Assembly: GCF_020532625.1 (NCBI RefSeq)
Contig: NZ_JAJAUY010000002.1
Coordinates: 62,001-126,000, forward strand
Length of the DNA: 64,000 bases
Reading direction: 5' to 3'
DNA from: Streptomyces antimicrobicus
GTDB lineage: Bacteria; Actinomycetota; Actinomycetes; Streptomycetales; Streptomycetaceae
Below, one piece after another: positions 1 to 64,000 of this stretch. The notes under the pieces were generated by a model. It saw only the letters and a list, made by a program, of their open reading frames with translations. It was not told the origin of the DNA and did not search any database. The translations under genes and the position numbers were made by a program. Within the stretch, counting starts at the first letter, position 1; every line of letters starts with the position of its first letter.

Positions 1-427
1 CCTCGTCACCGGTGGCCGGGCGCCGGGGGCCGACGGGCCCGGTGCCGCAGGCCGGTTCGACAGCGCCGAGCCACCCTCCGTCGAGCGGTACGCACCCACC
101 GCGGACACCTGGTCGGCCGAGGCCCCCCTGCCCGGCGCCGGCCGCAGCGGGCACCGGGCGGTGCCGCTGCGCTCGGGCCGGGTGCTGCTCACCGGTGGGA
201 CCGGCGGCCCCGGGCGCACCACCGGCTACCGCAGCACGCTGCTGTTCGACCCGGCCACGCACACCTGGACCGCCACCGGCGGGCCGGCCACCGGCCGCCA
301 CGGGTTCGCCGCCGTGGAGCTGGACGACGGCCGGGTCCTGGCCGTCGGGGGCACCGTCCGGTCCGGTCCGGCGACCCCCGACGGTGCGCGGACCACCACG
401 GCGACGGCGGAGGTCTACACCCCATGA
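1..427 (+). CDS. Kelch/galactose-oxidase-like beta-propeller protein, 3' part
   Basis: The 5' end lies outside the window; the visible frame starts at base 2 and stops with TGA at 425-427, giving about 141 residues. The sequence shows three Kelch-type blades with the GG signature followed by a Tyr/Trp pair: LVTGGRAPG, LLTGGTGG and LAVGGTVRSG, with intervening FDPATHTWTATG. Kelch repeats fold as beta-propellers used for protein or sugar binding and, in galactose oxidase relatives, for catalysis; no radical-copper residues can be judged from this fragment. No membrane segment is visible. It is translationally linked to the next genes: its stop overlaps an ATG in an ATGA at 424-427. It closely resembles the following gene in repeat spacing, so the two are probably a tandem duplication. 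It appears to be the first visible gene of the unusual five-gene block. Confidence 0.8.
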   Translation, partial: LVTGGRAPGADGPGAAGRFDSAEPPSVERYAPTADTWSAEAPLPGAGRSGHRAVPLRSGRVLLTGGTGGPGRTTGYRSTLLFDPATHTWTATGGPATGRHGFAAVELDDGRVLAVGGTVRSGPATPDGARTTTATAEVYTP

Positions 428-468
428 GCGCGCTCAGCACCACCACCACGAAGGGTTCGAGGCCATGA
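424..468 (+). CDS. possible 14-codon coupling mini-ORF between two Kelch genes
   Basis: ATG at 424 overlaps the stop of the upstream Kelch gene (ATGA), and the TGA at 466-468 overlaps the ATG of the next Kelch gene (ATGA again). The peptide would be MSALSTTTTKGSRP. It may serve only to carry ribosomes from one Kelch gene to the next, or it may be a chance product of the spacer. The AAGGG at 451-455 inside it could act as ribosome-binding site for the next gene. No homolog recognised; coding status is uncertain. Confidence 0.25.
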   Translation: MSALSTTTTKGSRP

Positions 469-1640
469 GCAGTCCCCCCGCGGCGGCCGCCGGCGGCTGG
501 ACGAAGACCGGCGACCTGCCCCTGGCAGCGAGCTGGTACGGGCAGCACGACGGAGCCGTCCTGCTGAAGAACGGCCAGGTCCTCGTCGTGGGCGGCGCGG
601 ACGCCCAGGGCCGTGCCCTGGCCAAGGGAGCCGTCTACGACCCGGCCACCGGTGCCTGGACGGCCACCACCTCGCTGCGCGACCCCCGCCGGCTGCACAC
701 CGTGACCCGGCTGGGCAACGGCAAGGTCCTCGTCACCGGAGGCACCAGCGGCCCCTCGCGGCTGTCACCGCCCCTGAACACGGTCGAGCTCTACGAGCCG
801 GGCACCGACACCTGGAAGACCGTGACCGCCATGCGCGAGGCGCGCTGCGGCCACACCGCCGTACCCCTGGACGGCACCCTGGTCCTGGTCGCCGGCGGCT
901 ACGCGGCCCGGTCGGCGACCTCCGTACGGGCCCTGCGGACCGCGGAGGTCTACGACTGGGAGGCCGACACCTGGCACGACGCCAAACCCATGAACGACGC
1001 CCGCGCGGACCACGGCGCCGTCCGCTTCAAGGCCGGCCGGGTGCTGGTGTCCGGCGGCACCGTGCCCGTCTCCCCCACCGGGGACACGGCCCTCGCCTTC
1101 TGCGAGTTGTACGACCCGGCCACGGACACCTGGACCCCCACCGGCAGCCTGCTCCAGCCGCGGGGCGGCCACCGGAGCGTCCTGGCCTCCGACACCACGG
1201 CCCTGGTGGTCGGCGGGGCGACGCCGGGCACCGCGGGCGACGGCACGTACGCCCCCTTCCGCACGCTCACGGCCGAGCGGTACGACGTCACCACGGGAGA
1301 GTGGGCGGCGCTGCCCGAGGCACCCGGCGGACGGGGCGCCCACCAGGTGGTGCCCCTGGGCACCGGCAGCTTCCTCGTCGCGGGCGGCACCGCCGACGTG
1401 CACAACGGCGCGGGCTACCAGAGCACCCTGATCCTGGACCCCGCCGCCCCCGCCGCCCGGACGTGGACCGCCGCGGCCGGCCAGCTCACCGGCCGCTGGG
1501 CGTTCGCCGCGGTCGCCCTGGACCGCAACAAGGTCCTCGTCACCGGTGGGACCGTGCAGAACGGCCTCGCCGCCCCCGACCCCGCCACCGCCGAACTCAC
1601 CCGGAGCACCGAGATCTTCACCGCCGGGAGCCCCGGATGA
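465..1640 (+). CDS. Kelch/galactose-oxidase-like beta-propeller protein (391 aa)
   Basis: Start chosen at ATG 465, preceded by AAGGG about 9 bases upstream; the open frame continues further upstream but only as a shadow of the previous gene. Seven Kelch-type blades are visible across the whole length (VVGGADAQ, VTGGTSGPS, VAGGYAAR, VSGGTVPV, VVGGATPG, VAGGTADVH, VTGGTVQNG), each with a conserved Trp near the strand end (TGAWTATT, TDTWKTVT, TDTWTPTG). Seven blades would make one complete propeller and leave almost no other domain. There is no signal peptide or membrane helix, so a cytosolic location is inferred. The stop overlaps the start of the next gene (ATGA, 1637-1640). The likely role is a binding scaffold for the giant proteins encoded downstream, which is inference from gene coupling only. 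Confidence 0.85.
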   Translation: MSSPPAAAAGGWTKTGDLPLAASWYGQHDGAVLLKNGQVLVVGGADAQGRALAKGAVYDPATGAWTATTSLRDPRRLHTVTRLGNGKVLVTGGTSGPSRLSPPLNTVELYEPGTDTWKTVTAMREARCGHTAVPLDGTLVLVAGGYAARSATSVRALRTAEVYDWEADTWHDAKPMNDARADHGAVRFKAGRVLVSGGTVPVSPTGDTALAFCELYDPATDTWTPTGSLLQPRGGHRSVLASDTTALVVGGATPGTAGDGTYAPFRTLTAERYDVTTGEWAALPEAPGGRGAHQVVPLGTGSFLVAGGTADVHNGAGYQSTLILDPAAPAARTWTAAAGQLTGRWAFAAVALDRNKVLVTGGTVQNGLAAPDPATAELTRSTEIFTAGSPG

Positions 1641-4600
1641 CCACCAACGGCTATTCCTTCCTGCCCTGGCTGCGCACCGGAATCGCCACCAGGATCGCCG
1701 ACCCGGCCGACCCGGCGGCGTACACCGCCCCGGTGACCGGGCGCGCCACCGTCCCCGTCGAACTCGACGTGACCGGGGAGCCCGTGGTCCCCGGCCCCCT
1801 GCTGCACGCGCCCGTACGGCAGCGCGTGCAGCTCTACGGGCCCGGCGACGTGATCGGCGTGGACCCCAGGGCGATCTCCCGGGTCGAGCCCCGGCCCGGG
1901 ACCACCGAGACCGAACCCAACTACCTCGCCCACATCGAGTTCTACCCCGAGGACTTCGCCTGGCGGTACAGCCCCGCCGCCCCGGACCACGGCACCGGCC
2001 GGCTGCGCCCCTGGCTCGCTCTGATCGTCCTCGAAGGACCGCAGGACACCGGCGGCCGGGGCGAGTTCGAGGAGGGCGGGCCGCCGGCCGGCCCGCTGCC
2101 GTACATCACCGTCCCCGACCCCGCCGGGTGCCTGCCGCCCGCCGAGGAGCTCGGCGCCTGGGCGCACGTCCACGTCGACACCGATCCCGGCGAACCGCTG
2201 ATCTCGGAGCCCGAGGACATGCCCGCCACCCTCGCCCGGCTGCGGGAACTGCTGCGCACCCGGCCCGACCGGGCCTGCTCCCGGATCATCAGCCCCCGCC
2301 ACCTCAGCGCGAACACCCCTTACCACGCCTTCCTCGTCCCGGCCTTCGAGACCGGGCGCCTGGCAGGGCTCGGGGAGCCGCCCGACGACACGGACGCCAC
2401 CTCGGCGAGCTGGGGACCGGGCCGGGCGGGACTGCGCCTGCCGTACTACCACCGGTGGTCGTTCCGTACGGGTTCCACCGGCGACTTCGAGGAACTGGTC
2501 CGCCGGATCCGGCCCCGCAGGCCCGATCCGCTGGTGGCCCGGCGGGAGGTCGACGTCCTGCGTCCGGAGTTCGGGCTGCCGCCGATCGACCGGCCCCCGG
2601 CCCTCGGCGGGGTGCTGCGCCTGGGCGGAGCCCTGCGGATCCCCCGGCGGACCCGGGACCTGTGGGACAACTGGGACGGCAGGTTCAGCGCACCGCCGCC
2701 CCCGCAGCCCTACCCCCACCCCTTCCAGCGTGCCCTGGCCGGACTGGTCAACCTCTCGGCGGACTACCTGCGCCGGACCCCGGCCGCGGCGCACGCCGAC
2801 CTCGCCGCCGACCTCGCCGCGCACGGCGTGACCGGCGCCGAGCCCCCGGCCCATGTCGACCCGGTCATCACCCCGCCCCTGTACGGCCGCTGGCACGCCC
2901 GGACCGACCGGCTGCTCCGCGACGGCAACGGGGCTCCGCTGCCGGAGCCGCTGGACCGCAACTGGGTGCACCGGCTGAACCTCGACCCCCGTTTCCGGGT
3001 CGCCGCGAACTTCGGCACCCAGGTGGTGCAGGCCCACCAGGAGGAGTTCATGGCCGCAGCCTGGGAGCAGGTCGGCGACGTGCTGGCCGCCAACCAGCGC
3101 ATCCGCGCCGCACAACTGGCCCGCGAGGTCGGTCACTCCCTCCAGCACAAGCACCTTTCCCCACCCGGCACGGCACCCGGCACCCAGCCCGGCACCGCAC
3201 CGGGCACCGCACTCGGCACCGGCCCCGCCCGGGGGACCGCGCCCGGCCCGCTCGCCGGACCCGACTCGGGCCGTGCCCTGCGGCTGACCGCGCCGGCCCA
3301 CTTCCGGGTCCGCTCCCCCGGCTCCTCCACGGCCCCCGGGCGGGCGGCCCTCCCCGGCGCGCCGGGGGGCGAGGTCGTCGGGCACCGGGTGGCCGGCAGC
3401 CGGGTGGCCGCCGCGCCGCTGTCGGCCGGCATGCGCCGGATGATGCGGCCGGGCTCCCGGCTGATGCGGGCCCTGTTCCCCCGGCAGTCCGGCCTCGCCG
3501 CCGCCGACCCGCCGGACGCCCTGGTCCCCAAGATGGACCGGGCCTCCGGGGCCGTCACCGCCGCCGCGCAGCGGCGGACACCGGCCGCCCTGGTGACCCC
3601 GCGCCACCTGGCCGAGGTGCTCCACCCCGGCGCGCCCCCGCCCGGCGAGGACCCGGTGGCCGAGCTGCCCACGTGCCGGGCGTTCACGATCAGCCTCCCG
3701 CAGGAGGGTGTCGTCCCCGCTCCCGGCGGACCCGACAGCGAGGAGGCGGAGCTGTTCAAGGCGGGCCTGCGGGAGAACGTCCGCAGCGGGCGGGACGCCG
3801 ACGTCGGCGCGCGGGCCCCCGCGCGCGACGAGCTCGGGGTCACCCCCACCAGCCAGGCCGTCCTGGCCGGGCTGAGCGCGGACGCCACCGTGCCGCGCAG
3901 CGTGTTCTCCGACGTCCGCCTCCCCGGCCGGCTGCGGCCGTTCGCCGAGCGGTTCCTGGAGGTCATGGCCCATCCGGTGATCGACACCCCGGCCTACCGG
4001 TGGCTGCGGGACCTCTCGGTGGACGCCTTCGTGCCCAACCTGGGGCTGGTGCCGCCGAACTCGATCACCCTGCTCACCCCCGACCAGGAGTTCATCGAGG
4101 CGTACATGGTCGGTCTCAACCATGAGATGGCCCGCGAGCTGCTCTGGCGCGAGTACCCGACCGACCTGCGGGGCACCCCGTTCCGCCAGTTCTGGGACCC
4201 ACGTGTGGACCTGCCCCGGCCCTGGGAGGACGAGGAGGAGCGGCGCGAGCGGCTGTACGACATCGCGGAGATCGCCGAGTGGGCCCCGGAGTCCGCCCTC
4301 GGGACCCACGACCACCGGGACGGGCAGCGGGCCGCCGCCGCCCGGGACGACACCGCCCAGGAGGAGGAACTCGTCCTGGTGATCCGCGGCGACCTGCTGA
4401 AGAAGTACCCGACCGCCGCCGTCTACGCCCACCGCGCCGACTGGGCGCGCGACGACGACGGCGTCCCGCACCCCGAGGCGGAGCGGGTGCTGGCCGACGT
4501 CCCCGACGGGGACCGGCCGTCTCCCGAGCTGGTCCGCCTGCCGATCTACGAGGCCACGGTCGAACCGGACATCACCCTGCTCGGCTTCGACCTGACCCCG

Positions 4601-4966
4601 ACCGCCGCCCGGGGGGCGCGCCCGACGGACCCCGGCTGGTTCTTCGTCGTCCAGGAACGCCCCGGCGACCCGCGCTTCGGCGCCGACGAGACGCCCTCGG
4701 GCCCCCTGGAGGTGTGGAACGACCTCGCCTGGAGCCACATCGATCCGCACGGCCGCCGCTTCGTCGAGCTCGACCCCGCCCGGGAACTGCCGCTCGTCCG
4801 CCCCGACGGTTCCGAGGACGACGCGGAGAAGGAGGCCCAGCGCCGCGAGGACGCGCGACTGCCTCCCTGGTCGGGGCGGCTCAGCTCCGCCGACCTCGCC
4901 TACATGCTCTTCCAAGCACCGGTGCTGGTCGCCGTGCACGCACAGGAGATGCTCCACGATGCCTGA
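1637..4966 (+). CDS. conserved giant protein of unknown function, member 1 of three (1109 aa)
   Basis: ATG 1637 overlaps the upstream stop (ATGA), with GGGAG at 1625-1629 as ribosome-binding site. I recognise no catalytic domain. Striking conserved-looking stretches are YLAHIEFYPEDFAWRY and LRPWLALIVLEGPQ near residues 95-135, AFLVPAFETGRLAGLGEPP near 230, a cysteine-poor middle, and PGWFFVVQERPGDPRFG near residue 1000. A low-complexity Pro-Gly-Thr linker (about residues 510-535) separates two globular halves. The C-terminus ends in LSSADLAYMLFQAPVLVAVHAQ. There is no signal peptide; the hydrophobic patches are too short for membrane helices. It overlaps the next gene by 8 bases, indicating co-translation with the 1758-residue and 698-residue partners. 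I believe related three-gene sets exist in other bacteria, but I know of no assigned function. Confidence 0.85.
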   Translation: MTTNGYSFLPWLRTGIATRIADPADPAAYTAPVTGRATVPVELDVTGEPVVPGPLLHAPVRQRVQLYGPGDVIGVDPRAISRVEPRPGTTETEPNYLAHIEFYPEDFAWRYSPAAPDHGTGRLRPWLALIVLEGPQDTGGRGEFEEGGPPAGPLPYITVPDPAGCLPPAEELGAWAHVHVDTDPGEPLISEPEDMPATLARLRELLRTRPDRACSRIISPRHLSANTPYHAFLVPAFETGRLAGLGEPPDDTDATSASWGPGRAGLRLPYYHRWSFRTGSTGDFEELVRRIRPRRPDPLVARREVDVLRPEFGLPPIDRPPALGGVLRLGGALRIPRRTRDLWDNWDGRFSAPPPPQPYPHPFQRALAGLVNLSADYLRRTPAAAHADLAADLAAHGVTGAEPPAHVDPVITPPLYGRWHARTDRLLRDGNGAPLPEPLDRNWVHRLNLDPRFRVAANFGTQVVQAHQEEFMAAAWEQVGDVLAANQRIRAAQLAREVGHSLQHKHLSPPGTAPGTQPGTAPGTALGTGPARGTAPGPLAGPDSGRALRLTAPAHFRVRSPGSSTAPGRAALPGAPGGEVVGHRVAGSRVAAAPLSAGMRRMMRPGSRLMRALFPRQSGLAAADPPDALVPKMDRASGAVTAAAQRRTPAALVTPRHLAEVLHPGAPPPGEDPVAELPTCRAFTISLPQEGVVPAPGGPDSEEAELFKAGLRENVRSGRDADVGARAPARDELGVTPTSQAVLAGLSADATVPRSVFSDVRLPGRLRPFAERFLEVMAHPVIDTPAYRWLRDLSVDAFVPNLGLVPPNSITLLTPDQEFIEAYMVGLNHEMARELLWREYPTDLRGTPFRQFWDPRVDLPRPWEDEEERRERLYDIAEIAEWAPESALGTHDHRDGQRAAAARDDTAQEEELVLVIRGDLLKKYPTAAVYAHRADWARDDDGVPHPEAERVLADVPDGDRPSPELVRLPIYEATVEPDITLLGFDLTPTAARGARPTDPGWFFVVQERPGDPRFGADETPSGPLEVWNDLAWSHIDPHGRRFVELDPARELPLVRPDGSEDDAEKEAQRREDARLPPWSGRLSSADLAYMLFQAPVLVAVHAQEMLHDA
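3170..3240 (+). repeat. degenerate 9-12 bp tandem repeat encoding a Pro-Gly-Thr linker
   Basis: Repeated units of the type CCCGGCACC/GCACCGGGCACC encode PGTAPGTQPGTAPGTALGT inside the 1109-residue protein. The repeat keeps the reading frame and probably forms a flexible inter-domain linker whose length may vary between strains. Confidence 0.7.
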
Positions 4967-7900
4967 CCAGCTCAGCGACGCCTACCCGGTCCTGCTCGGA
5001 CCCGTCCGCGTCGAGACCCGGTTCACCGAGGACCGCCTCCTGGTCCGCGTGTTCCCCGACGAATGGGCCGTCGACGCCGCGGAGCAGCTGCCCAGCGAGG
5101 CCGAGTTCAGCGCCCTCACCGCCTACTGGACCGGGGTGTGGCGGGCAGCCGGCGACGCCGGCGCGGAGCGGGTCGCCTGGCAGGAGTTCACCCGGCGGGT
5201 CGCGCCCGGCCGGGCCACCTGGCTCCGGGACACCCACCGCCCCGCCGACCCCGGCGACCGCCCGAGCGGCTTGCCGGAGCGGACCACCGTCCTGGTCGTC
5301 ACGACCACGGCCGCCCTCCCCGCCGCCGACCGGCAGCCCACCGTCGCCTACTGGACCGCCGTGTGGCGGGCCCACGGGGACCGGGCCCGGCTCCGGGCGG
5401 CCGAAGCGGCACTGCTCGCCGCCGTGGGCCCGGCCCGCGCCCGTACGGTCCGCGCGCGGCCGCCGGCCGGGATCGACGCGGCACCGCTGGTGTCCGGCGA
5501 CGGGGTGGTGGTGGCCTTCCTGGTCGTACCGCGCCCCGCGGCCCTCGCCGCCGACTCCTGGACCCGGGCGGCGCGGGCGCGGCTGCTCCCCGACCGGATC
5601 ACCGTCCTCGGCTTCACGGGCGGCCGGCGGATGTTCTCCGTGACGGGCGCGCCGATCCCCGCCGAGCTGGCCGTCGGCCCCGACCCCGGCGCGGAGGACA
5701 AGCCGCGGGTGGACGAGGACAGCGGCGCTCTGCACGTGCCGGACGACCTGGCATGGCTCACCGACTTCGACGCCGCCGTCGCCGTGGGCATGGGCGTACG
5801 CGTCCCGCTGGACGAGCACACCCGCGACGGGGTGGAGCGGCTGATCGTCCTCGGGCTGCGGCGCGGCCGGGGTCCGCAGGACTCCGCCACCGCCCTCACC
5901 GACCTGATCGGCCGGCAGCTGCGCAGCCCCGCGGGTTTCGCCCTCGTACCGCAGGGCACGCCGACCAACAACACCGAGGCCGCCCCGGCGGGCCAGGACC
6001 CGCACACCGAGGCCCTGGCCGGGCTCCGTACCGCCGAGGGGGCCGGGCCCGCCGCGGCCGCCGACTGGACGGCCCGGACCGACGGCCAGTGCCTGGCCGA
6101 ACTGCTCGGCATCGACCCCACCGCCCTGGTGGCGGTGCCCCACGCCGACGGCACCGACCAGCGCGACGCCCGCGCCGCCAACACCGCGCTGTGGCCCGCC
6201 ACCTGGGGCGGCTTCCTGAGCACCGCCCTGCACCCGGTGGTCACCGACCAGGACGCGGCACGCACCCGCGACTTCTTCCTGCGCCACGTCTCGGGTCGCG
6301 GCCCGGTCCCCGCCGTCCGCATCGGCCGGCAGCCGTACGGGATCCTGCCGACCACCGCCTTCACCCGGCTGACGTGGCCGGCCGGCCCCACCGCGGCCCA
6401 CCGCACCGCCCTGCACCACCTGCTCACGGCGGTGCGGGAGGACTGGCGGACCGCGTCCGCGCGGGTCGCCCGCCTCGACTCCGGCAGCCCCGACCCGCAC
6501 CAGCGGCTCCTGGACATCCTCGCCCTGCACCCGACCTCCGCCGAGTACCACCAGCGGTACGCCCGCAGCGTCGCCGACCTCTACAACCAGGAGAACCTCG
6601 CGGGCCGCGGCCCCGACGTGACCGCGGCCCTGACCGACCGGCTCCACCTGGCGCGGCCGCTGAACGCCCTCCTGGCCCGCCTCGGCTACGACACCCGGCC
6701 ACCGGGCGGGCCCGCCCGTCCCGAACCCGAGCTGTTCCACCGCCTCTTCGAGGACACCGCACGCCCGCTGCTCGGCCCCCTCGTCGACGACCGCCCCCTG
6801 TCCGAGACCGACCGGCTGCGCCCGTGCACCACCCCGCCCACGCCCCTGAACTACCTCCACTGGCTCGCCGCGGCCGGGCGCCGCGACCTGGACCTGGTCC
6901 GCCTGGAGGACGGCTTCGCCGCGGGCCCTCCGGCGGCCCTGCTGTACCTGCTCGTCCGCCACGCCGTCCTGCTCGGCTGGGAGGAGACCGGTCGGCGGCT
7001 CGCCGTCGCCGCCGGCCGGACGCCGGTCCCTGCGGTGGACCCGCCGTTCATCCACGTCAGGACGCAGCGGCCCGGTGAGCCGGACCCGCCCGTGAGCGAG
7101 AGCCGCTACCGGCAGCTCTACGCGCCCGACCCCGCCGTCACCGGCAGCACCGACCCCCAGCGCCTGGTCCACCAGCACGTTCCCGGGATCCTGGGCACCC
7201 ACCCCGCCACCAGCGAGCTCGACGAGCAGCTGCGCGCCGTCGCCCTGCTGGGCGACCTGCCGACCGCAAAGCTGGAGCGGTTGCTCGCCGAGCACATCGA
7301 CTGCGCCACGTACCGCTTCGACGCCTGGTGGCTGGGCCTGGCCAACGAGCGGCTGGCCGAGCTGAGGTACGGCCCCGACGGCACCGGCACCCCCACCAGG
7401 GGCGTGCACCTGGGCTGTTACGGGTGGCTGGAGGAGGTACGGCCCCGGCGCGTGCCGCTGCCGCGGGTGGCGGTCCCGGCCGACCTCACCCGTGTGTTCG
7501 GTGACGACCCGGTGCCCCACGACCCCGGCAACGGCGGCTACGTGCACGCCCCGTCGCCCGCACACGCGCGCACCGCCGCCGTCCTGCGGGCCGGGTACAC
7601 GGCCAACGGTTCCCGGGAGAACGCCCGTTCCTTCGCGGTGAACCTCAGCTCCGAGCGCGTCAGGACCGCCCTGGCGCTGCTCGACGGACTGCGGCAGGGC
7701 CAGTCGCTGGGCGCCCTGCTCGGCCACCGCTTCGAACGGGGGCTGCACGAGCGGCGGCCCGGCAGCCGGCCACCCGGGGTCGAGCTCGACAAGTTCCTGC
7801 CGGCCCTGCGCGCCGCGTTCCCGATGCGCGCGGGCAAGCTCTCCCCGGTGGTCCCCGGCCCCGGCGTGCCCCTCGACGTCGTGGAGGCCCGCAACGTCGT

Positions 7901-10235
7901 CGACGGCCTCGCCCTCGTCCAGCGCGCGACCCGCACCCCCGGCGGCGCCACCTACCCCTTCGGCGCCGCGGACATGCCGCCCGCCACCACCGACGAGGCC
8001 CTGGCGCTGGAGGACGAGGTGCGCCGGCTGCTCCACCTGCACGACGCGCTCGCCGACCTCGCCGTCGCCGAAGGCGCCCATCAGGCCCTGCTCGGCAACA
8101 CCGACCGCGCCTCGGTCACCCTCGACGCCTACGCCAAGGACGGCGTCCCGCCCGAACCCGCCGTCGTGGCCACCCCACGCGGCGGCACCACGCTCACCCA
8201 CCGCTTCGGCATCCAGCTCACCGCCGGTCTCCGGGCGGACCACCTGCCGCCGCTCTACTTCGGCGACAGCCCGCGCGCCAAGGCGGAGCCGGCCGTGAAC
8301 GACTGGCTGCCGACCCTGCTCCCCGCGCAGCGGGACGTGGCCGCGCTCGTCACCTGGCCCGACCCGCTCGGCGGCGCACCCCACCAGCGCGTCGTCACCC
8401 AGGCGGACCTCGCGCTGCAGCCCCTCGACCTGCTGTGGGCCGTCCGCCCCGGGGACCACACGGCCATGACGGACCTGGACGACCGGATCATCGGCGTGGT
8501 GACCCGCGAGGAACGCCCCCGCCCCGACGTCGCCCTCACCATCCGGTACACCCGGCGGGTACCGGACAAGATCACCTTCTTCGAACTGTCCCCGCTCCTC
8601 GACGCGCTGCGCACGCTCTTCACCACCTCCCGCCCGCTGCGCCCCACCGACCTCCTCCCCGCCGCCGGCACCACGGCCGTCGACCGGTCCGCCGACGACG
8701 CCGTCGCCGTCTCCCGCGACCGGCTCTCCGCCGTCCACGACGCCCTCACGGCCCTGCGCACGCAGGTGACCGACCGGTCCGCGGAGCTGAGCCGGCTCTA
8801 CCCCGCCGCTCCCGCCCCGCCCCTGCGCGCCGAGGTGCTCGACCGGATCGACGTCCTGCTCGCCGGGTACGCGCAGCTGTGCACCACGGCGGGCGGCTTC
8901 GGGATGCCGCGCAGCGGCTGGGGCGAACTGACCGCCTGGCGGCGGGAGGTGTACGCCGCCCTGCTGGCCGCGGTCGCCACGGCGGCCGGGCGCATGGACC
9001 GTGCGCTCGGCCAGGCAGACCAGCTCCTGCACGACGAGCGGGCCCTGCCGCCCACCGCCCCCGACGAGGACCGCTTCCGCCTGCTGGAGACGGCGGAGCG
9101 GCTGTTGACGACCGCGCCCACGACCCCCCGCCCGGACCGCCCCGCCGCGTTGCGCGCGATCGTCACCAACCGGCGCACGGCCTTCACCGGCCGCCTCGCG
9201 GACCTCAGGAGCGTGGCCCGGACCGGCCGGGACACCCTGGCCGGCCTCCTCGCCGAGATCCGCGGGTACCTGCCGCTGGACGGCTTCGACCCCGTCGGCC
9301 TGGACCTGACCCCGTTCGAGGACCGGATCGTGGACCACGGACGGGAACTGCTCCGCCGTACCAAGGCGCTGGGCGAGGCCGTCGACGAGCGGCTCAAGGA
9401 CGCCGGCACCGCCCTCGGCGCGTACGACGCCGCGCCGCCCGGCCCGGAACGGGTACGGTGCGCCACCGACACCCTCAAGGCGCTGCTGGGACCGGACGCC
9501 CTGGTCGTACCCGAGTTCACCCCGACCGCGGCACTGGCCGGGGACTGGGACCGGGCCCGGGCCGACAGCGAGCGGCTCGTCGCCCACCTCACGGACGACT
9601 TTGGCCGGGACTTCCCCGTCGACGACTGGCTGCACGGCATCGCCCGCGTGCGCGACAAGCCCCGGCTGTGGGAGAAGGCCGTGGTCCTCGCCGACGCGCT
9701 GCGCGGCCCGGGCGGGCTGATGAGCGACATCGCCGGCACGGCGGACCCCGCCCTGACCCCCGTGCAGCTCCCCTACCGCCCGGGGGACAGCTGGGCGGCC
9801 ATGGAGTTCAAGGCCGGGGCCCGTCCGACCGAGGACCGGGTGCTGTTCACCGCCCACTACGCCCCGGCCCCGCCGGGCCTGCCCACCGCGCCCCGCTGCG
9901 GGCTGCTGTTCGACGAGTGGACCGAGGTCGTGCCGTCCGACAGCGAGACCACCGGCATCGCCCTGCACTACGACGGCCCCGACTCGGAACCGCCGCAGGC
10001 GATGCTGCTGGTGGTGCCCCCGGCCCGCACCGGCACCTGGGACGAGGACGACCTCGTGGCCGCCGTCCAGGAGACCCTGGACCTCGCCGCGTTGCGGGCG
10101 GTGGAGCCGGACCACCTCGACGACACGGCGTACGCCCATCTGCTCCCGGCCACCGTGCTCTCCGCGACCCGCCGGCCGATCACGATCAGCACCGATCTGG
10201 CACTCGGCAACCTGCGAGGGAAGACCCATGCCTGA
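4959..10235 (+). CDS. conserved giant protein of unknown function, member 2 of three (1758 aa)
   Basis: Starts at ATG 4959, 8 bases inside the preceding gene, with AGGAG about 10 bases upstream. The N-terminus carries PVLLGPVRVETRFTEDRLLVRVFPDEWAVD, split here as PVRVETRF and LLVRVFPDEW. Two related segments of the type YWTxVWRA (residues about 50 and 130) hint at an internal duplication. Later landmarks are RIGRQPYGILPTTAF (about 450), FDAWWLGLANERLAELR (about 785), RSFAVNLSSERVR (about 890), a long helical, coiled-coil-like part at about 1240-1540 rich in Arg, Leu and Asp, and CGLLFDEWTEVVPSDSETTG near 1650. No signal peptide, transmembrane helix, nucleotide-binding loop or protease motif is seen. 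Size, gene order and overlap suggest a structural subunit assembled with its neighbours; this is inference. Confidence 0.85.
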   Translation: MPDQLSDAYPVLLGPVRVETRFTEDRLLVRVFPDEWAVDAAEQLPSEAEFSALTAYWTGVWRAAGDAGAERVAWQEFTRRVAPGRATWLRDTHRPADPGDRPSGLPERTTVLVVTTTAALPAADRQPTVAYWTAVWRAHGDRARLRAAEAALLAAVGPARARTVRARPPAGIDAAPLVSGDGVVVAFLVVPRPAALAADSWTRAARARLLPDRITVLGFTGGRRMFSVTGAPIPAELAVGPDPGAEDKPRVDEDSGALHVPDDLAWLTDFDAAVAVGMGVRVPLDEHTRDGVERLIVLGLRRGRGPQDSATALTDLIGRQLRSPAGFALVPQGTPTNNTEAAPAGQDPHTEALAGLRTAEGAGPAAAADWTARTDGQCLAELLGIDPTALVAVPHADGTDQRDARAANTALWPATWGGFLSTALHPVVTDQDAARTRDFFLRHVSGRGPVPAVRIGRQPYGILPTTAFTRLTWPAGPTAAHRTALHHLLTAVREDWRTASARVARLDSGSPDPHQRLLDILALHPTSAEYHQRYARSVADLYNQENLAGRGPDVTAALTDRLHLARPLNALLARLGYDTRPPGGPARPEPELFHRLFEDTARPLLGPLVDDRPLSETDRLRPCTTPPTPLNYLHWLAAAGRRDLDLVRLEDGFAAGPPAALLYLLVRHAVLLGWEETGRRLAVAAGRTPVPAVDPPFIHVRTQRPGEPDPPVSESRYRQLYAPDPAVTGSTDPQRLVHQHVPGILGTHPATSELDEQLRAVALLGDLPTAKLERLLAEHIDCATYRFDAWWLGLANERLAELRYGPDGTGTPTRGVHLGCYGWLEEVRPRRVPLPRVAVPADLTRVFGDDPVPHDPGNGGYVHAPSPAHARTAAVLRAGYTANGSRENARSFAVNLSSERVRTALALLDGLRQGQSLGALLGHRFERGLHERRPGSRPPGVELDKFLPALRAAFPMRAGKLSPVVPGPGVPLDVVEARNVVDGLALVQRATRTPGGATYPFGAADMPPATTDEALALEDEVRRLLHLHDALADLAVAEGAHQALLGNTDRASVTLDAYAKDGVPPEPAVVATPRGGTTLTHRFGIQLTAGLRADHLPPLYFGDSPRAKAEPAVNDWLPTLLPAQRDVAALVTWPDPLGGAPHQRVVTQADLALQPLDLLWAVRPGDHTAMTDLDDRIIGVVTREERPRPDVALTIRYTRRVPDKITFFELSPLLDALRTLFTTSRPLRPTDLLPAAGTTAVDRSADDAVAVSRDRLSAVHDALTALRTQVTDRSAELSRLYPAAPAPPLRAEVLDRIDVLLAGYAQLCTTAGGFGMPRSGWGELTAWRREVYAALLAAVATAAGRMDRALGQADQLLHDERALPPTAPDEDRFRLLETAERLLTTAPTTPRPDRPAALRAIVTNRRTAFTGRLADLRSVARTGRDTLAGLLAEIRGYLPLDGFDPVGLDLTPFEDRIVDHGRELLRRTKALGEAVDERLKDAGTALGAYDAAPPGPERVRCATDTLKALLGPDALVVPEFTPTAALAGDWDRARADSERLVAHLTDDFGRDFPVDDWLHGIARVRDKPRLWEKAVVLADALRGPGGLMSDIAGTADPALTPVQLPYRPGDSWAAMEFKAGARPTEDRVLFTAHYAPAPPGLPTAPRCGLLFDEWTEVVPSDSETTGIALHYDGPDSEPPQAMLLVVPPARTGTWDEDDLVAAVQETLDLAALRAVEPDHLDDTAYAHLLPATVLSATRRPITISTDLALGNLRGKTHA

Positions 10236-12324
10236 ACCCTCCGGCCCGGACCCGTCCGGCCCCGACCTGTCCGGCCCCGATCCCGTCGGCCCCGACCCCG
10301 TCGGCTCCGACCCTGCCGGCCTGCGCATCGAGCGGCTGCGCGAGGCGCTCGACGACCGGCTCGCCCCCACCGTCGGCCTGTGGAACCGGCTCGAAGGCCG
10401 CCCCCGGACCGCCGACTTCGGGCGCGCCCTGCGGGTGGAGGTCCGCGACCCGCTGTGGATGCTCACCCGGCAGTGGCAGCTCGGTGAGTTCCGGGCCGCC
10501 GACGCCGGCTCGCCCGTGACCGCCACGTACGCGGTCGTGTCCGCGCCCACCACCCTCGTCCGCCCCGGCGAGCACGGCGCCACCGAGCGGTTCACCGCCG
10601 ACCGGCCGCTGGAGGCGGTGGCCGAACGCCGCGCGCTGCCCCTGGCCTTCGGCCCCGAACGGATCGGCTTCGACCTGCGTCTGGCCATCGGCCGGCGCTG
10701 GCTCAAGCTCGTGGCCCGCAACCGCCTGGTCAACGCGGTCAACCTGAACGTACGCCGCCAGTACGTGGACCGCTATCCGGTCCCGCTGCCCGACCCGGAG
10801 GCCGAGGACGACGCCCCGCGCGTGGCGCACCCCGAGGTCTGGTCGGTCTTCCAGGCGGTCGCGGGCCGCCGGATGGACGGGTACGAGTTCTACCGCCGGC
10901 TCACCGCGGGCATGCCCGCCTACGAAGGCATCTCCGGGATCGGCGACCTGCACCGCGACGAGCTGGTCAAGCTGGGCGAGCGGCTGGTGGCCTGGTTCGA
11001 CGACCTCATCGACCGCCCCGCCCCGCTCCCCGCCCCACCGCCCGGGGGCCCGTCCGCCGGAGGCCCGTCCGTCGAGGGCCCGTCCGCCGGGGGCCCGTCC
11101 GCCGGGGGCCGGGACAACGCTGCCTGGGACCCGGCCCGCCTCGAACACCGGCTGGCCATCCGTACGGCGGACCGGCACGACGGCGCGGGCGCGCGCGTCC
11201 TGTCGGCCCCCGAGTACCCCGGAGGCAGCCTCGACTGGCACGCGTTCTCGGTCGACCCCCACACCCGGCTCGATCCCCCCGCCCCCGGGAGCCCGCCGGC
11301 GCAGCTCCCGCGGGTGTTCAACCGTACGGTCTTCCCCGCGCCGGTCCGCTACTCCGGGATGCCGCTGCCCCGCTGGTGGGCGCTGGAGGACGGCCGTACC
11401 AACTTCGCCGCGGTCCGCCCCGACAGCACCGACCTGGCCCGGCTGGTCTTCCTGGAATTCGCCCTGGTCTACAGCAACGACTGGTACCAGCTGCCCTGCG
11501 ACCTGCCCGCCGGGACCTTGGCCACCGTCCAGGGCCTGACCGTGACCGACGTGTTCGGGGAACGGCTGTGGATCAGCCCTGCGGGGACCGGCCCGGACGT
11601 GACCTGGCAGGACTGGTCGATGTTCACCCTCAACACCCTCGGCGACACCGCGAAGGCGCCGCCACCGGCCGGCCCCGCCGCCGCCCCCGGGCAGGACACC
11701 GGCCCCGCCCCGGGCCTGCTGCTGCCGGGCAGCGTGCCGAAGGTCGCCGAGGGGCCCGTACTGGAGGAGGTCGCGCTCGTCCGCGACGAGACGAGCAACC
11801 TCGTGTGGGGCATCGAGCAGACGGTCACCCTGGCCACCGGTGAACCGCGCCGCGGCAGCGAGGCCGCGGCCGAACGCCTCGCCCATCTGCTCCGCCTGAA
11901 CCCGCCCCCGCAGCCGCCCCCGGCCGCGGCCCCCGTGGCGTACACCGTCATGAACGCGATCCCGGAGAACTGGATCCCGTTCGTCCCCGTCCACGTGCCC
12001 GAACAGAACCGCGCCATCCAGCTCCAGCGCGCCGCGCTGCCCAGCGTGCTGGGCGGCGGCCGGATCGTCACCCCGCGGACCTCGCTGCTGCGCGAGGGCC
12101 TGGACCGGGGCGACCGGTACTTCGTCAACGAGGAGGAGGTGCCGCCGACCGGCACCCGGCTCTCCCTGTCGTACAACCGGACCCGCTGGACCGACGGCCG
12201 GGTGGCGCTCTGGCTGAGCGCCCGGCGCCGCACGGGCCGCGGTGAGGCGTCCAGTGGGCTCGCCTTCGACTTCCTCAAGGACACCACCACGCCACCGGCC
12301 CCGCCTCCGACCGGCAGCAGGTAG
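10228..12324 (+). CDS. conserved large protein of unknown function, member 3 of three (698 aa)
   Basis: ATG 10228 overlaps the preceding stop by 8 bases and follows a GAGGGAAG ribosome-binding site. Residues 2-30 are a Pro-Ser-Gly-Pro-Asp repeat, then comes a compact module with GLWNRLEGRPRTADFGRAL and DPLWMLTRQWQLGEFRAADA (about residues 48-90). VNAVNLNVRRQYVDRYPV lies near 172, a second low-complexity linker (GGPSAGGPSVEGPSAGG) near 272-292, and FALVYSNDWYQLPCDLPAG plus VTDVFGERLWI near 410-450. No catalytic or membrane features were recognised. It is the last gene of the block and is followed by a strong hairpin terminator. The two repeat linkers match the style of the linker in member 1, which supports a shared modular architecture. 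Confidence 0.85.
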   Translation: MPEPSGPDPSGPDLSGPDPVGPDPVGSDPAGLRIERLREALDDRLAPTVGLWNRLEGRPRTADFGRALRVEVRDPLWMLTRQWQLGEFRAADAGSPVTATYAVVSAPTTLVRPGEHGATERFTADRPLEAVAERRALPLAFGPERIGFDLRLAIGRRWLKLVARNRLVNAVNLNVRRQYVDRYPVPLPDPEAEDDAPRVAHPEVWSVFQAVAGRRMDGYEFYRRLTAGMPAYEGISGIGDLHRDELVKLGERLVAWFDDLIDRPAPLPAPPPGGPSAGGPSVEGPSAGGPSAGGRDNAAWDPARLEHRLAIRTADRHDGAGARVLSAPEYPGGSLDWHAFSVDPHTRLDPPAPGSPPAQLPRVFNRTVFPAPVRYSGMPLPRWWALEDGRTNFAAVRPDSTDLARLVFLEFALVYSNDWYQLPCDLPAGTLATVQGLTVTDVFGERLWISPAGTGPDVTWQDWSMFTLNTLGDTAKAPPPAGPAAAPGQDTGPAPGLLLPGSVPKVAEGPVLEEVALVRDETSNLVWGIEQTVTLATGEPRRGSEAAAERLAHLLRLNPPPQPPPAAAPVAYTVMNAIPENWIPFVPVHVPEQNRAIQLQRAALPSVLGGGRIVTPRTSLLREGLDRGDRYFVNEEEVPPTGTRLSLSYNRTRWTDGRVALWLSARRRTGRGEASSGLAFDFLKDTTTPPAPPPTGSR
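10237..10319 (+). repeat. 15-bp tandem repeat, N-terminal Pro-Ser/Val-Gly-Pro-Asp linker
   Basis: About five to six imperfect copies of a 15-base unit (type GACCCGTCCGGCCCC) encode PSGPDPSGPDLSGPDPVGPD at the start of the 698-residue protein. In-frame periodicity suggests expansion and contraction is tolerated; it may tether the protein to a partner. Confidence 0.75.
11041..11112 (+). repeat. 15-bp tandem repeat, internal Gly-Gly-Pro-Ser linker
   Basis: Four to five copies of GGCCCGTCCGCCGGG-like units encode GGPSAGGPSVEGPSAGGPSA. It divides the 698-residue protein into two halves and keeps frame. Confidence 0.75.
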
Positions 12325-12347
12325 GAGCACGGCCCCCCAACCGTGCC

Positions 12348-12382
12348 GGGCCGGGGCCGCCGCCTCGGCGCGGCCCCGGCCC
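12348..12382. terminator. bidirectional hairpin terminator
   Basis: A perfect 13-bp stem (GGGCCGGGGCCGC at 12348-12360 pairs with GCGGCCCCGGCCC at 12370-12382) with a 9-base loop lies between the convergent ends of the giant-protein operon and the SRPBCC gene. A smaller hairpin GCACGG/CCGTGC precedes it. There is no T-tract, as is usual in this G+C range. Confidence 0.75.
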
Positions 12383-12403
12383 GTCACGGGGGCGGTGTGC
12401 GGG

Positions 12404-12853
12404 TCAGACCTGGCCGCGCCACTGACCGGTCGGGGCGCCGCGGTCCTCGATGAAGTGCTTGAACCGCTTCAGGTCACCCTTGACCTGCCGGTCGACGAAC
12501 CCGAACTTGTCCGCGATGTTCTCCGCCATCCCGTCGGGATCGAAGTCCATCATGAAGGTGACCTCGGTATGGGCGGGGTCGATGGGGCGGAAGGTCACCA
12601 GCCCGGACTGCTCCGTCTCACCCCCGACCGTCACCCAGGCGATCTTCGTGTCCGGGATCTGCTCGGTGATCTCCGCGTCGAACTCCCGCTGGACTCCCGC
12701 GATCTTCGTCACCCAGTGGGTGAGGGTGTCGGTCCGCTGCTCGATCCGCTCGACACCGTCCATGAACTGCGGGAACGACTCGAACTGCGTCCACTGGTCG
12801 TAGGCGGTACGGACCGGGACGTCGACCTCGATGGACTCCTTGACCTGCGACAT
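12404..12853 (-). CDS. SRPBCC / polyketide cyclase-type protein (149 aa)
   Basis: The protein has the START-like SRPBCC pattern: VKESIEVDVPVRTAYDQWT at the N-terminus (ligand-binding beta strand then helix), FPQFMDGVERI, a central WVTKIAGVQREFDAEI sheet, and VTFRPIDPAHTEVTFMMDFD. This family binds small hydrophobic ligands in a helix-grip fold; in Streptomyces many copies are annotated as cyclase/dehydrase or Coq10-like without a known substrate. The start is ATG 12853 with AGGAGG 8 bases upstream. It stands alone, convergent with the giant-protein block. No secretion signal. The function is not deducible beyond ligand binding. Confidence 0.9.
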   Translation of the reverse strand: MSQVKESIEVDVPVRTAYDQWTQFESFPQFMDGVERIEQRTDTLTHWVTKIAGVQREFDAEITEQIPDTKIAWVTVGGETEQSGLVTFRPIDPAHTEVTFMMDFDPDGMAENIADKFGFVDRQVKGDLKRFKHFIEDRGAPTGQWRGQV

Positions 12854-13182
12854 GCTGTTCCTCCTGGGTCAGTTGCGTCCGGGCCGAACGCCGGCCTCTC
12901 GGGTGGCCGGCCCCGGCCCGGGGACTCTTCACAGGTGCCCTACGACACCGCGGTTGCCCCGGGACCCCCGGACGCACTCCCCGAACGAGCTGACTTTCAC
13001 CACCAGCCGGCCCACCCGCCCGCTTCACCGGCAACGGGCCCGCCGCCCCGCGGCCACCCGGCCCCGGCCGCCCGGCCGCCCGGCCGCCCCGGCCCCGCAG
13101 CCCCCGCGGCTTCCCGTACAGGCCGAAGGAGGGTGCCGCTCGGGGGGGACCCGCCGCACCGGGTGCCGGCTCCGCGGGCAGG
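12854..13182. other. intergenic stretch, promoter of the SRPBCC gene and no gene seen
   Basis: About 330 bases between the SRPBCC start and the end of the small secreted gene. It contains the Shine-Dalgarno for the SRPBCC gene at its left edge and a run of CCGGCCGCC units (about 13063-13090). No reading frame with convincing composition was found. Confidence 0.6.
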
Positions 13183-13551
13183 CTAGACCTTGCAGTTGGG
13201 AAGGGGATCGGTCTCGCTGGAGATGTCGATGTCCCGCATGTAGCCCCACGCGCCGTTGTCGGCCTGCGTCCACACCCATCGCCTCGGGTGCGGTCCGCCG
13301 ATGTAGGACCCGTAATCGCTCTTGCACTCGAACCAGCTGGTTGTGCTGTACATGCGGCCGACGATCTCGCCGCCGAACCGCGACTGGTACACGGGGGCGC
13401 CGTAGACGTTCTCGCAGTACCAGCGGCCGGCGTTCCAGCAGTCGGACGCGAGCTGCCCGGCGGAGGCCGTGGGCGCCGTCAGCGCGAGCGAGGCGCCGAC
13501 AGCCAGCGCCGCCAGCGCGGTCTTCACCGCCCGCATGCCGTACATGGTCAT
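13183..13551 (-). CDS. small secreted protein, SH3-like (122 aa precursor)
   Basis: Start ATG 13551 follows GAGGGAGA; a second in-frame ATG is at 13545. The first 32 residues form a signal peptide (Arg-Lys then ALAALAVGASLALTAPTASA, cleavage after ASA). The mature part of about 90 residues has four cysteines (DCWNAG, WYCENV, FECKSD, LPNCKV), suggesting two disulfides, and strand-like segments APVYQSRFGGEIVGRMYS and GAWGYMRDIDISSETDPLP typical of Streptomyces secreted SH3-type proteins. Such proteins are thought to bind wall or surface ligands; the ligand is unknown. It is monocistronic. Confidence 0.85.
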   Translation of the reverse strand: MTMYGMRAVKTALAALAVGASLALTAPTASAGQLASDCWNAGRWYCENVYGAPVYQSRFGGEIVGRMYSTTSWFECKSDYGSYIGGPHPRRWVWTQADNGAWGYMRDIDISSETDPLPNCKV

Positions 13552-13919
13552 GTCTCTCCCTCGACAGGTAACGGTTCCGGGGTTCCGGAGCGGGGCGGGC
13601 AGCGCGCCCGGCAGGCGGCCGCGGGGCCCCGCGTACCGAAGTCTTGCGCGGCAGCCGCAGGCGGCACAGCTTTGCGAAATCCTTCGAAACGAGAACCGCC
13701 GCCCCTTGCGCCGCCCGTCCACCGCGAGATCTCTGTGGCACCCCGACGCACAGCCGCCGACTCGGAGTCACGGACGCGAGCCCACCGGCAGCGGACCGTG
13801 GGGAAGGACCCGGACTGCTCCGATTGCGCTTTCGACCTGCGCAGCCGCCTTCGCCCGAATCCGGTGGGTCTGCCGCGACCGAGCTGCGATGATGCCACTG
13901 TTTCCCCGGTGGAGGTCAT
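13552..13919. other. divergent intergenic region, 368 bases
   Basis: Lies between the divergent starts of the small secreted protein and the zinc-ribbon-like protein. It has a relatively A+T-rich patch around 13673-13692 with TTTGCGAAA and TTCGAAAC, which read on the minus strand as two TTTCG half-sites 10 bases apart; this could be a regulator site or promoter element. No gene seen. Confidence 0.5.
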
Positions 13920-15038
13920 TTGTTCGTTTTCGTGTGTGCAGGGTGCGGCACCCAGCTGACCACTGCCCTGTCCCAGGTCGCCCTGCCGGTTCATGCCCAT
14001 CAGACTTTCGGGAACGGGCTGCAGCTCCCGGTGCTCATGGAACCGGGCACGTTCGCCGTGAACCCCGAACCGTGGGGGCCGCCGTGGCGCAGGTGGGAGG
14101 AGATCCACCCCGACGAGGCAGCCGCCCGCGGTGTTCACGCGCCGGTCCCCGCCCTGTCCGACGGTGCACCGGGAGCCGCCGTCATCGCGCCCGGCGACGC
14201 CCGCGCAACGGTACTCGTCCCGGAGCATCGCGGAGGTGGCTACTGCTGCGGCCTCGACGGGGGCGGTGGCCCGAACGTGGCCTGTGCGGAGTGTTCCCTG
14301 CCCGTGGCGAGCCGGATCGACGACTGCTCGCTCTGGCAGGCCATGTGGCTGGCCCCCGACGCCGTGCGACGTCATCCTGCGGGCGAGGCCGCCGTCGCAC
14401 CGCTGTCCTGGACGGAGCTGATGGCGGAAGGCAAGGGCACACCCCCCTACGCCCCGATCGCCGCGTGGGCGTCGCGGACAGCGGTGGGCCACTGGTCGAA
14501 CTACTCGTGGTCGTGGAGCCCGCAGTGGGTGGCAGCTGCGGGTCAGGCACTCGCGCATCTGCTGGTGGCCTCGCAGGGTCAGCCGGTGATCGTCCCGGAC
14601 GGTCTGGTCGGGGAGGTGTTCCAGCGGACGCTCGACGCCATGCTGCCGGCGAGGCCTCAGGCACGGCGCGCCGTTCTGGCCGGACCGGGACGACCGGCTC
14701 CGGACGAGGGCGCCGACATCCTCCTCGTACCGTCACACCCCCGGACGGGGGAGGTCTGGGCCCCGGACGCCTCGGCGGCCTACTTGGTGCCGCTGCCGTT
14801 CGGCGTCTGGCTGCGGATGCTCCTTCCCGAGTCCGGTCTCCCCGGGCCTGCGCCCTTGCCCGTGTCGGGCGGCTTGCCCGACGGTGTCCTCCGCGACGAC
14901 TTCGACTGGCCCGCCTGTCGCCCGCGTCACACGTTCGAGGTCGACTGGGCAGTGTTCCAGCACACCTTGGTGCGGCTGCCGGCCGTCCGCAGCCCGTGGC
15001 TGCGCGACGTCGTCGAGAGCTTCCGGCGGGGGTGCTGA
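13920..15038 (+). CDS. Streptomyces-type protein of unknown function with Cys pairs (372 aa)
   Basis: The best start is TTG 13920 with GGAGGT close upstream (spacing only 3), giving MFVFVCAGCGTQLT. That opens with a CxxC knuckle; a second pair, YCCGLDGGG and ACAECSLPVA, lies near residues 108-125, so a zinc-ribbon-like metal site is plausible. The middle section (SWTELMAEGKGTPPYAPI, WSNYSWSWSPQWVAAAGQAL) and the end (DFDWPACRPRHTFEVDWAVF) are well formed with strong third-position G/C bias. I recall near-identical proteins in many streptomycetes without an assigned function. No signal peptide or membrane helix. Confidence 0.85.
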   Translation: MFVFVCAGCGTQLTTALSQVALPVHAHQTFGNGLQLPVLMEPGTFAVNPEPWGPPWRRWEEIHPDEAAARGVHAPVPALSDGAPGAAVIAPGDARATVLVPEHRGGGYCCGLDGGGGPNVACAECSLPVASRIDDCSLWQAMWLAPDAVRRHPAGEAAVAPLSWTELMAEGKGTPPYAPIAAWASRTAVGHWSNYSWSWSPQWVAAAGQALAHLLVASQGQPVIVPDGLVGEVFQRTLDAMLPARPQARRAVLAGPGRPAPDEGADILLVPSHPRTGEVWAPDASAAYLVPLPFGVWLRMLLPESGLPGPAPLPVSGGLPDGVLRDDFDWPACRPRHTFEVDWAVFQHTLVRLPAVRSPWLRDVVESFRRGC

Positions 15039-15062
15039 CGTCGGGGCGGAGCGAACGAGTGA

Positions 15063-15275
15063 GCGGCTGGGCCACATGTCCCCGCCGGTGAGCTCTCGTA
15101 CGGTGACCTGGTGCTTCACGAGGACACGGTGACCAGGGCGGGCACCTTCGGGAAGAGGGGTCCGGTGTTCCGGGACCATGAGGAACTCGATGTGACGGTC
15201 GTCGCGGTCGCCCCGGTGGGCGTCAAGGTCGAGGTCGACGGAGCCGAGGAGCCGCCTCCGCACCGCCGCCACCAC
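15063..15275 (+). pseudogene. remnant of an unidentified gene
   Basis: From the stop at 15060 to about 15275 one frame has nearly perfect G/C at third codon positions and reads AGELSYGDLVLHEDTVTRAG and FRDHEELDVTVVAVAPVGVK, VEVDGAEE. It has no convincing start: the first usable codon is GTG 15111, after clearly coding-like sequence, and there is no ribosome-binding site. It then runs into the end of the convergent ATP-grasp gene. I read it as the inner part of a decayed gene. The antisense frame is also open, but its codon use is poorer. Confidence 0.4.
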
Positions 15276-15289
15276 CGCAGGATCCTCCG

Positions 15290-16099
15290 TCAGGCCCCGA
15301 CCCTCTGGTACGGCCCGTGGCCGATGCCGTCCGGGCGGGCCGCTGACCTGTTCAGGTGCGGCCGGTCCCGGGCGGTGACCGCGGTGAGCGGGCCGGCGGC
15401 GCGGAGGACCGTGTCGAGGACGCGTTCGGGCTCGGCGGCGTAACAGTGGGCGAACCACGCCATGTTCGCCTCGACCACCGCCCAGCCCCCGTCGGCGAGG
15501 CGGCCGATGTCCAGGCAGACCGCGCTGGGGAGGTCGTCGGCCGTGGCGTCGAGGACCGTACGGCCGAAGGCGCGGCTGTCGGCGTCCAGCGGAGCCGGGT
15601 CGAGGCGCCCGTGGACGGCGTAGCGGCTTCCGGTGACGGCTTCGCCGTCGAGGACGAACAGCCGGTACTCCGCGGTGAACTCCACCACGCCGCTCACCAG
15701 GACCGGCGTGGAGTCGTCGAGCCCAGCGGGCAGGCTGGTCCCGTCCTCGTGGACGGCGGCGGGCAGCAGGTCGATCTTGGCCGACGGGGGCTTCACGAAG
15801 GCCGGTTCCCGCAGCGTACGGGCCTCGGCGAGGGTGGTGAGCCGTACGTGGCGCCGCAGGAGGGGCTCCGGTACGCGCGTCAGCCAGTCGTCGGCCGGTT
15901 CGAGCAGCCCGAGGCCCAGCGGGCCGGCGAGGCGCGCGGCCGCGCGGGGACCGCCGTACCAGTGCACCCTGCGCCCTTCGGCGCTCGCGGCCCGGTCGGT
16001 CACCTCGTAACCGCGCCAGGACGCTGCGCGGGCGAGGAGTTCGGCGGTGGAGGTACGGGGTGCGGACAGCAGCAGGATCGGCGGGGTACGGGCTTCCAT
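15290..16099 (-). CDS. ATP-grasp domain protein (269 aa)
   Basis: Start ATG 16099. ATP-grasp-like features include AFVKPPSAKIDLLP (nucleotide-binding Lys, about residue 105), an EYRLFVLDGEAVTGSRYAVHG strand (here EYRLFVLDGEAV), and the metal-binding end VCLDIGRLADGGWAVVEANMAW, with Asp and Glu-Ala-Asn in the expected order. The family ligates carboxylates to amines or thiols using ATP; the DUF4343-type members common in streptomycetes have no established substrate. It is convergent with the pseudogene remnant and divergent from the deacetylase gene. The cytosolic location is inferred from the absence of a signal. Confidence 0.85.
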   Translation of the reverse strand: MEARTPPILLLSAPRTSTAELLARAASWRGYEVTDRAASAEGRRVHWYGGPRAAARLAGPLGLGLLEPADDWLTRVPEPLLRRHVRLTTLAEARTLREPAFVKPPSAKIDLLPAAVHEDGTSLPAGLDDSTPVLVSGVVEFTAEYRLFVLDGEAVTGSRYAVHGRLDPAPLDADSRAFGRTVLDATADDLPSAVCLDIGRLADGGWAVVEANMAWFAHCYAAEPERVLDTVLRAAGPLTAVTARDRPHLNRSAARPDGIGHGPYQRVGA

Positions 16100-16288
16100 T
16101 CCGGTGAGCCTAGCGAACCCGGCCGGCAGCCGGACGGGTGAACGAATCCCAGGAGCGCCGGCGGCACGGGGCCGTCGGCGGGGATCACCCGGGTGCCCGG
16201 CACGGCTGCCCCCGGTTCCGTCCGGCTGCTCTCGCACACTGGCGGGAGCGCTGCGCGGGGCGGCGCTGTGTCCGAGGGAGTGACCACG

Positions 16289-17074
16289 GTGGTGGATGCG
16301 GGACGACGCGCCGTCTCGGCGGCGCTGCTGACCGGCGTGCTGGTGTCCGGCTCGCGCGCCGTGGCCGCGCCGACGGGCCCGGAGCGCAGGGCCGGAGCCG
16401 GGGCCAGGGCCGCGGCAGGTCCTCGGCCGGCGGCTTCGCTGCTCGGGCAGGAGATCCGGCGGTTGCCCACGTCCCGCAGGGTGGTGGCGCTCACCTTCAA
16501 CGCGGCGTGGGACGAGAGCGGACTGGACACGGTCCTGGCGGAGTTGCGGCGGCGGAAGGCGCCCGCCACGTTCTTCCCGACGGGGACGTACGCGGAGGCC
16601 CGTCCGGCGGCCGTACGGGCCATGGCCGAGGCCGGGCACGGGCTGGGCAACCACTCGTACAGCCACCCGTACTTCGACGATCTGAGCACGCAGGAGCGGG
16701 CGCGGGAGGTCCGCGCGGCGGACGTGGCGATCCGGACGGCGTCCGGGGTCGAGCCCCTGCCGTTCTTCCGCTTCCCGTACAGCTCCACGACGCAGGACGC
16801 GGTCGCGGACGTCAACGAGCTGGGCTATGCGGCGATCGAGTTCACCAACGACACGAACGGCTACCTGGGGCCGGCCGGCGGGATGACCGTGGACAAGGTC
16901 GTCCGCAGGGCGGTGGGCTCGCTGGGGCCGGGGGCCGTGCTGCAGATGCATGTCGGGAGCAGCGCGGATGACGGGGTGGTGCTCGACGCCCAGGCCCTGC
17001 CCCGGATCGTCGACGCGGTGATGGAGGAGGGGTACGAGGTCGTGGACCTGCGGGAGTTCCTCGTGGCGTCGTAG
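16289..17074 (+). CDS. secreted polysaccharide deacetylase, CE4/NodB family (261 aa)
   Basis: Several GTG codons are possible; GTG 16289 is preferred because GAGGGAG sits 8 bases upstream, giving a signal peptide (Arg-Arg, then AVSAALLTGVLVSGSRAVAA). The NodB domain covers about residues 60-255: motif 1 reads VVALTFNAAWDESGLD, motif 2 NHSYSHPYFDDL with the two metal-binding His, motif 3 FFRFPYSS, and motif 5 VLQMHVGS. In motif 1 the usual TFDDG is replaced by TFNAAWDE, a variant seen in several actinobacterial members, so the catalytic Asp/metal Asp pair is not standard. The likely role is N-deacetylation of cell-wall or extracellular aminoglycan. It stands alone, upstream of the MscS channel gene by 241 bases. 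Confidence 0.88.
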   Translation: MVDAGRRAVSAALLTGVLVSGSRAVAAPTGPERRAGAGARAAAGPRPAASLLGQEIRRLPTSRRVVALTFNAAWDESGLDTVLAELRRRKAPATFFPTGTYAEARPAAVRAMAEAGHGLGNHSYSHPYFDDLSTQERAREVRAADVAIRTASGVEPLPFFRFPYSSTTQDAVADVNELGYAAIEFTNDTNGYLGPAGGMTVDKVVRRAVGSLGPGAVLQMHVGSSADDGVVLDAQALPRIVDAVMEEGYEVVDLREFLVAS

Positions 17075-17315
17075 CAGCGGGGCCGGGCGAGCGGGAGCCG
17101 ACGGGCGGGGCAGGGCCGCGCCGGCCCTGATGCCCGGGCCCGGTTGTGGCGGCGTGCCGGTCATGGTCCAGGATGGCAGTCCGTTCGGAATGCGTACGTC
17201 CGCTCCAACCGCGCTACGCACCACACGATCTGACAGGTGAACAAGTGACCACACGACACATACGGCGGCCCGCGGCGGGCTGCTCCCTGGCCCTCCACGC
17301 TGCGGGGGCAGGACG

Positions 17316-18425
17316 GTGACCCGGGACCTGGTCCTGCACGACTGGGTGGTGGCCGGCATCGCGTTGGCCTCCGGCTGTGTGGCCGGGCTGGTGCTGAGGG
17401 CCCTCATGAAATGGCTGGGCAAGCACGCGAGCAACACCAAGTGGCGCGGGGACGACATCATCGTCGACGCGCTGCGCACCATCGTCCCCTGGGCAGCCGT
17501 GATCGCGGGGGCCGCGGTGGCCACCTCGGCCCTGCCGCTCACCGCACGGATCGGGGGGCTGGTCAGCCAGTCGCTGACGGCCGTGCTCATCGTCATCGCG
17601 ACGCTCAGCGCGGCCCGGGTGGTGGCCGGGCTGGTGCAGTCGGTGGCAGCGTCCCGGACGGGCGTCGCCGCGTCCGCGACCATCTTCGTCAACATCACCC
17701 GCATCGTCGTGCTGACGATGGGCGTCCTCGTCGCCCTGGAGACCCTCGGAGTGTCCATCGCCCCGCTCGTCACCGCCCTCGGGGTGGGCGGTCTCGCGGT
17801 GGCGCTGGCGTTGCAGGACACCCTCGCCAACCTCTTCGCGGGGGTGCACATCCTCGCCTCGAAGACGGTCCAGCCGGGTGACTACGTCCGGCTCACCAGC
17901 GGGGAGGAGGGGTACGTCGTGGACATCAACTGGCGCAACACCGTGGTGCGCAACCTCTCGAACAACCTGGTGATCATCCCCAACGGCCGCCTGGCGCGGA
18001 CCAACATGACCAACTACTCCCAGCCCGAGCAGAAGCTGTCGATCCTGGTCCAGGTCGGGGTCGGGTACGACAGCGACCTGGAGCACGTGGAGAAGGTCAC
18101 CCTGGAGGTCGTCGACAGCGTGATGGCCGACATCAGCGGTGGCGTGCCGGATCACGAAGCGGCCGTCCGGTTCCACACCTTCGCGGACTCCAGGATCAAC
18201 TTCACCGTGATCCTCGGCGTCGGCGAGTTCAGCGACCAGTACCGGATCAAGCACGAGTTCATCAAGCGCCTGCACCAGCGGTACCGGGCGGAGGGCATCT
18301 CGATCCCCGCGCCCACGCGCACGGTCTCGCTCCACAACGAGGGGGCGGTCGCGCCGTCGGCCCACGCGCCGGTCCCGCACCAGCGGGAGGCGCCTGCCGA
18401 GGTGCTGGTGGAGCGGCGGCGCTAG
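17316..18425 (+). CDS. MscS-type mechanosensitive channel (369 aa)
   Basis: GTG 17316 start with AGGA just upstream. About five hydrophobic helices occupy residues 1-175, the last being the pore helix IAPLVTALGVGGLAVALALQ with the Gly/Ala zipper. This is followed by the MscS beta domain with the family signature GDYVRLTSGEEGYVVDINWR and VIIPNGRLARTNMTNYS, and a C-terminal alpha/beta vestibule. The protein opens under membrane tension to release solutes after hypo-osmotic shock. The tail of about 35 residues (SLHNEGAVAPSAHAPVPHQR) is disordered-looking. It is convergent with recQ. Confidence 0.92.
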   Translation: MTRDLVLHDWVVAGIALASGCVAGLVLRALMKWLGKHASNTKWRGDDIIVDALRTIVPWAAVIAGAAVATSALPLTARIGGLVSQSLTAVLIVIATLSAARVVAGLVQSVAASRTGVAASATIFVNITRIVVLTMGVLVALETLGVSIAPLVTALGVGGLAVALALQDTLANLFAGVHILASKTVQPGDYVRLTSGEEGYVVDINWRNTVVRNLSNNLVIIPNGRLARTNMTNYSQPEQKLSILVQVGVGYDSDLEHVEKVTLEVVDSVMADISGGVPDHEAAVRFHTFADSRINFTVILGVGEFSDQYRIKHEFIKRLHQRYRAEGISIPAPTRTVSLHNEGAVAPSAHAPVPHQREAPAEVLVERRR

Positions 18426-18518
18426 CCGACGGCGTGCGGGGGCCCTTCCACCGCGGCCTCACGCACGCCCCCGAGCGCGCGGCGCCGGGTGACCGCTGCC
18501 CGCTGCCCGCGCGGACGG

Positions 18519-20351
18519 TCAGGGAAGGGGCCGCAGGAGGCCGTGGGCGGTCACGGCGGCCAACGACAGCGTCCGGTAGCCCATCGAGTCGAACAGGACG
18601 GTGATCCGGTCGCCGTCCTCGCTGAGCACCATCCCCGGTCCCCACGCGCGGTGGCGTACCCGGGTGCCTGCGGGGAAGTCGCCCGCGGCCGGGTGGGCGG
18701 TGGACCCCGGATCCGTTTCCGTTTCCCTGTCCGTGTCCGCCTCCGGCTTCGCTGCGGGCCGGGGCCCCGGCACGGGCCCCGGCCCGGGTGCCTCCTCGGC
18801 GTCCGAGCGGGCCGGCGCGCAGACGTCGCAGTTCCCGCACGCCCCGTCGTGCTCCTCGCCGAAGTAGCCGAGGAGGAACCGGCGCCGGCAGCCCGTGGTC
18901 TCGGCGTACGCCCGCATCATCTCGACGCGGGAGCGATCGAGTCTGCGCCGTGCCGCGGCGGCCTCGCCGGCGCGTGCGGCGGCTTCGTCGGCCGGTATGT
19001 GCGGCACCGGTGCGATCGTGCCGTCGTCGCCGGTGTTCGCCGCTCCGGCCTGCTCCAGCAGGTTGGCCGCGGCGGTGGCGCGGTGGCGCGACAGGCCGGT
19101 CTCCTCGCGGAGGTCGTCCAGCGCGAGGGGCTCCTCGTGCTGGTGCAGCGTCGTGGCGACCTCCACGAGGGTGTCCTCGGCCGGTCCGCGCGCGGCGAAG
19201 AAGTTCTGCATGCCGGTGTCCTGCGGCCGGTAGTACAGCACGGCCGCGGACGGTGCGCCGTCCCGCCCCGCCCGGCCGATCTCCTGGTAGTAGGCGTCGA
19301 GCGATCCGGGCAGCGCGGCGTGCAGGACGAACCGTACGTTCTCCTTGTCGATGCCCATGCCGAAGGCCGAGGTGGCGACGACGACGTCCAGCTCGGAGGC
19401 GAGGAAGGCGTCGTGGACGCGTGAGCGGTGCGCGGCGTCCAGGCCGGAGTGGTAGGCGGCGGCCGCCAGGCCGAGGCCGGCCAGGTCCGCGGCGTACCGC
19501 TCGCTGTCCTTGCGGGTGGCCGCGTAGACGAGGCCGGGCTTGGGCTCGGCCGCGGCTCGTTCCACCACGGCGCGGCGCCGGTCCTGCTCCTCGGCGAAGC
19601 GGCGTACCTCCAGCGTGATGTTCGGCCGGTCGAAACCGGCGACGACCAGGACCGGGTCGCGCATGCCGAGGCGTTCGACGATCTCCTCGCGGACCGGGGG
19701 CGCCGCCGTCGCGGTGAGCGCGAGGACGGTGGGACGCCCCAGCCGCGGCAGGACCTGCGCGAGGCGCATGTACGCCGGGCGGAAGTCGTGCCCCCACGTC
19801 GACACGCAGTGGGCTTCGTCCACCACGAACAGGGCGGGTGCGGTGGCGGCGAGGCTCTCGACCACGTCGTCGTTGGCGAGTTGCTCGGGCGAGAGGAAGA
19901 GGAACTCCGCCCGACCGTCGCGTACGGCCTCCCAGGCGGCGGCAGTCCGGCGGGGTGCCTGGTCGGAGTTGACGGCAACCCCGTCGGGCGCGCCGTGCCG
20001 CAGCAGGCCTGCGATCTGGTCGCGCTGCAGGGCGAGGAGGGGTGAGACCACCACCGTCGGTCCGGGGAGGCAGAGGGCGGCGACCTGGTACACGGCGGAC
20101 TTTCCGGCGCCTGTCGGCATCACGACGAGCGTGTCCCGCCCGGCGACGACCGCTTCCATCGCCGTGCGCTGGCCGGGTCTGAGCGTCTCCCAGCCGAAGA
20201 CCTCGGCCGCGGTGGCCTCGAACCGGATCCCGGCCGGGGTGTCTTCGGTGCCGGGGTCTTCCGTGCCTGGGTCTGCCTTCCCGGGGGCTTGCGTGCCTCG
20301 ATCTTCCTTCCCGGGGGCTTCCTTCCGGCTGTCCTGCTTGCCGCCGGCCAT
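18519..20351 (-). CDS. recQ: RecQ-type ATP-dependent DNA helicase (610 aa)
   Basis: Start ATG 20351 (MAGGKQDS) has GAGGAGG 6 bases upstream, better than the longer frame. Residues 5-40 form an odd Lys/Glu/Pro/Gly repeat (KEAPGKEDRGTQAPGKADPG). The helicase core follows: FGWETLRPGQRTAMEAV, Walker A MPTGAGKSAVYQ, motif II VVDEAHCVSTWGHDFRP with the RecQ aromatic-rich loop, LALTATAAP, and motifs V-VI ATSAFGMGIDKENVRFV and YYQEIGRAGRDG. The zinc-binding RQC part is CRRRFLLGYFGEEHDGACGN followed by CDVC. There is no HRDC; a C-terminal small beta domain (GTRVRHRAWGPGMVLSEDGD) replaces it, as in many actinobacterial RecQs. It is expected to unwind 3'-tailed DNA in recombination repair. Confidence 0.93.
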   Translation of the reverse strand: MAGGKQDSRKEAPGKEDRGTQAPGKADPGTEDPGTEDTPAGIRFEATAAEVFGWETLRPGQRTAMEAVVAGRDTLVVMPTGAGKSAVYQVAALCLPGPTVVVSPLLALQRDQIAGLLRHGAPDGVAVNSDQAPRRTAAAWEAVRDGRAEFLFLSPEQLANDDVVESLAATAPALFVVDEAHCVSTWGHDFRPAYMRLAQVLPRLGRPTVLALTATAAPPVREEIVERLGMRDPVLVVAGFDRPNITLEVRRFAEEQDRRRAVVERAAAEPKPGLVYAATRKDSERYAADLAGLGLAAAAYHSGLDAAHRSRVHDAFLASELDVVVATSAFGMGIDKENVRFVLHAALPGSLDAYYQEIGRAGRDGAPSAAVLYYRPQDTGMQNFFAARGPAEDTLVEVATTLHQHEEPLALDDLREETGLSRHRATAAANLLEQAGAANTGDDGTIAPVPHIPADEAAARAGEAAAARRRLDRSRVEMMRAYAETTGCRRRFLLGYFGEEHDGACGNCDVCAPARSDAEEAPGPGPVPGPRPAAKPEADTDRETETDPGSTAHPAAGDFPAGTRVRHRAWGPGMVLSEDGDRITVLFDSMGYRTLSLAAVTAHGLLRPLP

Positions 20352-20669
20352 TTCCGCCTCCTCTCCGCATACCGCACGCCCCCGCGCCGCCTGTACCGCC
20401 CGCTTCGGCACGCGGCATGGATCCGGGGCCGACCGGCTCGCCGCCGCACAGGCGCACCCTCGGTCCGCTTCCGCTTCCGCTGCCGTGTCCGCCGCCTACC
20501 CCTCCCCCGCGGTTCGACTCCTGCAGGGCGCGCCCGGCGGCGGGTGTGGGAGGCCGGTCGCGGGGCAGCAGCAGACGAGGGGGGTCGGACAGGCAGGAGA
20601 CGTCATGGCCCATGCCCGTCGTCGTCCTCGCACCCGTCCCCGTACCCGTCCCCTTCGAAAGGCCTCGCC
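20352..20669. other. divergent promoter region of recQ and hemerythrin gene, 318 bases
   Basis: Contains the recQ Shine-Dalgarno at its left edge and, near the right edge, two copies of GTCCCCGTACCCGTCCCC-like sequence (about 20635-20652), which on the minus strand gives GGGTAC hexamers. It also has short TTCCGCT repeats near 20467-20482. No gene with plausible codon use was seen. Confidence 0.5.
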
Positions 20670-21338
20670 ATGTCCCGGTCCATCGCCCAGCAGAGCGTCG
20701 ACGAGCTCGGTGGGCAGTCCAGCGTCCTGGCCCGCCAGCGTCGTGACCACGAGGAACTCGACCGCCTCATGCACCGGTACGCATCCGGCGGACTGCACGC
20801 GGCGGAGCGGCAGAAGACGCTCAAGGAGATCTTCCAACTCACCTTCAGTCACGCCTTCGCCGAGGAGACCGTCCTGTGGCCCGCCCTGCGACGGCTGGCT
20901 CCCGACGGCGCGGAGCTCACCGCGCGGGTGGAGGAGGAGCACCAGCAGATCAACGAACTCGCCACCCGGATCGAATCCACCGAGCCGGACGACCCCCGGC
21001 ACGACGAGCTCACCGCCGATGCCTTCGCGTTGATCCGGCAGGACATCCGCGAGGAGGAGGACGTGCTGCTGCCCCGCCTCCAGGAGGTGCTCGGGCACGA
21101 CGGGGCCCGGCTGCGACGCCTCGGCACGACTTGGGAGACCGTACGCCGCACGGCACCGACCCGGCCGCATCCCGGCGTGTCGCGCCGGCCCCCGGGCAAC
21201 GCCCTGGCGGGGGTGCCCCTGAGCGCGGTCGACCGGGCCCGCGACGCGCTCTCTCCCCCCTCCCCGCGCACCCTCTGGATCGCTGCCGCCCTGGTGGCGG
21301 CCTGCGTGGTGGGTGCGGCCCTGCGCCGGAAGCGCTGA
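20670..21338 (+). CDS. membrane-anchored hemerythrin-domain protein (222 aa)
   Basis: Start ATG 20670 with GAAAGG 8 bases upstream. A four-helix hemerythrin fold is indicated by RRDHEELDRLMHRY, FSHAFAEETVLWPALRRL, VEEEHQQINELATRIE and IREEEDVLLPRL, carrying the spaced His/Glu residues that hold a diiron site. After a Pro/Arg-rich linker, a single C-terminal membrane helix LWIAAALVAACVVGAAL followed by RRKR anchors it to the inner face of the membrane. Hemerythrin-like proteins bind oxygen or NO or sense iron; which applies here is unknown. Monocistronic. Confidence 0.88.
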   Translation: MSRSIAQQSVDELGGQSSVLARQRRDHEELDRLMHRYASGGLHAAERQKTLKEIFQLTFSHAFAEETVLWPALRRLAPDGAELTARVEEEHQQINELATRIESTEPDDPRHDELTADAFALIRQDIREEEDVLLPRLQEVLGHDGARLRRLGTTWETVRRTAPTRPHPGVSRRPPGNALAGVPLSAVDRARDALSPPSPRTLWIAAALVAACVVGAALRRKR

Positions 21339-21384
21339 ACTCCCGCGCGGGACGTCCCCGCTCGGCCTGCTCTCGCGCCGGGGG

Positions 21385-22113
21385 TCACACCTGCTCGAAG
21401 TGGAAGGAGCGGATGAAGCAGTCTCGCGGTTGGCCGATCGCGAAAAGCACGCAGTCGAGGACGGATCGGGCGGTCAGCGGGTCGTCGGCGGTCCGGGCGG
21501 CCTGGTCCCAGGTGGCGTCGAGCGGGTCGCCGTCCGTGAAGTCCGGCGGATACAGCGAGATGACCCGGATGCCCTCGGGGCGCAGCCGGTGCGAGAGGAC
21601 GTCGGCGAAGCCGGCCTGGGCGGCCTTGGCCGCGTAGAACGCAGGATGCGCCTGGGACCGGTGGTTCCGCGCTTCCGCGGCCGAGGAGACCAGGTTGACG
21701 ACGTCCGCGCCCTCGGAGGCGCGCAGCAGGGGCAGGAAGTGCTTGACCGTCAGCAGAGTGCCGGTGGCTCCGGAGGCGACGGTGTCGGTGATCGCTTCGT
21801 CGTCGGCGTCCCACAGGTCAGGGCCGTGCAGGTACCGGGCGCCGTTGTTGATCAGCACGTCCACCCGGTCGGCGCGAGCGGCGACCCCCTGAGCGAAGCC
21901 CCGTACGGTGGCCGGGTCGGCCAGGTCGCAGGCGAAGGCATCGACGCGCGCGCCGCTGTCGGCCGCCACCTCGTCGGCCACCTTCTGCGCGGCAGCCAGA
22001 GTGCGAGCGGATAGGCACAGGCGCGCGCCCAACCGGCCGGCGCTCAGCGCGAACGCCCTGCCGAAGCCGCGCCCGGCCCCGGTGACCACGACCGTCTTCT
22101 CGGCAAGATCCAT
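21385..22113 (-). CDS. short-chain dehydrogenase/reductase (242 aa)
   Basis: Start ATG 22113 with AGGTG upstream. Classical SDR: the cofactor loop VVTGAGRGFGRAFALS (TGxxxGxG), the NNGA strand VLINNGARYL, and the catalytic Ser in LVSSAAEARN. The Tyr-Lys pair is FYAAKAAQAGF (YxxxK). Cofactor preference is probably NADPH, from Arg residues after the loop (ARTLAAAQ). Substrate unknown. The gene lies downstream of the TetR regulator on the same strand with a 119-base gap, so it may belong to that regulator's circuit together with the divergent aldo/keto reductase. Confidence 0.9.
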   Translation of the reverse strand: MDLAEKTVVVTGAGRGFGRAFALSAGRLGARLCLSARTLAAAQKVADEVAADSGARVDAFACDLADPATVRGFAQGVAARADRVDVLINNGARYLHGPDLWDADDEAITDTVASGATGTLLTVKHFLPLLRASEGADVVNLVSSAAEARNHRSQAHPAFYAAKAAQAGFADVLSHRLRPEGIRVISLYPPDFTDGDPLDATWDQAARTADDPLTARSVLDCVLFAIGQPRDCFIRSFHFEQV

Positions 22114-22232
22114 ACGCGCACCTCGTTCGGCCTGCTTGTGTTGATCATGGTGAGCGTACGCCAGGGCCGGTGCGCGGCGGCGGGGGCCTCCGGGTCGGCG
22201 GCGTGGCTCCGCGGAAGGCTGGGGGCCGACCG

Positions 22233-22925
22233 CTACGGCGTGCGTACGAAGGCCCCCGCGCGGGCCGCCGCCACTGCCGCTCCGGCCGCCCGCCGGGCCG
22301 CGGCCTCGTCGAGCGGGGCGTCCGTGGTCAGCAGCCGGTAGTACAGCGGGGCGGACACGGCGCGGACCACCTCGGCGGCGTCGGTGCCCTCCGGCAGGTC
22401 CCCCCGCGCGACGGCGTCCTGGACACACGGCGCCCATTGCGCGACCCGGACCTCGTAGAAGCGGTGCAGGGCCTCGGCCGTCCGGGCGTCGCCGGTGGCG
22501 GCCGCGATGACGGCCTTGAACAGGGGGCCTTGGCGCGGGTCGGACAGGGTGCGCCGGACGAGCTCGGCGTTGGCCAGCAGATCCTGTTCGAGCGAGCCGG
22601 TGTCGGTGCGCGGGAGCGACTGCTCGGCCATGTCCGTCAGCAGGTCGGCGACCAGGCCGGCCACGGTGCCCCAGCGCCGGTACACGGTGGTCTTGCCGAC
22701 GTCGGCCCGCCGGGCGACCTCGGCGAGGTCCAGGCCGTGGAAGCCCTGCTCGGCCAGCATGTCCCCCGCGGCCTGGAGAACGGCGGCCCGCACTCGGGCC
22801 GTTCGGCCGCCCGGACGCACGGTCCCCGGCTCGGCGGACCCGCCCCTCGCGCTGCTCGCGGCGCCCGCGTCCCCTGCGCGCTTCACGACGTCCGGGGGCA
22901 TCGGGTCATCACTCGGAAGCATCAT
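22233..22925 (-). CDS. TetR/AcrR family repressor (230 aa)
   Basis: Start ATG 22925 (an ATG pair is present). After a disordered Pro/Gly-rich lead of about 40 residues, the TetR helix-turn-helix is clear: ARVRAAVLQAAGDMLAEQGF, then LAEVARRADVGKTTVYRRWG. The C-terminal effector-binding part matches the TetR_C group (LPRTDTGSLEQDLLANAEL, VQDAVARGDLPEGTDAAEV). It is divergent from an aldo/keto reductase across a 96-base region with a repeated 10-mer, a classic arrangement for local repression. The SDR downstream on the same strand is a second likely target. Confidence 0.92.
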   Translation of the reverse strand: MMLPSDDPMPPDVVKRAGDAGAASSARGGSAEPGTVRPGGRTARVRAAVLQAAGDMLAEQGFHGLDLAEVARRADVGKTTVYRRWGTVAGLVADLLTDMAEQSLPRTDTGSLEQDLLANAELVRRTLSDPRQGPLFKAVIAAATGDARTAEALHRFYEVRVAQWAPCVQDAVARGDLPEGTDAAEVVRAVSAPLYYRLLTTDAPLDEAAARRAAGAAVAAARAGAFVRTP

Positions 22926-23021
22926 AACGGGTCCCTGGTTCCATTAGTGGCGATCAGCTGATACGTTGAGGTCATCTTAAAGGGTCTGCGGTTCCATTAC
23001 TGCTCATGGGAGGACTCCGTC
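22926..23021. promoter_or_regulatory. shared promoter/operator region between tetR-like and aldo/keto reductase genes
   Basis: The decamer GGTTCCATTA occurs twice in the same orientation, at 22937-22946 and 22990-22999, 53 bases apart, one copy near each divergent start. The region is unusually A+T-rich for this genome. These copies are candidate binding half-sites for the TetR protein. GGGAGGA at 23008-23014 is the reductase ribosome-binding site. Confidence 0.55.
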
Positions 23022-24065
<1,044 letters not shown>

Positions 24066-24111
24066 CCCTCGGCCGGCCATGGCCGCCACCCGGAGGGCCC
24101 CGCTCGGCGCG

Positions 24112-24333
24112 TCATCCGTCCACGGCGTCCTCGGGCTCCCACCGCAGCAGGTCGCCCGGCTGGCACTCGAGCACCTCGCAGAGCGCGGCGAGCGTCGTGA
24201 AGCGCACCGCCTTGGCACGGCCGTTCTTGAGGACCGCCAGGTTGGCGGGCGTGATCCCGACGCGTTCCGCCAGCTCGCCCACGGACATCTTCCGCCGGGC
24301 CAGCATCACGTCGATGTCGACGGCGATCGGCAT
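24112..24333 (-). CDS. Cro/C1-type HTH regulator (73 aa)
   Basis: A single helix-turn-helix domain: IDVMLARRKMSVGELAERVG, ITPANLAVLKNGRAKAVRF, TTLAALCEVLECQPGDLLRW. It resembles the short YozG-type regulators that are encoded with a DUF2975 membrane protein. ATG 24333 overlaps the stop of the DUF2975 gene (ATGA), so the two are co-translated. The likely role is autorepression at the palindromes at 24831-24868. Confidence 0.9.
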   Translation of the reverse strand: MPIAVDIDVMLARRKMSVGELAERVGITPANLAVLKNGRAKAVRFTTLAALCEVLECQPGDLLRWEPEDAVDG

Positions 24334-24818
24334 CAGATCACCTCGTCCAACTCGGCCCGCAGCCGCGCCGCCTCCACGTCGCGCGCGACGGCCTGGGCGA
24401 GCAGCATGCGCAGCACGAGCACGATGAGCGCGACTCCCAGAATGGCCACACCGACCCCGGCCATGATCACGGTGACGCCCGGGTCCTCCCGCTGGCCGGG
24501 GGCGTTGAGGGCCGTGACCGCGAACCACACGAGGGCAGCCGCCACGATCGCGCCGATCACGCCGTCCACGTACCGGAAGGCGGCATGGGAGAACACCGTC
24601 CCGCGTCGCACCATCGCCACCAGCCGCCACACGCAGATCAGAGCGACCTGGGCCGACACCATGCCCAGGATCGTGAGCACGCGGAGCGGGGTCAGCGGGA
24701 GCGATCCGTCCTCCGGATCGGTGGCCGACGCCCACACCATCAAAGCCTGTACGCACACGGTCCCGGTGAACACCACCAGGAGCACGGCGCGCAGCGCACG
24801 CACGGTGAGCTTTCCCAT
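24333..24818 (-). CDS. DUF2975 family membrane protein (161 aa)
   Basis: Four hydrophobic helices are visible: AVLLVVFTGTVCVQALMVWA, VLTILGMVSAQVALICVW, AIVAAALVWFAVTAL and IMAGVGVAILGVALIVLVLR. The sequence pattern, length and partner regulator match the DUF2975 family. The C-terminus (DVEAARLRAELDEVI) is helical and cytoplasmic. The function of the family is unknown; pairing with a tiny HTH protein suggests it senses a membrane or cell-envelope state and controls the regulator, which is inference. Confidence 0.88.
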   Translation of the reverse strand: MGKLTVRALRAVLLVVFTGTVCVQALMVWASATDPEDGSLPLTPLRVLTILGMVSAQVALICVWRLVAMVRRGTVFSHAAFRYVDGVIGAIVAAALVWFAVTALNAPGQREDPGVTVIMAGVGVAILGVALIVLVLRMLLAQAVARDVEAARLRAELDEVI

Positions 24819-24830
24819 GAACCTCGCCTT

Positions 24831-24868
24831 CCATCGACTCGCGATGGAAATCTATCGAGTTTCGATAG
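24831..24868 (-). promoter_or_regulatory. two adjacent palindromes, probable autoregulatory operator of DUF2975/HTH operon
   Basis: CTATCGA-GTT-TCGATAG at 24852-24868 is a perfect inverted repeat with a 3-base centre. CCATCG-ACTCG-CGATGG at 24831-24847 is a second one, 13 bases before the DUF2975 start codon. Both contain ATCG/CGAT cores, as expected for a dimeric Cro/C1-type repressor binding two sites across the promoter and leader. Confidence 0.7.
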
Positions 24869-24896
24869 GTCGGGCAAGAGGGCGGGGCACGGCGAC

Positions 24897-24925
24897 GGCC
24901 GGCGGCCGGTGGCCGGCCGCCGGCC
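24897..24925 (-). terminator. hairpin terminator after TagC-like gene
   Basis: An 11-bp stem (GGCCGGCGGCC at 24897-24907 with GGCCGCCGGCC at 24915-24925) and a 7-base loop, 44 bases past the stop of the TagC-like gene. Between stem and gene are three TCAGGCC-type repeats. Confidence 0.6.
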
Positions 24926-24968
24926 GGGCCTCGGTCAGGCCCCGGTTCAGGCCTGGGTCAGGCCCCGG

Positions 24969-25946
24969 TCAGACCAGCGCGTTCTTGTAGAAGATGCTGG
25001 AGCGCCGGTCGCCTTCGAGGCCGGTGGCGAAGCCGATGAAGAGGCGGGCCTCACCGGCGTCGGTGCGGTAGATCGCCAGACCCTCGGGCTCGCGGAAGTG
25101 GAGGGTGGACCCGGCCTTGGTGAGGACGGGGCCCTGCTTCACGGTTCCGGTGTTGATGTCGATGCTGGTGAGGTACGAGTTGCCGTCGCCGCTGGGGGTG
25201 CCGTCGCCCGGGTACGGGTCACCGGTCAGGTAGTACATGTACGAGCCGTAGAGGGTGTAGCCCTGCGGGGTGCCGGGGATCGCCGGCTGCTTGAAGTCCA
25301 CCAGGGGCGAGCCGAAGCTGCGCGTCTCGAAGGCGGACAGGGGGTACACGGCGATGCGCTTGCCGGCGCTGGTGTGGTAACGCACGATCATGCGCCGGTG
25401 GACGGGGTCGACGGAGCAGGTGTACTCGGTGGCCCCGGCGATCGGCGTGTAGGCGGCCGCGGCAGCCGGCGAGCCCATGGTGGTGTTGGGCGTGTAGCGG
25501 ATGGGAGCGAGCGCGGTGCCGTAGCCCTTGGTGTTCGCGGCGCACTCGATCCACAGCTCGGTACCGGAACCGCTGGGCAGCGCGGCGAAGGCGACGCCGT
25601 GGCCGAAGCCGTCGAGGTGCATGTACGACAGGAAGTTCCCGTCGAAGTCCATCTTGTTGATGCACAGGTCGCCGGCGGAGTCGGGGCTGCCGTCCCGCTT
25701 GGTCGCGACGAAGAGGAACTTGTTCACCCAGTCGAAGGCGAAGCTCTGCTGGACCCGCGGGCCGTGGGTGTTCTTGGACCGGAACAGGTCGTACGACGGC
25801 TGGGTGAGGTCGAACCGCTGGGTCGGGGTCACGTCGGCCGAAGCGGGCTGCGCGCCGAGGCCGAGCCCGAGTGCGGCGAGCGTGCCGCCCACGCCGGTGC
25901 GTATGAGACCGCGGCGGGAGAGGGGGAAACCGGGGATGTGGTTCAT
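24969..25946 (-). CDS. Tat-exported TagC-like beta-propeller protein (325 aa)
   Basis: The N-terminus SRRGLIRTGVGGTLAALGLG is a twin-arginine signal ending in QPASA. The mature protein begins with a repeated-strand domain: RVQQSFAFDWVNKFLFVATK, then HLDGFGHGVAFAALPSGSG, EYTCSVDPVHRRMIVRYH, and FREPEGLAIYRTDAGEARLF. This pattern matches the P68 receptor-binding/TagC-like propeller family, often labelled teichoic acid biosynthesis protein C; the label does not prove a role in teichoic acid synthesis. Binding of a wall or surface glycan is a reasonable guess. It is followed by a terminator and is not obviously in an operon. Confidence 0.85.
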   Translation of the reverse strand: MNHIPGFPLSRRGLIRTGVGGTLAALGLGLGAQPASADVTPTQRFDLTQPSYDLFRSKNTHGPRVQQSFAFDWVNKFLFVATKRDGSPDSAGDLCINKMDFDGNFLSYMHLDGFGHGVAFAALPSGSGTELWIECAANTKGYGTALAPIRYTPNTTMGSPAAAAAYTPIAGATEYTCSVDPVHRRMIVRYHTSAGKRIAVYPLSAFETRSFGSPLVDFKQPAIPGTPQGYTLYGSYMYYLTGDPYPGDGTPSGDGNSYLTSIDINTGTVKQGPVLTKAGSTLHFREPEGLAIYRTDAGEARLFIGFATGLEGDRRSSIFYKNALV

Positions 25947-25994
25947 GGGGGGACTCCAAAGCTCAGGGTGGGGGGGTGGAGTTCGTGATGCTAT

Positions 25995-26031
25995 CCACCG
26001 GACCGGGCGTCCCCCACGCCGGGTCCGGTGG
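25995..26031 (-). terminator. hairpin terminator after S9 peptidase
   Basis: CCACCGGACC (25995-26004) pairs with GGTCCGGTGG (26022-26031), and an inner GGCGT/ACGCC extends the stem around a CCCCC loop. It lies 54 bases beyond the peptidase stop codon. Confidence 0.65.
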
Positions 26032-26084
26032 GCAGCTGGGCGTCCGTGGCGCGCGGCCAGGGCGTGGCCCGAGGAGGCGGGCGG

Positions 26085-28361
26085 CTAGGCGAACAGCTCC
26101 GCGAGGACTTCCGCGGTGACGGCTATGGGTGCCGGGCGGTGGGCGGGGGGTTGGACGCCCTTCAGTTCGCGGACCAGGAAGTCCCAGCTGCGGCCGCGGA
26201 CGTAGGCCAGGCAGTCGAGGAAGGTGTGCTCGGCTCCCGGGACGATGAGCAGTTCGAAGTCCTTGTCGGCGGCGATGAGCCGGTCCGCGAGGCGAAGGGT
26301 GAGGTGCGGGTGGACCTGGTCGTCCATCTCGCCGTGGACGAGCAGCAGTTTGCCCTGGAGCCGGTCGGCGAGGTCGGTGTTGGAGGTGCGGGCCCACGCT
26401 TCGGGGTTGTCGGCGCCGTCGTAGGTCTCGACGAAGCCCTGGTTGAAGTAGCGGGCGTCGTGCGAGCCGGCGAGGGCGACGCCCGCCTTGTACACCTCGG
26501 GGTGGTCGAGCATCGCGCGGGCGGCGGCGAACCCGCCTCCCGAGTGGCCGAGGACGCCCACCCGGTCCAGGTCCATCCAGGGCCGGGTGGCGGCGAGTTG
26601 ACGCAGCGCCGCGACGTGGTCGTCCAGGTGGCCGGCGCGGGCCAGAGCGCCGGACGAGGCATCGTGGAACGCCTTGCTCCGCCCGGGTGTGCCGCGGCCG
26701 TCCAGGGCGATGACGGCGAAACCGAGGGCGGCGAGGGGTTCGGCGTCCAGGCCCATGCCGCCGGGGTCGAAGCTGGGGGCGACGCGGGTGACCTGGGGGC
26801 CGGGGTAGAGGTTGTCGACGACCGGGTAGCGGCCGGCGGGGTCGAAGCCGCGCGGGTGGTGGAGGACGCCGTAGAGGTCGGTGACCCCGTCGGCGGCCTT
26901 GACGCGGAACCGCTCGGGGGCGCTCCAACCGGTGGCGGTGAGCTTGCTGATGTCGGCGCGCTCCAGTTCGGCCACGACCCGGCCGGTCCAGTCGCGGACG
27001 GTGGTCACGGGCGGGGTGTCGACGGTGGACGCGGAGTCGATGAAGTAGTCCTGGCGCGGCGCCACGGTGACGACGTGGTCCAGCGCATCGTCGGTGAGCC
27101 GGGTGAATCCGCTGCCGTCCAGGGCTGCCGTGCAGACCGTGCGCCGGTAGGGGTCCTCCGCGACCAGTCCGACAGCGGTGAAGTGGACGACGCGCTCGTC
27201 CTCGTCGACGTGCAGGATCTGCCGCACCGCCCACTCCCCGGAGGTGACCTGGCCGAGGAGTCGGCCGGTGCGCAGGTCGTAGCGGTACAGGTGGCCCCAG
27301 CCGTCGCGCTGCGAGTACCACAGCACCTCGTCGGTCAGGACGCGGACGATGGGCGGCTCGTACGCCCACTGGTTGGGCTCCACACGGGTGGAGCCGGACT
27401 CGCTGAGCACGGTGGTGACCTCGCCGGTGTGCGGGTCGAGCCGGTGCAGGCTCAACGTCCGCAGGTCGCGGGGGCGGGCGAGGTAGTAGACGGCCGAGCC
27501 GTCCGGGGCCCACCACGCCCAGCGGGTCGTGATCGGCGACATCTGCGACATGAGCAGCGGTTCGCCCTGCGCACGGACCACCGCCCCGGTGGCGACGTCC
27601 AGCACGACCAGTTCGGCGAGCGGAACGGCCTCGTCGCCCGGGTAGGCGTAGCGCTGGGTGCGGGTGAGGGGCGCGCCGCCGTCGGCGGGGCGGGCCTCGA
27701 CGAGGTGGGTCCGGCGCACCTCGCGCTCGTCGGTCCGGTGCGCGAGGACCTTCGTCGAGTCGGGGGACCAGGACACGGCGGGCGGCAGGTGGGGCAGGCC
27801 GATCTTGCGCAGCAGGGTGGTGTTGCTGGTGCAGTCCGGGCCGGGGCCGTAGGCGTGGTCGGCCGCGCCGTCGCTGGTCAGGGCCCACTGGCGGCCGTCG
27901 GTCAGGGAGCGCGCCCACAGGTCGTGACCGTGCCGGTACACCGCGGTCTTCCCGTCGGGAGAGGGAACTTCCAGCGGGTTGCCGGGCGGGGTGAACTCGG
28001 CCGGTGCGCAGGTGTAGTCGGTCCGGTCGCAGCGCCAGTACGCGCCGAACGCGTCGAACTCCACGCCGTCCCCGTCCAGGACGATGCCGGTGAACGGCAG
28101 GGCCTCGGGGTCGACCGGCTGTCCGGAGGCGGTGGCCAGGGCGGCGGCGAGGCGGCCGTGGTCGAAGGCCGGCTCGCGGGTGCCCGCCGCCGGGTCGACC
28201 AGGACGAAGCGCTTGCCGGCGCCGTTGTTCACCGCGTACCAGAAGCGGGTGCCGCCGTCGATCCACTGCGGCCGGATCTTGTCACCGACGACGAGCTCGC
28301 CGGGGCGGGCGGGACGCCGCAGGAGCTGCTCCGCGGCCTGGTAGTCCTGAACGGTACTCAT
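26085..28361 (-). CDS. prolyl oligopeptidase family serine peptidase, S9B/DPP-IV-like (758 aa)
   Basis: Start ATG 28361 with AGGA upstream. The first two thirds are a beta-propeller (DPP-IV N-terminal type: TAVYRHGHDLWARSLTDG, VSWSPDSTKVLAHRTDEREV, RWAWWAPDGSAVYYLARPRD). The C-terminal alpha/beta-hydrolase domain carries the nucleophile in VLGHSGGGFAAARAM (about residue 605), the acid in GEMDDQVHP (about 677) and His in GAEHTFLD (about 710). No signal peptide is visible, so the enzyme should be cytosolic and cleave short peptides, possibly after proline or alanine. The gene is monocistronic; its upstream region holds a cluster of CGTTGC motifs. Confidence 0.92.
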   Translation of the reverse strand: MSTVQDYQAAEQLLRRPARPGELVVGDKIRPQWIDGGTRFWYAVNNGAGKRFVLVDPAAGTREPAFDHGRLAAALATASGQPVDPEALPFTGIVLDGDGVEFDAFGAYWRCDRTDYTCAPAEFTPPGNPLEVPSPDGKTAVYRHGHDLWARSLTDGRQWALTSDGAADHAYGPGPDCTSNTTLLRKIGLPHLPPAVSWSPDSTKVLAHRTDEREVRRTHLVEARPADGGAPLTRTQRYAYPGDEAVPLAELVVLDVATGAVVRAQGEPLLMSQMSPITTRWAWWAPDGSAVYYLARPRDLRTLSLHRLDPHTGEVTTVLSESGSTRVEPNQWAYEPPIVRVLTDEVLWYSQRDGWGHLYRYDLRTGRLLGQVTSGEWAVRQILHVDEDERVVHFTAVGLVAEDPYRRTVCTAALDGSGFTRLTDDALDHVVTVAPRQDYFIDSASTVDTPPVTTVRDWTGRVVAELERADISKLTATGWSAPERFRVKAADGVTDLYGVLHHPRGFDPAGRYPVVDNLYPGPQVTRVAPSFDPGGMGLDAEPLAALGFAVIALDGRGTPGRSKAFHDASSGALARAGHLDDHVAALRQLAATRPWMDLDRVGVLGHSGGGFAAARAMLDHPEVYKAGVALAGSHDARYFNQGFVETYDGADNPEAWARTSNTDLADRLQGKLLLVHGEMDDQVHPHLTLRLADRLIAADKDFELLIVPGAEHTFLDCLAYVRGRSWDFLVRELKGVQPPAHRPAPIAVTAEVLAELFA

Positions 28362-28661
28362 GGTTCCTGTCCTTGAAGGAGGATGCCGCCATCGGCGTTT
28401 CTGACTTGCGAAACGCTACGTTGCCTTCATGAATAACTCAACGCCGCCATGGCCGTGATTGCCGTACATGCAGGTCAGTTACGGTTAATCGTTGCAACTG
28501 AGGTACGGGTAACGCAACGTCAGAACGCCTTGGCGTTGCAATGTCATGGGAGTGAACGCCACGCGTCGCGGGTGTGGCCCGCGTGCTGGCCGCTCGGCCG
28601 GGCGGGCGGGGGCCGACTCGTCCCGAGGAGCGGGGTGCCGTGTCGCCGTCGCGGCAGTGCG
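28362..28661. promoter_or_regulatory. A+T-richer promoter region of S9 peptidase with four CGTTGC motifs
   Basis: CGTTGC occurs at 28419-28424, CGTTGCAA at 28490-28497 and 28534-28541, and the inverted form GCAACG at 28514-28519. On the minus strand, TTGAGT (28437-28442) and TAGCGT (28414-28419) are spaced by 17 bases and may be the -35/-10 pair of the peptidase gene. The right part of this stretch (about 28560-28661) is ordinary high-G+C DNA after the stop of the monooxygenase gene. No gene of normal size was seen; a 9-codon plus-strand ORF at 28429 is not supported. Confidence 0.45.
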
Positions 28662-29843
28662 TCACGGGCGGGCGGCGACGGGGGCGCGGTCGGGCAGGCG
28701 GACGGGTGCGGTGGGGGTGTTCTCCCGGGCGTGGTCGGCGAGCCTGTCGAGGACGTCCTGCGTGGGGGCGGGCAGGAAGAAGCGTTCGGCGCCCTCGCGG
28801 CCCAGGGCCTGGTGTTCGGCCGCACGGGGGCGCATCTGCCGCTCGTACGCGGCGAAGGCGGCGGTGTGGTCGCCTCCGCGGGCGGCGAGCTCGCCGGCCA
28901 GCAGGTACGCGCCGATCAGGGCCTGCGAGGTGCCGCGGCCGGAGGTGGGGCCGGCGCAGTAGCCCGCGTCGCCGAGGAGGACCACCCGGCCGGCGGACCA
29001 GGTGTCCATGACGACCTGGGCGTTGGCGTCGAAGAAGAATTCCTCCGCGGCGTCCATCTCCCGCAGCAGGCGCGGCACTTCCCAGCCCTCGCCGGCGAAC
29101 CGCTCCGCGACGATCCGCTTGTGGGCGGCGGGGTCGCGGCGGTCGTACTCCAGGCCTCCGGCGGCGAAGTGGAAGGCCGCGCGGGCCTCGGTGTTGCCGC
29201 GGGCCGTGAAGATGTTGGCGGCCTTGCCGGGGACGGCGTAGAGCCGGCCGGTGTTCTCCAGGCCGAGGTAGTTGTCCAGGGTGAAGATCGCGGTGTAGAT
29301 GCCGAGGTGGCGGACGAAGTCCTCCTCGGGGCCGAAGGCCAGGGCGCGGGTGCGCGAGTGCAGGCCGTCGGCGCCGACGACGAGGTCGAAGCGGCGGGGC
29401 GCCCCGCGCTCGAAGGTGACGAGGACGCCGTCGGCGTCCTGGTGCAGGCTCGCGATCGAGTCGCCGAAGACGTACTCCACGTTCTCCCGGGTGGCCTCGT
29501 ACAGCAGGCGGGTCAGGTCGCCCTTGAGGACCTCCAGGTCCCCGGCGAACAACGCCGCGGGGAGGGTGGCGTACTGCCGGCCCTCGGCGTCCACCAGGGC
29601 CGCGTCGCCCATCCGGGTGCCCAACGCCCGGACCTCCGCCAGCAGGCCCATGCGGTCCAGGACGTCGAGGGCCTCCCCGCGGAAGTCGACCGCGTAACCG
29701 CCGTCGCGCAGCTGCGGGGCCCGCTCGACGATCGTGGCGGCGAAGCCGTGGCGGTGCAGCCAGTAGGCCAGGGCGGGGCCCGCGACACTGCCGCCGGAGA
29801 TCAGCACGCTCTGCGTCTGCCTCGGGGTGGGGGTCTGGTGCAT
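28662..29843 (-). CDS. FAD-dependent monooxygenase, class A (393 aa)
   Basis: Start ATG 29843 with GAGAGGAA upstream. The FAD-binding fold opens with SVLISGGSVAGPALAYWLHR (a GxGxxG variant, GGSVAG), followed by IVERAPQLRDGGYAVDF. The second FAD motif is LVVGADGLHSRTRALAF (DG) and the third VVLLGDAGYCAGPTSGRGTS (GD). The layout matches the PHBH/TetX-like aromatic hydroxylase group. These enzymes use NAD(P)H and oxygen to hydroxylate small aromatics or inactivate drugs. It is divergent from a GntR-TetR fusion regulator across a palindrome-rich region, which suggests substrate-induced expression. Confidence 0.92.
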   Translation of the reverse strand: MHQTPTPRQTQSVLISGGSVAGPALAYWLHRHGFAATIVERAPQLRDGGYAVDFRGEALDVLDRMGLLAEVRALGTRMGDAALVDAEGRQYATLPAALFAGDLEVLKGDLTRLLYEATRENVEYVFGDSIASLHQDADGVLVTFERGAPRRFDLVVGADGLHSRTRALAFGPEEDFVRHLGIYTAIFTLDNYLGLENTGRLYAVPGKAANIFTARGNTEARAAFHFAAGGLEYDRRDPAAHKRIVAERFAGEGWEVPRLLREMDAAEEFFFDANAQVVMDTWSAGRVVLLGDAGYCAGPTSGRGTSQALIGAYLLAGELAARGGDHTAAFAAYERQMRPRAAEHQALGREGAERFFLPAPTQDVLDRLADHARENTPTAPVRLPDRAPVAARP

Positions 29844-29868
29844 GTCCGGTTCCTCTCTCGGGGTGACG

Positions 29869-29955
29869 TGTACAACGTACAGACATCAAATGCCTGATGG
29901 AACAGGTCAGTTGAGCAAAGCGATCTAGTGCACTAGGGTTCGTCCGCACTAGTGC
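29869..29955. promoter_or_regulatory. palindrome-rich operator region between monooxygenase and GntR-TetR regulator
   Basis: TGTAC-AAC-GTACA (29869-29881) lies nearest the monooxygenase. CTAGTGCACTAG (29925-29936) and GCACTAGTGC (29946-29955) lie just before the regulator, the latter about 5 bases before its Shine-Dalgarno AAGGAGG. The last two are perfect palindromes sharing the half-site CTAGTGC, so a dimeric regulator could occupy both and block its own translation or transcription start. CATCA/TGATG around 29884-29899 is a weaker inverted repeat. Confidence 0.7.
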
Positions 29956-29969
29956 ACCAAGGAGGATGG

Positions 29970-31016
29970 ATGACGGAGCGGACCGAGGCGCCGTACGCGC
30001 GCACCGAGCGGGCCCAGGCGCCGTACGCCCGGATCGCGGCCGAGTTGCGCGGGCGCATCGAGCGCGGGGAGCTGCGGCCCGGCGACCGGGTGCCCTCGAC
30101 GCGGGCCATCACCCAGCGGTGGGGGGTCGCCATGGCCACCGCGAGCAAGGTCCTGGCGGCGCTCGGCCAGGAGGGGTTGGTACGGGCGGTGCCGGGCGTG
30201 GGGACCGTCGTCGCGGCTCGGCCCGCCACCGGCCAGGGCCGGCGCCCCGGCGCCGAGGACGACTCCGCGCAGCGCGCCCGGATCGTCCGCGCCGCGGTGG
30301 CGCTCGCGGACGCGGAAGGCCTCGCGGCCCTGACGATGCGTCGGCTCGCCGCGGAGCTGGGGGTCTCGGCGATGTCCCTGTACCGGCACGTCAGCAACAA
30401 GGAACAGCTCGTGGCGCTGATGGCCGACGCGGCGTTCGGCGAGCAGTCCCTGCCCGAGCGGCCGCCGCCGCACTGGCGCGAGCGGCTGGAGGTGTCAGCC
30501 GCCCTGCAGTGGCGGCTCTACCGGAGCCACCCCTGGCTGGCCGGCGCCATGAACCTCAACCGGCCCCTGCTCATTCCGAACGGCATCCGGCACATCGACT
30601 GGGCCGTCGCCGCTCTCGACGGACTCGGGCTGGATCCCGACACCCGCATGCACGCCGCCGTCACCCTGTTCGGGTACGTCCGCGGCCACGCCGTCGACCT
30701 CGCGCCGGAGTCAGCGGCGGAGCACGCCAGCGGGGTCGACGCGGAGCAGTGGATGCAGGCCCAGGAAGCCCGCCTGGCGGCCCTGGCCGAAGGCGGGGCC
30801 TTCCCGGCCTTCACCACCGCCCGCGCCGACGCCGACCTCTCCCCCGAATCCCTCTTCCGCTTCGGGCTGACCGCGCTGCTCGACGGGCTGGCCGCCCGCA
30901 TCACGACACCGCCGAACCGACCACCCGCACACACCCTGCGCGGGGACGCTCACCCGGGATTCACCGGTCCTGGTCCTGGTCCTGGTCCTGCGGGCTGCCA
31001 GGAGGGCCGCGTATGA
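29970..31016 (+). CDS. GntR-TetR fusion transcriptional regulator (348 aa)
   Basis: ATG 29970 follows AAGGAGG at optimal spacing; the upstream in-frame ATG at 29952 lies within the operator and is less likely. Residues 10-80 are a GntR winged helix (ARIAAELRGRIERGELRPGD, VPSTRAITQRWGVAMATASK, VLAALGQEGLVRAVPGVGTV). Residues 100-150 are a second, TetR-type HTH (RARIVRAAVALADAEGLAAL, MRRLAAELGVSAMSLYRHVS, NKEQLVALMAD), followed by a TetR_C effector domain. Two DNA-binding domains on one chain may explain the two kinds of palindrome upstream. The 3' end encodes a GPGPGPGP tail and overlaps the convergent gene by 67 bases. Confidence 0.9.
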   Translation: MTERTEAPYARTERAQAPYARIAAELRGRIERGELRPGDRVPSTRAITQRWGVAMATASKVLAALGQEGLVRAVPGVGTVVAARPATGQGRRPGAEDDSAQRARIVRAAVALADAEGLAALTMRRLAAELGVSAMSLYRHVSNKEQLVALMADAAFGEQSLPERPPPHWRERLEVSAALQWRLYRSHPWLAGAMNLNRPLLIPNGIRHIDWAVAALDGLGLDPDTRMHAAVTLFGYVRGHAVDLAPESAAEHASGVDAEQWMQAQEARLAALAEGGAFPAFTTARADADLSPESLFRFGLTALLDGLAARITTPPNRPPAHTLRGDAHPGFTGPGPGPGPAGCQEGRV

Positions 31017-31618
31017 CCTTGGCGGTCGGGTGGCAGCAGATCGACGGGGGACCGCAGCGGGAGTTCCGCGGGGAGGTCCAGGCGGCCCTGCCGGGAGGCG
31101 ACGGGGATCTCCCGGACGGCGAGCTTCGCCTCGGCCTCGCACTCCCCGGCGCGTACGGCGACCAGCTGGGCGTCGCGGACGACCGCGACCAGCCCGGTGA
31201 TCCGGAGGACGACGGTGAGGCCCACCTCGACGGTGGTGGCCGGGACCCCGTCGACCAGGACGTCCACCGCGGGACGGTGCGTGGAGGTGATGCTGTGCGT
31301 GGCCAGGGCGACCACCTCCTCGCTCCCCGGGTACTGGCGGGTGCGGTGGGCCGCTTCCCGCAGAGCGGTGTGCCTGACCCAGCCGGCGGCCAGCAGGGAG
31401 ACGAGGTCGAGCTCCAGGAGCGCGCCGATCACGGAGGCCAGTTCCGCCTCGACGGCCCGGTCCCCCGCGCTCGTCAGGGCGCGCGGGCCGGGCAGGAGCC
31501 CCGCCCCGGCGTGCTGGTCGTGCAGCGCCTGTCTCAGCGCGGGGGCCGTGCCGCTGTCGTCCCTGCCCAGGAGGAAGGACCGGACGGTCAGGGGCGCGGC
31601 GGCAGGAGCACTGGTCAT
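30950..31618 (-). CDS. hypothetical protein (222 aa), partner of surface-anchored protein
   Basis: Start ATG 31618 overlaps the stop of the anchored-protein gene (ATGA), so the two form an operon. No known domain was recognised. The N-terminal half is helical (ALTSAGDRAVEAELASVIGA, LLELDLVSLLAAGWVRHTAL), while the middle looks like a beta sandwich (PAVDVLVDGVPATTVEVGLT, VVLRITGLVAVVRDAQLVAV). The last residues are PAGPGPGPGPVNPG, encoded by the antisense of the GGTCCT repeat in the GntR-TetR gene. There is no signal peptide, so it probably works inside the cell. Function unknown. Confidence 0.75.
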   Translation of the reverse strand: MTSAPAAAPLTVRSFLLGRDDSGTAPALRQALHDQHAGAGLLPGPRALTSAGDRAVEAELASVIGALLELDLVSLLAAGWVRHTALREAAHRTRQYPGSEEVVALATHSITSTHRPAVDVLVDGVPATTVEVGLTVVLRITGLVAVVRDAQLVAVRAGECEAEAKLAVREIPVASRQGRLDLPAELPLRSPVDLLPPDRQGHTRPSWQPAGPGPGPGPVNPG

Positions 31619-32823
31619 GGGTCTTCCTCCCGTACGGTCTGCTCCCCGGGATCCGGGCGCGGCTCGAGTCGTACCGAGTGGCCGGGTGGGCCTTCGACGT
31701 CGGTGGTGGGGGTGTGGGGGCGCAGCCGGGCGCGGACGTGCTCGTGCACCCAGCGGGGCCCGCGCTGACGATGGGCGAGCAGCGCGGCGCCGGCGGCGGC
31801 CAGCAGTCCGACGCCGACCAGGCCGGGCCCGACCACCCAGGCGACGGGGACCGTGCCGCCGGCGTCGGTGTTCAGGTCCACGTCGGGCACGTTCGGGTCG
31901 GGCGGGTCAGGCGGGTCCGGCGCGTCGGGGTCTGCCGGGTCCACGTCGGGCACGTTCGGGTCCGGCGGGTCCGGCGGGTCCGGCGGGTTGGGGACGTTCG
32001 GGTCCGGCGGGTTCGGGACGTTCGGGTCCGGCGGAAGCGGCACGGTCGGGTCCGGCGGCTCCGGCGGGTTCGGGGCGGGGTCCGTGGAGTCCGGATCGGT
32101 CGGCGTCGCGGCGGTGGGCGTGACGGTGAACGTGGCCTCCGCGGTCGTGCCCGGGTCCGCCGTGCACCTGGCCAGCAGCACGTGGTCACCCGCCGGCATG
32201 TCGGTCGCGATCCGGAGCGTGGCCTCGAACGTGCCCTCCTCCGAGACCTCCGAGGAGCCCAGCGGCTCGTCGTCCCAGAGCAGGTCCACGTTTGAACAGT
32301 TGAAGCCGGAACCGGACGCGAGGGGCTCAGCCGCCCCGGCCTCCCCCTCGCTCGGCGTGAGGGTCACCGCCGCCTCCTCGGCGGGCGGCGACGGCTCGCT
32401 GTCCACCACCGTGAAGTACGCCGTGGCCACGAACCTGTCGTCCCGGTCGCAGACGGCCCGCACCTCCCGCTCCCCGGGGCCTTCGTCGGCCGGGACGGTG
32501 AGGTCAGCGGTGAACCCGTCGGCCCCGCGCGCGGCTTCGGCGGAACCGACGGGCTCGCCCTCCCAGTACAGGGAGACCGTGCCGGCGTGCTTCGAGAAAC
32601 AGCCCTCGAATCCCGAGCCGGCAGCCACCAGCGGCGAGCCCGCCGGCCCCTCGGCCGGGCTCAGCGCCAGGCCGGGCTGCTGCACGGCCAGGGTGCCGAC
32701 GCTGCCGGCTGCCCGGGCCTGGGCGGGTTCGGGCGATCCGGCTGCGGGTGAGCCCCAGGCGACCGCCGCGCTCAGCAGCACCGCGGTCAGCGATCGGCCG
32801 AACCCTTGGACGACGACAGACAT
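31615..32823 (-). CDS. secreted, membrane-anchored surface protein with Pro-Asp repeats (402 aa)
   Basis: Start ATG 32823 (MSVVVQGFGRS) follows GGAGAG; an earlier ATG at 32847 has poorer spacing. There is a signal peptide to about residue 35. Two Ig/IPT-like modules follow, each with two cysteines and an LSPAEGPAGSPLVAAGSGFEG / LTPSEGEAGAAEPLASGSGF type start (given here in parts): FEGCFSKHAGTVSLYWEGEP and FNCSNVDLLWDDEPLGSSEV. Then comes a long rigid PPDPNVPNPPDP repeat (about residues 240-320), a membrane helix VAWVVGPGLVGVGLLAAAGA and a basic cytoplasmic tail. The layout is that of a stalked surface adhesin or receptor; the ligand is unknown. Confidence 0.82.
   Translation of the reverse strand: MSVVVQGFGRSLTAVLLSAAVAWGSPAAGSPEPAQARAAGSVGTLAVQQPGLALSPAEGPAGSPLVAAGSGFEGCFSKHAGTVSLYWEGEPVGSAEAARGADGFTADLTVPADEGPGEREVRAVCDRDDRFVATAYFTVVDSEPSPPAEEAAVTLTPSEGEAGAAEPLASGSGFNCSNVDLLWDDEPLGSSEVSEEGTFEATLRIATDMPAGDHVLLARCTADPGTTAEATFTVTPTAATPTDPDSTDPAPNPPEPPDPTVPLPPDPNVPNPPDPNVPNPPDPPDPPDPNVPDVDPADPDAPDPPDPPDPNVPDVDLNTDAGGTVPVAWVVGPGLVGVGLLAAAGAALLAHRQRGPRWVHEHVRARLRPHTPTTDVEGPPGHSVRLEPRPDPGEQTVREEDP
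31880..32095 (-). repeat. degenerate 9-12 bp repeat encoding the Pro-Asp stalk
   Basis: Plus-strand GGCGGGTCCGGC / GTTCGGGTCCGGCGG units repeat about twenty times and code on the minus strand for PPDPNVPNPPDP. Length is likely polymorphic and assembly here deserves caution. Confidence 0.7.
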
Positions 32824-32940
32824 GACTCTCCGTGAGCTGCCTCCCATTCTCCTCCGCCGACGCGGTCCGCGCTCCTCGTCGCCGGTGTCGCCGTCGTGAC
32901 CGGGCCCCGCACGGCCTCGCCCGTCGCCGCGCCCCGGTTA

Positions 32941-32990
32941 CGGTACGTATGAGTCCGTACGAGTCCGTATACGTGTGCGGACGTCCGCAC
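32941..32990 (-). promoter_or_regulatory. repeat and palindrome cluster upstream of the surface-protein operon
   Basis: GAGTCCGTAC at 32951-32960 is repeated as GAGTCCGTAT at 32961-32970, next to a perfect 16-base palindrome GTGCGGACGTCCGCAC (32975-32990). The cluster lies about 120-165 bases before the surface-protein start and after the end of the NRPS operon. It is a plausible operator; alternatively the palindrome could help end NRPS-operon transcripts. Confidence 0.45.
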
Positions 32991-33069
32991 GGACGCGGGA
33001 CAGAGGGTTCTGCCCGCGTCCATGGGCACCGGCCCTGCGGTGGGGATGCGGTTGCGGTGGCCGTTGCGG

Positions 33070-33930
33070 CTACGCGTGGCCGGCGGGTACGTCGACCGGG
33101 TCCGCGGCCAGGACCCACAGGTGGCCGCTGCCGCAGGGAACCCTGCGGCCGGTGCCTGCGGGCGGCTGGTGCAGCGTGGTGCGCCGCAGGCGCCAGCGGG
33201 CGCCGTCGATGAGTGCGACGGGGCCCTGGACGCGCGGATGGTGGCCGGCGATGTTCCAGGCACGGACCTGGGTGTGGATGTGGTGGGCGTCGGCGGACCA
33301 GTCCACCGTGGCGTAGCCCTGGTCGAAGAACCCTGCCCAGGTGCCTGCCCGTTCGGGTTGGGGTTCGCCCGGTTCGCCGTCCACCAGGCGCTGGAGCACT
33401 CCGGGCAGGAGGGCGGTCGCGGTGTCCAGCACCTTGGTGTTGACGCCGGTGAAGGACCACAGGGTGTCGTCGAGGGGGATGGTGGTGCGGGCGAGGATGT
33501 TGCCGGTGTCGAGTTCGGCGTCCATCCGGTGCCATGTGACACCGATTCGGTGCTCGCCGTTGCGTACCGCCCAGCCCACCGGGTTGGGGCCGCGATAGGC
33601 GGGCAGGTCGGACGGGTGGCAGTTGACGGTGCCCAGGCGGGGGGCGGTGACGGCCTCTGCGGGGAGTTTGCGGGGGTAGCCGTAGCTGACGGCCACGTCG
33701 GGGGCGTAGGCGCGCAGCAGTGCGGGGAGGGAGTCGGTGCGGGCGGGCACGACGAGGTCGACGCCTCGGGGCAGGTCCTGTTCGCCGAGGACGTGGCCGG
33801 GCCAGTCGGCGGGGCGGCGGTGGCCGATGACGACGGGGACCTCGTGGCCCAGGGAACGCAGGGCCTCGACGAGCGGGGGTGCGGTCTGCGGCAGGGCCGC
33901 GACGACGGCGATGCGCAAGGGGGCGGTCAC
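33070..33930 (-). CDS. stand-alone formyltransferase of the NRPS operon (286 aa)
   Basis: GTG 33930 overlaps the end of the MbtH gene by 4 bases. The Formyl_trans_N domain shows the catalytic Asn and His in LGTVNCHPSDLPAYRGPNPV and the catalytic Asp in MDAELDTGNILARTT. It thus should use N10-formyl-tetrahydrofolate to formylate an amine or hydroxylamine. The C-terminal part (FFDQGYATVDWSADAHHIHT, VRAWNIAGHHPRVQGPVALI) matches the Formyl_trans_C-type fold of amino-sugar and fMet-tRNA enzymes. It is far from the housekeeping fmt context, so formylation of the NRPS product or of a building block is the likely job. No N-hydroxylase gene is in view. Confidence 0.88.
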   Translation of the reverse strand: MTAPLRIAVVAALPQTAPPLVEALRSLGHEVPVVIGHRRPADWPGHVLGEQDLPRGVDLVVPARTDSLPALLRAYAPDVAVSYGYPRKLPAEAVTAPRLGTVNCHPSDLPAYRGPNPVGWAVRNGEHRIGVTWHRMDAELDTGNILARTTIPLDDTLWSFTGVNTKVLDTATALLPGVLQRLVDGEPGEPQPERAGTWAGFFDQGYATVDWSADAHHIHTQVRAWNIAGHHPRVQGPVALIDGARWRLRRTTLHQPPAGTGRRVPCGSGHLWVLAADPVDVPAGHA

Positions 33931-34136
33931 CGGTCGGCTCCGGCGGTGCGCAGCGAGCGCGGCCGCTGGTCGCTCCAGTGGGCCTCGATCCAGGCCAGGC
34001 AGGTGGCGCGGTCGGCGGGTGCGTGGGCCTGCTGCCAGCCCGCCGGGGCGGGGAGGTGGGCGGGCCACAGGCTGTGCTGGTCCTCGTCGTTGGTGAGGAC
34101 GGTGAAGGTGTGGCGAGGGTCGTCGAAGGGGTTCAT
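33927..34136 (-). CDS. MbtH-like NRPS chaperone (69 aa)
   Basis: A complete MbtH-like protein: [40 protein letters not shown], then [17 protein letters not shown]. The invariant Trp residues and the NxExQxSLWP motif (here [10 protein letters not shown]) are present. MbtH proteins bind and activate adenylation domains, so this one probably supports the adjacent synthetase. It overlaps both neighbours by 4 bases (start in the NRPS end; end in the formyltransferase start), so stoichiometric co-translation is likely. Confidence 0.95.
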
Positions 34137-37100
34137 CGGCGTTCCTGGAGGGTGGCGTCGGTGGTCGTGTCAGGGATGACGTCGGTGGTCGTGGCGGGGG
34201 TGACGTCGGCGGTGGTGTCCGCGGTGGTGTCGGTGGTCGTCCCCGTGCCGGCGTCGGTGGTGAGGGCGGCGGCGAGGGCTGCCGGGGTGGGGTGCTGCAT
34301 GACCTGCGCGAGGGTCGCCGCGGGGGTGAGGCGTTCGCGGAGGCGTTGGAGGAGGCGGGCGGCGAGCAGGGAGTGGCCGCCGAGATGGAAGAAGTTGTCG
34401 TCGATCCCGACCTGTTCCAGGCCGAGGACCTCGGCGACCGCCCGGGTGACGGTGCGTTCGGCGTCGGTGCGCGGCGGGCGCACGCGGTGCGGGGCCTGGC
34501 GGGGAGCGGGGAGGGCGCGGCGGTCGACCTTGCCGTTGACGGTGAGCGGCATCTCCTCCAGGACGACGATCTGGGCGGGCAGCATGAAGTCGGGCAGCAC
34601 GTGGGCGAGCTGGTCCCTGAGGGTGGGGCCGTCGAGCCTGACGCCGGTGGTGGCGTCGCCGGTGGTGCGGCCCACGGCGTACCCCGTCAGCTGCTTGCCG
34701 CCGCGCCCGTCGGGGTGGACGGTGACGGCGGCCTGGAGGACGCCGGGCAGGGCGGCGAGGGCGACGCGGACCTCGTCGGGTTCGATGCGGTGGCCGCGGA
34801 TCTTGACCTGGTCGTCGTTGCGGCCGGTGAACTCCAGCGCTCCGTCGGGCAGCCGGCGGGCCAGGTCGCCCGTGCGGTACATGCGGGTGCCGGGCGGGCC
34901 GAAGGGGTCGGCCACGAAACGCTCGGCCGTCAGGCCGGGCCGTCCGAGGTAGCCGCGGGCGAGCTGATCGCCGGCGAGGTAGAGCTCGCCGGTCAGGCCG
35001 TCGGGTACGGGGCGCAGCCCGGCGTCGAGGAGGCGTACGGTCGAACCGGGCACGGGGTGGCCGATCCCGGGTCGCGCGGGCCAGTCGTCGGGTTCGCCGG
35101 TGAGGGTGGCGGCGGTGACGACGTGGGTCTCGGCGGGGCCGTAGTGGTTGTGCAGGCGTTTGGCCCCCTTGGCGCACAACCGGCGCAGGTGCGGGCCGAC
35201 GACGAGGGCTTCGCCCGCCTGGACGAGGTGGCGCAGGGCGGGGAGCGTCTCGCGCTCGCCGTCGGCGAATTCGCACAGGGCGGCCAGTACGGGGGTGGGG
35301 GCGAAGAGTTCGGTGACCTCGTGCTCGTCGAGCCAGGCGCACCAGGCGGCGGCGTCGGCGCGGGTGTCGGCGTCCGGGACGGCGAGGGTACGTCCGGTGC
35401 ACAGGGCGGTGAGGACCTCCTGGGTGGCGACGTCGAAGGCCATCGAGGTGAACTGGGCGGTGACGGCGTCCGGTTCGGGCGGGAAGCGGTCGGCATGCCA
35501 GTCGACCAGGCGGTCGAGGGCGAGGCCGGTCATGACGACGGCCTTGGGCGTGCCCTGGGTGCCGGACGTATGGACCACGTACGCCGGGTGGTGGGGATGG
35601 CGGGCGCTACGGGTCCGGGGCGGGGCGGCAGCCGCGGGGCGGTCGGGGTCGAGGAGCATGCGGGGCAGGGCGGCGTCCACCTGGGCCAGCGCCTCGTCGA
35701 AACCGGGGTGGTGCAGCAGCAGGGCGGGGCGGCCTTCGGCGGCCAGGGCGGCGACGCGTGGGGCGGGGTGGCGTGGGTCGAGCCAGAGGTAGGCGGCGCC
35801 GGCCTTGAGGACGGCGAGCATCGCGGTCACGGCGTCGCGGCCGCGTCGCAGGCACAGGGCGACGACGTCCTCGGGGCCGACGCCGCGGGCGGCGAGGAGG
35901 TCGGCGAGGCGGTCGGCGGCGGTGTCCAGGTCGCGGTAGGAGAGCGTGCCGGTGGTGTCCTTCACCGCTGCTCTTCGGGGTGTGGCGCGTACGTGGGCGG
36001 CGAAGCGTTCGAGTACCGGGGTGGGAGGCGGGAGGGGGGTGGTGGTCGTGGCTGGGGCGTCGGCCGAGGCGGGGACGACCGGGCGGGCGGCGGGGGCGGT
36101 GAGGTCACCGGTCAGGGCGTCCAGGGCGGCCAGGAGCATGGTGCCGATCTGTCGGGCGCCGTCTTCCCCGAGTCGTTCGGGACGGTACTGCACGCGCACG
36201 GTGATCTGCTGTTCGGTGGGTGAGACCAGCAGGCAGAGGGGATAGTGCGTGCCGTTGTCGACGTGGCTGGCGGTGACCCGCACGCCGGCGCCCCATGCGG
36301 TGGCGAAGGCGTCGGTGTAGGTCTCCAGGACGGCGACGGTGTCGAAGAGCTCGCGCAGGCCGGTGGCCCGGGTGATCTCCGCCAGGCCCAGGTGCTGGTG
36401 CGGCATCATCGTCGTGCGCTGCTCCTGCACCGCGGCCAGCAGCTCGGCCCGGCTGCCGGTGGAGGCGTCGACGCGGACGGGGACCGCGTTGTTCATCAGG
36501 CCCACCATGGATTCCACGCCGTCCAGGTGCGGCGGGCGGTCGGCGACGACCGTGCCGAAGACCACGTCGGTGCGTCCGGTCAGCTGCGCCAGGGTCAGGC
36601 CCCAGGCGGCGAGGATCAGGGTGTTGAGCGACAGCGCGCGCTGCTGGGCCCGCGCGCGGACGGCGGCCGTGCGCTCGGGCGGCAGGTGCAGCACCACGGT
36701 CCGGGGGCGGCCGCGTACCTGCTCCGGGGTGCGGGTGTCCGCGGAGGTGAGCAGGGTCGGGCCGTCGATACCCGCCAGCAAGGTGCGCCACGCCTCCAGG
36801 GCCGGCGCGGGATCCTGCGCGGCGACGTACCGCAGGTAGCCGAGGGCGGACGGCCTGGGCGCGGGCTCGGGCGGGGTCGCGTCGCCGGCGGCGGCGCGCG
36901 CGTACAGGTCGGCCAGATCCGCCAGGGCGACCTGCATGGACCAGCCGTCCATGAGGATGTGGTGGTAGCTCAGCAGCAACCGGGACCGCCGCTCGGCCAG
37001 CCGCAGCAGTACGGCGCGCAGCAGCGGCGGCCGGGCCAGGTCCATGGGCGTCTCGCGGTCCCGTCGGGCCTCGTGCGCCGCGGCCTGCTCCCGCCCGGCC

Positions 37101-40100
37101 TCGTCCAGGGCGGTCAGGTCGATCTCCCGTACGGGGACGTGGACGGCCTCGGGCACGCTCTGGACGGCCCTGCCGTGGCAGTCCCACGCGAACCCGGCGC
37201 GCAGCGCGGGGTGTTGGGCGGTCAGGGCGGTCAGGGCCGCGCTCAGTGCGGAGCTGTCGACGGGGCCGTCGAGGTCCAGGACGGTTTGCACGTGGTAGGG
37301 GTCGGGGGCGTGGGCGTCCTGGTGGTGGTGCGCGTGGTACAGCAGCCCTTCCTGGAGCGGGGAGCAGGGCCAGCGCTCCGTACGCGTGGCGTGTGCGCCG
37401 GATGCGGCGGATGCATCGGATGCAGCGGCTGCCCCGGACGCGCGGGAGGGGGCGGATGCGCGGGAGGGGTCGGACGACGCGACGAGGTGCGTCAGGACCT
37501 CGGTCCACTCCTGGACGAGCCCGTGGACGTCGTCGGCGTCCACGAGGCGGGCGGCCCAGCGCCACACGGTGGTCAGGCGGGGCTCGCCGGTGCGCTCGTC
37601 GACGACGGCGTTGACCTCCAGCGGGTGCGAGAGGGGCTGGCGCGGGGCCCGGTGGATGCCCAGCACGGGCGCTTCGGCGGCGTACGGCCAGGGGTCGCGG
37701 CCCGGGATCGCGTACCGCCCGAGGTAGTTGAAGAGCAGGGGCCGCCCCGGCGCCCGGGCGAGCAGGCCGGAGGCCTGGGGGTGCAGGTGGCGCAGCAGCC
37801 CGTACGAGGCGCGGTCGGCGGGGACCTGCCGCCACTGGCGCTTCACTGCGTCGACCGCGTCGGTGAGTGCGGCGGCGTTCGCGGTGTGGGCGGAGGCGTG
37901 TGCGGCGGCGGTGTGTGCGGCGATGGCGTGCGCGGCGGGGTGGCCTGCGGCGCGTGGGGCGGAGGGGCGGCCGGGGTCGGTCGTGGGACGCGCGGCGGGG
38001 CCCGGGCAGGTGAGGCGGACCGGGAAGAGGCAGGTGAACCAGCCGACGGTGGCGGACACGTCGAGAGGGGTGCCGTGGACGGCGCTGTCGCGGCCGTGGC
38101 CTTCGGTGTCCAGCACCAGGGTGCGGCTGCCGCTACGGCGGGCGACGGCCACGGTCAGAGCCGTCAGCAGCAGTTCCTGGGTGGTGGCGTCGTAGTGCGC
38201 CGGGGCGGTGGTGAGCAGGGCCCGCGAGACCTCGGCGGGCAGCACGTGCTCCAGGGTGCGCGAGGTGGCGACGGTGTCTGCGCGGGCGTCGAGGGGTCCG
38301 CGGGCGGGCCAGGGCGTGGGGGCGGGTCGGGTGGCCGACTGCCAGTGCGGGAGCGTGGCCAGCACCTCGGTGCTGGTGGCGCGGGCGTTGTGGGCCGCCA
38401 CCCAGGCGCGGTAGGGGGCGGCCGTGCCCCAGGCTCCGAGGGCGTGCGGGTCGCCGGTGGCACGGGCGAGGTCGCCGACGAGCAGCTGCCAGGAGACACC
38501 GTCGACGACGAGGTGGTGCACGGCGAGGAGCAGCCGTCCGGGCCGCTGCGGGCCCGCGTCCCACCACACCGCGCGCAGGAGGTGTCCGGCGGGCAGGTCC
38601 AGGGCCTTCATGGCATCGCGCACGGCGTGGTCGACGTCGCGGGGCAACGGCTCGTGGCGGCGGGCCGGAGGGGCGTCCCCGCGCGGCGGGCGGCCGTCGG
38701 GGCGCGCCGCAGCCCGGTCCTCACGTCGCGGGGAACGCCGGTCCTCGTGCCGGGAAGGCCGGTCCTCGCGCGGGGAAGGCCGGTCCTCGCGCGGGGAGGG
38801 CCGGTCCGCTCCGTCCCGGCTCGGCGTCGGCCCGTCCCCGCGCTCCCTGACGTCGACGACCGTCAGCAGGTCCTCCGCCGACAGGGCGCCGGGGAGGAGG
38901 ACTTCGGGCTGCCAGATCGCTCCCGGACCGGTGGACGGCAGCCGGGTGCGCAGGGCGTCGTGCCGGTCCAGTACGGTCTGCAGGCCTCCGAGCAGGGCGG
39001 TGCGGGTCAGGCCGGCGGGGGTCTCCAGGAGCACCGACTGGACGAACTCCTCCACACCGTCGCCCTGTTCGCGCAGCCAGAGCGCGATCGGCGGCACCTC
39101 CAGGGTGCCGGTGGCCGAGCTGTGCAGCAGATCCGCGGCCGGGGCTGCGGCCTGGGCGGCGGTCGCGAGGGCCTGGGGGGTGCGCAGCCGGAAGACGTCC
39201 TGGGAACTGAAGGCGACGTTGTCCCGGCGTACCCGGCTGACCAGGCGCATCGCGGTGATGCTGTCGCCGCCGAGAGCGAAGAAGTCGTCCTCGGGGCCGA
39301 CCTCGGGCAGTCCCAGCACCTCGGCGAAGGCCGCGCACACCACCTGCTCGGCGCGGGTGCGCGCCGTCCCGGAGGGGGTGCGGGTGACGGCGGGCGCGGG
39401 CAACGCGCGGTGGTCCACCTTGCCGTTGACCGTCAGCGGCAGGGCGTCGAGCACCACGACGGCGGAGGGGACCATGTACTCGGGCAGCGTCCGCGCCAGC
39501 CGTTCCCGCAGGTCCTCTCCCCTCGTGCCGGTCGCGGACCGCTGGGGCACCACGTAGCCGACGAGCCTCTTGTCGCGGACGGTCACGACGGCCTGTGCGA
39601 CGCCGGGGCAGGCGGCCAGGGCGGCGCGCACCTCGCCCGGCTCGACGCGGTGACCGCGGATCTTCACCTGGTCGTCGTCGCGTGCGACGTACTCCAGTGA
39701 GCCTCCCGGGCCGCGTACGGCGAGGTCTCCTGTCCGGTACATGCGCGAGCCCGCCGGGCCGTGCGGGTCGGCGACGAACCGTTCGGCGGTCCGGGCGGGC
39801 ATTCCCAGGTAGCCGCGGGCGACCTGCTCGCCCGCCACGTAGACCTCGCCGCTCTCGCCCTCGGCGACCTCCGCGAGATCCGGGCCGAGGACCCTGACGG
39901 TGACTGCGGCCACGGCCGTGCCGATGGGGACCCGTGCCTGGGGCACCGGCCGGCCGGCGGGCAGCGGGTGCAGGGTGGTGAAGGTGGTGCATTCGGTCGG
40001 GCCGTAGACGTGACCGAGCGTCAACTGCGGGCAGGCGGCGCGGATGCGGGCGAAGGCACGCGGGTCGGCCGCCTCGCCACCGGTGAGGACGGTGTGCAGA

Positions 40101-40966
40101 CCGCGTAACGCGTCCGGGTCGTCCTCCGCGATCTGGTTGAACCAAGCGGTGGTCAGGAACAGCCCGGTGACGCCGTGGGTGCCGACGAGCGCGGCCAGGC
40201 GGTGGGCGTCCAGGCGGTCGTCGGCGGGCACGACGACCGTGCCGGCCCGGGTCAGCGGAAGCCACAGGTCGTGGCTGAGCGCGTCGAAACCGAGCGCGGA
40301 GACAAGGGCGGTGACCCGGTGACCGGGCCCGTCCCACCGCGGGTCGGAGGCGAAGCGCGCGAGGTTGCGGTGGGTGAGCTGCACGCCCTTGGGGCGGCCC
40401 GTGGAGCCCGAGGTGTAGAAGACGCAGGCGACCGCGTCCTCCTCCCCGTCGGACGGGCGCGCGGACAGGGGTCGGGTGGGGGTCCCGGAGGGAGCAACGG
40501 GAACGCCGAAGTGCCCTGGTGCGGAAGCCCCGTTGGCGCGGGGTGGGGCTTCGGCGGGTACGAGTGTCACCGCGCAGTCGGCGTCGGCCTCGATCGCGGA
40601 CAGCCGCTCCTGCGGTGTGCGCGGGTCCAGCACGACCGCGGCCGAGCCGGTCTCGAACACGGCCAGCAGGCAAGCGATCAGGCGGAACGAACGAGGCAGG
40701 CGCAGCGACACCGTGGCACCGGGTCCGGCGCCTGCCTCGCGCAGGCCGTCGGCCAGTTCGCGGGCCCAGCAGGACAGTTCGCGGTAGGTCCAGGAGGCGC
40801 CGCCTTCCTCGACCACCGCGGTCCGGTCGGGATGTCGCTGCGCCATGGACGCCACCGTCCGGTGCACCGGGGGCACTTGGGGCAGCGGGGGCACTGGAGG
40901 AACTGGAGGCACCGGGTCGGCACCAGCAGGAGGGGAGGGCACGGCTTCCGCCGTCGAAACGATCAT
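34133..40966 (-). CDS. bimodular non-ribosomal peptide synthetase, A-T-E-C-A-T (2277 aa)
   Basis: ATG 40966 is taken as start; a TTG at 40978 is possible and neither has a good Shine-Dalgarno. Domains: A1 about 35-530 ([13 protein letters not shown]), T1 with Ser in LGGDSITAM about 565, E about 625-1080 ([29 protein letters not shown]), C about 1197-1625 ([10 protein letters not shown]), A2 about 1650-2140 ([13 protein letters not shown]), T2 LGGHSLLAA about 2195. There is no thioesterase or reductase. By alignment to the GrsA pocket from memory, A2 reads D-V-Q-F-V-A-H-V-V-K, very close to proline codes. A1 reads D-A-H-F-L-G-V-T-F-K, an uncertain and probably aliphatic pocket. The expected carrier-bound product is D-Xaa-L-Pro. 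Release could be by diketopiperazine formation or a trans enzyme. Confidence 0.93.
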
Positions 40967-41169
40967 GAGTGCATGCAAGCGAACCCTGACCGCCGCCCTG
41001 GGCCGGCCTCACCCGGGCGGCGCAACATCCTCATCCGACCGGGGGTCGAACGGTGCTGCGGTTGACAGCGTCCGACGGGGCGGGGGCACCCCGTCCTCCC
41101 CCGTACGGGGGAGATGTTTTCCCCTCGCGGGGGATCAAGCCCACCCGCCGAACGCGGTTCTCTGGACCC
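40967..41169. promoter_or_regulatory. divergent promoter region of NRPS operon and peptidase, with two G/C palindromes
   Basis: CCCCCGTACGGGGG (41098-41111) is a perfect 14-base palindrome, and TCCCC-TCGCG-GGGGA (41120-41134) a second of the same type, centres about 22 bases apart (two helical turns). TTGACA at 41062-41067 resembles a -35 box but has no matching -10. These are candidate operators for one or both divergent genes. Confidence 0.5.
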
Positions 41170-42645
41170 ATGAAGAACGCGAAGAGCACACCGACCACGC
41201 ACAACACCCAGCGGCCACCGGTCACGCGCAGGACGACGGCACGGACGAGGACGACATGGGCGACGACGACTGCCCGGACGAGGACGATACGACGCCTGGC
41301 CACCGTTGCGCTGACGGCGGTCCTGGGGCTGGGCGCGGCGACCGCCCCCGCCCCGGCTCTGGCCCTGGCCGAGGGCTCACCACCAGGTGGCGGCGACATC
41401 CGCGCGCGGATCGGAGCGGTTCCCGGGATGCAGCTGCTCGGCGAGCGCCAAGGAGCCCCGGGGCAGACCGTCCTGGACCTCTCCTTCCGCCAGCCCTCCG
41501 ACCACCGCCACCCCGACCGCGGCTCCTTCGAGCAGCGGGTGACCCTCGTCCACAAGTCGCTCGACAAGCCGATGGTGCTCTACTCGAGCGGCTACGACCT
41601 GGGCTCGTCCCCGCAGCGGCTGTCGGAGCCCGCCGTCCTGCTGGACGCCAACCAGATCACGACCGAGCAGCGGTTCTTCGGTACGTCCCGGCCGGCGAGC
41701 GGCGACTGGTCCACCCTCGACATCTGGCAGGCGGCGAGCGACCACCACCGGCTGATCAAGGCGCTGAAGAAGGTGTACGGCAAGGCGTGGATCTCGACGG
41801 GCGGCAGCAAGGGCGGCATGACTGCCGTCTACCACCGCCGCTTCTACCCCGACGACGTGGCCGGCACGGTCGCGTACAGCGCGCCCAACAACGTGGACGA
41901 CCGCGACGACAGCGCCTACGACGCCCGCTTGGAACAGCTCGGCACTTCCGAGTGCCGCGAGGCCCTCAGGAGCGTGCAGCGCCAGGCACTGGTGCGCCGT
42001 GAGGCGATGACCCAGCGGTACGGGCAGTGGGCGCAGGGAGCGAAGGCCACCTTCAGTACGGTGGGCAGCACGGACAGGGCCTTCGAACTCGCCGTACTGC
42101 GGCTGCCGATGATGTTCTGGATGCACCAGCCGGAGGGCGCCTGCGCCACGATCCCGCCGGCCGGTGCCACGGACGACGACACCCTTTACGCCTGGATCGC
42201 GAAGGTCACCCAGCTCCCGGTCTACGCCGACCAGACCCTCGCGGCGTACAGGCCGTACTTCTACCAACTGGGCACCCAGCTGGGCTACGTCCACTTCGCC
42301 GCCCCGCACCTGGCCGACCTGCTCCGCCATCCCGGGGTGCAGGAAGTGCGCTCCTACGTGCCGCGGGAGATACCGCTGCGCTTCCGGGCCGGGGCGATGG
42401 CGGACATCGACCGCTGGGTGCGGCTGCACGGGAGGACGCTCATGTTCGTCAACGGCGAGAACGACATCGCCGTGGCCGAACCCTTCCGCCTGGGCAAGGG
42501 GACCCGCGACTCGTACCTGTACGAGGTCCAGGAGGGCAACCACCACGTCTCGATCACGTCCCTGCGTCCGAACGACACCGAACGCGCCACCGCCACTCTC
42601 GCCCGCTGGGCTGCGGGCGGCTCAACCACCGCCACCGCCCGCTGA
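41170..42645 (+). CDS. secreted tripeptidyl-aminopeptidase-like serine protease, S28/PS-10 type (491 aa)
   Basis: ATG 41170 start. A Thr/Arg-rich lead is followed by a signal peptide (IRRLATVALTAVLGLGAATA, APAPALA). The catalytic domain has the nucleophile in ISTGGSKGGMTAVYHRRFYP (GxSxG as GGSKGG), YSAPNNVDDRDDSAYD typical of Streptomyces secreted aminopeptidases, and the C-terminal acid/His regions MFVNGENDIAVAEPF and VQEGNHHVSI. The family removes di- or tripeptides, often after proline, from extracellular peptides. It is divergent from the NRPS whose product is predicted to contain proline; a link in processing or self-protection is possible but unproven. Confidence 0.9.
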   Translation: MKNAKSTPTTHNTQRPPVTRRTTARTRTTWATTTARTRTIRRLATVALTAVLGLGAATAPAPALALAEGSPPGGGDIRARIGAVPGMQLLGERQGAPGQTVLDLSFRQPSDHRHPDRGSFEQRVTLVHKSLDKPMVLYSSGYDLGSSPQRLSEPAVLLDANQITTEQRFFGTSRPASGDWSTLDIWQAASDHHRLIKALKKVYGKAWISTGGSKGGMTAVYHRRFYPDDVAGTVAYSAPNNVDDRDDSAYDARLEQLGTSECREALRSVQRQALVRREAMTQRYGQWAQGAKATFSTVGSTDRAFELAVLRLPMMFWMHQPEGACATIPPAGATDDDTLYAWIAKVTQLPVYADQTLAAYRPYFYQLGTQLGYVHFAAPHLADLLRHPGVQEVRSYVPREIPLRFRAGAMADIDRWVRLHGRTLMFVNGENDIAVAEPFRLGKGTRDSYLYEVQEGNHHVSITSLRPNDTERATATLARWAAGGSTTATAR

Positions 42646-42796
42646 GGCGCACTTCACAGCACTCGAACAAAGGGAGGAGCAGTGCATTCAGGCAGCGGTG
42701 CGGGAACGGCGGTCCCGGCGAGGCGCTGCAGGGGCCGAGCGCCACCTCGCCGGTGCCCGTGGGGCCTGACCGCGGACCCGATCAAGGGCGGCGCAG

Positions 42797-43243
42797 CTAC
42801 CCCTGGTGGAGGAAGCTCCGCATGTCAGCGGCCAGCTGGGACATCTGCTCACCGGCTTCGAGGGTGGTGGCGACCGAGCACTCCCACGCGTCCTCGGCGA
42901 AGAGCCCGAAGCGCAGGCCCCAGCTCAGCTGGACATGGCCACCGGTGCGGAAGGTCGCCGTCAGGACGAGGTGATGGGTCACCCACGTCCTCTCCCCCTC
43001 CCATCCCCGGAAGTCCGTCGCCAGGTCGTCCAGGAACTCGGTCAAATCCCCGGCGCGGTCCCACACCGACACGTGCACCGAGTCGAGCCGTGCGCGCAGG
43101 CCGTCCGCCTCGACTTCCACCGCCAGCGTGATCTCGTGCTCGTCCAGGCGTGCCCAGTCGGAGAACCGGACGTACGTCGTCGGGGTCGTCGGGCTACGGA
43201 CGACGAGCTCGGACCGGTCAGCGGAAACATCGAACACACTCAC
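42797..43243 (-). CDS. DUF6228-like protein (148 aa)
   Basis: The likely start is GTG 43243 (MSVFDVSADRS), preceded by TATCGT about 8 bases upstream and no Shine-Dalgarno, which would fit a leaderless transcript. The protein is a beta-rich small domain: LVVRSPTTPTTYVRFSDWAR, EITLAVEVEADGLRARLDSV, FLDDLATDFRGWEGERTWVT, LTATFRTGGHVQLSWGLRFG. I recall similar Streptomyces proteins of the DUF6228 type, some next to toxin-like genes, where they may be immunity proteins; no toxin partner is visible here. Function unknown. Confidence 0.75.
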   Translation of the reverse strand: MSVFDVSADRSELVVRSPTTPTTYVRFSDWARLDEHEITLAVEVEADGLRARLDSVHVSVWDRAGDLTEFLDDLATDFRGWEGERTWVTHHLVLTATFRTGGHVQLSWGLRFGLFAEDAWECSVATTLEAGEQMSQLAADMRSFLHQG

Positions 43244-43502
43244 GTGCCGAACGATACGAGCACGCGGTACAGCCGTCGGCGCGGGGTCTCGGGCCGCCGC
43301 CACCGCTGTTCCTTCTCCTCGGCGTTCCGCGCCCGAGCCGACACTCGGCCCGGGCGTGGCGCCTCGTGTCGCGGGCGGGGACGGTGGAGTCGCGCACGAG
43401 GACGGCGGGGCCGGCGGGTGGCGCCGCTGCGTGACCGCCCCGGGTGTGCGGGCCGCAGGCAGGCTCGGGCCGCTGACCGGGCCTGCCCGGGGGTCGGCGG
43501 GG

Positions 43503-44324
43503 TCAGGCGAGGTTCTTCTCCATCGCGGCGACGTACTGCTTGATGGGGTGGTCGCGCAGGCCGTCGCCGGCGGGTGCCAGGAGGTCGGCGGTCGCGCCCT
43601 TGACCCGGTCGGTCAACGCGCCCAGCACCGGCATCGAGGAGCGGACGCGGCCGCTGGCGTCGATGTAGTGCAGGGTCTCCACGTGCGTGTAGGCGGGCTC
43701 GGGCGGCAGCTGCGGGACGATGTCGTTGTTGTTGACGTAGCGGTGCAGGCGGTCCTTGAAGCCCTTGTTGCAGGACGCCGCCAGGAGCCGGTCGCAGGTG
43801 CGGGGCTGGCCGTAGGTGTAGATGCCGTCGGCCTGCAGGCGCGGCTCCTCCAGGTACATGCGGCAGCCGGCCAGCATGGCGAGTGCGCCGCCGAGGCTGT
43901 GGCCGGTGAACCACACGGTCTGGTCGTTGTCGCGGAATTCGGCGACAGCGTCCTTGACGGTGGGGAAGATGGAGTCCAGGGCCTGACCGAAGCCGTAGTG
44001 GACGTAGCCGGTCCGGGCCGGCCCCGGCCACGGGGGTGTGGTGGCGTCCGAGAGCCAGTCGCGGATCTGCGCGGGCTCCGTACCCCGGAACCCGGTGATG
44101 ATCATCTTGTCGCTGGCGATCGTGTACGCCTGCGTGTCCTCCAGCGGGAACGGCGGCGTGAACCGCGTGTGGTGGTGACGCACCCGGTCGAAGCCCCAGT
44201 CGCGGGCCTTGGCGTCGATGGTGGCTTCGTTCTTGTAGGCGAGGTCGGCGGCCTGGACCATCCAGTACGCGAGCTGAGGGCTGTGCTTCGTGGCGGTGTG
44301 GTCGATCGTCGAGGGTGTGGACAC
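43503..44324 (-). CDS. class 3 lipase (273 aa)
   Basis: GTG 44324 start with GGGAGAA upstream. Lipase_3 family: the nucleophile elbow WFTGHSLGGALAMLAGCRMY, a preceding FRGTEPAQIRDWLSDATTPP (oxyanion/lid region, FRGT), the acid in VNNNDIVPQLPP and His in THVETLHYID. There is no signal peptide. Such enzymes hydrolyse mono- or triacylglycerols or phospholipids; whether this one is secreted by another route is unknown. It is monocistronic, convergent to nothing nearby, and the sialidase remnant lies upstream on the opposite strand. Confidence 0.9.
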   Translation of the reverse strand: MSTPSTIDHTATKHSPQLAYWMVQAADLAYKNEATIDAKARDWGFDRVRHHHTRFTPPFPLEDTQAYTIASDKMIITGFRGTEPAQIRDWLSDATTPPWPGPARTGYVHYGFGQALDSIFPTVKDAVAEFRDNDQTVWFTGHSLGGALAMLAGCRMYLEEPRLQADGIYTYGQPRTCDRLLAASCNKGFKDRLHRYVNNNDIVPQLPPEPAYTHVETLHYIDASGRVRSSMPVLGALTDRVKGATADLLAPAGDGLRDHPIKQYVAAMEKNLA

Positions 44325-44576
44325 GCTGTTCTCCCGGCCGTCGTCAGTGGTGCGCCGAACCTCCGCGGAACGCGCCCGCGGGGCGAGCCGCCCGGCCAGG
44401 GAAGCCGTGGGAACCGCGAGGAGGTCGTCCGCCGGCCTGCCGGGCCCTCAGACGCTAACCGTGACCCGGCGGGGCGTAGGGGCGCCGCCACCCCGGGCGG
44501 TGCGGCGGAACGATCCCGCATCACCCGAACGCCGTTGCCGCGGGTCGGGCAGAGCAAGGACCCCGGCCGTGCAGGT

Positions 44577-45146
44577 GCCGTCGCGCAGCCCGTCGCCTCC
44601 CAGCCGTTCGCGGCCGACTCGGAGGGCTACAAGTGCTTCCGGATCCCCCAGCTCGTCCCCACCGCGAAGGGGATTTTGGCCAGCGCCGAAGCGGGGTTCG
44701 ACCACTGCGGCGACGCGGGTGACATCGACCTGGTCGCCGAGAAGCGGGCGCTGGGGAACCTCGACGAGCGCGACGGGAAGTGGCTCTCGATCGGCCCCGG
44801 CAAGGCGGTGAAGCTGCCGTCGGGTCCGTACGTGGTCTCGGGTGAGTACCGCCGGGACGTCGTGGCGAACGGTGTCACCCAGTCGTACAGCGGTGCCGTC
44901 TTCTAGCACAGCGACAACGGCCTGGACTGGAGGATCGGCGCCCGTTCCGAGGTGCCGACGGGCCGGGCCGCGCCCAGGGAGCCGTCCACGACCGTGCTGA
45001 AGGACGGCCGGATCTACGTCAGTGCGCGTTCCACGCAGGTGTGCGGTGTCCGTGACCGCCGTCTGGACGCCACGGTCAGAGCCGGTCTGGCTCAGGCTTG
45101 GGAAAGCGCGCGCCGTCCGGACGGCGGCGCCGCCGCGTCGGGCTGA
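44577..45146 (+). pseudogene. decayed secreted sialidase (BNR-type exo-alpha-sialidase)
   Basis: The frame reads ADSEGYKCFRIPQLVPTAKG, then FDHCGDAGDIDLVAEKRALG, NGVTQSYSGAVF, an in-frame TAG at 44904-44906, then HSDNGLDWRIGARSEVPTGR, EPSTTVLKDGRIYVSARS, and it stops at 45144-45146. FRIPQLV (the FRIP arginine box), GDAGDIDLV, the Asp-box-like SDNGLDW and EPSTTVLKDGRIYVSAR are the landmarks of bacterial sialidases in correct order. The spacing is far too short: several hundred bases of blades between them are missing, there is no start or signal peptide, and the propeller's second half is lost. This is clearly a dead, internally deleted gene with premature stop. Confidence 0.85.
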
Positions 45147-45204
45147 GGCCGGTCGGGGGCGCCCGCGCCTCTCCCCCACTCGCGGTGGCCGTACGGGGGC
45201 CGGG

Positions 45205-45687
45205 TCAGGATTGGTCGGGCGTGGGGGCGCCGGAGTGGCGGGACGTCCTTCTTCTGCGGTGGATCAGCGTTCCGCACACCGCGAGGACGAGGACGGCCAC
45301 GGCGGACACGCCGAGGGCCGTCCGTTCGGCGAAGAGCCTGCTCAGCACTTCGAGCACGCCGATGCCCGCGGTCGCGTAGAGCAGGGCCCACGCCGCTCCG
45401 CCGAGGAACAGGGCGGGGAGGTAGCGCGGCAGCGGCATGCGCATGCTGCCCGCCAGGAAGTTGGCGGCGGTCTGGAGGCCGACGGTCAGGAAGGAGACGG
45501 CCACCACCGGCGCGCCCCACCGCTGGATCGCCCGTTCCACGCGCTGGAACTTCGCCGAGGAGATCCGCTCGGCGAACCTGCTGCGCCGGGCACCGGCGCC
45601 GGCGAGCCATCCGACGGCGAACGTCCCTCCGGCGCGGAGCAGGACGATCAGGTACAGGGCTCCGGCCGTCAGCGCGATCTTATCCAC
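45205..45687 (-). CDS. small VTT/DedA-like membrane protein (160 aa)
   Basis: GTG 45687 start with GAGG upstream; an in-frame GTG at 45786 would add 33 basic residues of poor composition. Hydrophobic segments are IALTAGALYLIVLLRAGGTF, APVVAVSFLTVGLQTAANFL and YLPALFLGGAAWALLYATAG, with a final helix ALGVSAVAVLVLAVC. The Arg-Trp-Gly-Ala-Pro...LQTAAN arrangement resembles the VTT (SNARE-associated/DedA) domain of lipid scramblase-like membrane proteins. The length is shorter than typical DedA (about 200). The iron-box-like site 176 bases upstream may regulate it. Confidence 0.78.
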   Translation of the reverse strand: MDKIALTAGALYLIVLLRAGGTFAVGWLAGAGARRSRFAERISSAKFQRVERAIQRWGAPVVAVSFLTVGLQTAANFLAGSMRMPLPRYLPALFLGGAAWALLYATAGIGVLEVLSRLFAERTALGVSAVAVLVLAVCGTLIHRRRRTSRHSGAPTPDQS

Positions 45688-45862
45688 GACGCCTCGTCCC
45701 GAGCTCCGCCCCGCAGTCCGGCAGGCCCGACGTCCGCGTCCGGTGTCCCGCTCCAGCGGGCGCACGACGCGGACAAGCCCGGTCACCGTCTCGCACCTGT
45801 GCCCTGCCTCTGCCCGTACGTCCTGTGGTTCGCCGCGTGCGGCACCTGATCCGAACCTACGG

Positions 45863-45881
45863 TCAGGCTAGGTAAGCCTAA
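45863..45881. promoter_or_regulatory. candidate DmdR1/IdeR iron box
   Basis: TCAGGCTAGGTAAGCCTAA matches the actinobacterial iron-box consensus at about 14 of 19 positions and has the inverted repeat AGGCT/AGCCT. It sits between two minus-strand genes, 176 bases upstream of the VTT membrane gene and just past the end of the hydrolase-like gene. No siderophore or iron transport gene is adjacent. Confidence 0.55.
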
Positions 45882-45909
45882 CCGAACTGGCATCCGGGGG
45901 TACAGGGTG

Positions 45910-46782
45910 TCACGGCGTCCGCGGTCCTCCTACGAGCGCCAGCATCGCCTCGGCGACCTCGCCGACCGCCGCGTCGGGGACCGCGGTGGCGGCCCCTTCG
46001 AGGACGAGCAGCCGCGCTCCGCGGATCTCACGCGCGAGCGCCTCGGCGTTGCCGACGGGGAAGAACCGGTCGTGGCGGCCGTGGACGACGAGCGTGGGGA
46101 CGTCGATCTCGGGCAGGCGCTCGCGCCAGCGGGGTGCGCAGTCGAGCCGGGAGAAGACGAGGCCCAGGTGGTTGGCCATCTGGACCGGGGGCGCGGTGCC
46201 CGGCGTGCGGTCCCAGATGCGCTCGGCCGTCGCGCGCGCCGCGGCGGGGTCGTCGCCTCGGATCCGCGCGCCGGTGGCGGCGAACTCCGCGACCGCCTCG
46301 CGGTCGGCCCAGTCGGGCATCGGGCGCGCGAACAGCCGGCTCATCGTCTCCTGGTCATGGTCGGGGAGGTCCTCGTCGGGCGGGCCGGGGGCGACCGGGC
46401 GGGTGCCGACCAGGGTGAGCGCCGAGAACGCGCCGGGGTGGTCGAGCACGGCCACCTGGGCGACCATCCCGCCGACGCCGATCCCCGCGAGGTGCGCCGG
46501 TCCCCCGCCGAGGGCGTGCACGAGGGCCGCCGCGTCGGCGGCGAGGCCGCGCAGGGTGTAGGCGGGCGCCAGGGGGTCCACCGTGGTCGACTCCCCGCTG
46601 TCGCGGAGGTCGTAGCGCACCACGCGGCGCCCGCCGGCGGCGAGGCGCTCGCACAGCGCGTCGGGCCAGGAGAGCATCGTCGTCCCGCCCGCGAGCAGGA
46701 CGAGGGGCGCGTCGGGGTCGCCGAAGGACTCGATGCCCAGGGCGATGCCGTGGACGTGGATGCGGACGTCGCTCGTGGCCAC
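45910..46782 (-). CDS. alpha/beta-hydrolase-fold protein without catalytic Ser and His (290 aa)
   Basis: GTG 46782 start. The fold is clear: HVHGIALGIESFGDPDAPLV, LLAGGTTMLSWPDALCERLA, RVVRYDLRDSGEST, DIDVPTL-type strand (EIDVPTLVVHGRHDRFFP with the acid Asp). But the nucleophile elbow, normally GxSxGG, reads AGIGVGGMVAQ, with Gly where Ser should be, and the usual GAGH near the end is GAATAVPD, with no His. All other landmarks are intact and codon use is normal, so it is not a decayed gene but likely a non-hydrolytic relative, a binding protein or an enzyme of altered chemistry. Only 4 bases separate it from a 19-codon ORF upstream. Confidence 0.88.
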   Translation of the reverse strand: MATSDVRIHVHGIALGIESFGDPDAPLVLLAGGTTMLSWPDALCERLAAGGRRVVRYDLRDSGESTTVDPLAPAYTLRGLAADAAALVHALGGGPAHLAGIGVGGMVAQVAVLDHPGAFSALTLVGTRPVAPGPPDEDLPDHDQETMSRLFARPMPDWADREAVAEFAATGARIRGDDPAAARATAERIWDRTPGTAPPVQMANHLGLVFSRLDCAPRWRERLPEIDVPTLVVHGRHDRFFPVGNAEALAREIRGARLLVLEGAATAVPDAAVGEVAEAMLALVGGPRTP

Positions 46783-46786
46783 CGCG

Positions 46787-46846
46787 TCACCTGCCGATCG
46801 TGGTGCTGCCGCCCCGGGGGGCGACGTCGGTGAGGGTTTCCGTCAT
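46787..46846 (-). CDS. possible 19-codon leader ORF
   Basis: ATG 46846 to TGA 46787 encodes MTETLTDVAPRGGSTTIGR, four bases before the GTG of the hydrolase-like gene. G/C-rich third positions fit coding sequence, but it is too short to judge. It could be a coupling leader or the remains of an upstream gene's start. Confidence 0.25.
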   Translation of the reverse strand: MTETLTDVAPRGGSTTIGR

Positions 46847-47143
46847 GCCGAGGCAGACCCGCTTCGCCGCCCGAACTCATCGCTCGCGCGACGACCGGAC
46901 TCCACGGAGCCGGTGTAGGCGCTGGTGTTCCGCCGGCTGACCGCACGGGACCGGCGGACCGCGGGATCGGATGGTCGTACCCAGGCGCTACAGTGTGCGC
47001 CGCGGCCGAGACGGCTGACTACCGTGCTCGTCGGGCAGGGCCCGCCGCAGCGCCTTTGACGTTCCGTCGGGGCGTACGGGGGCCGGCCGCCCGGCTGTTG
47101 CGGCGCGTCCCCGTTCGGAAGACGACAAGCAGCCAGGAGATCC
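46847..47143. other. intergenic, promoter region of the secreted beta-sandwich gene
   Basis: Carries CAGGAGATCC, the Shine-Dalgarno of the secreted protein, at its right end. CACCGGAGCCGGTG-like symmetry near 46902-46915 is the only other structure noticed. No gene seen. Confidence 0.5.
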
Positions 47144-47791
47144 ATGAGAAAGAGAGCGCGGAGAGCGAGCATGCTCGCCGCCGCCACCGCCGTGGCGGCC
47201 ACGGGCGTGTTCGTGGCCGCACCGAGCGCCAGCGCGGGTACGTCCGAGGTGGTCAACGCCGGCTTCGAGAGCGGCAACGCGTCCTGGCACGAGAAGGTGA
47301 CCCCGTTCGGCGGGCACCCCATCAACAACTCCTCCGCATGGCCGGCCCGCTCGGGCACCGGCAAGGCGGAGCTGGGCGGCCAGGGCCTGACCGGCATGAG
47401 CCGCATCTCCCAGCAGGTCACCGTCCCGGCGTACCGGGTGCCGGTGCTGTCGTTCTGGGTCCGCAGCGACGTCGTGGCCGGCGGGACGTCCGGCTTCGGC
47501 TTCCGCCAGCTGGTCGTGGAGGCCACGGCGGACGACGGAACGCCGTACGAGCTGCACGACCGCATGAACAAGGGCGGGACGAGCGGTTCCTACGAGCGGG
47601 TGACGGTCACGCTGCCCGACGCCTTCTACCGGTCCTCCCCGCAGAAGGTGAACATCAGCTTCACCGTGATCGAGGACGCGGCGAACCGGATGCCGTTCCT
47701 GATCGATGACGTCACCATGGAGTACCGCTTCAGGACGATCGACCGTCCGGTGATCATCCCCGGCGGGATCTTCCGGCCCGTCGCAGGCTGA
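47144..47791 (+). CDS. secreted beta-sandwich-type protein, carbohydrate-binding-like (215 aa)
   Basis: ATG 47144 with AGGAG 7 bases upstream. A signal peptide (RKRARRASMLAAATAVAATG, VFVAAPSASA) is followed by a beta-rich domain that opens with VVNAGFESGNASWHEKVTPF. It continues with SWPARSGTGKAELGG-like sequence (SSAWPARSGTGKAELGGQGL), SQQVTVPAYRVPVLSFWVRS, ADDGTPYELHDRM and FLIDDVTMEYRF. The N-G-F-E...G...W start, the SFWVR strand and the closing IDDV are typical of CBM-like jelly-roll modules on secreted enzymes; here the domain stands alone. The ligand is unknown. It is the last gene before the homopolymer junction. Confidence 0.85.
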   Translation: MRKRARRASMLAAATAVAATGVFVAAPSASAGTSEVVNAGFESGNASWHEKVTPFGGHPINNSSAWPARSGTGKAELGGQGLTGMSRISQQVTVPAYRVPVLSFWVRSDVVAGGTSGFGFRQLVVEATADDGTPYELHDRMNKGGTSGSYERVTVTLPDAFYRSSPQKVNISFTVIEDAANRMPFLIDDVTMEYRFRTIDRPVIIPGGIFRPVAG

Positions 47792-47811
47792 TCCTTTCCC
47801 GTGGGCCGGCG

Positions 47812-48046
<235 letters not shown>

Positions 48047-48049
48047 CCC

Positions 48050-48346
48050 GCGCCCGCGCACCCGGACGCCGTTCACCCGGACGCCGCGCCCCCGCAGGCG
48101 GCGCACCCGCACATCCCGGACCCGCACACCCCGGACCCGCACACCCCGGACCCGGACGCCGCCCACCCGGCCGCCGCCTTCGGCGACAGCGCCGACGCCG
48201 CCGGCGCCGCGCGGCCCGCCGCCGTCCTGGTGGGCTACCCCGCGGCCGACCACCCCCGCGCCCGCTACCCCCGCCCCGCCGCGGGGCGCCCGCCCGCCCC
48301 CGCGTCGGACGGGGCGCAGCACCGTGGCGGTGGCCCGTGGCGCTGA
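48050..48346 (+). CDS. C-terminal part of an unknown protein, 5' end lost in the junction
   Basis: From about 48050 the frame regains normal coding composition. It reads APAHPDAVHPDAAPPQAAHP, then a HPHIPDPHTPDPHTPDPD repeat, then AAVLVGYPAADHPRARYPR and a Gly/Trp tail, stopping with TGA at 48344-48346 inside the ATG of the Stealth gene (TGATG). Because of that overlap it is probably the first gene of the glycan operon, or the one before. The His-Pro-Asp repeat looks like a linker or tail. Function unknown; the N-terminus cannot be recovered from this sequence. Confidence 0.6.
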   Translation, partial: APAHPDAVHPDAAPPQAAHPHIPDPHTPDPHTPDPDAAHPAAAFGDSADAAGAARPAAVLVGYPAADHPRARYPRPAAGRPPAPASDGAQHRGGGPWR

Positions 48347-50100
48347 TGAATCCCGAGGCCTCCTCGCTGGTGGCCGCCTACCGCACGCTGCTGCCCGGCG
48401 CGCTGCGCCGCGGGCTGGCCCGGCGGGTGCCGCCGCGGCTGCGGGCCCTGGTCAAGCGGCTGCTGCGGCGGCTGCAGCTCGGGGTGGGGCTCGGCCGGGC
48501 GCTGCGCACCCGTCGCGCCCGGCGACGCTGGCCGCACCTGTTCGACCAGGGGGAGCGGCTCGCCGCCCTCCTCGACCGCGGCGCCCGGATCGCCCTGGTC
48601 CGGCCCACCGCCTCCCCGCTCGGACTGCGCGAGGCCAACCTCGAACTCGTCGTGAGCGCCCTGGAGGAAGCCGGGATCGACTACTTCGCCGTCCGCGGGA
48701 CCGACGCCTTCCGTGCCTGCTTCGCCGTCCGGGCCGCCGACCGCGCCCGGGTCACGGCCGCGCTCACCGCGAGCGGCCGCCGCTGCCCGCTGTACGTCGC
48801 CCGCGGCGACCGGCCCCGCCCCGGCGACCGCAGCGCGCTCACCGGCTCCCGCCGCGCCCGCCGGATGTCCGCCGAGGCCGGCGTGCTGCGCGTGGGCATG
48901 CTCTGGCGGGACCCGGGCGGCTCCCTCTCCCTCGGCCTGGAGTTCGGCACCGACATCGAGTTCTGGCAGGACGAGCACCGGCACCTGGTGGCGCCCCGCC
49001 CCAACCGGGTCACCGACGAGGTCCCCGCCGACACCCCGCGCGTGGAGGTGCCCGTCGCCCGGCTGACCCCGTTCGCCGCGCGGCACACCCGCCGCACCCG
49101 CGCCGTCCGCACCCTGCGGCCGTACGCGGCGGCCCTGCCCGAGGACATACGCTTCCCCGTCGACGTCGTCTACACCTGGGTCGACGGCAGCGACCCGGTC
49201 TGGCAGGAGCGCCGCCGCGCCCACGGCGACGGCGGCTACCACGCCGAGGCGGCCAACCCCGCCCGGTACATCAACCGCGACGAACTGCGGTACTCCCTGC
49301 GTTCCCTGGAGCAGAACGCCCCCTGGGTCCGCCACGTCTTCCTGGTCACCGACCGCCAGCGTCCGGCCTGGCTGGAGGAGGGCCATCCGCGGCTGACCGT
49401 CGTCGACCACACCGAGATCTTCGAGGACCCCGCCGCCCTGCCCACCTTCAACTCGCACGCCATAGAGAGCCGGCTGCACCACATCGACGGCCTGGCCGAG
49501 CACTTCCTGTACTTCAACGACGACATGTTCCTCGGCACCCCCGTCACCCCGCAGGACTTCTTCCTCTCCAACGGCATGACCCGCGCCTTCCTGTCCCCCT
49601 CCCAGGTCCCCTACGACGCCCCGAGCCCCCTGGACCGCCCGGTCGACGCGGCCGGCAAGAACAACCGGCGCCTGATCGAGGAGACCTTCGGCCCGACCCT
49701 CGTGCAGAAGCTGCGGCACGCCCCGTACCCGCTGCGCCGCTCGCTGCTGCTGGAGATCGAGCACCGGTTCGCCGACGTCCACCGGGCCACCGGCGCCAGC
49801 CGGTTCCGCAGCGCCACCGACATCTCCATCCCGTCCTCGCTGTACCACTACTACGCCTACCTCACCGGCCGGGCCGTCCCCTCCGACATCAGCCACGCCT
49901 ACCTGGCCCTGGACCGCCCCGAGATCGAGCGCCGGCTCGGCATCCTGCTGGCCCGCCGCGACCGCCAGGCCTTCTGCATCAACGACACGGTCTCCGACGG
50001 CCGGGACGTCGAGCGCCAGGCGCGGATGGTGCGCGACTTCCTCGACGCCTACTTCCCGGTGCCCGGCCCGTTCGAACGGAAGGAGTCCCCGGCCCGATGA
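48346..50100 (+). CDS. Stealth family phosphotransferase (584 aa)
   Basis: ATG 48346 overlaps the upstream stop; GTG 48337 in the same frame is an alternative. All four Stealth regions are present: CR1 FPVDVVYTWVDGSDPVWQ, CR2 RDELRYSLRSLEQNAPWVRH to EHFLYFNDDMFLG, CR3 EIEHRFADVHRATGASRFRS and SSLYHYYAYLTG, CR4 FCINDTVSDGRD and RDFLDAYFPVPGPFE. Stealth proteins are hexose-1-phosphate transferases that build phosphodiester-linked capsule or wall polymers. The N-terminal 270 residues are an extra domain seen in actinobacterial members. It is co-translated with the next three genes, so an extracellular phospho-glycan pathway is likely. Confidence 0.93.
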   Translation: MNPEASSLVAAYRTLLPGALRRGLARRVPPRLRALVKRLLRRLQLGVGLGRALRTRRARRRWPHLFDQGERLAALLDRGARIALVRPTASPLGLREANLELVVSALEEAGIDYFAVRGTDAFRACFAVRAADRARVTAALTASGRRCPLYVARGDRPRPGDRSALTGSRRARRMSAEAGVLRVGMLWRDPGGSLSLGLEFGTDIEFWQDEHRHLVAPRPNRVTDEVPADTPRVEVPVARLTPFAARHTRRTRAVRTLRPYAAALPEDIRFPVDVVYTWVDGSDPVWQERRRAHGDGGYHAEAANPARYINRDELRYSLRSLEQNAPWVRHVFLVTDRQRPAWLEEGHPRLTVVDHTEIFEDPAALPTFNSHAIESRLHHIDGLAEHFLYFNDDMFLGTPVTPQDFFLSNGMTRAFLSPSQVPYDAPSPLDRPVDAAGKNNRRLIEETFGPTLVQKLRHAPYPLRRSLLLEIEHRFADVHRATGASRFRSATDISIPSSLYHYYAYLTGRAVPSDISHAYLALDRPEIERRLGILLARRDRQAFCINDTVSDGRDVERQARMVRDFLDAYFPVPGPFERKESPAR

Positions 50101-52214
50101 AGATCTCCTTCCTGATCAACAACATCTACGGCATCGGCGGCACCAACCGCACCGTCATCAACCTCGCCGAGGCGCTCTCCGCCGACCACGAGGTGGAGAT
50201 CGTCTCCGTCTTCCGGCGGACCAACGCCGCCCCCCGGTTCGAGATCTCGCCCCAGGTCACCGTGCGGCCCCTGGTCGACCTGCGGCCCGGCCCGGCCGGC
50301 GCCGACCGGGGCGACCCGCTGCTCGGGACGCCGACGGCCGTGGTCCCGCGGCAGGAGGAGTTCCACGGCCAGTACAGCGAGCTGTCCGACCGGCGCATCA
50401 TCGAGTACCTGACGAAGACGAACGCCGATGTCGTCGTCGGCACCCGCCCCAGCCTCAACCTGTTCGTCGCGCGGTACACCCGCGACTCCGCCCTGCGCGT
50501 CGCCCAGGAGCACATGACCCACCTGGCCGTCCCGCCGGCCGTGCGCGCCGAGATGGCCCGGGTCTACCCCCGCCTGGACGCCGTCACCACTGTCACCGAC
50601 GCCGACGCCCGCTCCTTCCTGGAGCACACGCCGGTCCCGCCGGACCTGCCCGTGGTCGCCATCCCCAACAGCGTGCCCGAGCCGGAGGTGCGCCCCGCCA
50701 CCGACGAGGACCGCAAGATCATCGTCGCCGCGGGCCGGATGCACCGCGTCAAGCGCTACGACCTGCTGCTGCGCGCCTTCGCCCAGCTCGCGGGGGACTT
50801 CCCCGACTGGCACCTGCGCATCTACGGCGACGGCGGCGAGGCCGGCCGGCTGCGCACCCTCGTCCACGACCTCGGCGTGGCCGGGCAGGTGCTGCTGATG
50901 GGCGGCTTCTCCCCGATCGAGTCCGAGTGGGCCAAGGGCTCGATCGCCGCGGTCACCTCCAGCGCCGAGTCGTTCGGCATGACCCTGGTCGAGGCCATGC
51001 GCTGCGGGTTGCCGGTGGTCTCCACCGACTGCCCCGTCGGCCCGCGCGAGATCGTCCGGCACGGCGAGGACGGCCTGCTCGTCACCAACGGCGACGCCGA
51101 CGCCGTCGCCGCCGGGCTGCGCGCCCTCATGGCCGACCCGGGCCTGCGCCGCCGGATGGCGCACGCCGCCCTGCGCAACTCCGCCCGCTACGACCCCGCC
51201 GTGATCGCCGCCCGCTACGTCGAGCTGTTCGAGGACGCCGCCCGCCGCCGCACCGCCACGGCCGGCCGCGGCTACCGCGCGCCCTCGGCCAAGCCGCTCG
51301 GCCGCGCCCCGGGCACCAGCGCCGCACCGGCCACCGTGCGCGACGCGGTCTGCCACGTCACCGCGGTCGGCCACGCCCGGCTCGCCCTGCGCCTGGACGG
51401 GCCGACCGACGGCCGGCACCGCTGGAGCTTCCTGCTGCGCGAACAGGCGCCCGCCGCCAAGCGGCGGCCCGACCTGCCGCTGGCCACCGAGCGCACCGCC
51501 CGCGACAACGGCGGCACCCGCTGCACCGCCGAGATCGGCCCCGAGGCCCTGACCCACCTGGGCGACGGCCGCTGGAAGGTGCTGGTGCGCTCCGCCAAGG
51601 GCGAGCTGGTCCACGTCCGGGCCGGCATCCGCGACACCCGCGCGCTGCTCGACGTACGCGCCCGGATGCTGGCCGACGGCACCGACGGCGGCCCCGTGCT
51701 GTGGAACCTGCCCTACGCCCTGCCGGGCGGCAAGCTCATGCTGCGCACCATCCACCGGGCCTCGCACGCCGAGGTCCGCGCCGTACGGGTCGGGGACGAC
51801 ACCATCGACGTGTCCGCCGTCCTGATGGGCGCCCTGCGGACGGCCCCAGGTGCCCGCCTGGTCCTCACCCGGCGCGGCCACCACCGGGCCGAACTGTCCG
51901 TCCCCGCCGAGATCCGGCCCGGTGGCGAGTTCCACGCGCGGCTCCCGCTCCAGCAGGCCGTCGAGAGCCGGCTGGAGCGGTGGGAGGACTGGGACTGGTG
52001 GGTCGAGCCGGATCCGCGGCTGCGGCGGCGGGTGCGCGTGTGCCACCTGTTCGAGGACTTCCCCGACGTCAAGAGCGCCTTCGCCTACCCGGCCGTGCCG
52101 GTCAAGGAGCTGGAGGACCCGCGCTTTGTCCAGATCTATCCGTCGCGGCCGGTCCGGGTCCGGCCGTACTGCTCCGTGTCCGGGGCCATGGCAATGAATG
52201 TGGTGGACCGATGA
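50097..52214 (+). CDS. GT4 glycosyltransferase with C-terminal extension (705 aa)
   Basis: ATG 50097 overlaps the Stealth stop (ATGA). GT-B fold: MKISFLINNIYGIGGTNRTV at the N-terminus, FSPIESEWAKGSIAAVTSSA and ESFGMTLVEAMRCGLPVVST (EX7E motif) in the C-lobe, with IIVAAGRMHRVKRYDLLLRA and LRIYGDGGEAGRL as the nucleotide-sugar strand region. After about residue 395 there is an extra 300-residue beta-rich region (LDGPTDGRHRWSFLLREQAP, WKVLVRSAKGELVHVRAGIR) seen behind actinobacterial GT4 enzymes of Stealth operons. It probably adds a sugar to the polymer whose phosphate links are made by the neighbour. Donor unknown. Confidence 0.92.
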   Translation: MKISFLINNIYGIGGTNRTVINLAEALSADHEVEIVSVFRRTNAAPRFEISPQVTVRPLVDLRPGPAGADRGDPLLGTPTAVVPRQEEFHGQYSELSDRRIIEYLTKTNADVVVGTRPSLNLFVARYTRDSALRVAQEHMTHLAVPPAVRAEMARVYPRLDAVTTVTDADARSFLEHTPVPPDLPVVAIPNSVPEPEVRPATDEDRKIIVAAGRMHRVKRYDLLLRAFAQLAGDFPDWHLRIYGDGGEAGRLRTLVHDLGVAGQVLLMGGFSPIESEWAKGSIAAVTSSAESFGMTLVEAMRCGLPVVSTDCPVGPREIVRHGEDGLLVTNGDADAVAAGLRALMADPGLRRRMAHAALRNSARYDPAVIAARYVELFEDAARRRTATAGRGYRAPSAKPLGRAPGTSAAPATVRDAVCHVTAVGHARLALRLDGPTDGRHRWSFLLREQAPAAKRRPDLPLATERTARDNGGTRCTAEIGPEALTHLGDGRWKVLVRSAKGELVHVRAGIRDTRALLDVRARMLADGTDGGPVLWNLPYALPGGKLMLRTIHRASHAEVRAVRVGDDTIDVSAVLMGALRTAPGARLVLTRRGHHRAELSVPAEIRPGGEFHARLPLQQAVESRLERWEDWDWWVEPDPRLRRRVRVCHLFEDFPDVKSAFAYPAVPVKELEDPRFVQIYPSRPVRVRPYCSVSGAMAMNVVDR

Positions 52215-54187
52215 CCTCAGCCCGTTCGATCGTGCACATCGTCGCGCACCAGGACGACGACCTGTACTTCATGAACCCGGACCTGGTCCGCTCCCTCCAG
52301 GGCGGTGACCGGGTCACCACCGTGGTGCTCACCGCGGGCGAGGGCGACGGGATCAACGTCGACACGAACGACCCCGAGCGTTCCCGGGCCACCCCGGACC
52401 ACGCCGGCTACAGCGCCGCCCGCGGCTGCGGACTGCGCTCGGCCTACGGCCGGATGGCCACCGGCGACCGCGACGCCGCCTGGCGGCGCGAGGCGGTCGA
52501 GCTCGTCCCCGGTTTCGTCGTGGAGCGCTGCACGCTGGAGGCCCGGCCGGACGTGCGGCTGTACTTCTGCCAGCTGCACATGGGTGCCTTCCAGGCCGGC
52601 GGTGCCGGAGCGCGCACCCGCGTCTTCGAGCTGTGGGACGGCACGGTGCCGCTGCAGCCCACCCTGCCGGTGCCGGGCTCGCCGGTGGCCGGGGTGCAGC
52701 ACCTCGACCGCGAGACGGTGCTGGCGGGACTGACCGCGCTGCTCGCCGAGCTGCGGCCGACCGTCGTGCGCACGCTGGACCCCGACCCCGAGCACGACGG
52801 CGGCAAGGAGGGCTACGTCCAGTCCGACCACCCCGACCACACCTGCGCCGCCGAGTTCACGATGGCCGCCCTGCAGCGCCACCGCGCCACGGACGCGCCC
52901 GCCCCGGCCGTCGAGTACTACAGGGCGTACGCCAACCGCTTCTGGGGCCAGAACCTCGACCAGCCGGAGCTCGACGAGAAGGCCGACTACCTCGGCGTCT
53001 ACGCGGGCCTGGGCAGCGACCGGTGCCCCGAGGGCCGCTGCGCGCAGTGCGGCGACCGCCAGCTCGGCCCGAACCCCTACCGCAGCACCCACATGCGCAG
53101 CTGCGCCGCCCGCTACTCGCCCGGCACCGGCTGGCTGCGGCTCGGCCCCGGCGGCCGGCTGAACGCGTTCGCGGTGCTCGCGGGCCGGCCGATGTTCTGG
53201 ACGGAGTCCGCGCCGGCGTCCGGCATCTGGTGGGGGCCGTACCCGCTCGCCCAGGACGGCTGGTTCGCGCCGTCGCTCGCCGTCGCGGGCGTCCCGGGCG
53301 GTCCGGCCCGGGTGGTCGCGCTGCGCCGGCAGGCACCGCACGCGCCCGCGTCCGCACCCGAGCTGGTCCTCGCCGAACAGGACGAGTTCGGCCAGGGCTT
53401 CACCGACTGGGTCCCGCTCGGCAACCCCGACGCCGGTCACCCCGACGGCCGCCGCGCCCGTGAACTCGGCGTTCCGATGGCCACGGTGGACGGGGCCGGC
53501 CGGTTGCACGTCTTCGCCCGGGACTTCGCCCAGGGCGTCGCCATGCGACGGCAGGACCAGTACGGCGGCTGGCGGCCCTGGGAGCGGCTGGGAGCCTCGT
53601 TCGTCCAGGACGCCGGTGTCGCGCACACCACGCAGGCCGGCACCGTCGAGGTCTACGTGCCCGGCAAGAGCGCCGTCCACCGCTGGTACCAGAGCGAGCC
53701 GGGCGGCGACTTCCACCTCGACCGGACCCTCAAGACGGGTGTGGTGGCCACCGGGGGCATCACCGCCGTGGACTCCGGCGGCGGCCGCACCGCCCTGTAC
53801 TTCCGCGAGGCCGGCACCCAGCAGGTGATGGCCTACCGCCAGCACGAGACCGGGCTCTGGCCCGGCGGCCCCGCCGGGGTCGGCGGGGCCGGCGGAACCG
53901 GGCCGATCGCCGCGCTGTGGGCGCCCGGCCGGGGCGCCCGCGACATCTTCCTGGCGCACCGCAGCGCCACCGGCCGGCTCACCGTGTCGCTGCCGTTCCG
54001 GGACAAGGACGTCTCCGGGCCGCGCTGGCGCGAGAGCGGCGACCCGTTCGTCCAGGCCCCCTCACTGGCCCTCGACGCGGCCGGGCACCTGGTGGCCGCC
54101 GTGCTCGGCGCGGACGGCCGCCTCCACGTGCGTCGCGCGCTCAGCCCCGAGGTGGGCAGTCCGCTCGGTCCGGACCGGACCATATGA
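52211..54187 (+). CDS. PIG-L family deacetylase with C-terminal propeller (658 aa)
   Basis: ATG 52211 overlaps the previous stop (ATGA). The PIG-L domain covers residues 1-270: VHIVAHQDDDLYFMNPDL (the zinc motif AHxDD, here AHQDDD), TVVLTAGEGDGIN and the downstream zinc His in QSDHPDHTCAAEF. A four-cysteine knuckle (CPEGRCAQCGD) sits near 275. Residues about 310-650 form repeated strands ending in Trp/Gly (PLAQDGWFAPSLAVAG, RDFAQGVAMRRQDQYGGWRP, SAVHRWYQSEPGGDFH), a sugar-binding propeller type. There is no signal peptide. The predicted reaction is N-deacetylation of a GlcNAc-like sugar in the glycan made by this operon. Confidence 0.9.
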   Translation: MTSARSIVHIVAHQDDDLYFMNPDLVRSLQGGDRVTTVVLTAGEGDGINVDTNDPERSRATPDHAGYSAARGCGLRSAYGRMATGDRDAAWRREAVELVPGFVVERCTLEARPDVRLYFCQLHMGAFQAGGAGARTRVFELWDGTVPLQPTLPVPGSPVAGVQHLDRETVLAGLTALLAELRPTVVRTLDPDPEHDGGKEGYVQSDHPDHTCAAEFTMAALQRHRATDAPAPAVEYYRAYANRFWGQNLDQPELDEKADYLGVYAGLGSDRCPEGRCAQCGDRQLGPNPYRSTHMRSCAARYSPGTGWLRLGPGGRLNAFAVLAGRPMFWTESAPASGIWWGPYPLAQDGWFAPSLAVAGVPGGPARVVALRRQAPHAPASAPELVLAEQDEFGQGFTDWVPLGNPDAGHPDGRRARELGVPMATVDGAGRLHVFARDFAQGVAMRRQDQYGGWRPWERLGASFVQDAGVAHTTQAGTVEVYVPGKSAVHRWYQSEPGGDFHLDRTLKTGVVATGGITAVDSGGGRTALYFREAGTQQVMAYRQHETGLWPGGPAGVGGAGGTGPIAALWAPGRGARDIFLAHRSATGRLTVSLPFRDKDVSGPRWRESGDPFVQAPSLALDAAGHLVAAVLGADGRLHVRRALSPEVGSPLGPDRTI

Positions 54188-55155
54188 TGCGCCGTCGGCT
54201 GCTCGCCGTCGCGGTGACCCTGGCCCTGGCGGCGGCCGCCGGCGCGGTGGGACTCGTACGCAAGGACGAGGCCGAGCGGCAGCGGCGGGCCGCGCAGACG
54301 GTCACCGTGCTGCACTGGAACATCTGCGGGGCCGCCCAGAACTGCGCCAACCGGGGCGCCACCCACGAGGGCAGTTCGGTGGCCCGGCTGGCGGGGGAGG
54401 CCGCGCACCGGCGGCCCGACCTGCTGACGGTCAACGAGGTGTGCCGGGCCCAGTACGAGGAGCTGGAACTGCTGCTCGCCCTGAAGGGCTGGCGGATGTC
54501 CGGGGCCTACGCGCAGATGCACGACAACGTTCCGGCCTGCGGCGGCGACAGCTCCTACGGGCTGGCCGTCTTCTCCCGGCAGCCGCTGACCGGCCCCGTG
54601 CAGTATCGTCCCTTCACCGCGACCGGCGACGAGGAGTACGAGGCCCAGGGGCGGGTGGAGCCGGTGCGCCGGGGCGTGCTGTGCGCGCCGACGACCGCCC
54701 GCGGCCGGCAGCTCGTGCTGTGCGGGGCGCACGGCGGCACCGAACCGGGACAGATGGCCCAGGCGCACGAGTGGTTCGCCGACACCACCGCCTTCCCCGC
54801 ACAGCTGCCGGTGGTGTTCGCGGGCGACCTCAACCAGCAGCCCAACGAGGCCTCGATGGCGGGGATCTACGCGCACACGCGCGGGGAGAAGGACCCCGGG
54901 GAGCCGACGGGCCGGTTCACCGAGGCGGACGAGACCGACAAGGCGTGGTTCCGGCTCGGCGCGGCGGGCGGGGTGCGGTGCGACCCGAAGCAGGTCTCGC
55001 GCTGCCGCAACGGGGCCCCGACCGCCGCCGACGGGCGCAAGATCGACTACATCTTCGCCACCGAGGAGCACTTCACGGCCCCCGCCGCCCGCACCACCCG
55101 CTTCCCGGAGTCCGACCACGAGCTCTACCAGGGCACGTTCCGCTTCCGCCAGTAG
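54184..55155 (+). CDS. secreted endonuclease/exonuclease/phosphatase family protein (323 aa)
   Basis: Two adjacent ATG codons (54184 and 54187) overlap the previous stop. An N-terminal signal or anchor (RRRLLAVAVTLALAAAAGAV) precedes an EEP domain: VLHWNICGAAQNC, LLTVNEVCRAQYEELE (catalytic Glu), GVLCAPTTARGRQLVLCGAH, VVFAGDLNQQPNEASM (GDxN), and the final FPESDHELYQGTF (SDHxx). In the context of the operon it could cleave a phosphodiester bond in the wall polymer made by the Stealth protein; a nuclease role is the alternative. It is the last gene before the terminator. Confidence 0.9.
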   Translation: MMRRRLLAVAVTLALAAAAGAVGLVRKDEAERQRRAAQTVTVLHWNICGAAQNCANRGATHEGSSVARLAGEAAHRRPDLLTVNEVCRAQYEELELLLALKGWRMSGAYAQMHDNVPACGGDSSYGLAVFSRQPLTGPVQYRPFTATGDEEYEAQGRVEPVRRGVLCAPTTARGRQLVLCGAHGGTEPGQMAQAHEWFADTTAFPAQLPVVFAGDLNQQPNEASMAGIYAHTRGEKDPGEPTGRFTEADETDKAWFRLGAAGGVRCDPKQVSRCRNGAPTAADGRKIDYIFATEEHFTAPAARTTRFPESDHELYQGTFRFRQ

Positions 55156-55173
55156 CCGGCCGAGGTGGCGCAC

Positions 55174-55220
55174 AAAGGGCCCGCCCCCGCACCGGTCACC
55201 GGTGCGGGGGCGGGCCCTTT
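55174..55220. terminator. very strong bidirectional terminator
   Basis: A perfect 23-bp inverted repeat (arms 55174-55196 and 55198-55220, one base between them) begins AAAGGGCCCGCCCC and ends GGGGCGGGCCCTTT. It gives a U-tract in each direction and separates the convergent glycan operon and fatty-oxidation operon. Confidence 0.92.
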
Positions 55221-55230
55221 CAGGCGTGGG

Positions 55231-57360
55231 TCACGCCGGGACGCTGGCGACGCCCGGGGCGAGGAAGCGCTTGCCGTTGACGCGCTCCGAGACGCCCTCG
55301 CGGTCCAGGTACGGCGTGATGCCGCCCAGGTGGAAGGGCCAGCCGGCGCCCGTGATCAGGCAGAGGTCGATGTCCTGGGCCTCGGCCACGACACCCTCCT
55401 CCAGCATCAGGCCGATCTCCTGCGCCACCGCGTCCAGGACGCGGGCGCGCACCTGCTCCTCCGTCAGGACGGTGTCGCCCTGCTGCAGGAGCGCGGCGAC
55501 CTCGGGGTCCAGCTCCGGCTTGCCGGAGTCGTAGACGTAGAAGCCGCGCTTGCCGGCCTCCACCACCCGCTTGAGGTTCGGGGAGACCGTGAAGCGCTCC
55601 GGGAAGGCGCGGTTCAGGGTCTCGGAGACGTGCAGGCCGATGGCCGGGCCGACCAGCTCCAGCAGGACCAGCGGCGACATCGGCAGGCCGAGCGGCTCGA
55701 CAGCCTTCTCGGCGGTGGCCACCGGGGTGCCCTCGTCGATGACGTTCTGGATCTCGCCCATGAAGCGGGTCAGGATGCGGTTCACGACGAACGCCGGGGC
55801 GTCCTTGGTCAGGACCGCGGTCTTCTTCAGCTTCTTGGCGACGGCGAAGGCCGTGGCCAGCGAGGCGTCGTCGGTCTGCTCGCCGCGGACGATCTCCAGC
55901 AGCGGCAGGATCGCGACCGGGTTGAAGAAGTGGAAGCCGACCACGCGCTCCGGGTGCTGGAGCTTGGACGCCATCTCCGACACCGACAGCGAGGAGGTGT
56001 TGGTGGCGAGGATCGCGTGCGCCGGGGCGACCGCCTCGACCTCCGCGAACACCTTCTGCTTGACCGTCATCTCCTCGAACACGGCCTCGATGACGAAGTC
56101 CGCGTCCGCGAAGCCCTCGGCCTTGTCCAGGACACCGGTCACCAGGGCCTTGAGGCGGTTGGCCTTGTCCTGGTTGATGCGGCCCTTGCCGAGCAGCTTG
56201 TCGATCTCGGCGTGGACGTAGCCCACGCCCTTGTCGACGCGCTCCTGGTCGATGTCGGTGAGGACCACCGGCACCTCCAGGCGGCGCAGGAACAGCAGCG
56301 CCAGCTGCGAGGCCATCAGGCCCGCGCCGACGACGCCGACCTTGGTGACCGGGCGGGCCAGGTTCTTGTCCGGGGCACCGGCCGGGCGCTTGGCGCGCTT
56401 CTGCACCAGGTTGAAGGCGTAGATGCCGGAGCGCAGCTCGCCGCCCATGATGAGGTCGGCCAGGGCCTGGTCCTCGGCGTCGAAGCCCTTCTGCAGGTCG
56501 CCGTCCTTGGACGCCGCGATGATGTCCAGCGCGCGGTACGCCGCCGGGGCCGCGCCGTGCACCTTGGAGTCGGCGACGAACCGGCCCTTGGCGACGGCCT
56601 GGTCCCAGGCCTCGCCGCGGTCGATCTCGGGACGCTCGACGGTGATGTCGCCCTTGAGGACCTTGGCGGTCCACAGCAGGGACTGCTCCAGGAAGTCGGC
56701 GCCCTCGAACAGCGCGTCGGCGATGCCGAGCTCGAAGACCTGCTTGCCCCGCAGCTGCTTGTTCTGGTTCAGCGAGTTCTCGATGATCACCGAGACCGCC
56801 TTCTCCGCGCCGATCAGGTTCGGCAGGATCGTGCAGCCGCCCCAGCCCGGGACCAGGCCCAGGAAGACCTCGGGGAGCGAGAAGGCCGGCAGCGCCTTGG
56901 AGACGGTGCGGTAGGTGCAGTGCAGACCGACCTCGACACCGCCGCCCATCGCCGCGCCGTTGTAGTAGGCGAAGGTGGGGACGGCGAGCGCGGCCAGACG
57001 CTTGAACACGTCGTGGCCGCCCTTGCCGATGGCCAGGGCCTCGTCGTGGTTCTTCAGCAGCTCGACGCCCTTGAGGTCGGCGCCGACGGCGAAGATGAAC
57101 GGCTTGCCGGTGATGCCGACGCCGACGACGGCACCGCTCGCGGCCTCGGCCTCGACCTGGTCCAGGGCGGCGTTCAGGTTCGCCAGCGACTGCGGGCCGA
57201 AGGTGGTCGGCTTGGTGTGGTCGAAGCCGTTGTCCAGCGTGATCAGCGCGAAGCGCCCGGCGCCGAACGGCAGGTCGAGGTGGCGGACGTGGGCCTGGGT
57301 GACGACCTCGTCCGGGAACAGCTCGGCCGCGCCCTTGAGAAGCTCAGCGGTGGTGCTCAC
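55231..57360 (-). CDS. fadB: fatty-acid oxidation complex alpha-type subunit: enoyl-CoA hydratase/3-hydroxyacyl-CoA dehydrogenase (709 aa)
   Basis: GTG 57360 overlaps the thiolase stop (GTGA). N-terminal crotonase domain: FIFAVGADLKGVELLK (oxyanion), YNGAAMGGGVEVGLHC and SLPEVFLGLVPGWGG with catalytic Glu. From about residue 345, the Rossmann fold VTKVGVVGAGLMASQLALLF (the usual GxGxMG is GAGLMA) and 3-hydroxyacyl-CoA dehydrogenase motifs ILATNTSSLSVSEMASKLQ, VVGFHFFNPVAILPLLEIVR, FVVNRILTRFMGE. Together they hydrate enoyl-CoA and oxidise the 3-hydroxy product with NAD. The operon with thiolase completes beta-oxidation. Gene order matches the S. coelicolor SCO6026 region as I remember it. Confidence 0.95.
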   Translation of the reverse strand: MSTTAELLKGAAELFPDEVVTQAHVRHLDLPFGAGRFALITLDNGFDHTKPTTFGPQSLANLNAALDQVEAEAASGAVVGVGITGKPFIFAVGADLKGVELLKNHDEALAIGKGGHDVFKRLAALAVPTFAYYNGAAMGGGVEVGLHCTYRTVSKALPAFSLPEVFLGLVPGWGGCTILPNLIGAEKAVSVIIENSLNQNKQLRGKQVFELGIADALFEGADFLEQSLLWTAKVLKGDITVERPEIDRGEAWDQAVAKGRFVADSKVHGAAPAAYRALDIIAASKDGDLQKGFDAEDQALADLIMGGELRSGIYAFNLVQKRAKRPAGAPDKNLARPVTKVGVVGAGLMASQLALLFLRRLEVPVVLTDIDQERVDKGVGYVHAEIDKLLGKGRINQDKANRLKALVTGVLDKAEGFADADFVIEAVFEEMTVKQKVFAEVEAVAPAHAILATNTSSLSVSEMASKLQHPERVVGFHFFNPVAILPLLEIVRGEQTDDASLATAFAVAKKLKKTAVLTKDAPAFVVNRILTRFMGEIQNVIDEGTPVATAEKAVEPLGLPMSPLVLLELVGPAIGLHVSETLNRAFPERFTVSPNLKRVVEAGKRGFYVYDSGKPELDPEVAALLQQGDTVLTEEQVRARVLDAVAQEIGLMLEEGVVAEAQDIDLCLITGAGWPFHLGGITPYLDREGVSERVNGKRFLAPGVASVPA

Positions 57361-58583
57361 TTGTCGCCTCCGGCGTCCTTGTGGTGCGGGTTCTCCCAGA
57401 TGACCGTGGCGCCCATGCCGAAGCCGACGCACATGGTGGTCAGGCCGTAGCGGACCTCCGGCTGCTCCTCGAACTGGCGGGCCAGCTGCGTCATCAGACG
57501 GACACCGGAGGAGGCGAGCGGGTGGCCGAACGCGATGGCGCCGCCGTACTGGTTGACGCGGGTGTCGTCGTCGGCGATGCCGTAGTGCTCCAGGAACGCG
57601 AGGACCTGGACCGCGAAGGCCTCGTTGATCTCGAACAGGCCGATGTCGGAGATGGACAGGCCCGCCTGGGCCAGCGCCTTCTCGGTGGCCGGGATCGGGC
57701 CGTAGCCCATGACCTCGGGCTCGACGCCGGCGAAGGCGTAGGAGACCAGGCGCATCTTGACCGGCAGGCCGTTCTCGCGCGCGAAGTCCTCGGAGGCGAT
57801 GAGCGAGGCGGTGGCGCCGTCGTTCAGGCCGGCCGCGTTGCCGGCGGTGACCCGGCCGTGGACGCGGAACGGCGTCTTCAGGCCCGCGAGGTTCTCCAGG
57901 GTCGTGCCCGGGCGCATCGGCTCGTCGGCGGTGACCAGGCCCCAGCCGGTCTCGCCGGCCTCGGGGTTGGTGCGGCGGACCGAGATCGGCACCAGGTCCT
58001 GCTGGATCTTGCCGTCCGCGTACGCCTTGGCGGCCTTCTCCTGCGAGCGCACGGCGTACTCGTCGGCGCGCTGCTTGGTGATGGTCGGGTAGCGGTCGTG
58101 CAGGTTCTCGGCGGTCATGCCCATGAACAGGGCGGACTCGTCGACGAGCTTCTCGGAGACGAAGCGCGGGTTCGGGTCCACGCCCTCGCCCATGGGGTGA
58201 CGGCCCATGTGCTCGACACCACCGGCGATCGCGACGTCGTAGGCGCCGAAGGCGACGGAGCCGGCGACCGAGGTGACGGCGGTCAGGGCGCCGGCGCACA
58301 TGCGGTCGATGGAGTAGCCCGGGACGGACTGCGGCAGCCCGGCGAGGATGCCGGCCGTACGGCCGAGCGTCAGGCCCTGGTCGCCGATCTGCGTGGTGGC
58401 GGCGATCGCGACCTCGTCGATCTTCTTGGGGTCGAGGCCCGGGTTGCGGCGCAGCAGCTCCCGGATCGCCTTCACGACGAGGTCGTCGGCGCGGGTCTCG
58501 TGGTAGATGCCCTTCGGGCCCGCCTTGCCGAACGGGGTGCGGACGCCGTCGACGAAGACGACGTCCCTGACGGTACGAGGCAC
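57357..58583 (-). CDS. fadA: acetyl-CoA acetyltransferase (thiolase) (408 aa)
   Basis: GTG 58583 with GGAGGAGAG upstream. Thiolase I/II fold: nucleophilic Cys in YSIDRMCAGALTAVTSVAG, GIADDDTRVNQYGG, the His in INEAFAVQVLAF, GGAIAFGHPLASSGVRLM, and the second Cys in TTMCVGFGMGATVIWENP. It cleaves 3-ketoacyl-CoA to acetyl-CoA and a shortened acyl-CoA. It precedes the alpha-type subunit with a 4-base overlap, so both are made together. A possible operator lies upstream. Confidence 0.95.
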   Translation of the reverse strand: MPRTVRDVVFVDGVRTPFGKAGPKGIYHETRADDLVVKAIRELLRRNPGLDPKKIDEVAIAATTQIGDQGLTLGRTAGILAGLPQSVPGYSIDRMCAGALTAVTSVAGSVAFGAYDVAIAGGVEHMGRHPMGEGVDPNPRFVSEKLVDESALFMGMTAENLHDRYPTITKQRADEYAVRSQEKAAKAYADGKIQQDLVPISVRRTNPEAGETGWGLVTADEPMRPGTTLENLAGLKTPFRVHGRVTAGNAAGLNDGATASLIASEDFARENGLPVKMRLVSYAFAGVEPEVMGYGPIPATEKALAQAGLSISDIGLFEINEAFAVQVLAFLEHYGIADDDTRVNQYGGAIAFGHPLASSGVRLMTQLARQFEEQPEVRYGLTTMCVGFGMGATVIWENPHHKDAGGDK

Positions 58584-58675
58584 GATGGCTCTCCTCCAGG
58601 GTGCGGGTGTGCACTACTGCTGCGCGGCGCGCCGTACCAGCCGGCGTCGGCTGAGCGCGCGCTCACCCGGCCCAT

Positions 58676-58692
58676 GCTACTTGCGGGTAACC
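58676..58692 (-). promoter_or_regulatory. candidate operator upstream of the thiolase-fadB operon
   Basis: GCTACTTGCGGGTAACC contains imperfect arms (GCTAC/GTAAC; minus strand GTTAC-n5-GTAGC), about 95 bases before the thiolase start. The pattern resembles TetR-type acyl-CoA-responsive sites as I recall them, but I cannot name the regulator. Confidence 0.35.
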
Positions 58693-58727
58693 AATGTGCA
58701 CACCCCTGCCCCCAACAGCGGCGAAGG

Positions 58728-59648
58728 TCACACTCCGCCCGGGCCCCGGCCGCCGCGGGGCACGTGCCGGGACACCGCCACCCCGGCCAGGCACAGCGCG
58801 CCACCGGCCAGGGTGAGCAGCGCCGGTACCTCGTCCAGCGCGAGCCACGACATCAGCACGACCAGGGCCGGGACCACGTACGTGGTGGCGCCCATCCGGC
58901 CCGCCGTGGTGCGCGCCAGGGCGAACGCCCAGGTGGTGAACGCCAGCGCGGTGGGGAAGAGGCCCAGGTAGACCATGTTCAGGGAGGCGCCGAGCGGGGC
59001 CCGCCCGACCTCGTCGAGCAGCCGGCCCGCGAACGGCAGGCAGGCGAGGGTGCCGACGAAGCAGCCGTACGTCGTCACCTGGAGCGCGCCGGCATGGGCC
59101 AGGGCCGGCTTCTGCGCGACCACGCCGGCGGCGTACGACACGGCGGCGAGCAGGCACAGCACCACGCCCAGCGGGGAGGCGTGGCCGCCGCCGGAGGTGG
59201 ACAGGCCCACGACCACCGCGCCGGCGAAGGAGACGGCCATCCCGAGCAGCAGCGGGCGGGGCAGGCCCTCGCCGAGCAGCCGGGCGCCGAGCAGGGCGAT
59301 CAGCACCGGGCCGATGTTGACCACCATGGCCGCCGTGCCGGCGTCCACCTCCCGCTCGCCCCAGTTCAGCAGCACCATGTAGCCGCCGAACCAGAGCAGG
59401 CCGGAGGTCACGATCCCGCGCCAGGCCGCGCGGGGCGGCAGTCCGACCCGCCGCACCAGGCAGACGGCGCCGAGCACGAGGCTCGCGGTCAGCAGCCGGC
59501 CGAGCGCGAGGGCGCCGGGCGAGTAGGACGCGCCGGCGCTGCGGATCGAGACGAAGGCGGAGGCCCACAGGACGACGGTGACGCAGGCGGCGGCGATCGC
59601 GGGCCAGCGGCCGGTGGCCGTGGGGGAGGGCGGCACGGTGACGGTCAT
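58728..59648 (-). CDS. EamA/DMT-superfamily transporter (306 aa)
   Basis: ATG 59648. Ten hydrophobic helices are visible in two EamA halves: AIAAACVTVVLWASAFVSIR, GTAAMVVNIGPVLIALLGAR, LLLGMAVSFAGAVVVGLSTS, VVLCLLAAVSYAAGVVAQKP, MVYLGLFPTALAFTTWAFAL, TYVVPALVVLMSWLAL and LLTLAGGALCLAGVAV. Such proteins export amino acids, purines or drugs; the substrate is unknown. It sits between thiolase and rnd, a position not occupied in the S. coelicolor order as I recall it. The end overlaps the thiolase promoter side only by adjacency. Confidence 0.9.
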   Translation of the reverse strand: MTVTVPPSPTATGRWPAIAAACVTVVLWASAFVSIRSAGASYSPGALALGRLLTASLVLGAVCLVRRVGLPPRAAWRGIVTSGLLWFGGYMVLLNWGEREVDAGTAAMVVNIGPVLIALLGARLLGEGLPRPLLLGMAVSFAGAVVVGLSTSGGGHASPLGVVLCLLAAVSYAAGVVAQKPALAHAGALQVTTYGCFVGTLACLPFAGRLLDEVGRAPLGASLNMVYLGLFPTALAFTTWAFALARTTAGRMGATTYVVPALVVLMSWLALDEVPALLTLAGGALCLAGVAVSRHVPRGGRGPGGV

Positions 59649-59725
59649 GCCGCCGACGGTAGGCGCGCGGGGGCGCGGCGGTCACCGGAATATCGCGGCG
59701 GCGGTGGGCCGGGCATGCGGTCGGT

Positions 59726-59764
59726 CGGACACGTGGTCGCGCGGACACGTGGTCGCGCGGACAC
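59726..59764. repeat. 16-bp tandem repeat, two copies and part of a third
   Basis: CGGACACGTGGTCGCG at 59726-59741 is repeated exactly at 59742-59757, followed by CGGACAC. Each unit contains CACGTG. It is upstream of the DMT transporter start by about 80 bases on the minus strand, so it could be a regulator site. Confidence 0.65.
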
Positions 59765-59799
59765 CCGGAGGGGCCGGGCACGCGGTCGCCGGGCGTGCC

Positions 59800-59830
59800 C
59801 CGGCCCCCCGGCGCGGAGCCGGGGGGCCGG
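59800..59830 (-). terminator. hairpin terminator after rnd
   Basis: CCGGCCCCCCGGC (59800-59812) pairs perfectly with GCCGGGGGGCCGG (59818-59830), a 5-base loop. It lies 22 bases past the stop of the RNase D gene. Confidence 0.8.
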
Positions 59831-59851
59831 AGGCCGGGCGGGGGAGCCGGG

Positions 59852-61135
59852 TCAGGCCGTGGCCGCCAGGGCTGTGAGCAGGGCCGGGGTCGCGAGCTCG
59901 ACCTGCCAGGGGCGGGCGCCGTAGCCGGTGAGGGCCTCCGCCACGGACGCGGCGGAGACCGGGGACGGCGGCTCCCAGCACAGCCGGCGCACGGTGTCCG
60001 GGGTGATCAGGTTCTCCTGCGGCAGGTTCAGCTCCTCCGCCAGCGCGGTCACGGCGGCCCGCGCCGCCGCCAGCCGGGCCGCGGCCGCCGGGTCCTTGTC
60101 GGCCCAGGACCGCGGCGGCGGGGGACCGGCCGGGGTCGCGCCGGGCTGCGGCAGCGCGTTCTCGGGCAGCGCCCGGGCCCGGTCCACCGCGGCCATCCAC
60201 TGCTCCAGCTGCCGCCGGCCCATCCGCTGCCCGTAGCCGGGCAGCGCCGCCAGCGCGTGCACGTTCGCGGGCAGGGCGAGTGCCGCCTCCACGATCGCGG
60301 CGTCGCCGAGCACCTTGCCCGGGGAGACGTCCCGCCGCTGGGCGATCCGGTCGCGGGCCTCCCACAGCTCCCGCACCACGGCCATCTGCCGGCGGCGGCG
60401 CACCTTGTGCATGCCCGACGTCCGGCGCCAGGGGTCCTTGCGCGGCGGGGCGGGCGGCGCCGCGGCGATGGCCGCGAACTCCTGCCGGGCCCACTCCAGC
60501 TTGCCCTGCCGGTCGAGCTCCTTCTCCAGGGCGTCGCGCAGGTCCACCAGCAGCTCCACGTCGAGCGCGGCGTAGCGCAGCCAGGGTTCCGGCAGCGGGC
60601 GGGTGGACCAGTCCACGGCGGAATGGCCCTTCTCCAGCGCGTAGCCGAGCACGCTCTCGACCATCGCGCCGAGTCCGACCCGGGGGAAGCCGGCCAGCCG
60701 GCCGGCCAGCTCCGTGTCGAACAGCGAGGTCGGCACCATGCCTATGTCCCGCAGGCACGGCAGGTCCTGGGTGGCGGCGTGCAGGATCCACTCGGTGCCG
60801 GACAGGGCCTCGCCGAGCGCGGACAGGTCGGGGCACCCCACGGGGTCGATCAGCGCGGAGCCGGCGCCCTCGCGGCGCAGCTGGACGAGGTACGCGCGCT
60901 GGCCGTAGCGGTATCCGGAGGCGCGTTCGGCGTCCACGGCCACCGGGCCGGTGCCCGCGGCGAAGGCCGCGACCACCCGGGCGAGGGCCTCTTCGTCGGC
61001 GACCACCGCGGGGATTCCCTCGCGGGGCTCCAACAAGGGGATCGGTTGCCCATCGGACGGAACAACGACGTCGTCCGGGGGGCCGCCCCCGGTGGTGGTG
61101 CGCAGGTGTGCTGCGGTCTCTTGGGCGTCGGTCAC
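59852..61135 (-). CDS. rnd: ribonuclease D family exonuclease with HRDC domain (427 aa)
   Basis: GTG 61135. DEDDy exonuclease: motif I PVAVDAERASGYRYGQRAYL (D-x-E), motif II LHAATQDLPCLRDIG (D), motif III LRYAALDVELLVDLRDALE (Y..D). The HRDC follows as QMAVVRELWEARDRIAQRRD and VSPGKVLGDAAIVEAALALP, HALAALPGYGQRM. It trims 3' ends of structured RNAs. The C-terminal 130 residues are Ala/Pro-rich with a second HRDC-like piece (VTALAEELNLPQENLITPDT). Position and length match SCO6028 in my memory. Confidence 0.93.
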   Translation of the reverse strand: MTDAQETAAHLRTTTGGGPPDDVVVPSDGQPIPLLEPREGIPAVVADEEALARVVAAFAAGTGPVAVDAERASGYRYGQRAYLVQLRREGAGSALIDPVGCPDLSALGEALSGTEWILHAATQDLPCLRDIGMVPTSLFDTELAGRLAGFPRVGLGAMVESVLGYALEKGHSAVDWSTRPLPEPWLRYAALDVELLVDLRDALEKELDRQGKLEWARQEFAAIAAAPPAPPRKDPWRRTSGMHKVRRRRQMAVVRELWEARDRIAQRRDVSPGKVLGDAAIVEAALALPANVHALAALPGYGQRMGRRQLEQWMAAVDRARALPENALPQPGATPAGPPPPRSWADKDPAAAARLAAARAAVTALAEELNLPQENLITPDTVRRLCWEPPSPVSAASVAEALTGYGARPWQVELATPALLTALAATA

Positions 61136-61271
61136 CGCTCAAGGGTATCCGTGCGCACGACGCGCCCGTCGCCGGAACGTTCCGTCGACGGGCGCTGTCA
61201 GCCGGGGCGCGACCTCCGCCCGGCTTGTCCGAGGTGTCCGGGACGGGCTATCCGGGGGCCGCGGGCCGGGT

Positions 61272-61934
61272 TCAGTGGATGATCCCGGTCCGCAGCGCCA
61301 CGGCCACCATCCCGGCCCGGTCGCCGGTGCCCAGCTTGCGGGCGATCCGGGCGAGGTGGGACTTCACGGTCAGGGCGGACAGGCCCATCGAGACACCGAT
61401 GGCCTTGTTGGACTGGCCCTCCGCGACGAGGCGCAGGACCTCGACCTCGCGTCCGGAGAGCTCGCGGTAGCCGCCCGGGTGGCTCGGGGCACCCGGGGGG
61501 CGGCGGTGCATGCGGGCGGCCGCGGCACCGATGGGTGCGGCGCCGGGCCGGGAGGGCAGCCCGATGTTGGTCCGGGTGCCGGTGACGACGTAGCCCTTCA
61601 CCCCGCCCGCGAGGGCGTTGCGGACGGCGCCGATGTCGTCGGCGGCGGACAGGGCCAGCCCGTTGGGCCAGCCGGCGGCACGGGTCTCGGACAGGAGCGT
61701 GAGGCCGGAGCCGTCGGGCAGGTGGACGTCGGCCACGCAGATGTCGCGCGGGCTGCCGACACGGGGACGGGCCTCCGCGATGGACGACGCCTCGATCACG
61801 TCCCGCACCCCGAGGGCCCACAGGTGGCGGGTCACGGTGGAGCGGACACGGGGGTCGGCCACGACGACCATGGCGGTCGGCTTGTTCGGGCGGTAGGCGA
61901 CCAGGCTTGCGGGCTGCTCAAGAAGAACGGACAC
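61272..61934 (-). CDS. LuxR-type response regulator (220 aa)
   Basis: GTG 61934 with AGGAGG 5 bases upstream is preferred over the longer frame. Receiver domain: AMVVVADPRVRSTVTRHLWA, ICVADVHLPDGSGLTLL with the phospho-Asp, WPNGLALSAADDIG and KGYVVTGTRT. The LuxR HTH is at the C-terminus: YRELSGREVEVLRLVAEGQS, NKAIGVSMGLSALTVKSHLA, RIARKLGTGDRAGMVAVALR. No histidine kinase is adjacent, so it is an orphan regulator. The same gene lies between rnd and DUF3000 in S. coelicolor as I remember it. Confidence 0.9.
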   Translation of the reverse strand: MSVLLEQPASLVAYRPNKPTAMVVVADPRVRSTVTRHLWALGVRDVIEASSIAEARPRVGSPRDICVADVHLPDGSGLTLLSETRAAGWPNGLALSAADDIGAVRNALAGGVKGYVVTGTRTNIGLPSRPGAAPIGAAAARMHRRPPGAPSHPGGYRELSGREVEVLRLVAEGQSNKAIGVSMGLSALTVKSHLARIARKLGTGDRAGMVAVALRTGIIH

Positions 61935-62241
61935 CAGGCCTCCTGGGGGGAGTGGCGGGACGTCCGGCTGGGGAAGGAGCCGGTGCGCACCGTGCGGATG
62001 GTCACTGACCACTCCTTCGGCACGTCACCCGCCCGGCTTTAGGGAATGATCACGATTTGGTGAGTAACAATTCGGGCAATTCGGACGGGCGATCGATCCG
62101 CGAACGATCGCGTACCGCCCACGGGTGATCAGAACCCGCACGCACGCCTTGCCCGGACCCTGACGCAGGGTCACCGGACGGCGTGTCAGGGACGGCGCGG
62201 CGGACGGGCGGGGCGGGGGAGTGGGGGGCGAGGAGCAGGGT
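61935..62241. other. intergenic, promoter of the response regulator and terminator-like hairpin
   Basis: A+T-rich patch 62036-62080 (TTTAGGGAATGATCACGATT) is a likely promoter zone for the minus-strand regulator. GCGATCG (62089-62095) and CGATCGC (62105-62111) are inverted around 9 bases. CTGACGC (62160-62166) facing GCGTGTCAG (62181-62189) may end the DUF3000 transcript. No gene seen. Confidence 0.5.
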
Positions 62242-62907
62242 CTAGGGATGGTGCGGGCCGCGGCGCTGCGGCAGCGGCAGGGACACCACGCCGCCGTCCG
62301 CCGGACCGGCCGGCGGGAGCCCCGCCACCTGGCACAGCAGCTCGCACCACGCCGTCAGGTGGGCCGCGGTGTCCGGCACCCCGCCCACCCCCTCCCGCGG
62401 GCTCCACGAGGCCCTGATCTCGATCTGCGTCGACGGCCGCCGCTCCTGCAGCCCCCCGAAGTAGTGCGAGCCCGCCATCGTCACGGTGCCGCTCGGCTCC
62501 CCGTACGCCAGCCCGCGCGCCTCCAGCGCCCCGGTCAGCCACGACCAGCACACCTCCGGCAGCAGCGGGTCGCCCGCCATCTCCGGCTCCAGCTCCGCGC
62601 GCACCAGCGTCACCAGCCGGAACGTGCTGCGCCAGGCCTCGTGGCCGGCCGGGTCGTGCAGCAGGATCAGTTTGCCGTCGGCGAGGTCCTCGTCGTCCTG
62701 GACGACCGTCGCCTCCAGCGCGTACGCGTACGGCGCGAGCCGCTGGGGCGGTCTGGTCGGCTCCAGCTCGACCGCGGACCGCAGCCGGGCCTTCTTCAAG
62801 CCCTCGACCGCCCGCCGGAACGGGAGCGGGACGGAAGCCTCCCGGCCCTCCCGTGCGCTGTCCCCGCCGTCAGCGCCATCTGAAAATCGTCCCTGAGCCG
62901 CAGCCAT
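62242..62907 (-). CDS. DUF3000 family protein (221 aa)
   Basis: ATG 62907 ([11 protein letters not shown]); no strong Shine-Dalgarno is visible. The conserved part runs from [20 protein letters not shown] through [40 protein letters not shown] and [14 protein letters not shown] to [20 protein letters not shown], ending with [11 protein letters not shown] and [19 protein letters not shown]. The family is confined to actinomycetes, always beside hemE in the genomes I recall, and has no assigned function. It is divergent from hemE. Confidence 0.92.
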
Positions 62908-62998
62908 GCGGGGAAGACTAGGCGGAAGAAGGCCCCGTTCAGCGCAAGGACACCCGCCCCGGGGGGCCCACTTCTTCATACGTGCGAAGATTTGGCGC

Positions 62999-64000
62999 GT
63001 GAGCGCCTACGACCTTCCCCTCGACCGAGGCTCCGCCCGCGCCGGCGCGACGCCCGCGCCGAACCAGCCGAGCCAGACGTACGACTCCGCCTTCCTGAAG
63101 GCGTGCCGACGGGAGCCGGTGCCGCACACCCCGGTGTGGTTCATGCGGCAGGCCGGGCGGTCCCTGCCCGAGTACCGGCAGGTCCGCGAGGGCACCGCGA
63201 TGCTGGAGTCCTGCATGCGGCCCGACCTGGTCACGGAGATCACGCTGCAGCCGGTGCGCCGCCACAAGGTGGACGCGGCGATCTTCTTCTCCGACATCGT
63301 GGTGCCGCTCAAGGCCATCGGCGTCGACCTGGACATCAAGCCCGGCATCGGCCCGGTCGTGGCCCAGCCGATCCGCCGCCGCGAGGACCTCGCACAGCTG
63401 CGCGACCTCACCCCGGAGGACGTCGCATACGTCACCGAGGCGATCGGCATGCTCACGGGTGAACTGGGCGGCACGCCGTTGATCGGCTTCGCCGGGGCGC
63501 CGTTCACCCTCGCGAGCTACCTGGTCGAGGGCGGTCCCTCGCGCAACCACGAGCACACCAAGGCGCTGATGTACGGCGACCCGCAGCTGTGGGCCGACCT
63601 GCTCGACCGCCTGGCGGAGATCACCTCCGCCTTCCTGAAGGTCCAGATCGAGGCGGGCGCCTCGGCCGTCCAGCTCTTCGACTCCTGGGTCGGCGCGCTG
63701 GCCCCGGCGGACTACCGCCGCTCGGTCATGCCGGCGTCGGCCAAGGTCTTCGACTCGGTCGCCTCCTACGGCGTCCCGCGCATCCACTTCGGCGTCGGCA
63801 CGGGCGAGCTGCTCGGCCTGATGGGCGAGGCCGGCGCGGACGTCGTCGGCGTGGACTGGCGGGTGCCGCTGGACGAGGCCGCGCGGCGGGTGGGGCCCGG
63901 CAAGGCGCTCCAGGGCAACCTGGACCCGGCGGTCCTGTTCTCCACCGAGGAAGCGGTGCGGGCCAAGACGGACGAGGTGCTGGCGGCGGCCGCCGGCCTG
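62999..64000 (+). CDS. hemE: uroporphyrinogen decarboxylase, 5' part (334 codons in window)
   Basis: GTG 62999; no good Shine-Dalgarno, so a leaderless transcript is possible. The frame is open to the window edge. Landmarks: [20 protein letters not shown] (substrate-binding RQAGR), [20 protein letters not shown] (catalytic Asp), [40 protein letters not shown] and [20 protein letters not shown]. The enzyme removes four acetate carboxyls from uroporphyrinogen III to give coproporphyrinogen III in haem synthesis. The missing C-terminus is only about 15-25 residues. Confidence 0.95.

What the first reader, a model, noticed from the sequence alone, without database searches (positions are those of the whole stretch)
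1..12324. Five-gene coupled block of two Kelch propellers and three giant proteins without known function
Two Kelch-repeat genes and three very long genes (1109, 1758 and 698 aa) run in one direction with 4-8 base overlaps, so they are made together. The giant proteins have intact, well-conserved-looking stretches (LRPWLALIVLEG, PVRVETRFTEDRLL, LWMLTRQWQLGEF, NDWYQLPCDL, CGLLFDEWTEV) and low-complexity linkers, but no enzyme motif, signal peptide or membrane segment. Their size, order and coupling suggest a cytosolic multi-subunit assembly with the propellers as scaffold. I know of no described system of this composition. What it does (storage body, injection-like particle, surface-independent enzyme complex) cannot be told from sequence alone.
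Basis: partly seen in the sequence, partly recalled or inferred. Interest (0 to 1): 0.85.

Follow-up and report, generated by a model that had tools for sequence, protein, structure and literature searches.

The report
Protein machine with swappable enzyme cassette
The block is part of a previously undescribed protein machine, shared by very different bacteria and salt-loving archaea, whose body stays the same while the enzyme it carries (mostly protein-cutting enzymes, sometimes lipid-cutting or other ones) is exchanged like a cartridge; how it is used is not yet known.

Summary
The first "Kelch gene" is the tail of a 1556-aa DUF6603 protein (A) that starts 4.2 kb outside the window; two trypsin-like genes precede it. 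A-B-C-D is a syntenic four-gene module (549 matches in GTDB genomes; best 80 and 12 plasmid loci read; at least seven bacterial phyla plus haloarchaea). B, C and D match no curated family or solved protein. Kelch is an actinobacterial add-on.

New result: the gene just upstream of A is an enzyme in 46 of 55 genomes (17 subtilases, 12 trypsin-like, 11 M64 peptidases, 3 PLD, 2 PhoD-like, 1 copper oxidase). Enzyme and the N-terminal half of A travel together: enzyme class changes at least 25 times on trees of B or of A's C-half, but 10 times (minimum 9) on A's N-half. Two Amycolatopsis share flanks and A's C-half at one chromosomal site but not the cassette. A's C-half is modelled as an amphipathic beta-meander.

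Best reading: a constant chassis carrying exchangeable hydrolases, with A as cognate adaptor. Chassis-plus-cassette is well supported; delivery or suicide use is inferred. The searches made here found no published description.

The parts
1..427 (+). C-terminal Kelch part of protein A (DUF6603, 1556 aa, starts at contig C112:57757 = window -4243). A residues 1-500: variable half, enzyme-matched; 501 onward: constant half with most of the DUF6603 beta-meander
465..1640 (+). K, 391-aa Kelch-repeat protein, homologous to the Kelch tail of A; seen only in actinobacterial modules
1637..4966 (+). B, 1109 aa, chassis protein (LRPWLALIVLEG family); remote relative Q in a second DUF6603 module type
4959..10235 (+). 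C, 1758 aa, chassis protein, with a helical-bundle-like stretch around profile positions 1250-1500
10228..12324 (+). D, 698 aa, chassis protein (DPLWMLTRQWQLGEF family), last gene of the module; no confident fold match

Best explanation
The block is the chassis of a modular protein assembly. Constant parts are the C-terminal half of A (an amphipathic beta-meander in the model), B, C and D, with Kelch propellers added in Actinomycetota. A cassette upstream supplies one to three enzymes, mostly peptidases, and the N-terminal half of A that fits them; the cassette is exchanged by recombination with a breakpoint near A residue 490. [Shown here by comparative genomics.] I infer that A's N-half binds its cognate enzyme and loads it onto the A(C-half)-B-C-D body, which keeps the enzyme soluble and latent in the cytosol. 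I further infer that the hydrophobic face of A engages lipid or a membrane when the assembly is triggered or released, so that the enzyme is brought to its target. [Binding, latency, membrane contact and use are inferred.] In the window's genome the loaded enzymes would be two trypsin-like proteases, each with a His motif and GDSG, that share a C-terminal 'WHR' domain.
For: Synteny A-B-C-D in 80 loci as far as contigs reach and in 11 of 12 plasmid loci fetched. Co-occurrence in 296 genomes of the phylum: PF20248 9, D 7, both 6; 0.2 expected by my arithmetic (D scored for at most 4 candidates a genome). Enzyme directly upstream of A in 46 of 55 genomes; control: 3 hits of the class models in 1.50 Mb of D-centred loci, none next to D. 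At least 11 slot genes overlap the start of A by 4-11 bases, stop codon counted. Nearest-neighbour rows share enzyme class in 39-43 of 44 for A 1-500, 15-19 of 43-44 for A 501-1000, 13-23 of 42-44 for B; label shuffles average 10.5, maximum 22-23. Tree changes: 10 on A 1-480 (minimum 9), 25 on A 520-1000, 25 on B. Amycolatopsis pair L165/L169 at one site: upstream flank 88-94% DNA identity, no DNA match across the enzyme and the first ~1.4-1.5 kb of A, then 90%; A protein 25% versus 95%. WHR domain: 15 hits in 10 of 30 module genomes, all just upstream of A; in 296 genomes only the window's own (at most 15 candidates a genome scored). DUF6603 model: beta-meander, closest apoB-100 belt (Foldseek E 3e-4; Z 17), then porins (Z 12-14); strands one-face hydrophobic, 3.08 versus 1.30 shuffled.
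Against: No direct evidence of complex formation, latency, lipid binding or secretion. 9 of 55 slots had no assigned enzyme (one is a WD40 protein), and of 11 plasmid modules only 4 have an assigned slot enzyme (L014, L015, L020, L023). L016, L018 and L026 show no co-directional gene directly upstream; L024 has a subtilase downstream of D. Physical linkage plus homology-driven recombination could by itself carry enzyme and A N-half together. The WHR domain barely predicts A N-half similarity (WHR-subtilase to trypsin-like 0.28, plain subtilase to trypsin-like 0.24). 10 of the 16 seed rows of the WHR alignment come from genomes then searched, so only 5 of the 15 hits (G065, G074, G088) are new. 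In the Amycolatopsis pair B-C-D are themselves only 78-82% identical in DNA, less than A's C-half and the flanks. The DUF6603 model is moderate (pLDDT 75, pTM 0.54, 24 rows, N-half missing); its matches have rmsd 9-14 A, and the tool warns that middling Z values may reflect a common arrangement. Two PLD slots and the copper oxidase have internal hydrophobic stretches. I did not search specifically for exporters, lysis or immunity genes; no neighbour family recurred widely.
Confidence: 0.58

Rival explanations
1. Protease-triggered pore (works like gasdermin systems): the upstream protease is the activator, cutting A so that its amphipathic beta-meander inserts into the cell's own membrane; B, C, D and propellers are sensor and scaffold. 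The enzyme class varies because the trigger varies.
For: 40 of 55 slots are peptidases of three unrelated types. Fungal gasdermins sit next to variable proteases, about 60% S8 and about 17% CHAT (passages of PMC10989679). DUF6603 C-half resembles membrane barrels and the apoB belt.
Against: PLD, PhoD-like and copper-oxidase slots (6 of 55) are not known to cleave proteins. Some cassettes hold 2-3 enzymes in tandem (L114, L120, L163, L167). No gasdermin-like match was among those listed.
Confidence: 0.22
2. Released injection or toxin particle (works like eCIS or Tc complexes): assembled in the cytosol, freed by lysis, delivering the cassette enzyme into other cells. This is a narrower version of the best explanation, so the odds are not exclusive.
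For: In the assigned slot enzymes listed, hydropathy of the first 60 residues stays under 2.0, a crude sign of no signal peptide; exchangeable cargo; surface-type domains annotated in archaeal or distant members such as lamin-tail, BGTF, VCBS, peptidoglycan-binding; GH25 lysozyme genes near the Rhizobium module; two Hcp-like genes beside a type II DUF6603 module.
Against: No contractile sheath beside any of 51 modules and none in the window's genome; no neighbour family recurs widely after D; D has no viral-structure match at E <= 0.001.
Confidence: 0.2
3. The upstream enzyme is a processing protease that matures the assembly and is not a payload.
For: Most slots are proteases; tight packing with A; the matched N-half of A could be the substrate.
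Against: Non-protease slots; frequent replacement by unrelated enzyme types; tandem copies.
Confidence: 0.1
4. One reading: a propeller-scaffolded storage body or enzyme complex.
For: Kelch domains in A and K; no enzyme family in B, C, D.
Against: Kelch is missing in the modules of other phyla; the exchangeable enzyme slot is unexplained by it.
Confidence: 0.05

Closest known systems
DUF6603 (PF20248)
   Same: A carries it over the curated cut-off (416 vs 27 bits); found in all 50 module genomes searched
   Different: Pfam gives no function; no paper in the library holds the term
Gasdermin plus neighbouring protease pairs (fungal HET-Q1/HET-Q2 type; PMC10989679, passages read)
   Same: variable protease (S8, others) next to a candidate membrane-active beta protein
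   Different: no gasdermin match listed; three further giant conserved proteins; non-protease enzymes; enzyme co-inherited with half of A
Polymorphic toxins (recalled) and eCIS (papers seen only in a search listing)
   Same: constant machine, exchangeable effector, wide spread across phyla
   Different: variable part is a separate upstream gene plus the N-half of A; no sheath beside it; no recurrent immunity-like neighbour
NTP-dependent conflict systems of multicellular bacteria (PMC7159879, passages read)
   Same: multicellular bacteria, trypsin-like peptidase effectors, propellers
   Different: no NTPase, vWA or MoxR family found in this module
ApoB-100 beta-belt and porins
   Same: long amphipathic beta-meander in the model
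   Different: rmsd 9-14 A and 3-11% identity: shared architecture at most

Membership tests
DUF6603 (PF20248) | score over the curated cut-off | tested here: met
   416 bits against 27, positions 1-501 of 502
DUF6603 A-B-C-D module (defined here) | same-strand order A-B-C-D | tested here: met
   80 loci as far as contigs reach; 11 of 12 plasmid loci, the twelfth holding D alone
Contractile injection system (eCIS, T6SS, tailocin) | contractile sheath gene in or beside the locus | tested here: not met
   PF04984: own genome 0; 28 of 51 module genomes have a hit, each on another contig or at least 100 kb from the module
Contractile injection system (eCIS, T6SS, tailocin) | phage-tail homology of components | tested here: not met
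   PHROGs: nothing better than E 0.02 for B, C, D; the meaningful hits of A lie in its Kelch region
Tc toxin complex | TcA/TcB/TcC-type domains | tested here: not met
   no such Pfam family listed for A (first 1414 aa), K, B, C, D
Gasdermin | gasdermin fold in the pore protein | tested here: inconclusive
   not among listed PDB matches of a moderate DUF6603 model
Gasdermin | adjacent protease gene | tested here: met
   40 of 55 slots are peptidases; activation by cleavage not tested
Polymorphic toxin system | variable C-terminal toxin domain with adjacent immunity gene | tested here: not met
   variable unit is upstream enzyme plus A N-half; no widely recurrent neighbour family after D
NTP-dependent conflict system | NTPase core component | tested here: not met
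   no NTPase Pfam hit in A-D or in the slot genes scanned
Known anti-phage defence system | PADLOC model match | tested here: not met
   only LmuC at E 0.066 to D
Known anti-phage defence system | protects against phage | not testable with these tools
   needs a bench test

The most novel reading that the evidence does not exclude
A new class of prokaryotic nanomachine: a soluble A-B-C-D particle with an apoB- or porin-like lipid-engaging beta-sheet, loaded through an adaptor half that is swapped together with its enzyme (three unrelated peptidase types, phospholipase D, PhoD-like phosphatase, copper oxidase), used either to kill an infected cell from within or to attack other cells. It would be a natural plug-in protein-carrier platform spanning bacteria and archaea.
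Probability: 0.4. Interest if true: 0.95.

Novelty: categorically new. Interest (0 to 1): 0.83.

Why it matters
It defines a widespread but, as far as these searches show, undescribed machine with a built-in rule for exchanging enzymes. If A's N-half is the adaptor, each natural cassette gives a matched enzyme-adaptor pair, so the binding rule can be tested at once. It gives DUF6603 and three large orphan families a common context, and it adds a possible new kind of effector carrier or suicide device to multicellular bacteria and haloarchaea.

Tried and rejected
Known families: Pfam, NCBIfam, PHROGs, PADLOC for B, C, D: nothing of note (all 35 members of the B alignment against Pfam). PDB by sequence profile: nothing for B, D, DUF6603; helical-bundle hits for C (best E 0.0004, a three-helix bundle) and weak ones for WHR. 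D model against PDB and the viral library: no match at E <= 0.001, best VIA Z 4.4 over 82 residues; a missing match does not show a new fold. Phage origin: one unverified faecal 'phage' scaffold with B-C-D and one short IMG/VR contig; not followed. Conserved gene after D: none; the largest non-Kelch neighbour family reaches 9 of 94 loci. WHR as sole docking signal: weakly supported. Type II protein R as a relative of C or D: no.

Motif check (narrow patterns): subtilase triad met in 7 of 17 slot subtilases; M64 HExxH in 10 of 10 listed (L120 not listed by the script, HELVH visible); PLD HKD in 3 of 3; His plus GDSG in 5 of 16 listed trypsin-like copies, the window's two judged by eye. So either patterns were too strict or some enzymes are degenerate.

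Literature: no paper holds DUF6603; the listings of the other searches showed no description of the module. Passages of PMC10989679 and PMC7159879 were read; all other papers were seen as listings only. The library holds open-licence PMC papers, no preprints.

Census limits: the 55 genomes are the window's own, 50 of the 80 loci that I chose for diversity, and 4 of the phylum sample (L146-L149). Six type II loci (L108-L113) were left out. Unassigned: L115, L123, L127, L130, L137, L143, L145, L147, L148 (L148 has M23-like and SLT genes next in line). The trypsin-like class has no Pfam hit over cut-off (NAL1_N 18.8 vs 27) and rests on similarity and motifs. M64 in L132 and PhoD in L146 are below cut-off; L151, L154, L156, L159 (S8), L157, L160, L161, L169 (M64) and L164 (PLD) are by similarity to confirmed members. 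Trees used 49 rows, quick method without mixture model, with long-branch warnings; L029, L102 and L146-L149 were not in them; slots U115, U123, U137, U145 were kept as classes of their own. Slot genes were called by my own codon-usage script, so starts are approximate. The 18 of 44 matches of A's C-half lie about two standard deviations over the shuffles, as shared ancestry would give. The PF20248-only genome G333 and the D-only genome G356 (590 contigs) were not examined further.

Corrections made on re-reading: overlaps of slot genes restated with the stop codon counted; plasmid slots (4 of 11) added; plasmid synteny is 11 of 12.
Full report
OBSERVATION. The window holds B (1637-4966), C (4959-10235) and D (10228-12324) with 8-base overlaps and K (465-1640) overlapping B by 4 bases. 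The first Kelch 'gene' is the end (1-427) of protein A, 1556 aa, which begins at C112:57757 outside the window and carries DUF6603 (416 bits) plus Kelch. A and K are 37 bases apart. Two tandem trypsin-like genes lie directly upstream of A, each with a His motif (NQHVL, CQHVI) and GDSG. The true operon is Z1-Z2-A-K-B-C-D.

CO-OCCURRENCE. A D alignment that included plasmid relatives found 549 confirmed matches in GTDB genome contigs; the best 80 were returned. In these, C is detected in 79 and B in 71, upstream on the same strand; the loci that lack one are those whose contig ends first. They span Actinomycetota, Chloroflexota, Bacteroidota, Cyanobacteriota, Myxococcota, Acidobacteriota and Pseudomonadota, by their record titles. 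Of 12 plasmid loci fetched, 11 have A-B-C-D, among them haloarchaea, Gemmatirosa, Rhizobium and Nocardia; the twelfth has D alone. In a 296-genome sample of the window's phylum PF20248 occurs in 9, D in 7, both in 6 (only up to 4 candidates a genome were scored for D, so 7 is a lower bound). Of the three PF20248-only genomes two (L108, L109) carry a second module type and one (G333) was not examined; the D-only genome G356 is in 590 contigs. All 50 module genomes searched with PF20248 have it. A Kelch signal is seen upstream of B in 38 of 80 loci, all actinobacterial.

NO KNOWN RELATIVES. B, C, D: no family over cut-off in Pfam or NCBIfam and nothing of note in PHROGs or PADLOC, and no solved relative beyond helical-bundle hits to C. 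D was modelled (pLDDT 77, pTM 0.76); no Foldseek match at E <= 0.001 in PDB or viral models, best VIA Z 4.4. A second module type has a giant DUF6603 protein and protein Q, a remote relative of B (probability 94.6, E 7e-8); its protein R matches neither C nor D.

THE ENZYME SLOT. I read the gene directly upstream of A in 55 genomes. Assigned: subtilase S8 17, trypsin-like 12, M64 peptidase 11, phospholipase D 3, PhoD-like 2, glyoxal/galactose oxidase 1; nine unassigned, one of them a WD40 protein (Pfam; similarity). Several cassettes hold two or three tandem enzymes. Among 11 plasmid modules only 4 have an assigned slot enzyme (trypsin-like in L020 and L023, PhoD-like in L014 and L015), so the rule is firm in the main clade and looser in distant ones. 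At least 11 slot genes overlap the start of A by 4-11 bases, counting the stop codon. In the assigned slot enzymes listed, the highest 15-residue hydropathy in the first 60 residues is under 2.0, a crude sign that signal peptides are absent; two PLD proteins and the copper oxidase have internal hydrophobic stretches. As a control, models of these classes found 3 subtilases and nothing else in the 80 D-centred loci, 1.50 Mb, none directly next to D. A shared C-terminal domain ('WHR', alignment A5) ends trypsin-like proteins and part of the subtilases. In 30 module genomes it has 15 hits in 10 genomes, all within about 3.3 kb upstream of the DUF6603 domain on the same strand; 5 of these hits, in 3 genomes, were not in the seed alignment. 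In 296 genomes of the phylum only the window's genome has it (up to 15 candidates a genome scored).

CASSETTE EXCHANGE. On a tree of B (49 rows) the slot class changes at least 25 times. On trees of A the count is 25 for residues 520-1000 but 10 for residues 1-480, where 9 is the minimum for ten classes. Nearest-neighbour rows share the class in 39-43 of 44 cases in every 100-residue window of A 1-500, and in 15-19 of 43-44 beyond it; B gives 13-23 of 42-44. Shuffled labels give 10.5 on average, at most 22-23 in 2000. The step lies between residues about 470 and 510. Two of the three exceptions in A 1-480 pair classes U115 and U123, whose cassettes seem by eye to share a second small gene. In Amycolatopsis orientalis and Amycolatopsis sp. 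WAC 01376 the module sits at the same site: upstream flank 88-94% identical, no DNA match across the enzyme gene and the first ~1.4-1.5 kb of A, then 90%; downstream flank 93-96%; B-C-D 78-82%. A is 25% identical in its N-half and 95% in its C-half; one cassette is trypsin-like, the other M64. The cassette unit is thus enzyme plus A N-half.

PROTEIN A. The C-half (query from Microtetraspora, 24 rows) is modelled as a run of about 20 strands, pLDDT 75, pTM 0.54. Closest are apoB-100 (Foldseek E 3e-4, the only match at E <= 0.001; VIA Z 17, rmsd 8.9 A over 275 residues) and porins (Z 12-14, rmsd 10-14 A); the tool warns that middling Z values can reflect a common arrangement. Strand faces differ in mean hydropathy by 3.08 against 1.30 for shuffled strands; 13 of 20 strands pass p < 0.05 on their own. 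This suggests, and does not prove, a lipid- or membrane-engaging surface.

MECHANISM. Shown: constant chassis, exchangeable enzyme plus matched A N-half, tight gene packing. Inferred from co-inheritance: A N-half binds the enzyme. Inferred from the model: the C-half engages lipid. Inferred from the lack of signal-peptide-like starts: assembly in the cytosol. Use is open: suicide or defence (gasdermin-like logic; protease-pore pairs, PMC10989679 passages), or delivery to other cells. A caution: homologous recombination needs conserved sequence, which begins at A residue about 490, so linkage may help to keep enzyme and N-half together; but N-halves are 34-74% identical within enzyme classes and 23-29% between them, while C-halves are 57-78% identical throughout (class means), which is what matched partners would show.

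COMPARISON. It works partly like gasdermin-protease pairs and like polymorphic-effector machines, but it is a member of neither by the features tested. Sheath hits exist in 28 of 51 module genomes but on other contigs or at least 100 kb from the module, and not in the window's genome. The NTP-dependent conflict systems (PMC7159879, passages) share peptidase effectors and a multicellular habit but have an NTPase that was not found here.

VERDICT.

Noticed in passing
L108-L113: Second DUF6603 module type: giant DUF6603 protein (about 1390-3230 aa), in most of these loci followed by a B-like protein Q and a large orphan R.
   Followed up: partly
L109:13915-14391 and 16704-17189 (minus strand): Two Hcp-like genes (PF05638) upstream of a 3233-aa DUF6603 protein.
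   Followed up: no
L115, L123, L127: Cassettes without a Pfam enzyme; L115 shows SHGN and RGCRVG motifs that look like a clan CD cysteine peptidase (recalled motif), and a second small gene seems shared by all three.
   Followed up: no
L085:6658-8701: Streptomyces sp. WAC06614 carries a near-identical module in which D is split into two overlapping reading frames.
   Followed up: no
L013:17986-19788: Streptomyces anthocyanicus plasmid keeps a D gene alone a few kb from IS5 transposases, apparently a remnant.
   Followed up: no
L017 (MT835531, faecal 'Bacteriophage sp.' scaffold): B-C-D genes on an unverified phage scaffold; only one short IMG/VR hit otherwise (L107).
   Followed up: partly
L024:18963-22673: Nocardia plasmid module has its annotated S8 peptidase gene downstream of D instead of upstream of A.
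   Followed up: no
L014, L022, L025: Haloarchaeal D proteins are annotated with lamin-tail domains and their C-type genes reach about 2300-3200 aa; Salinigranum has a PhoD-like slot gene.
   Followed up: partly
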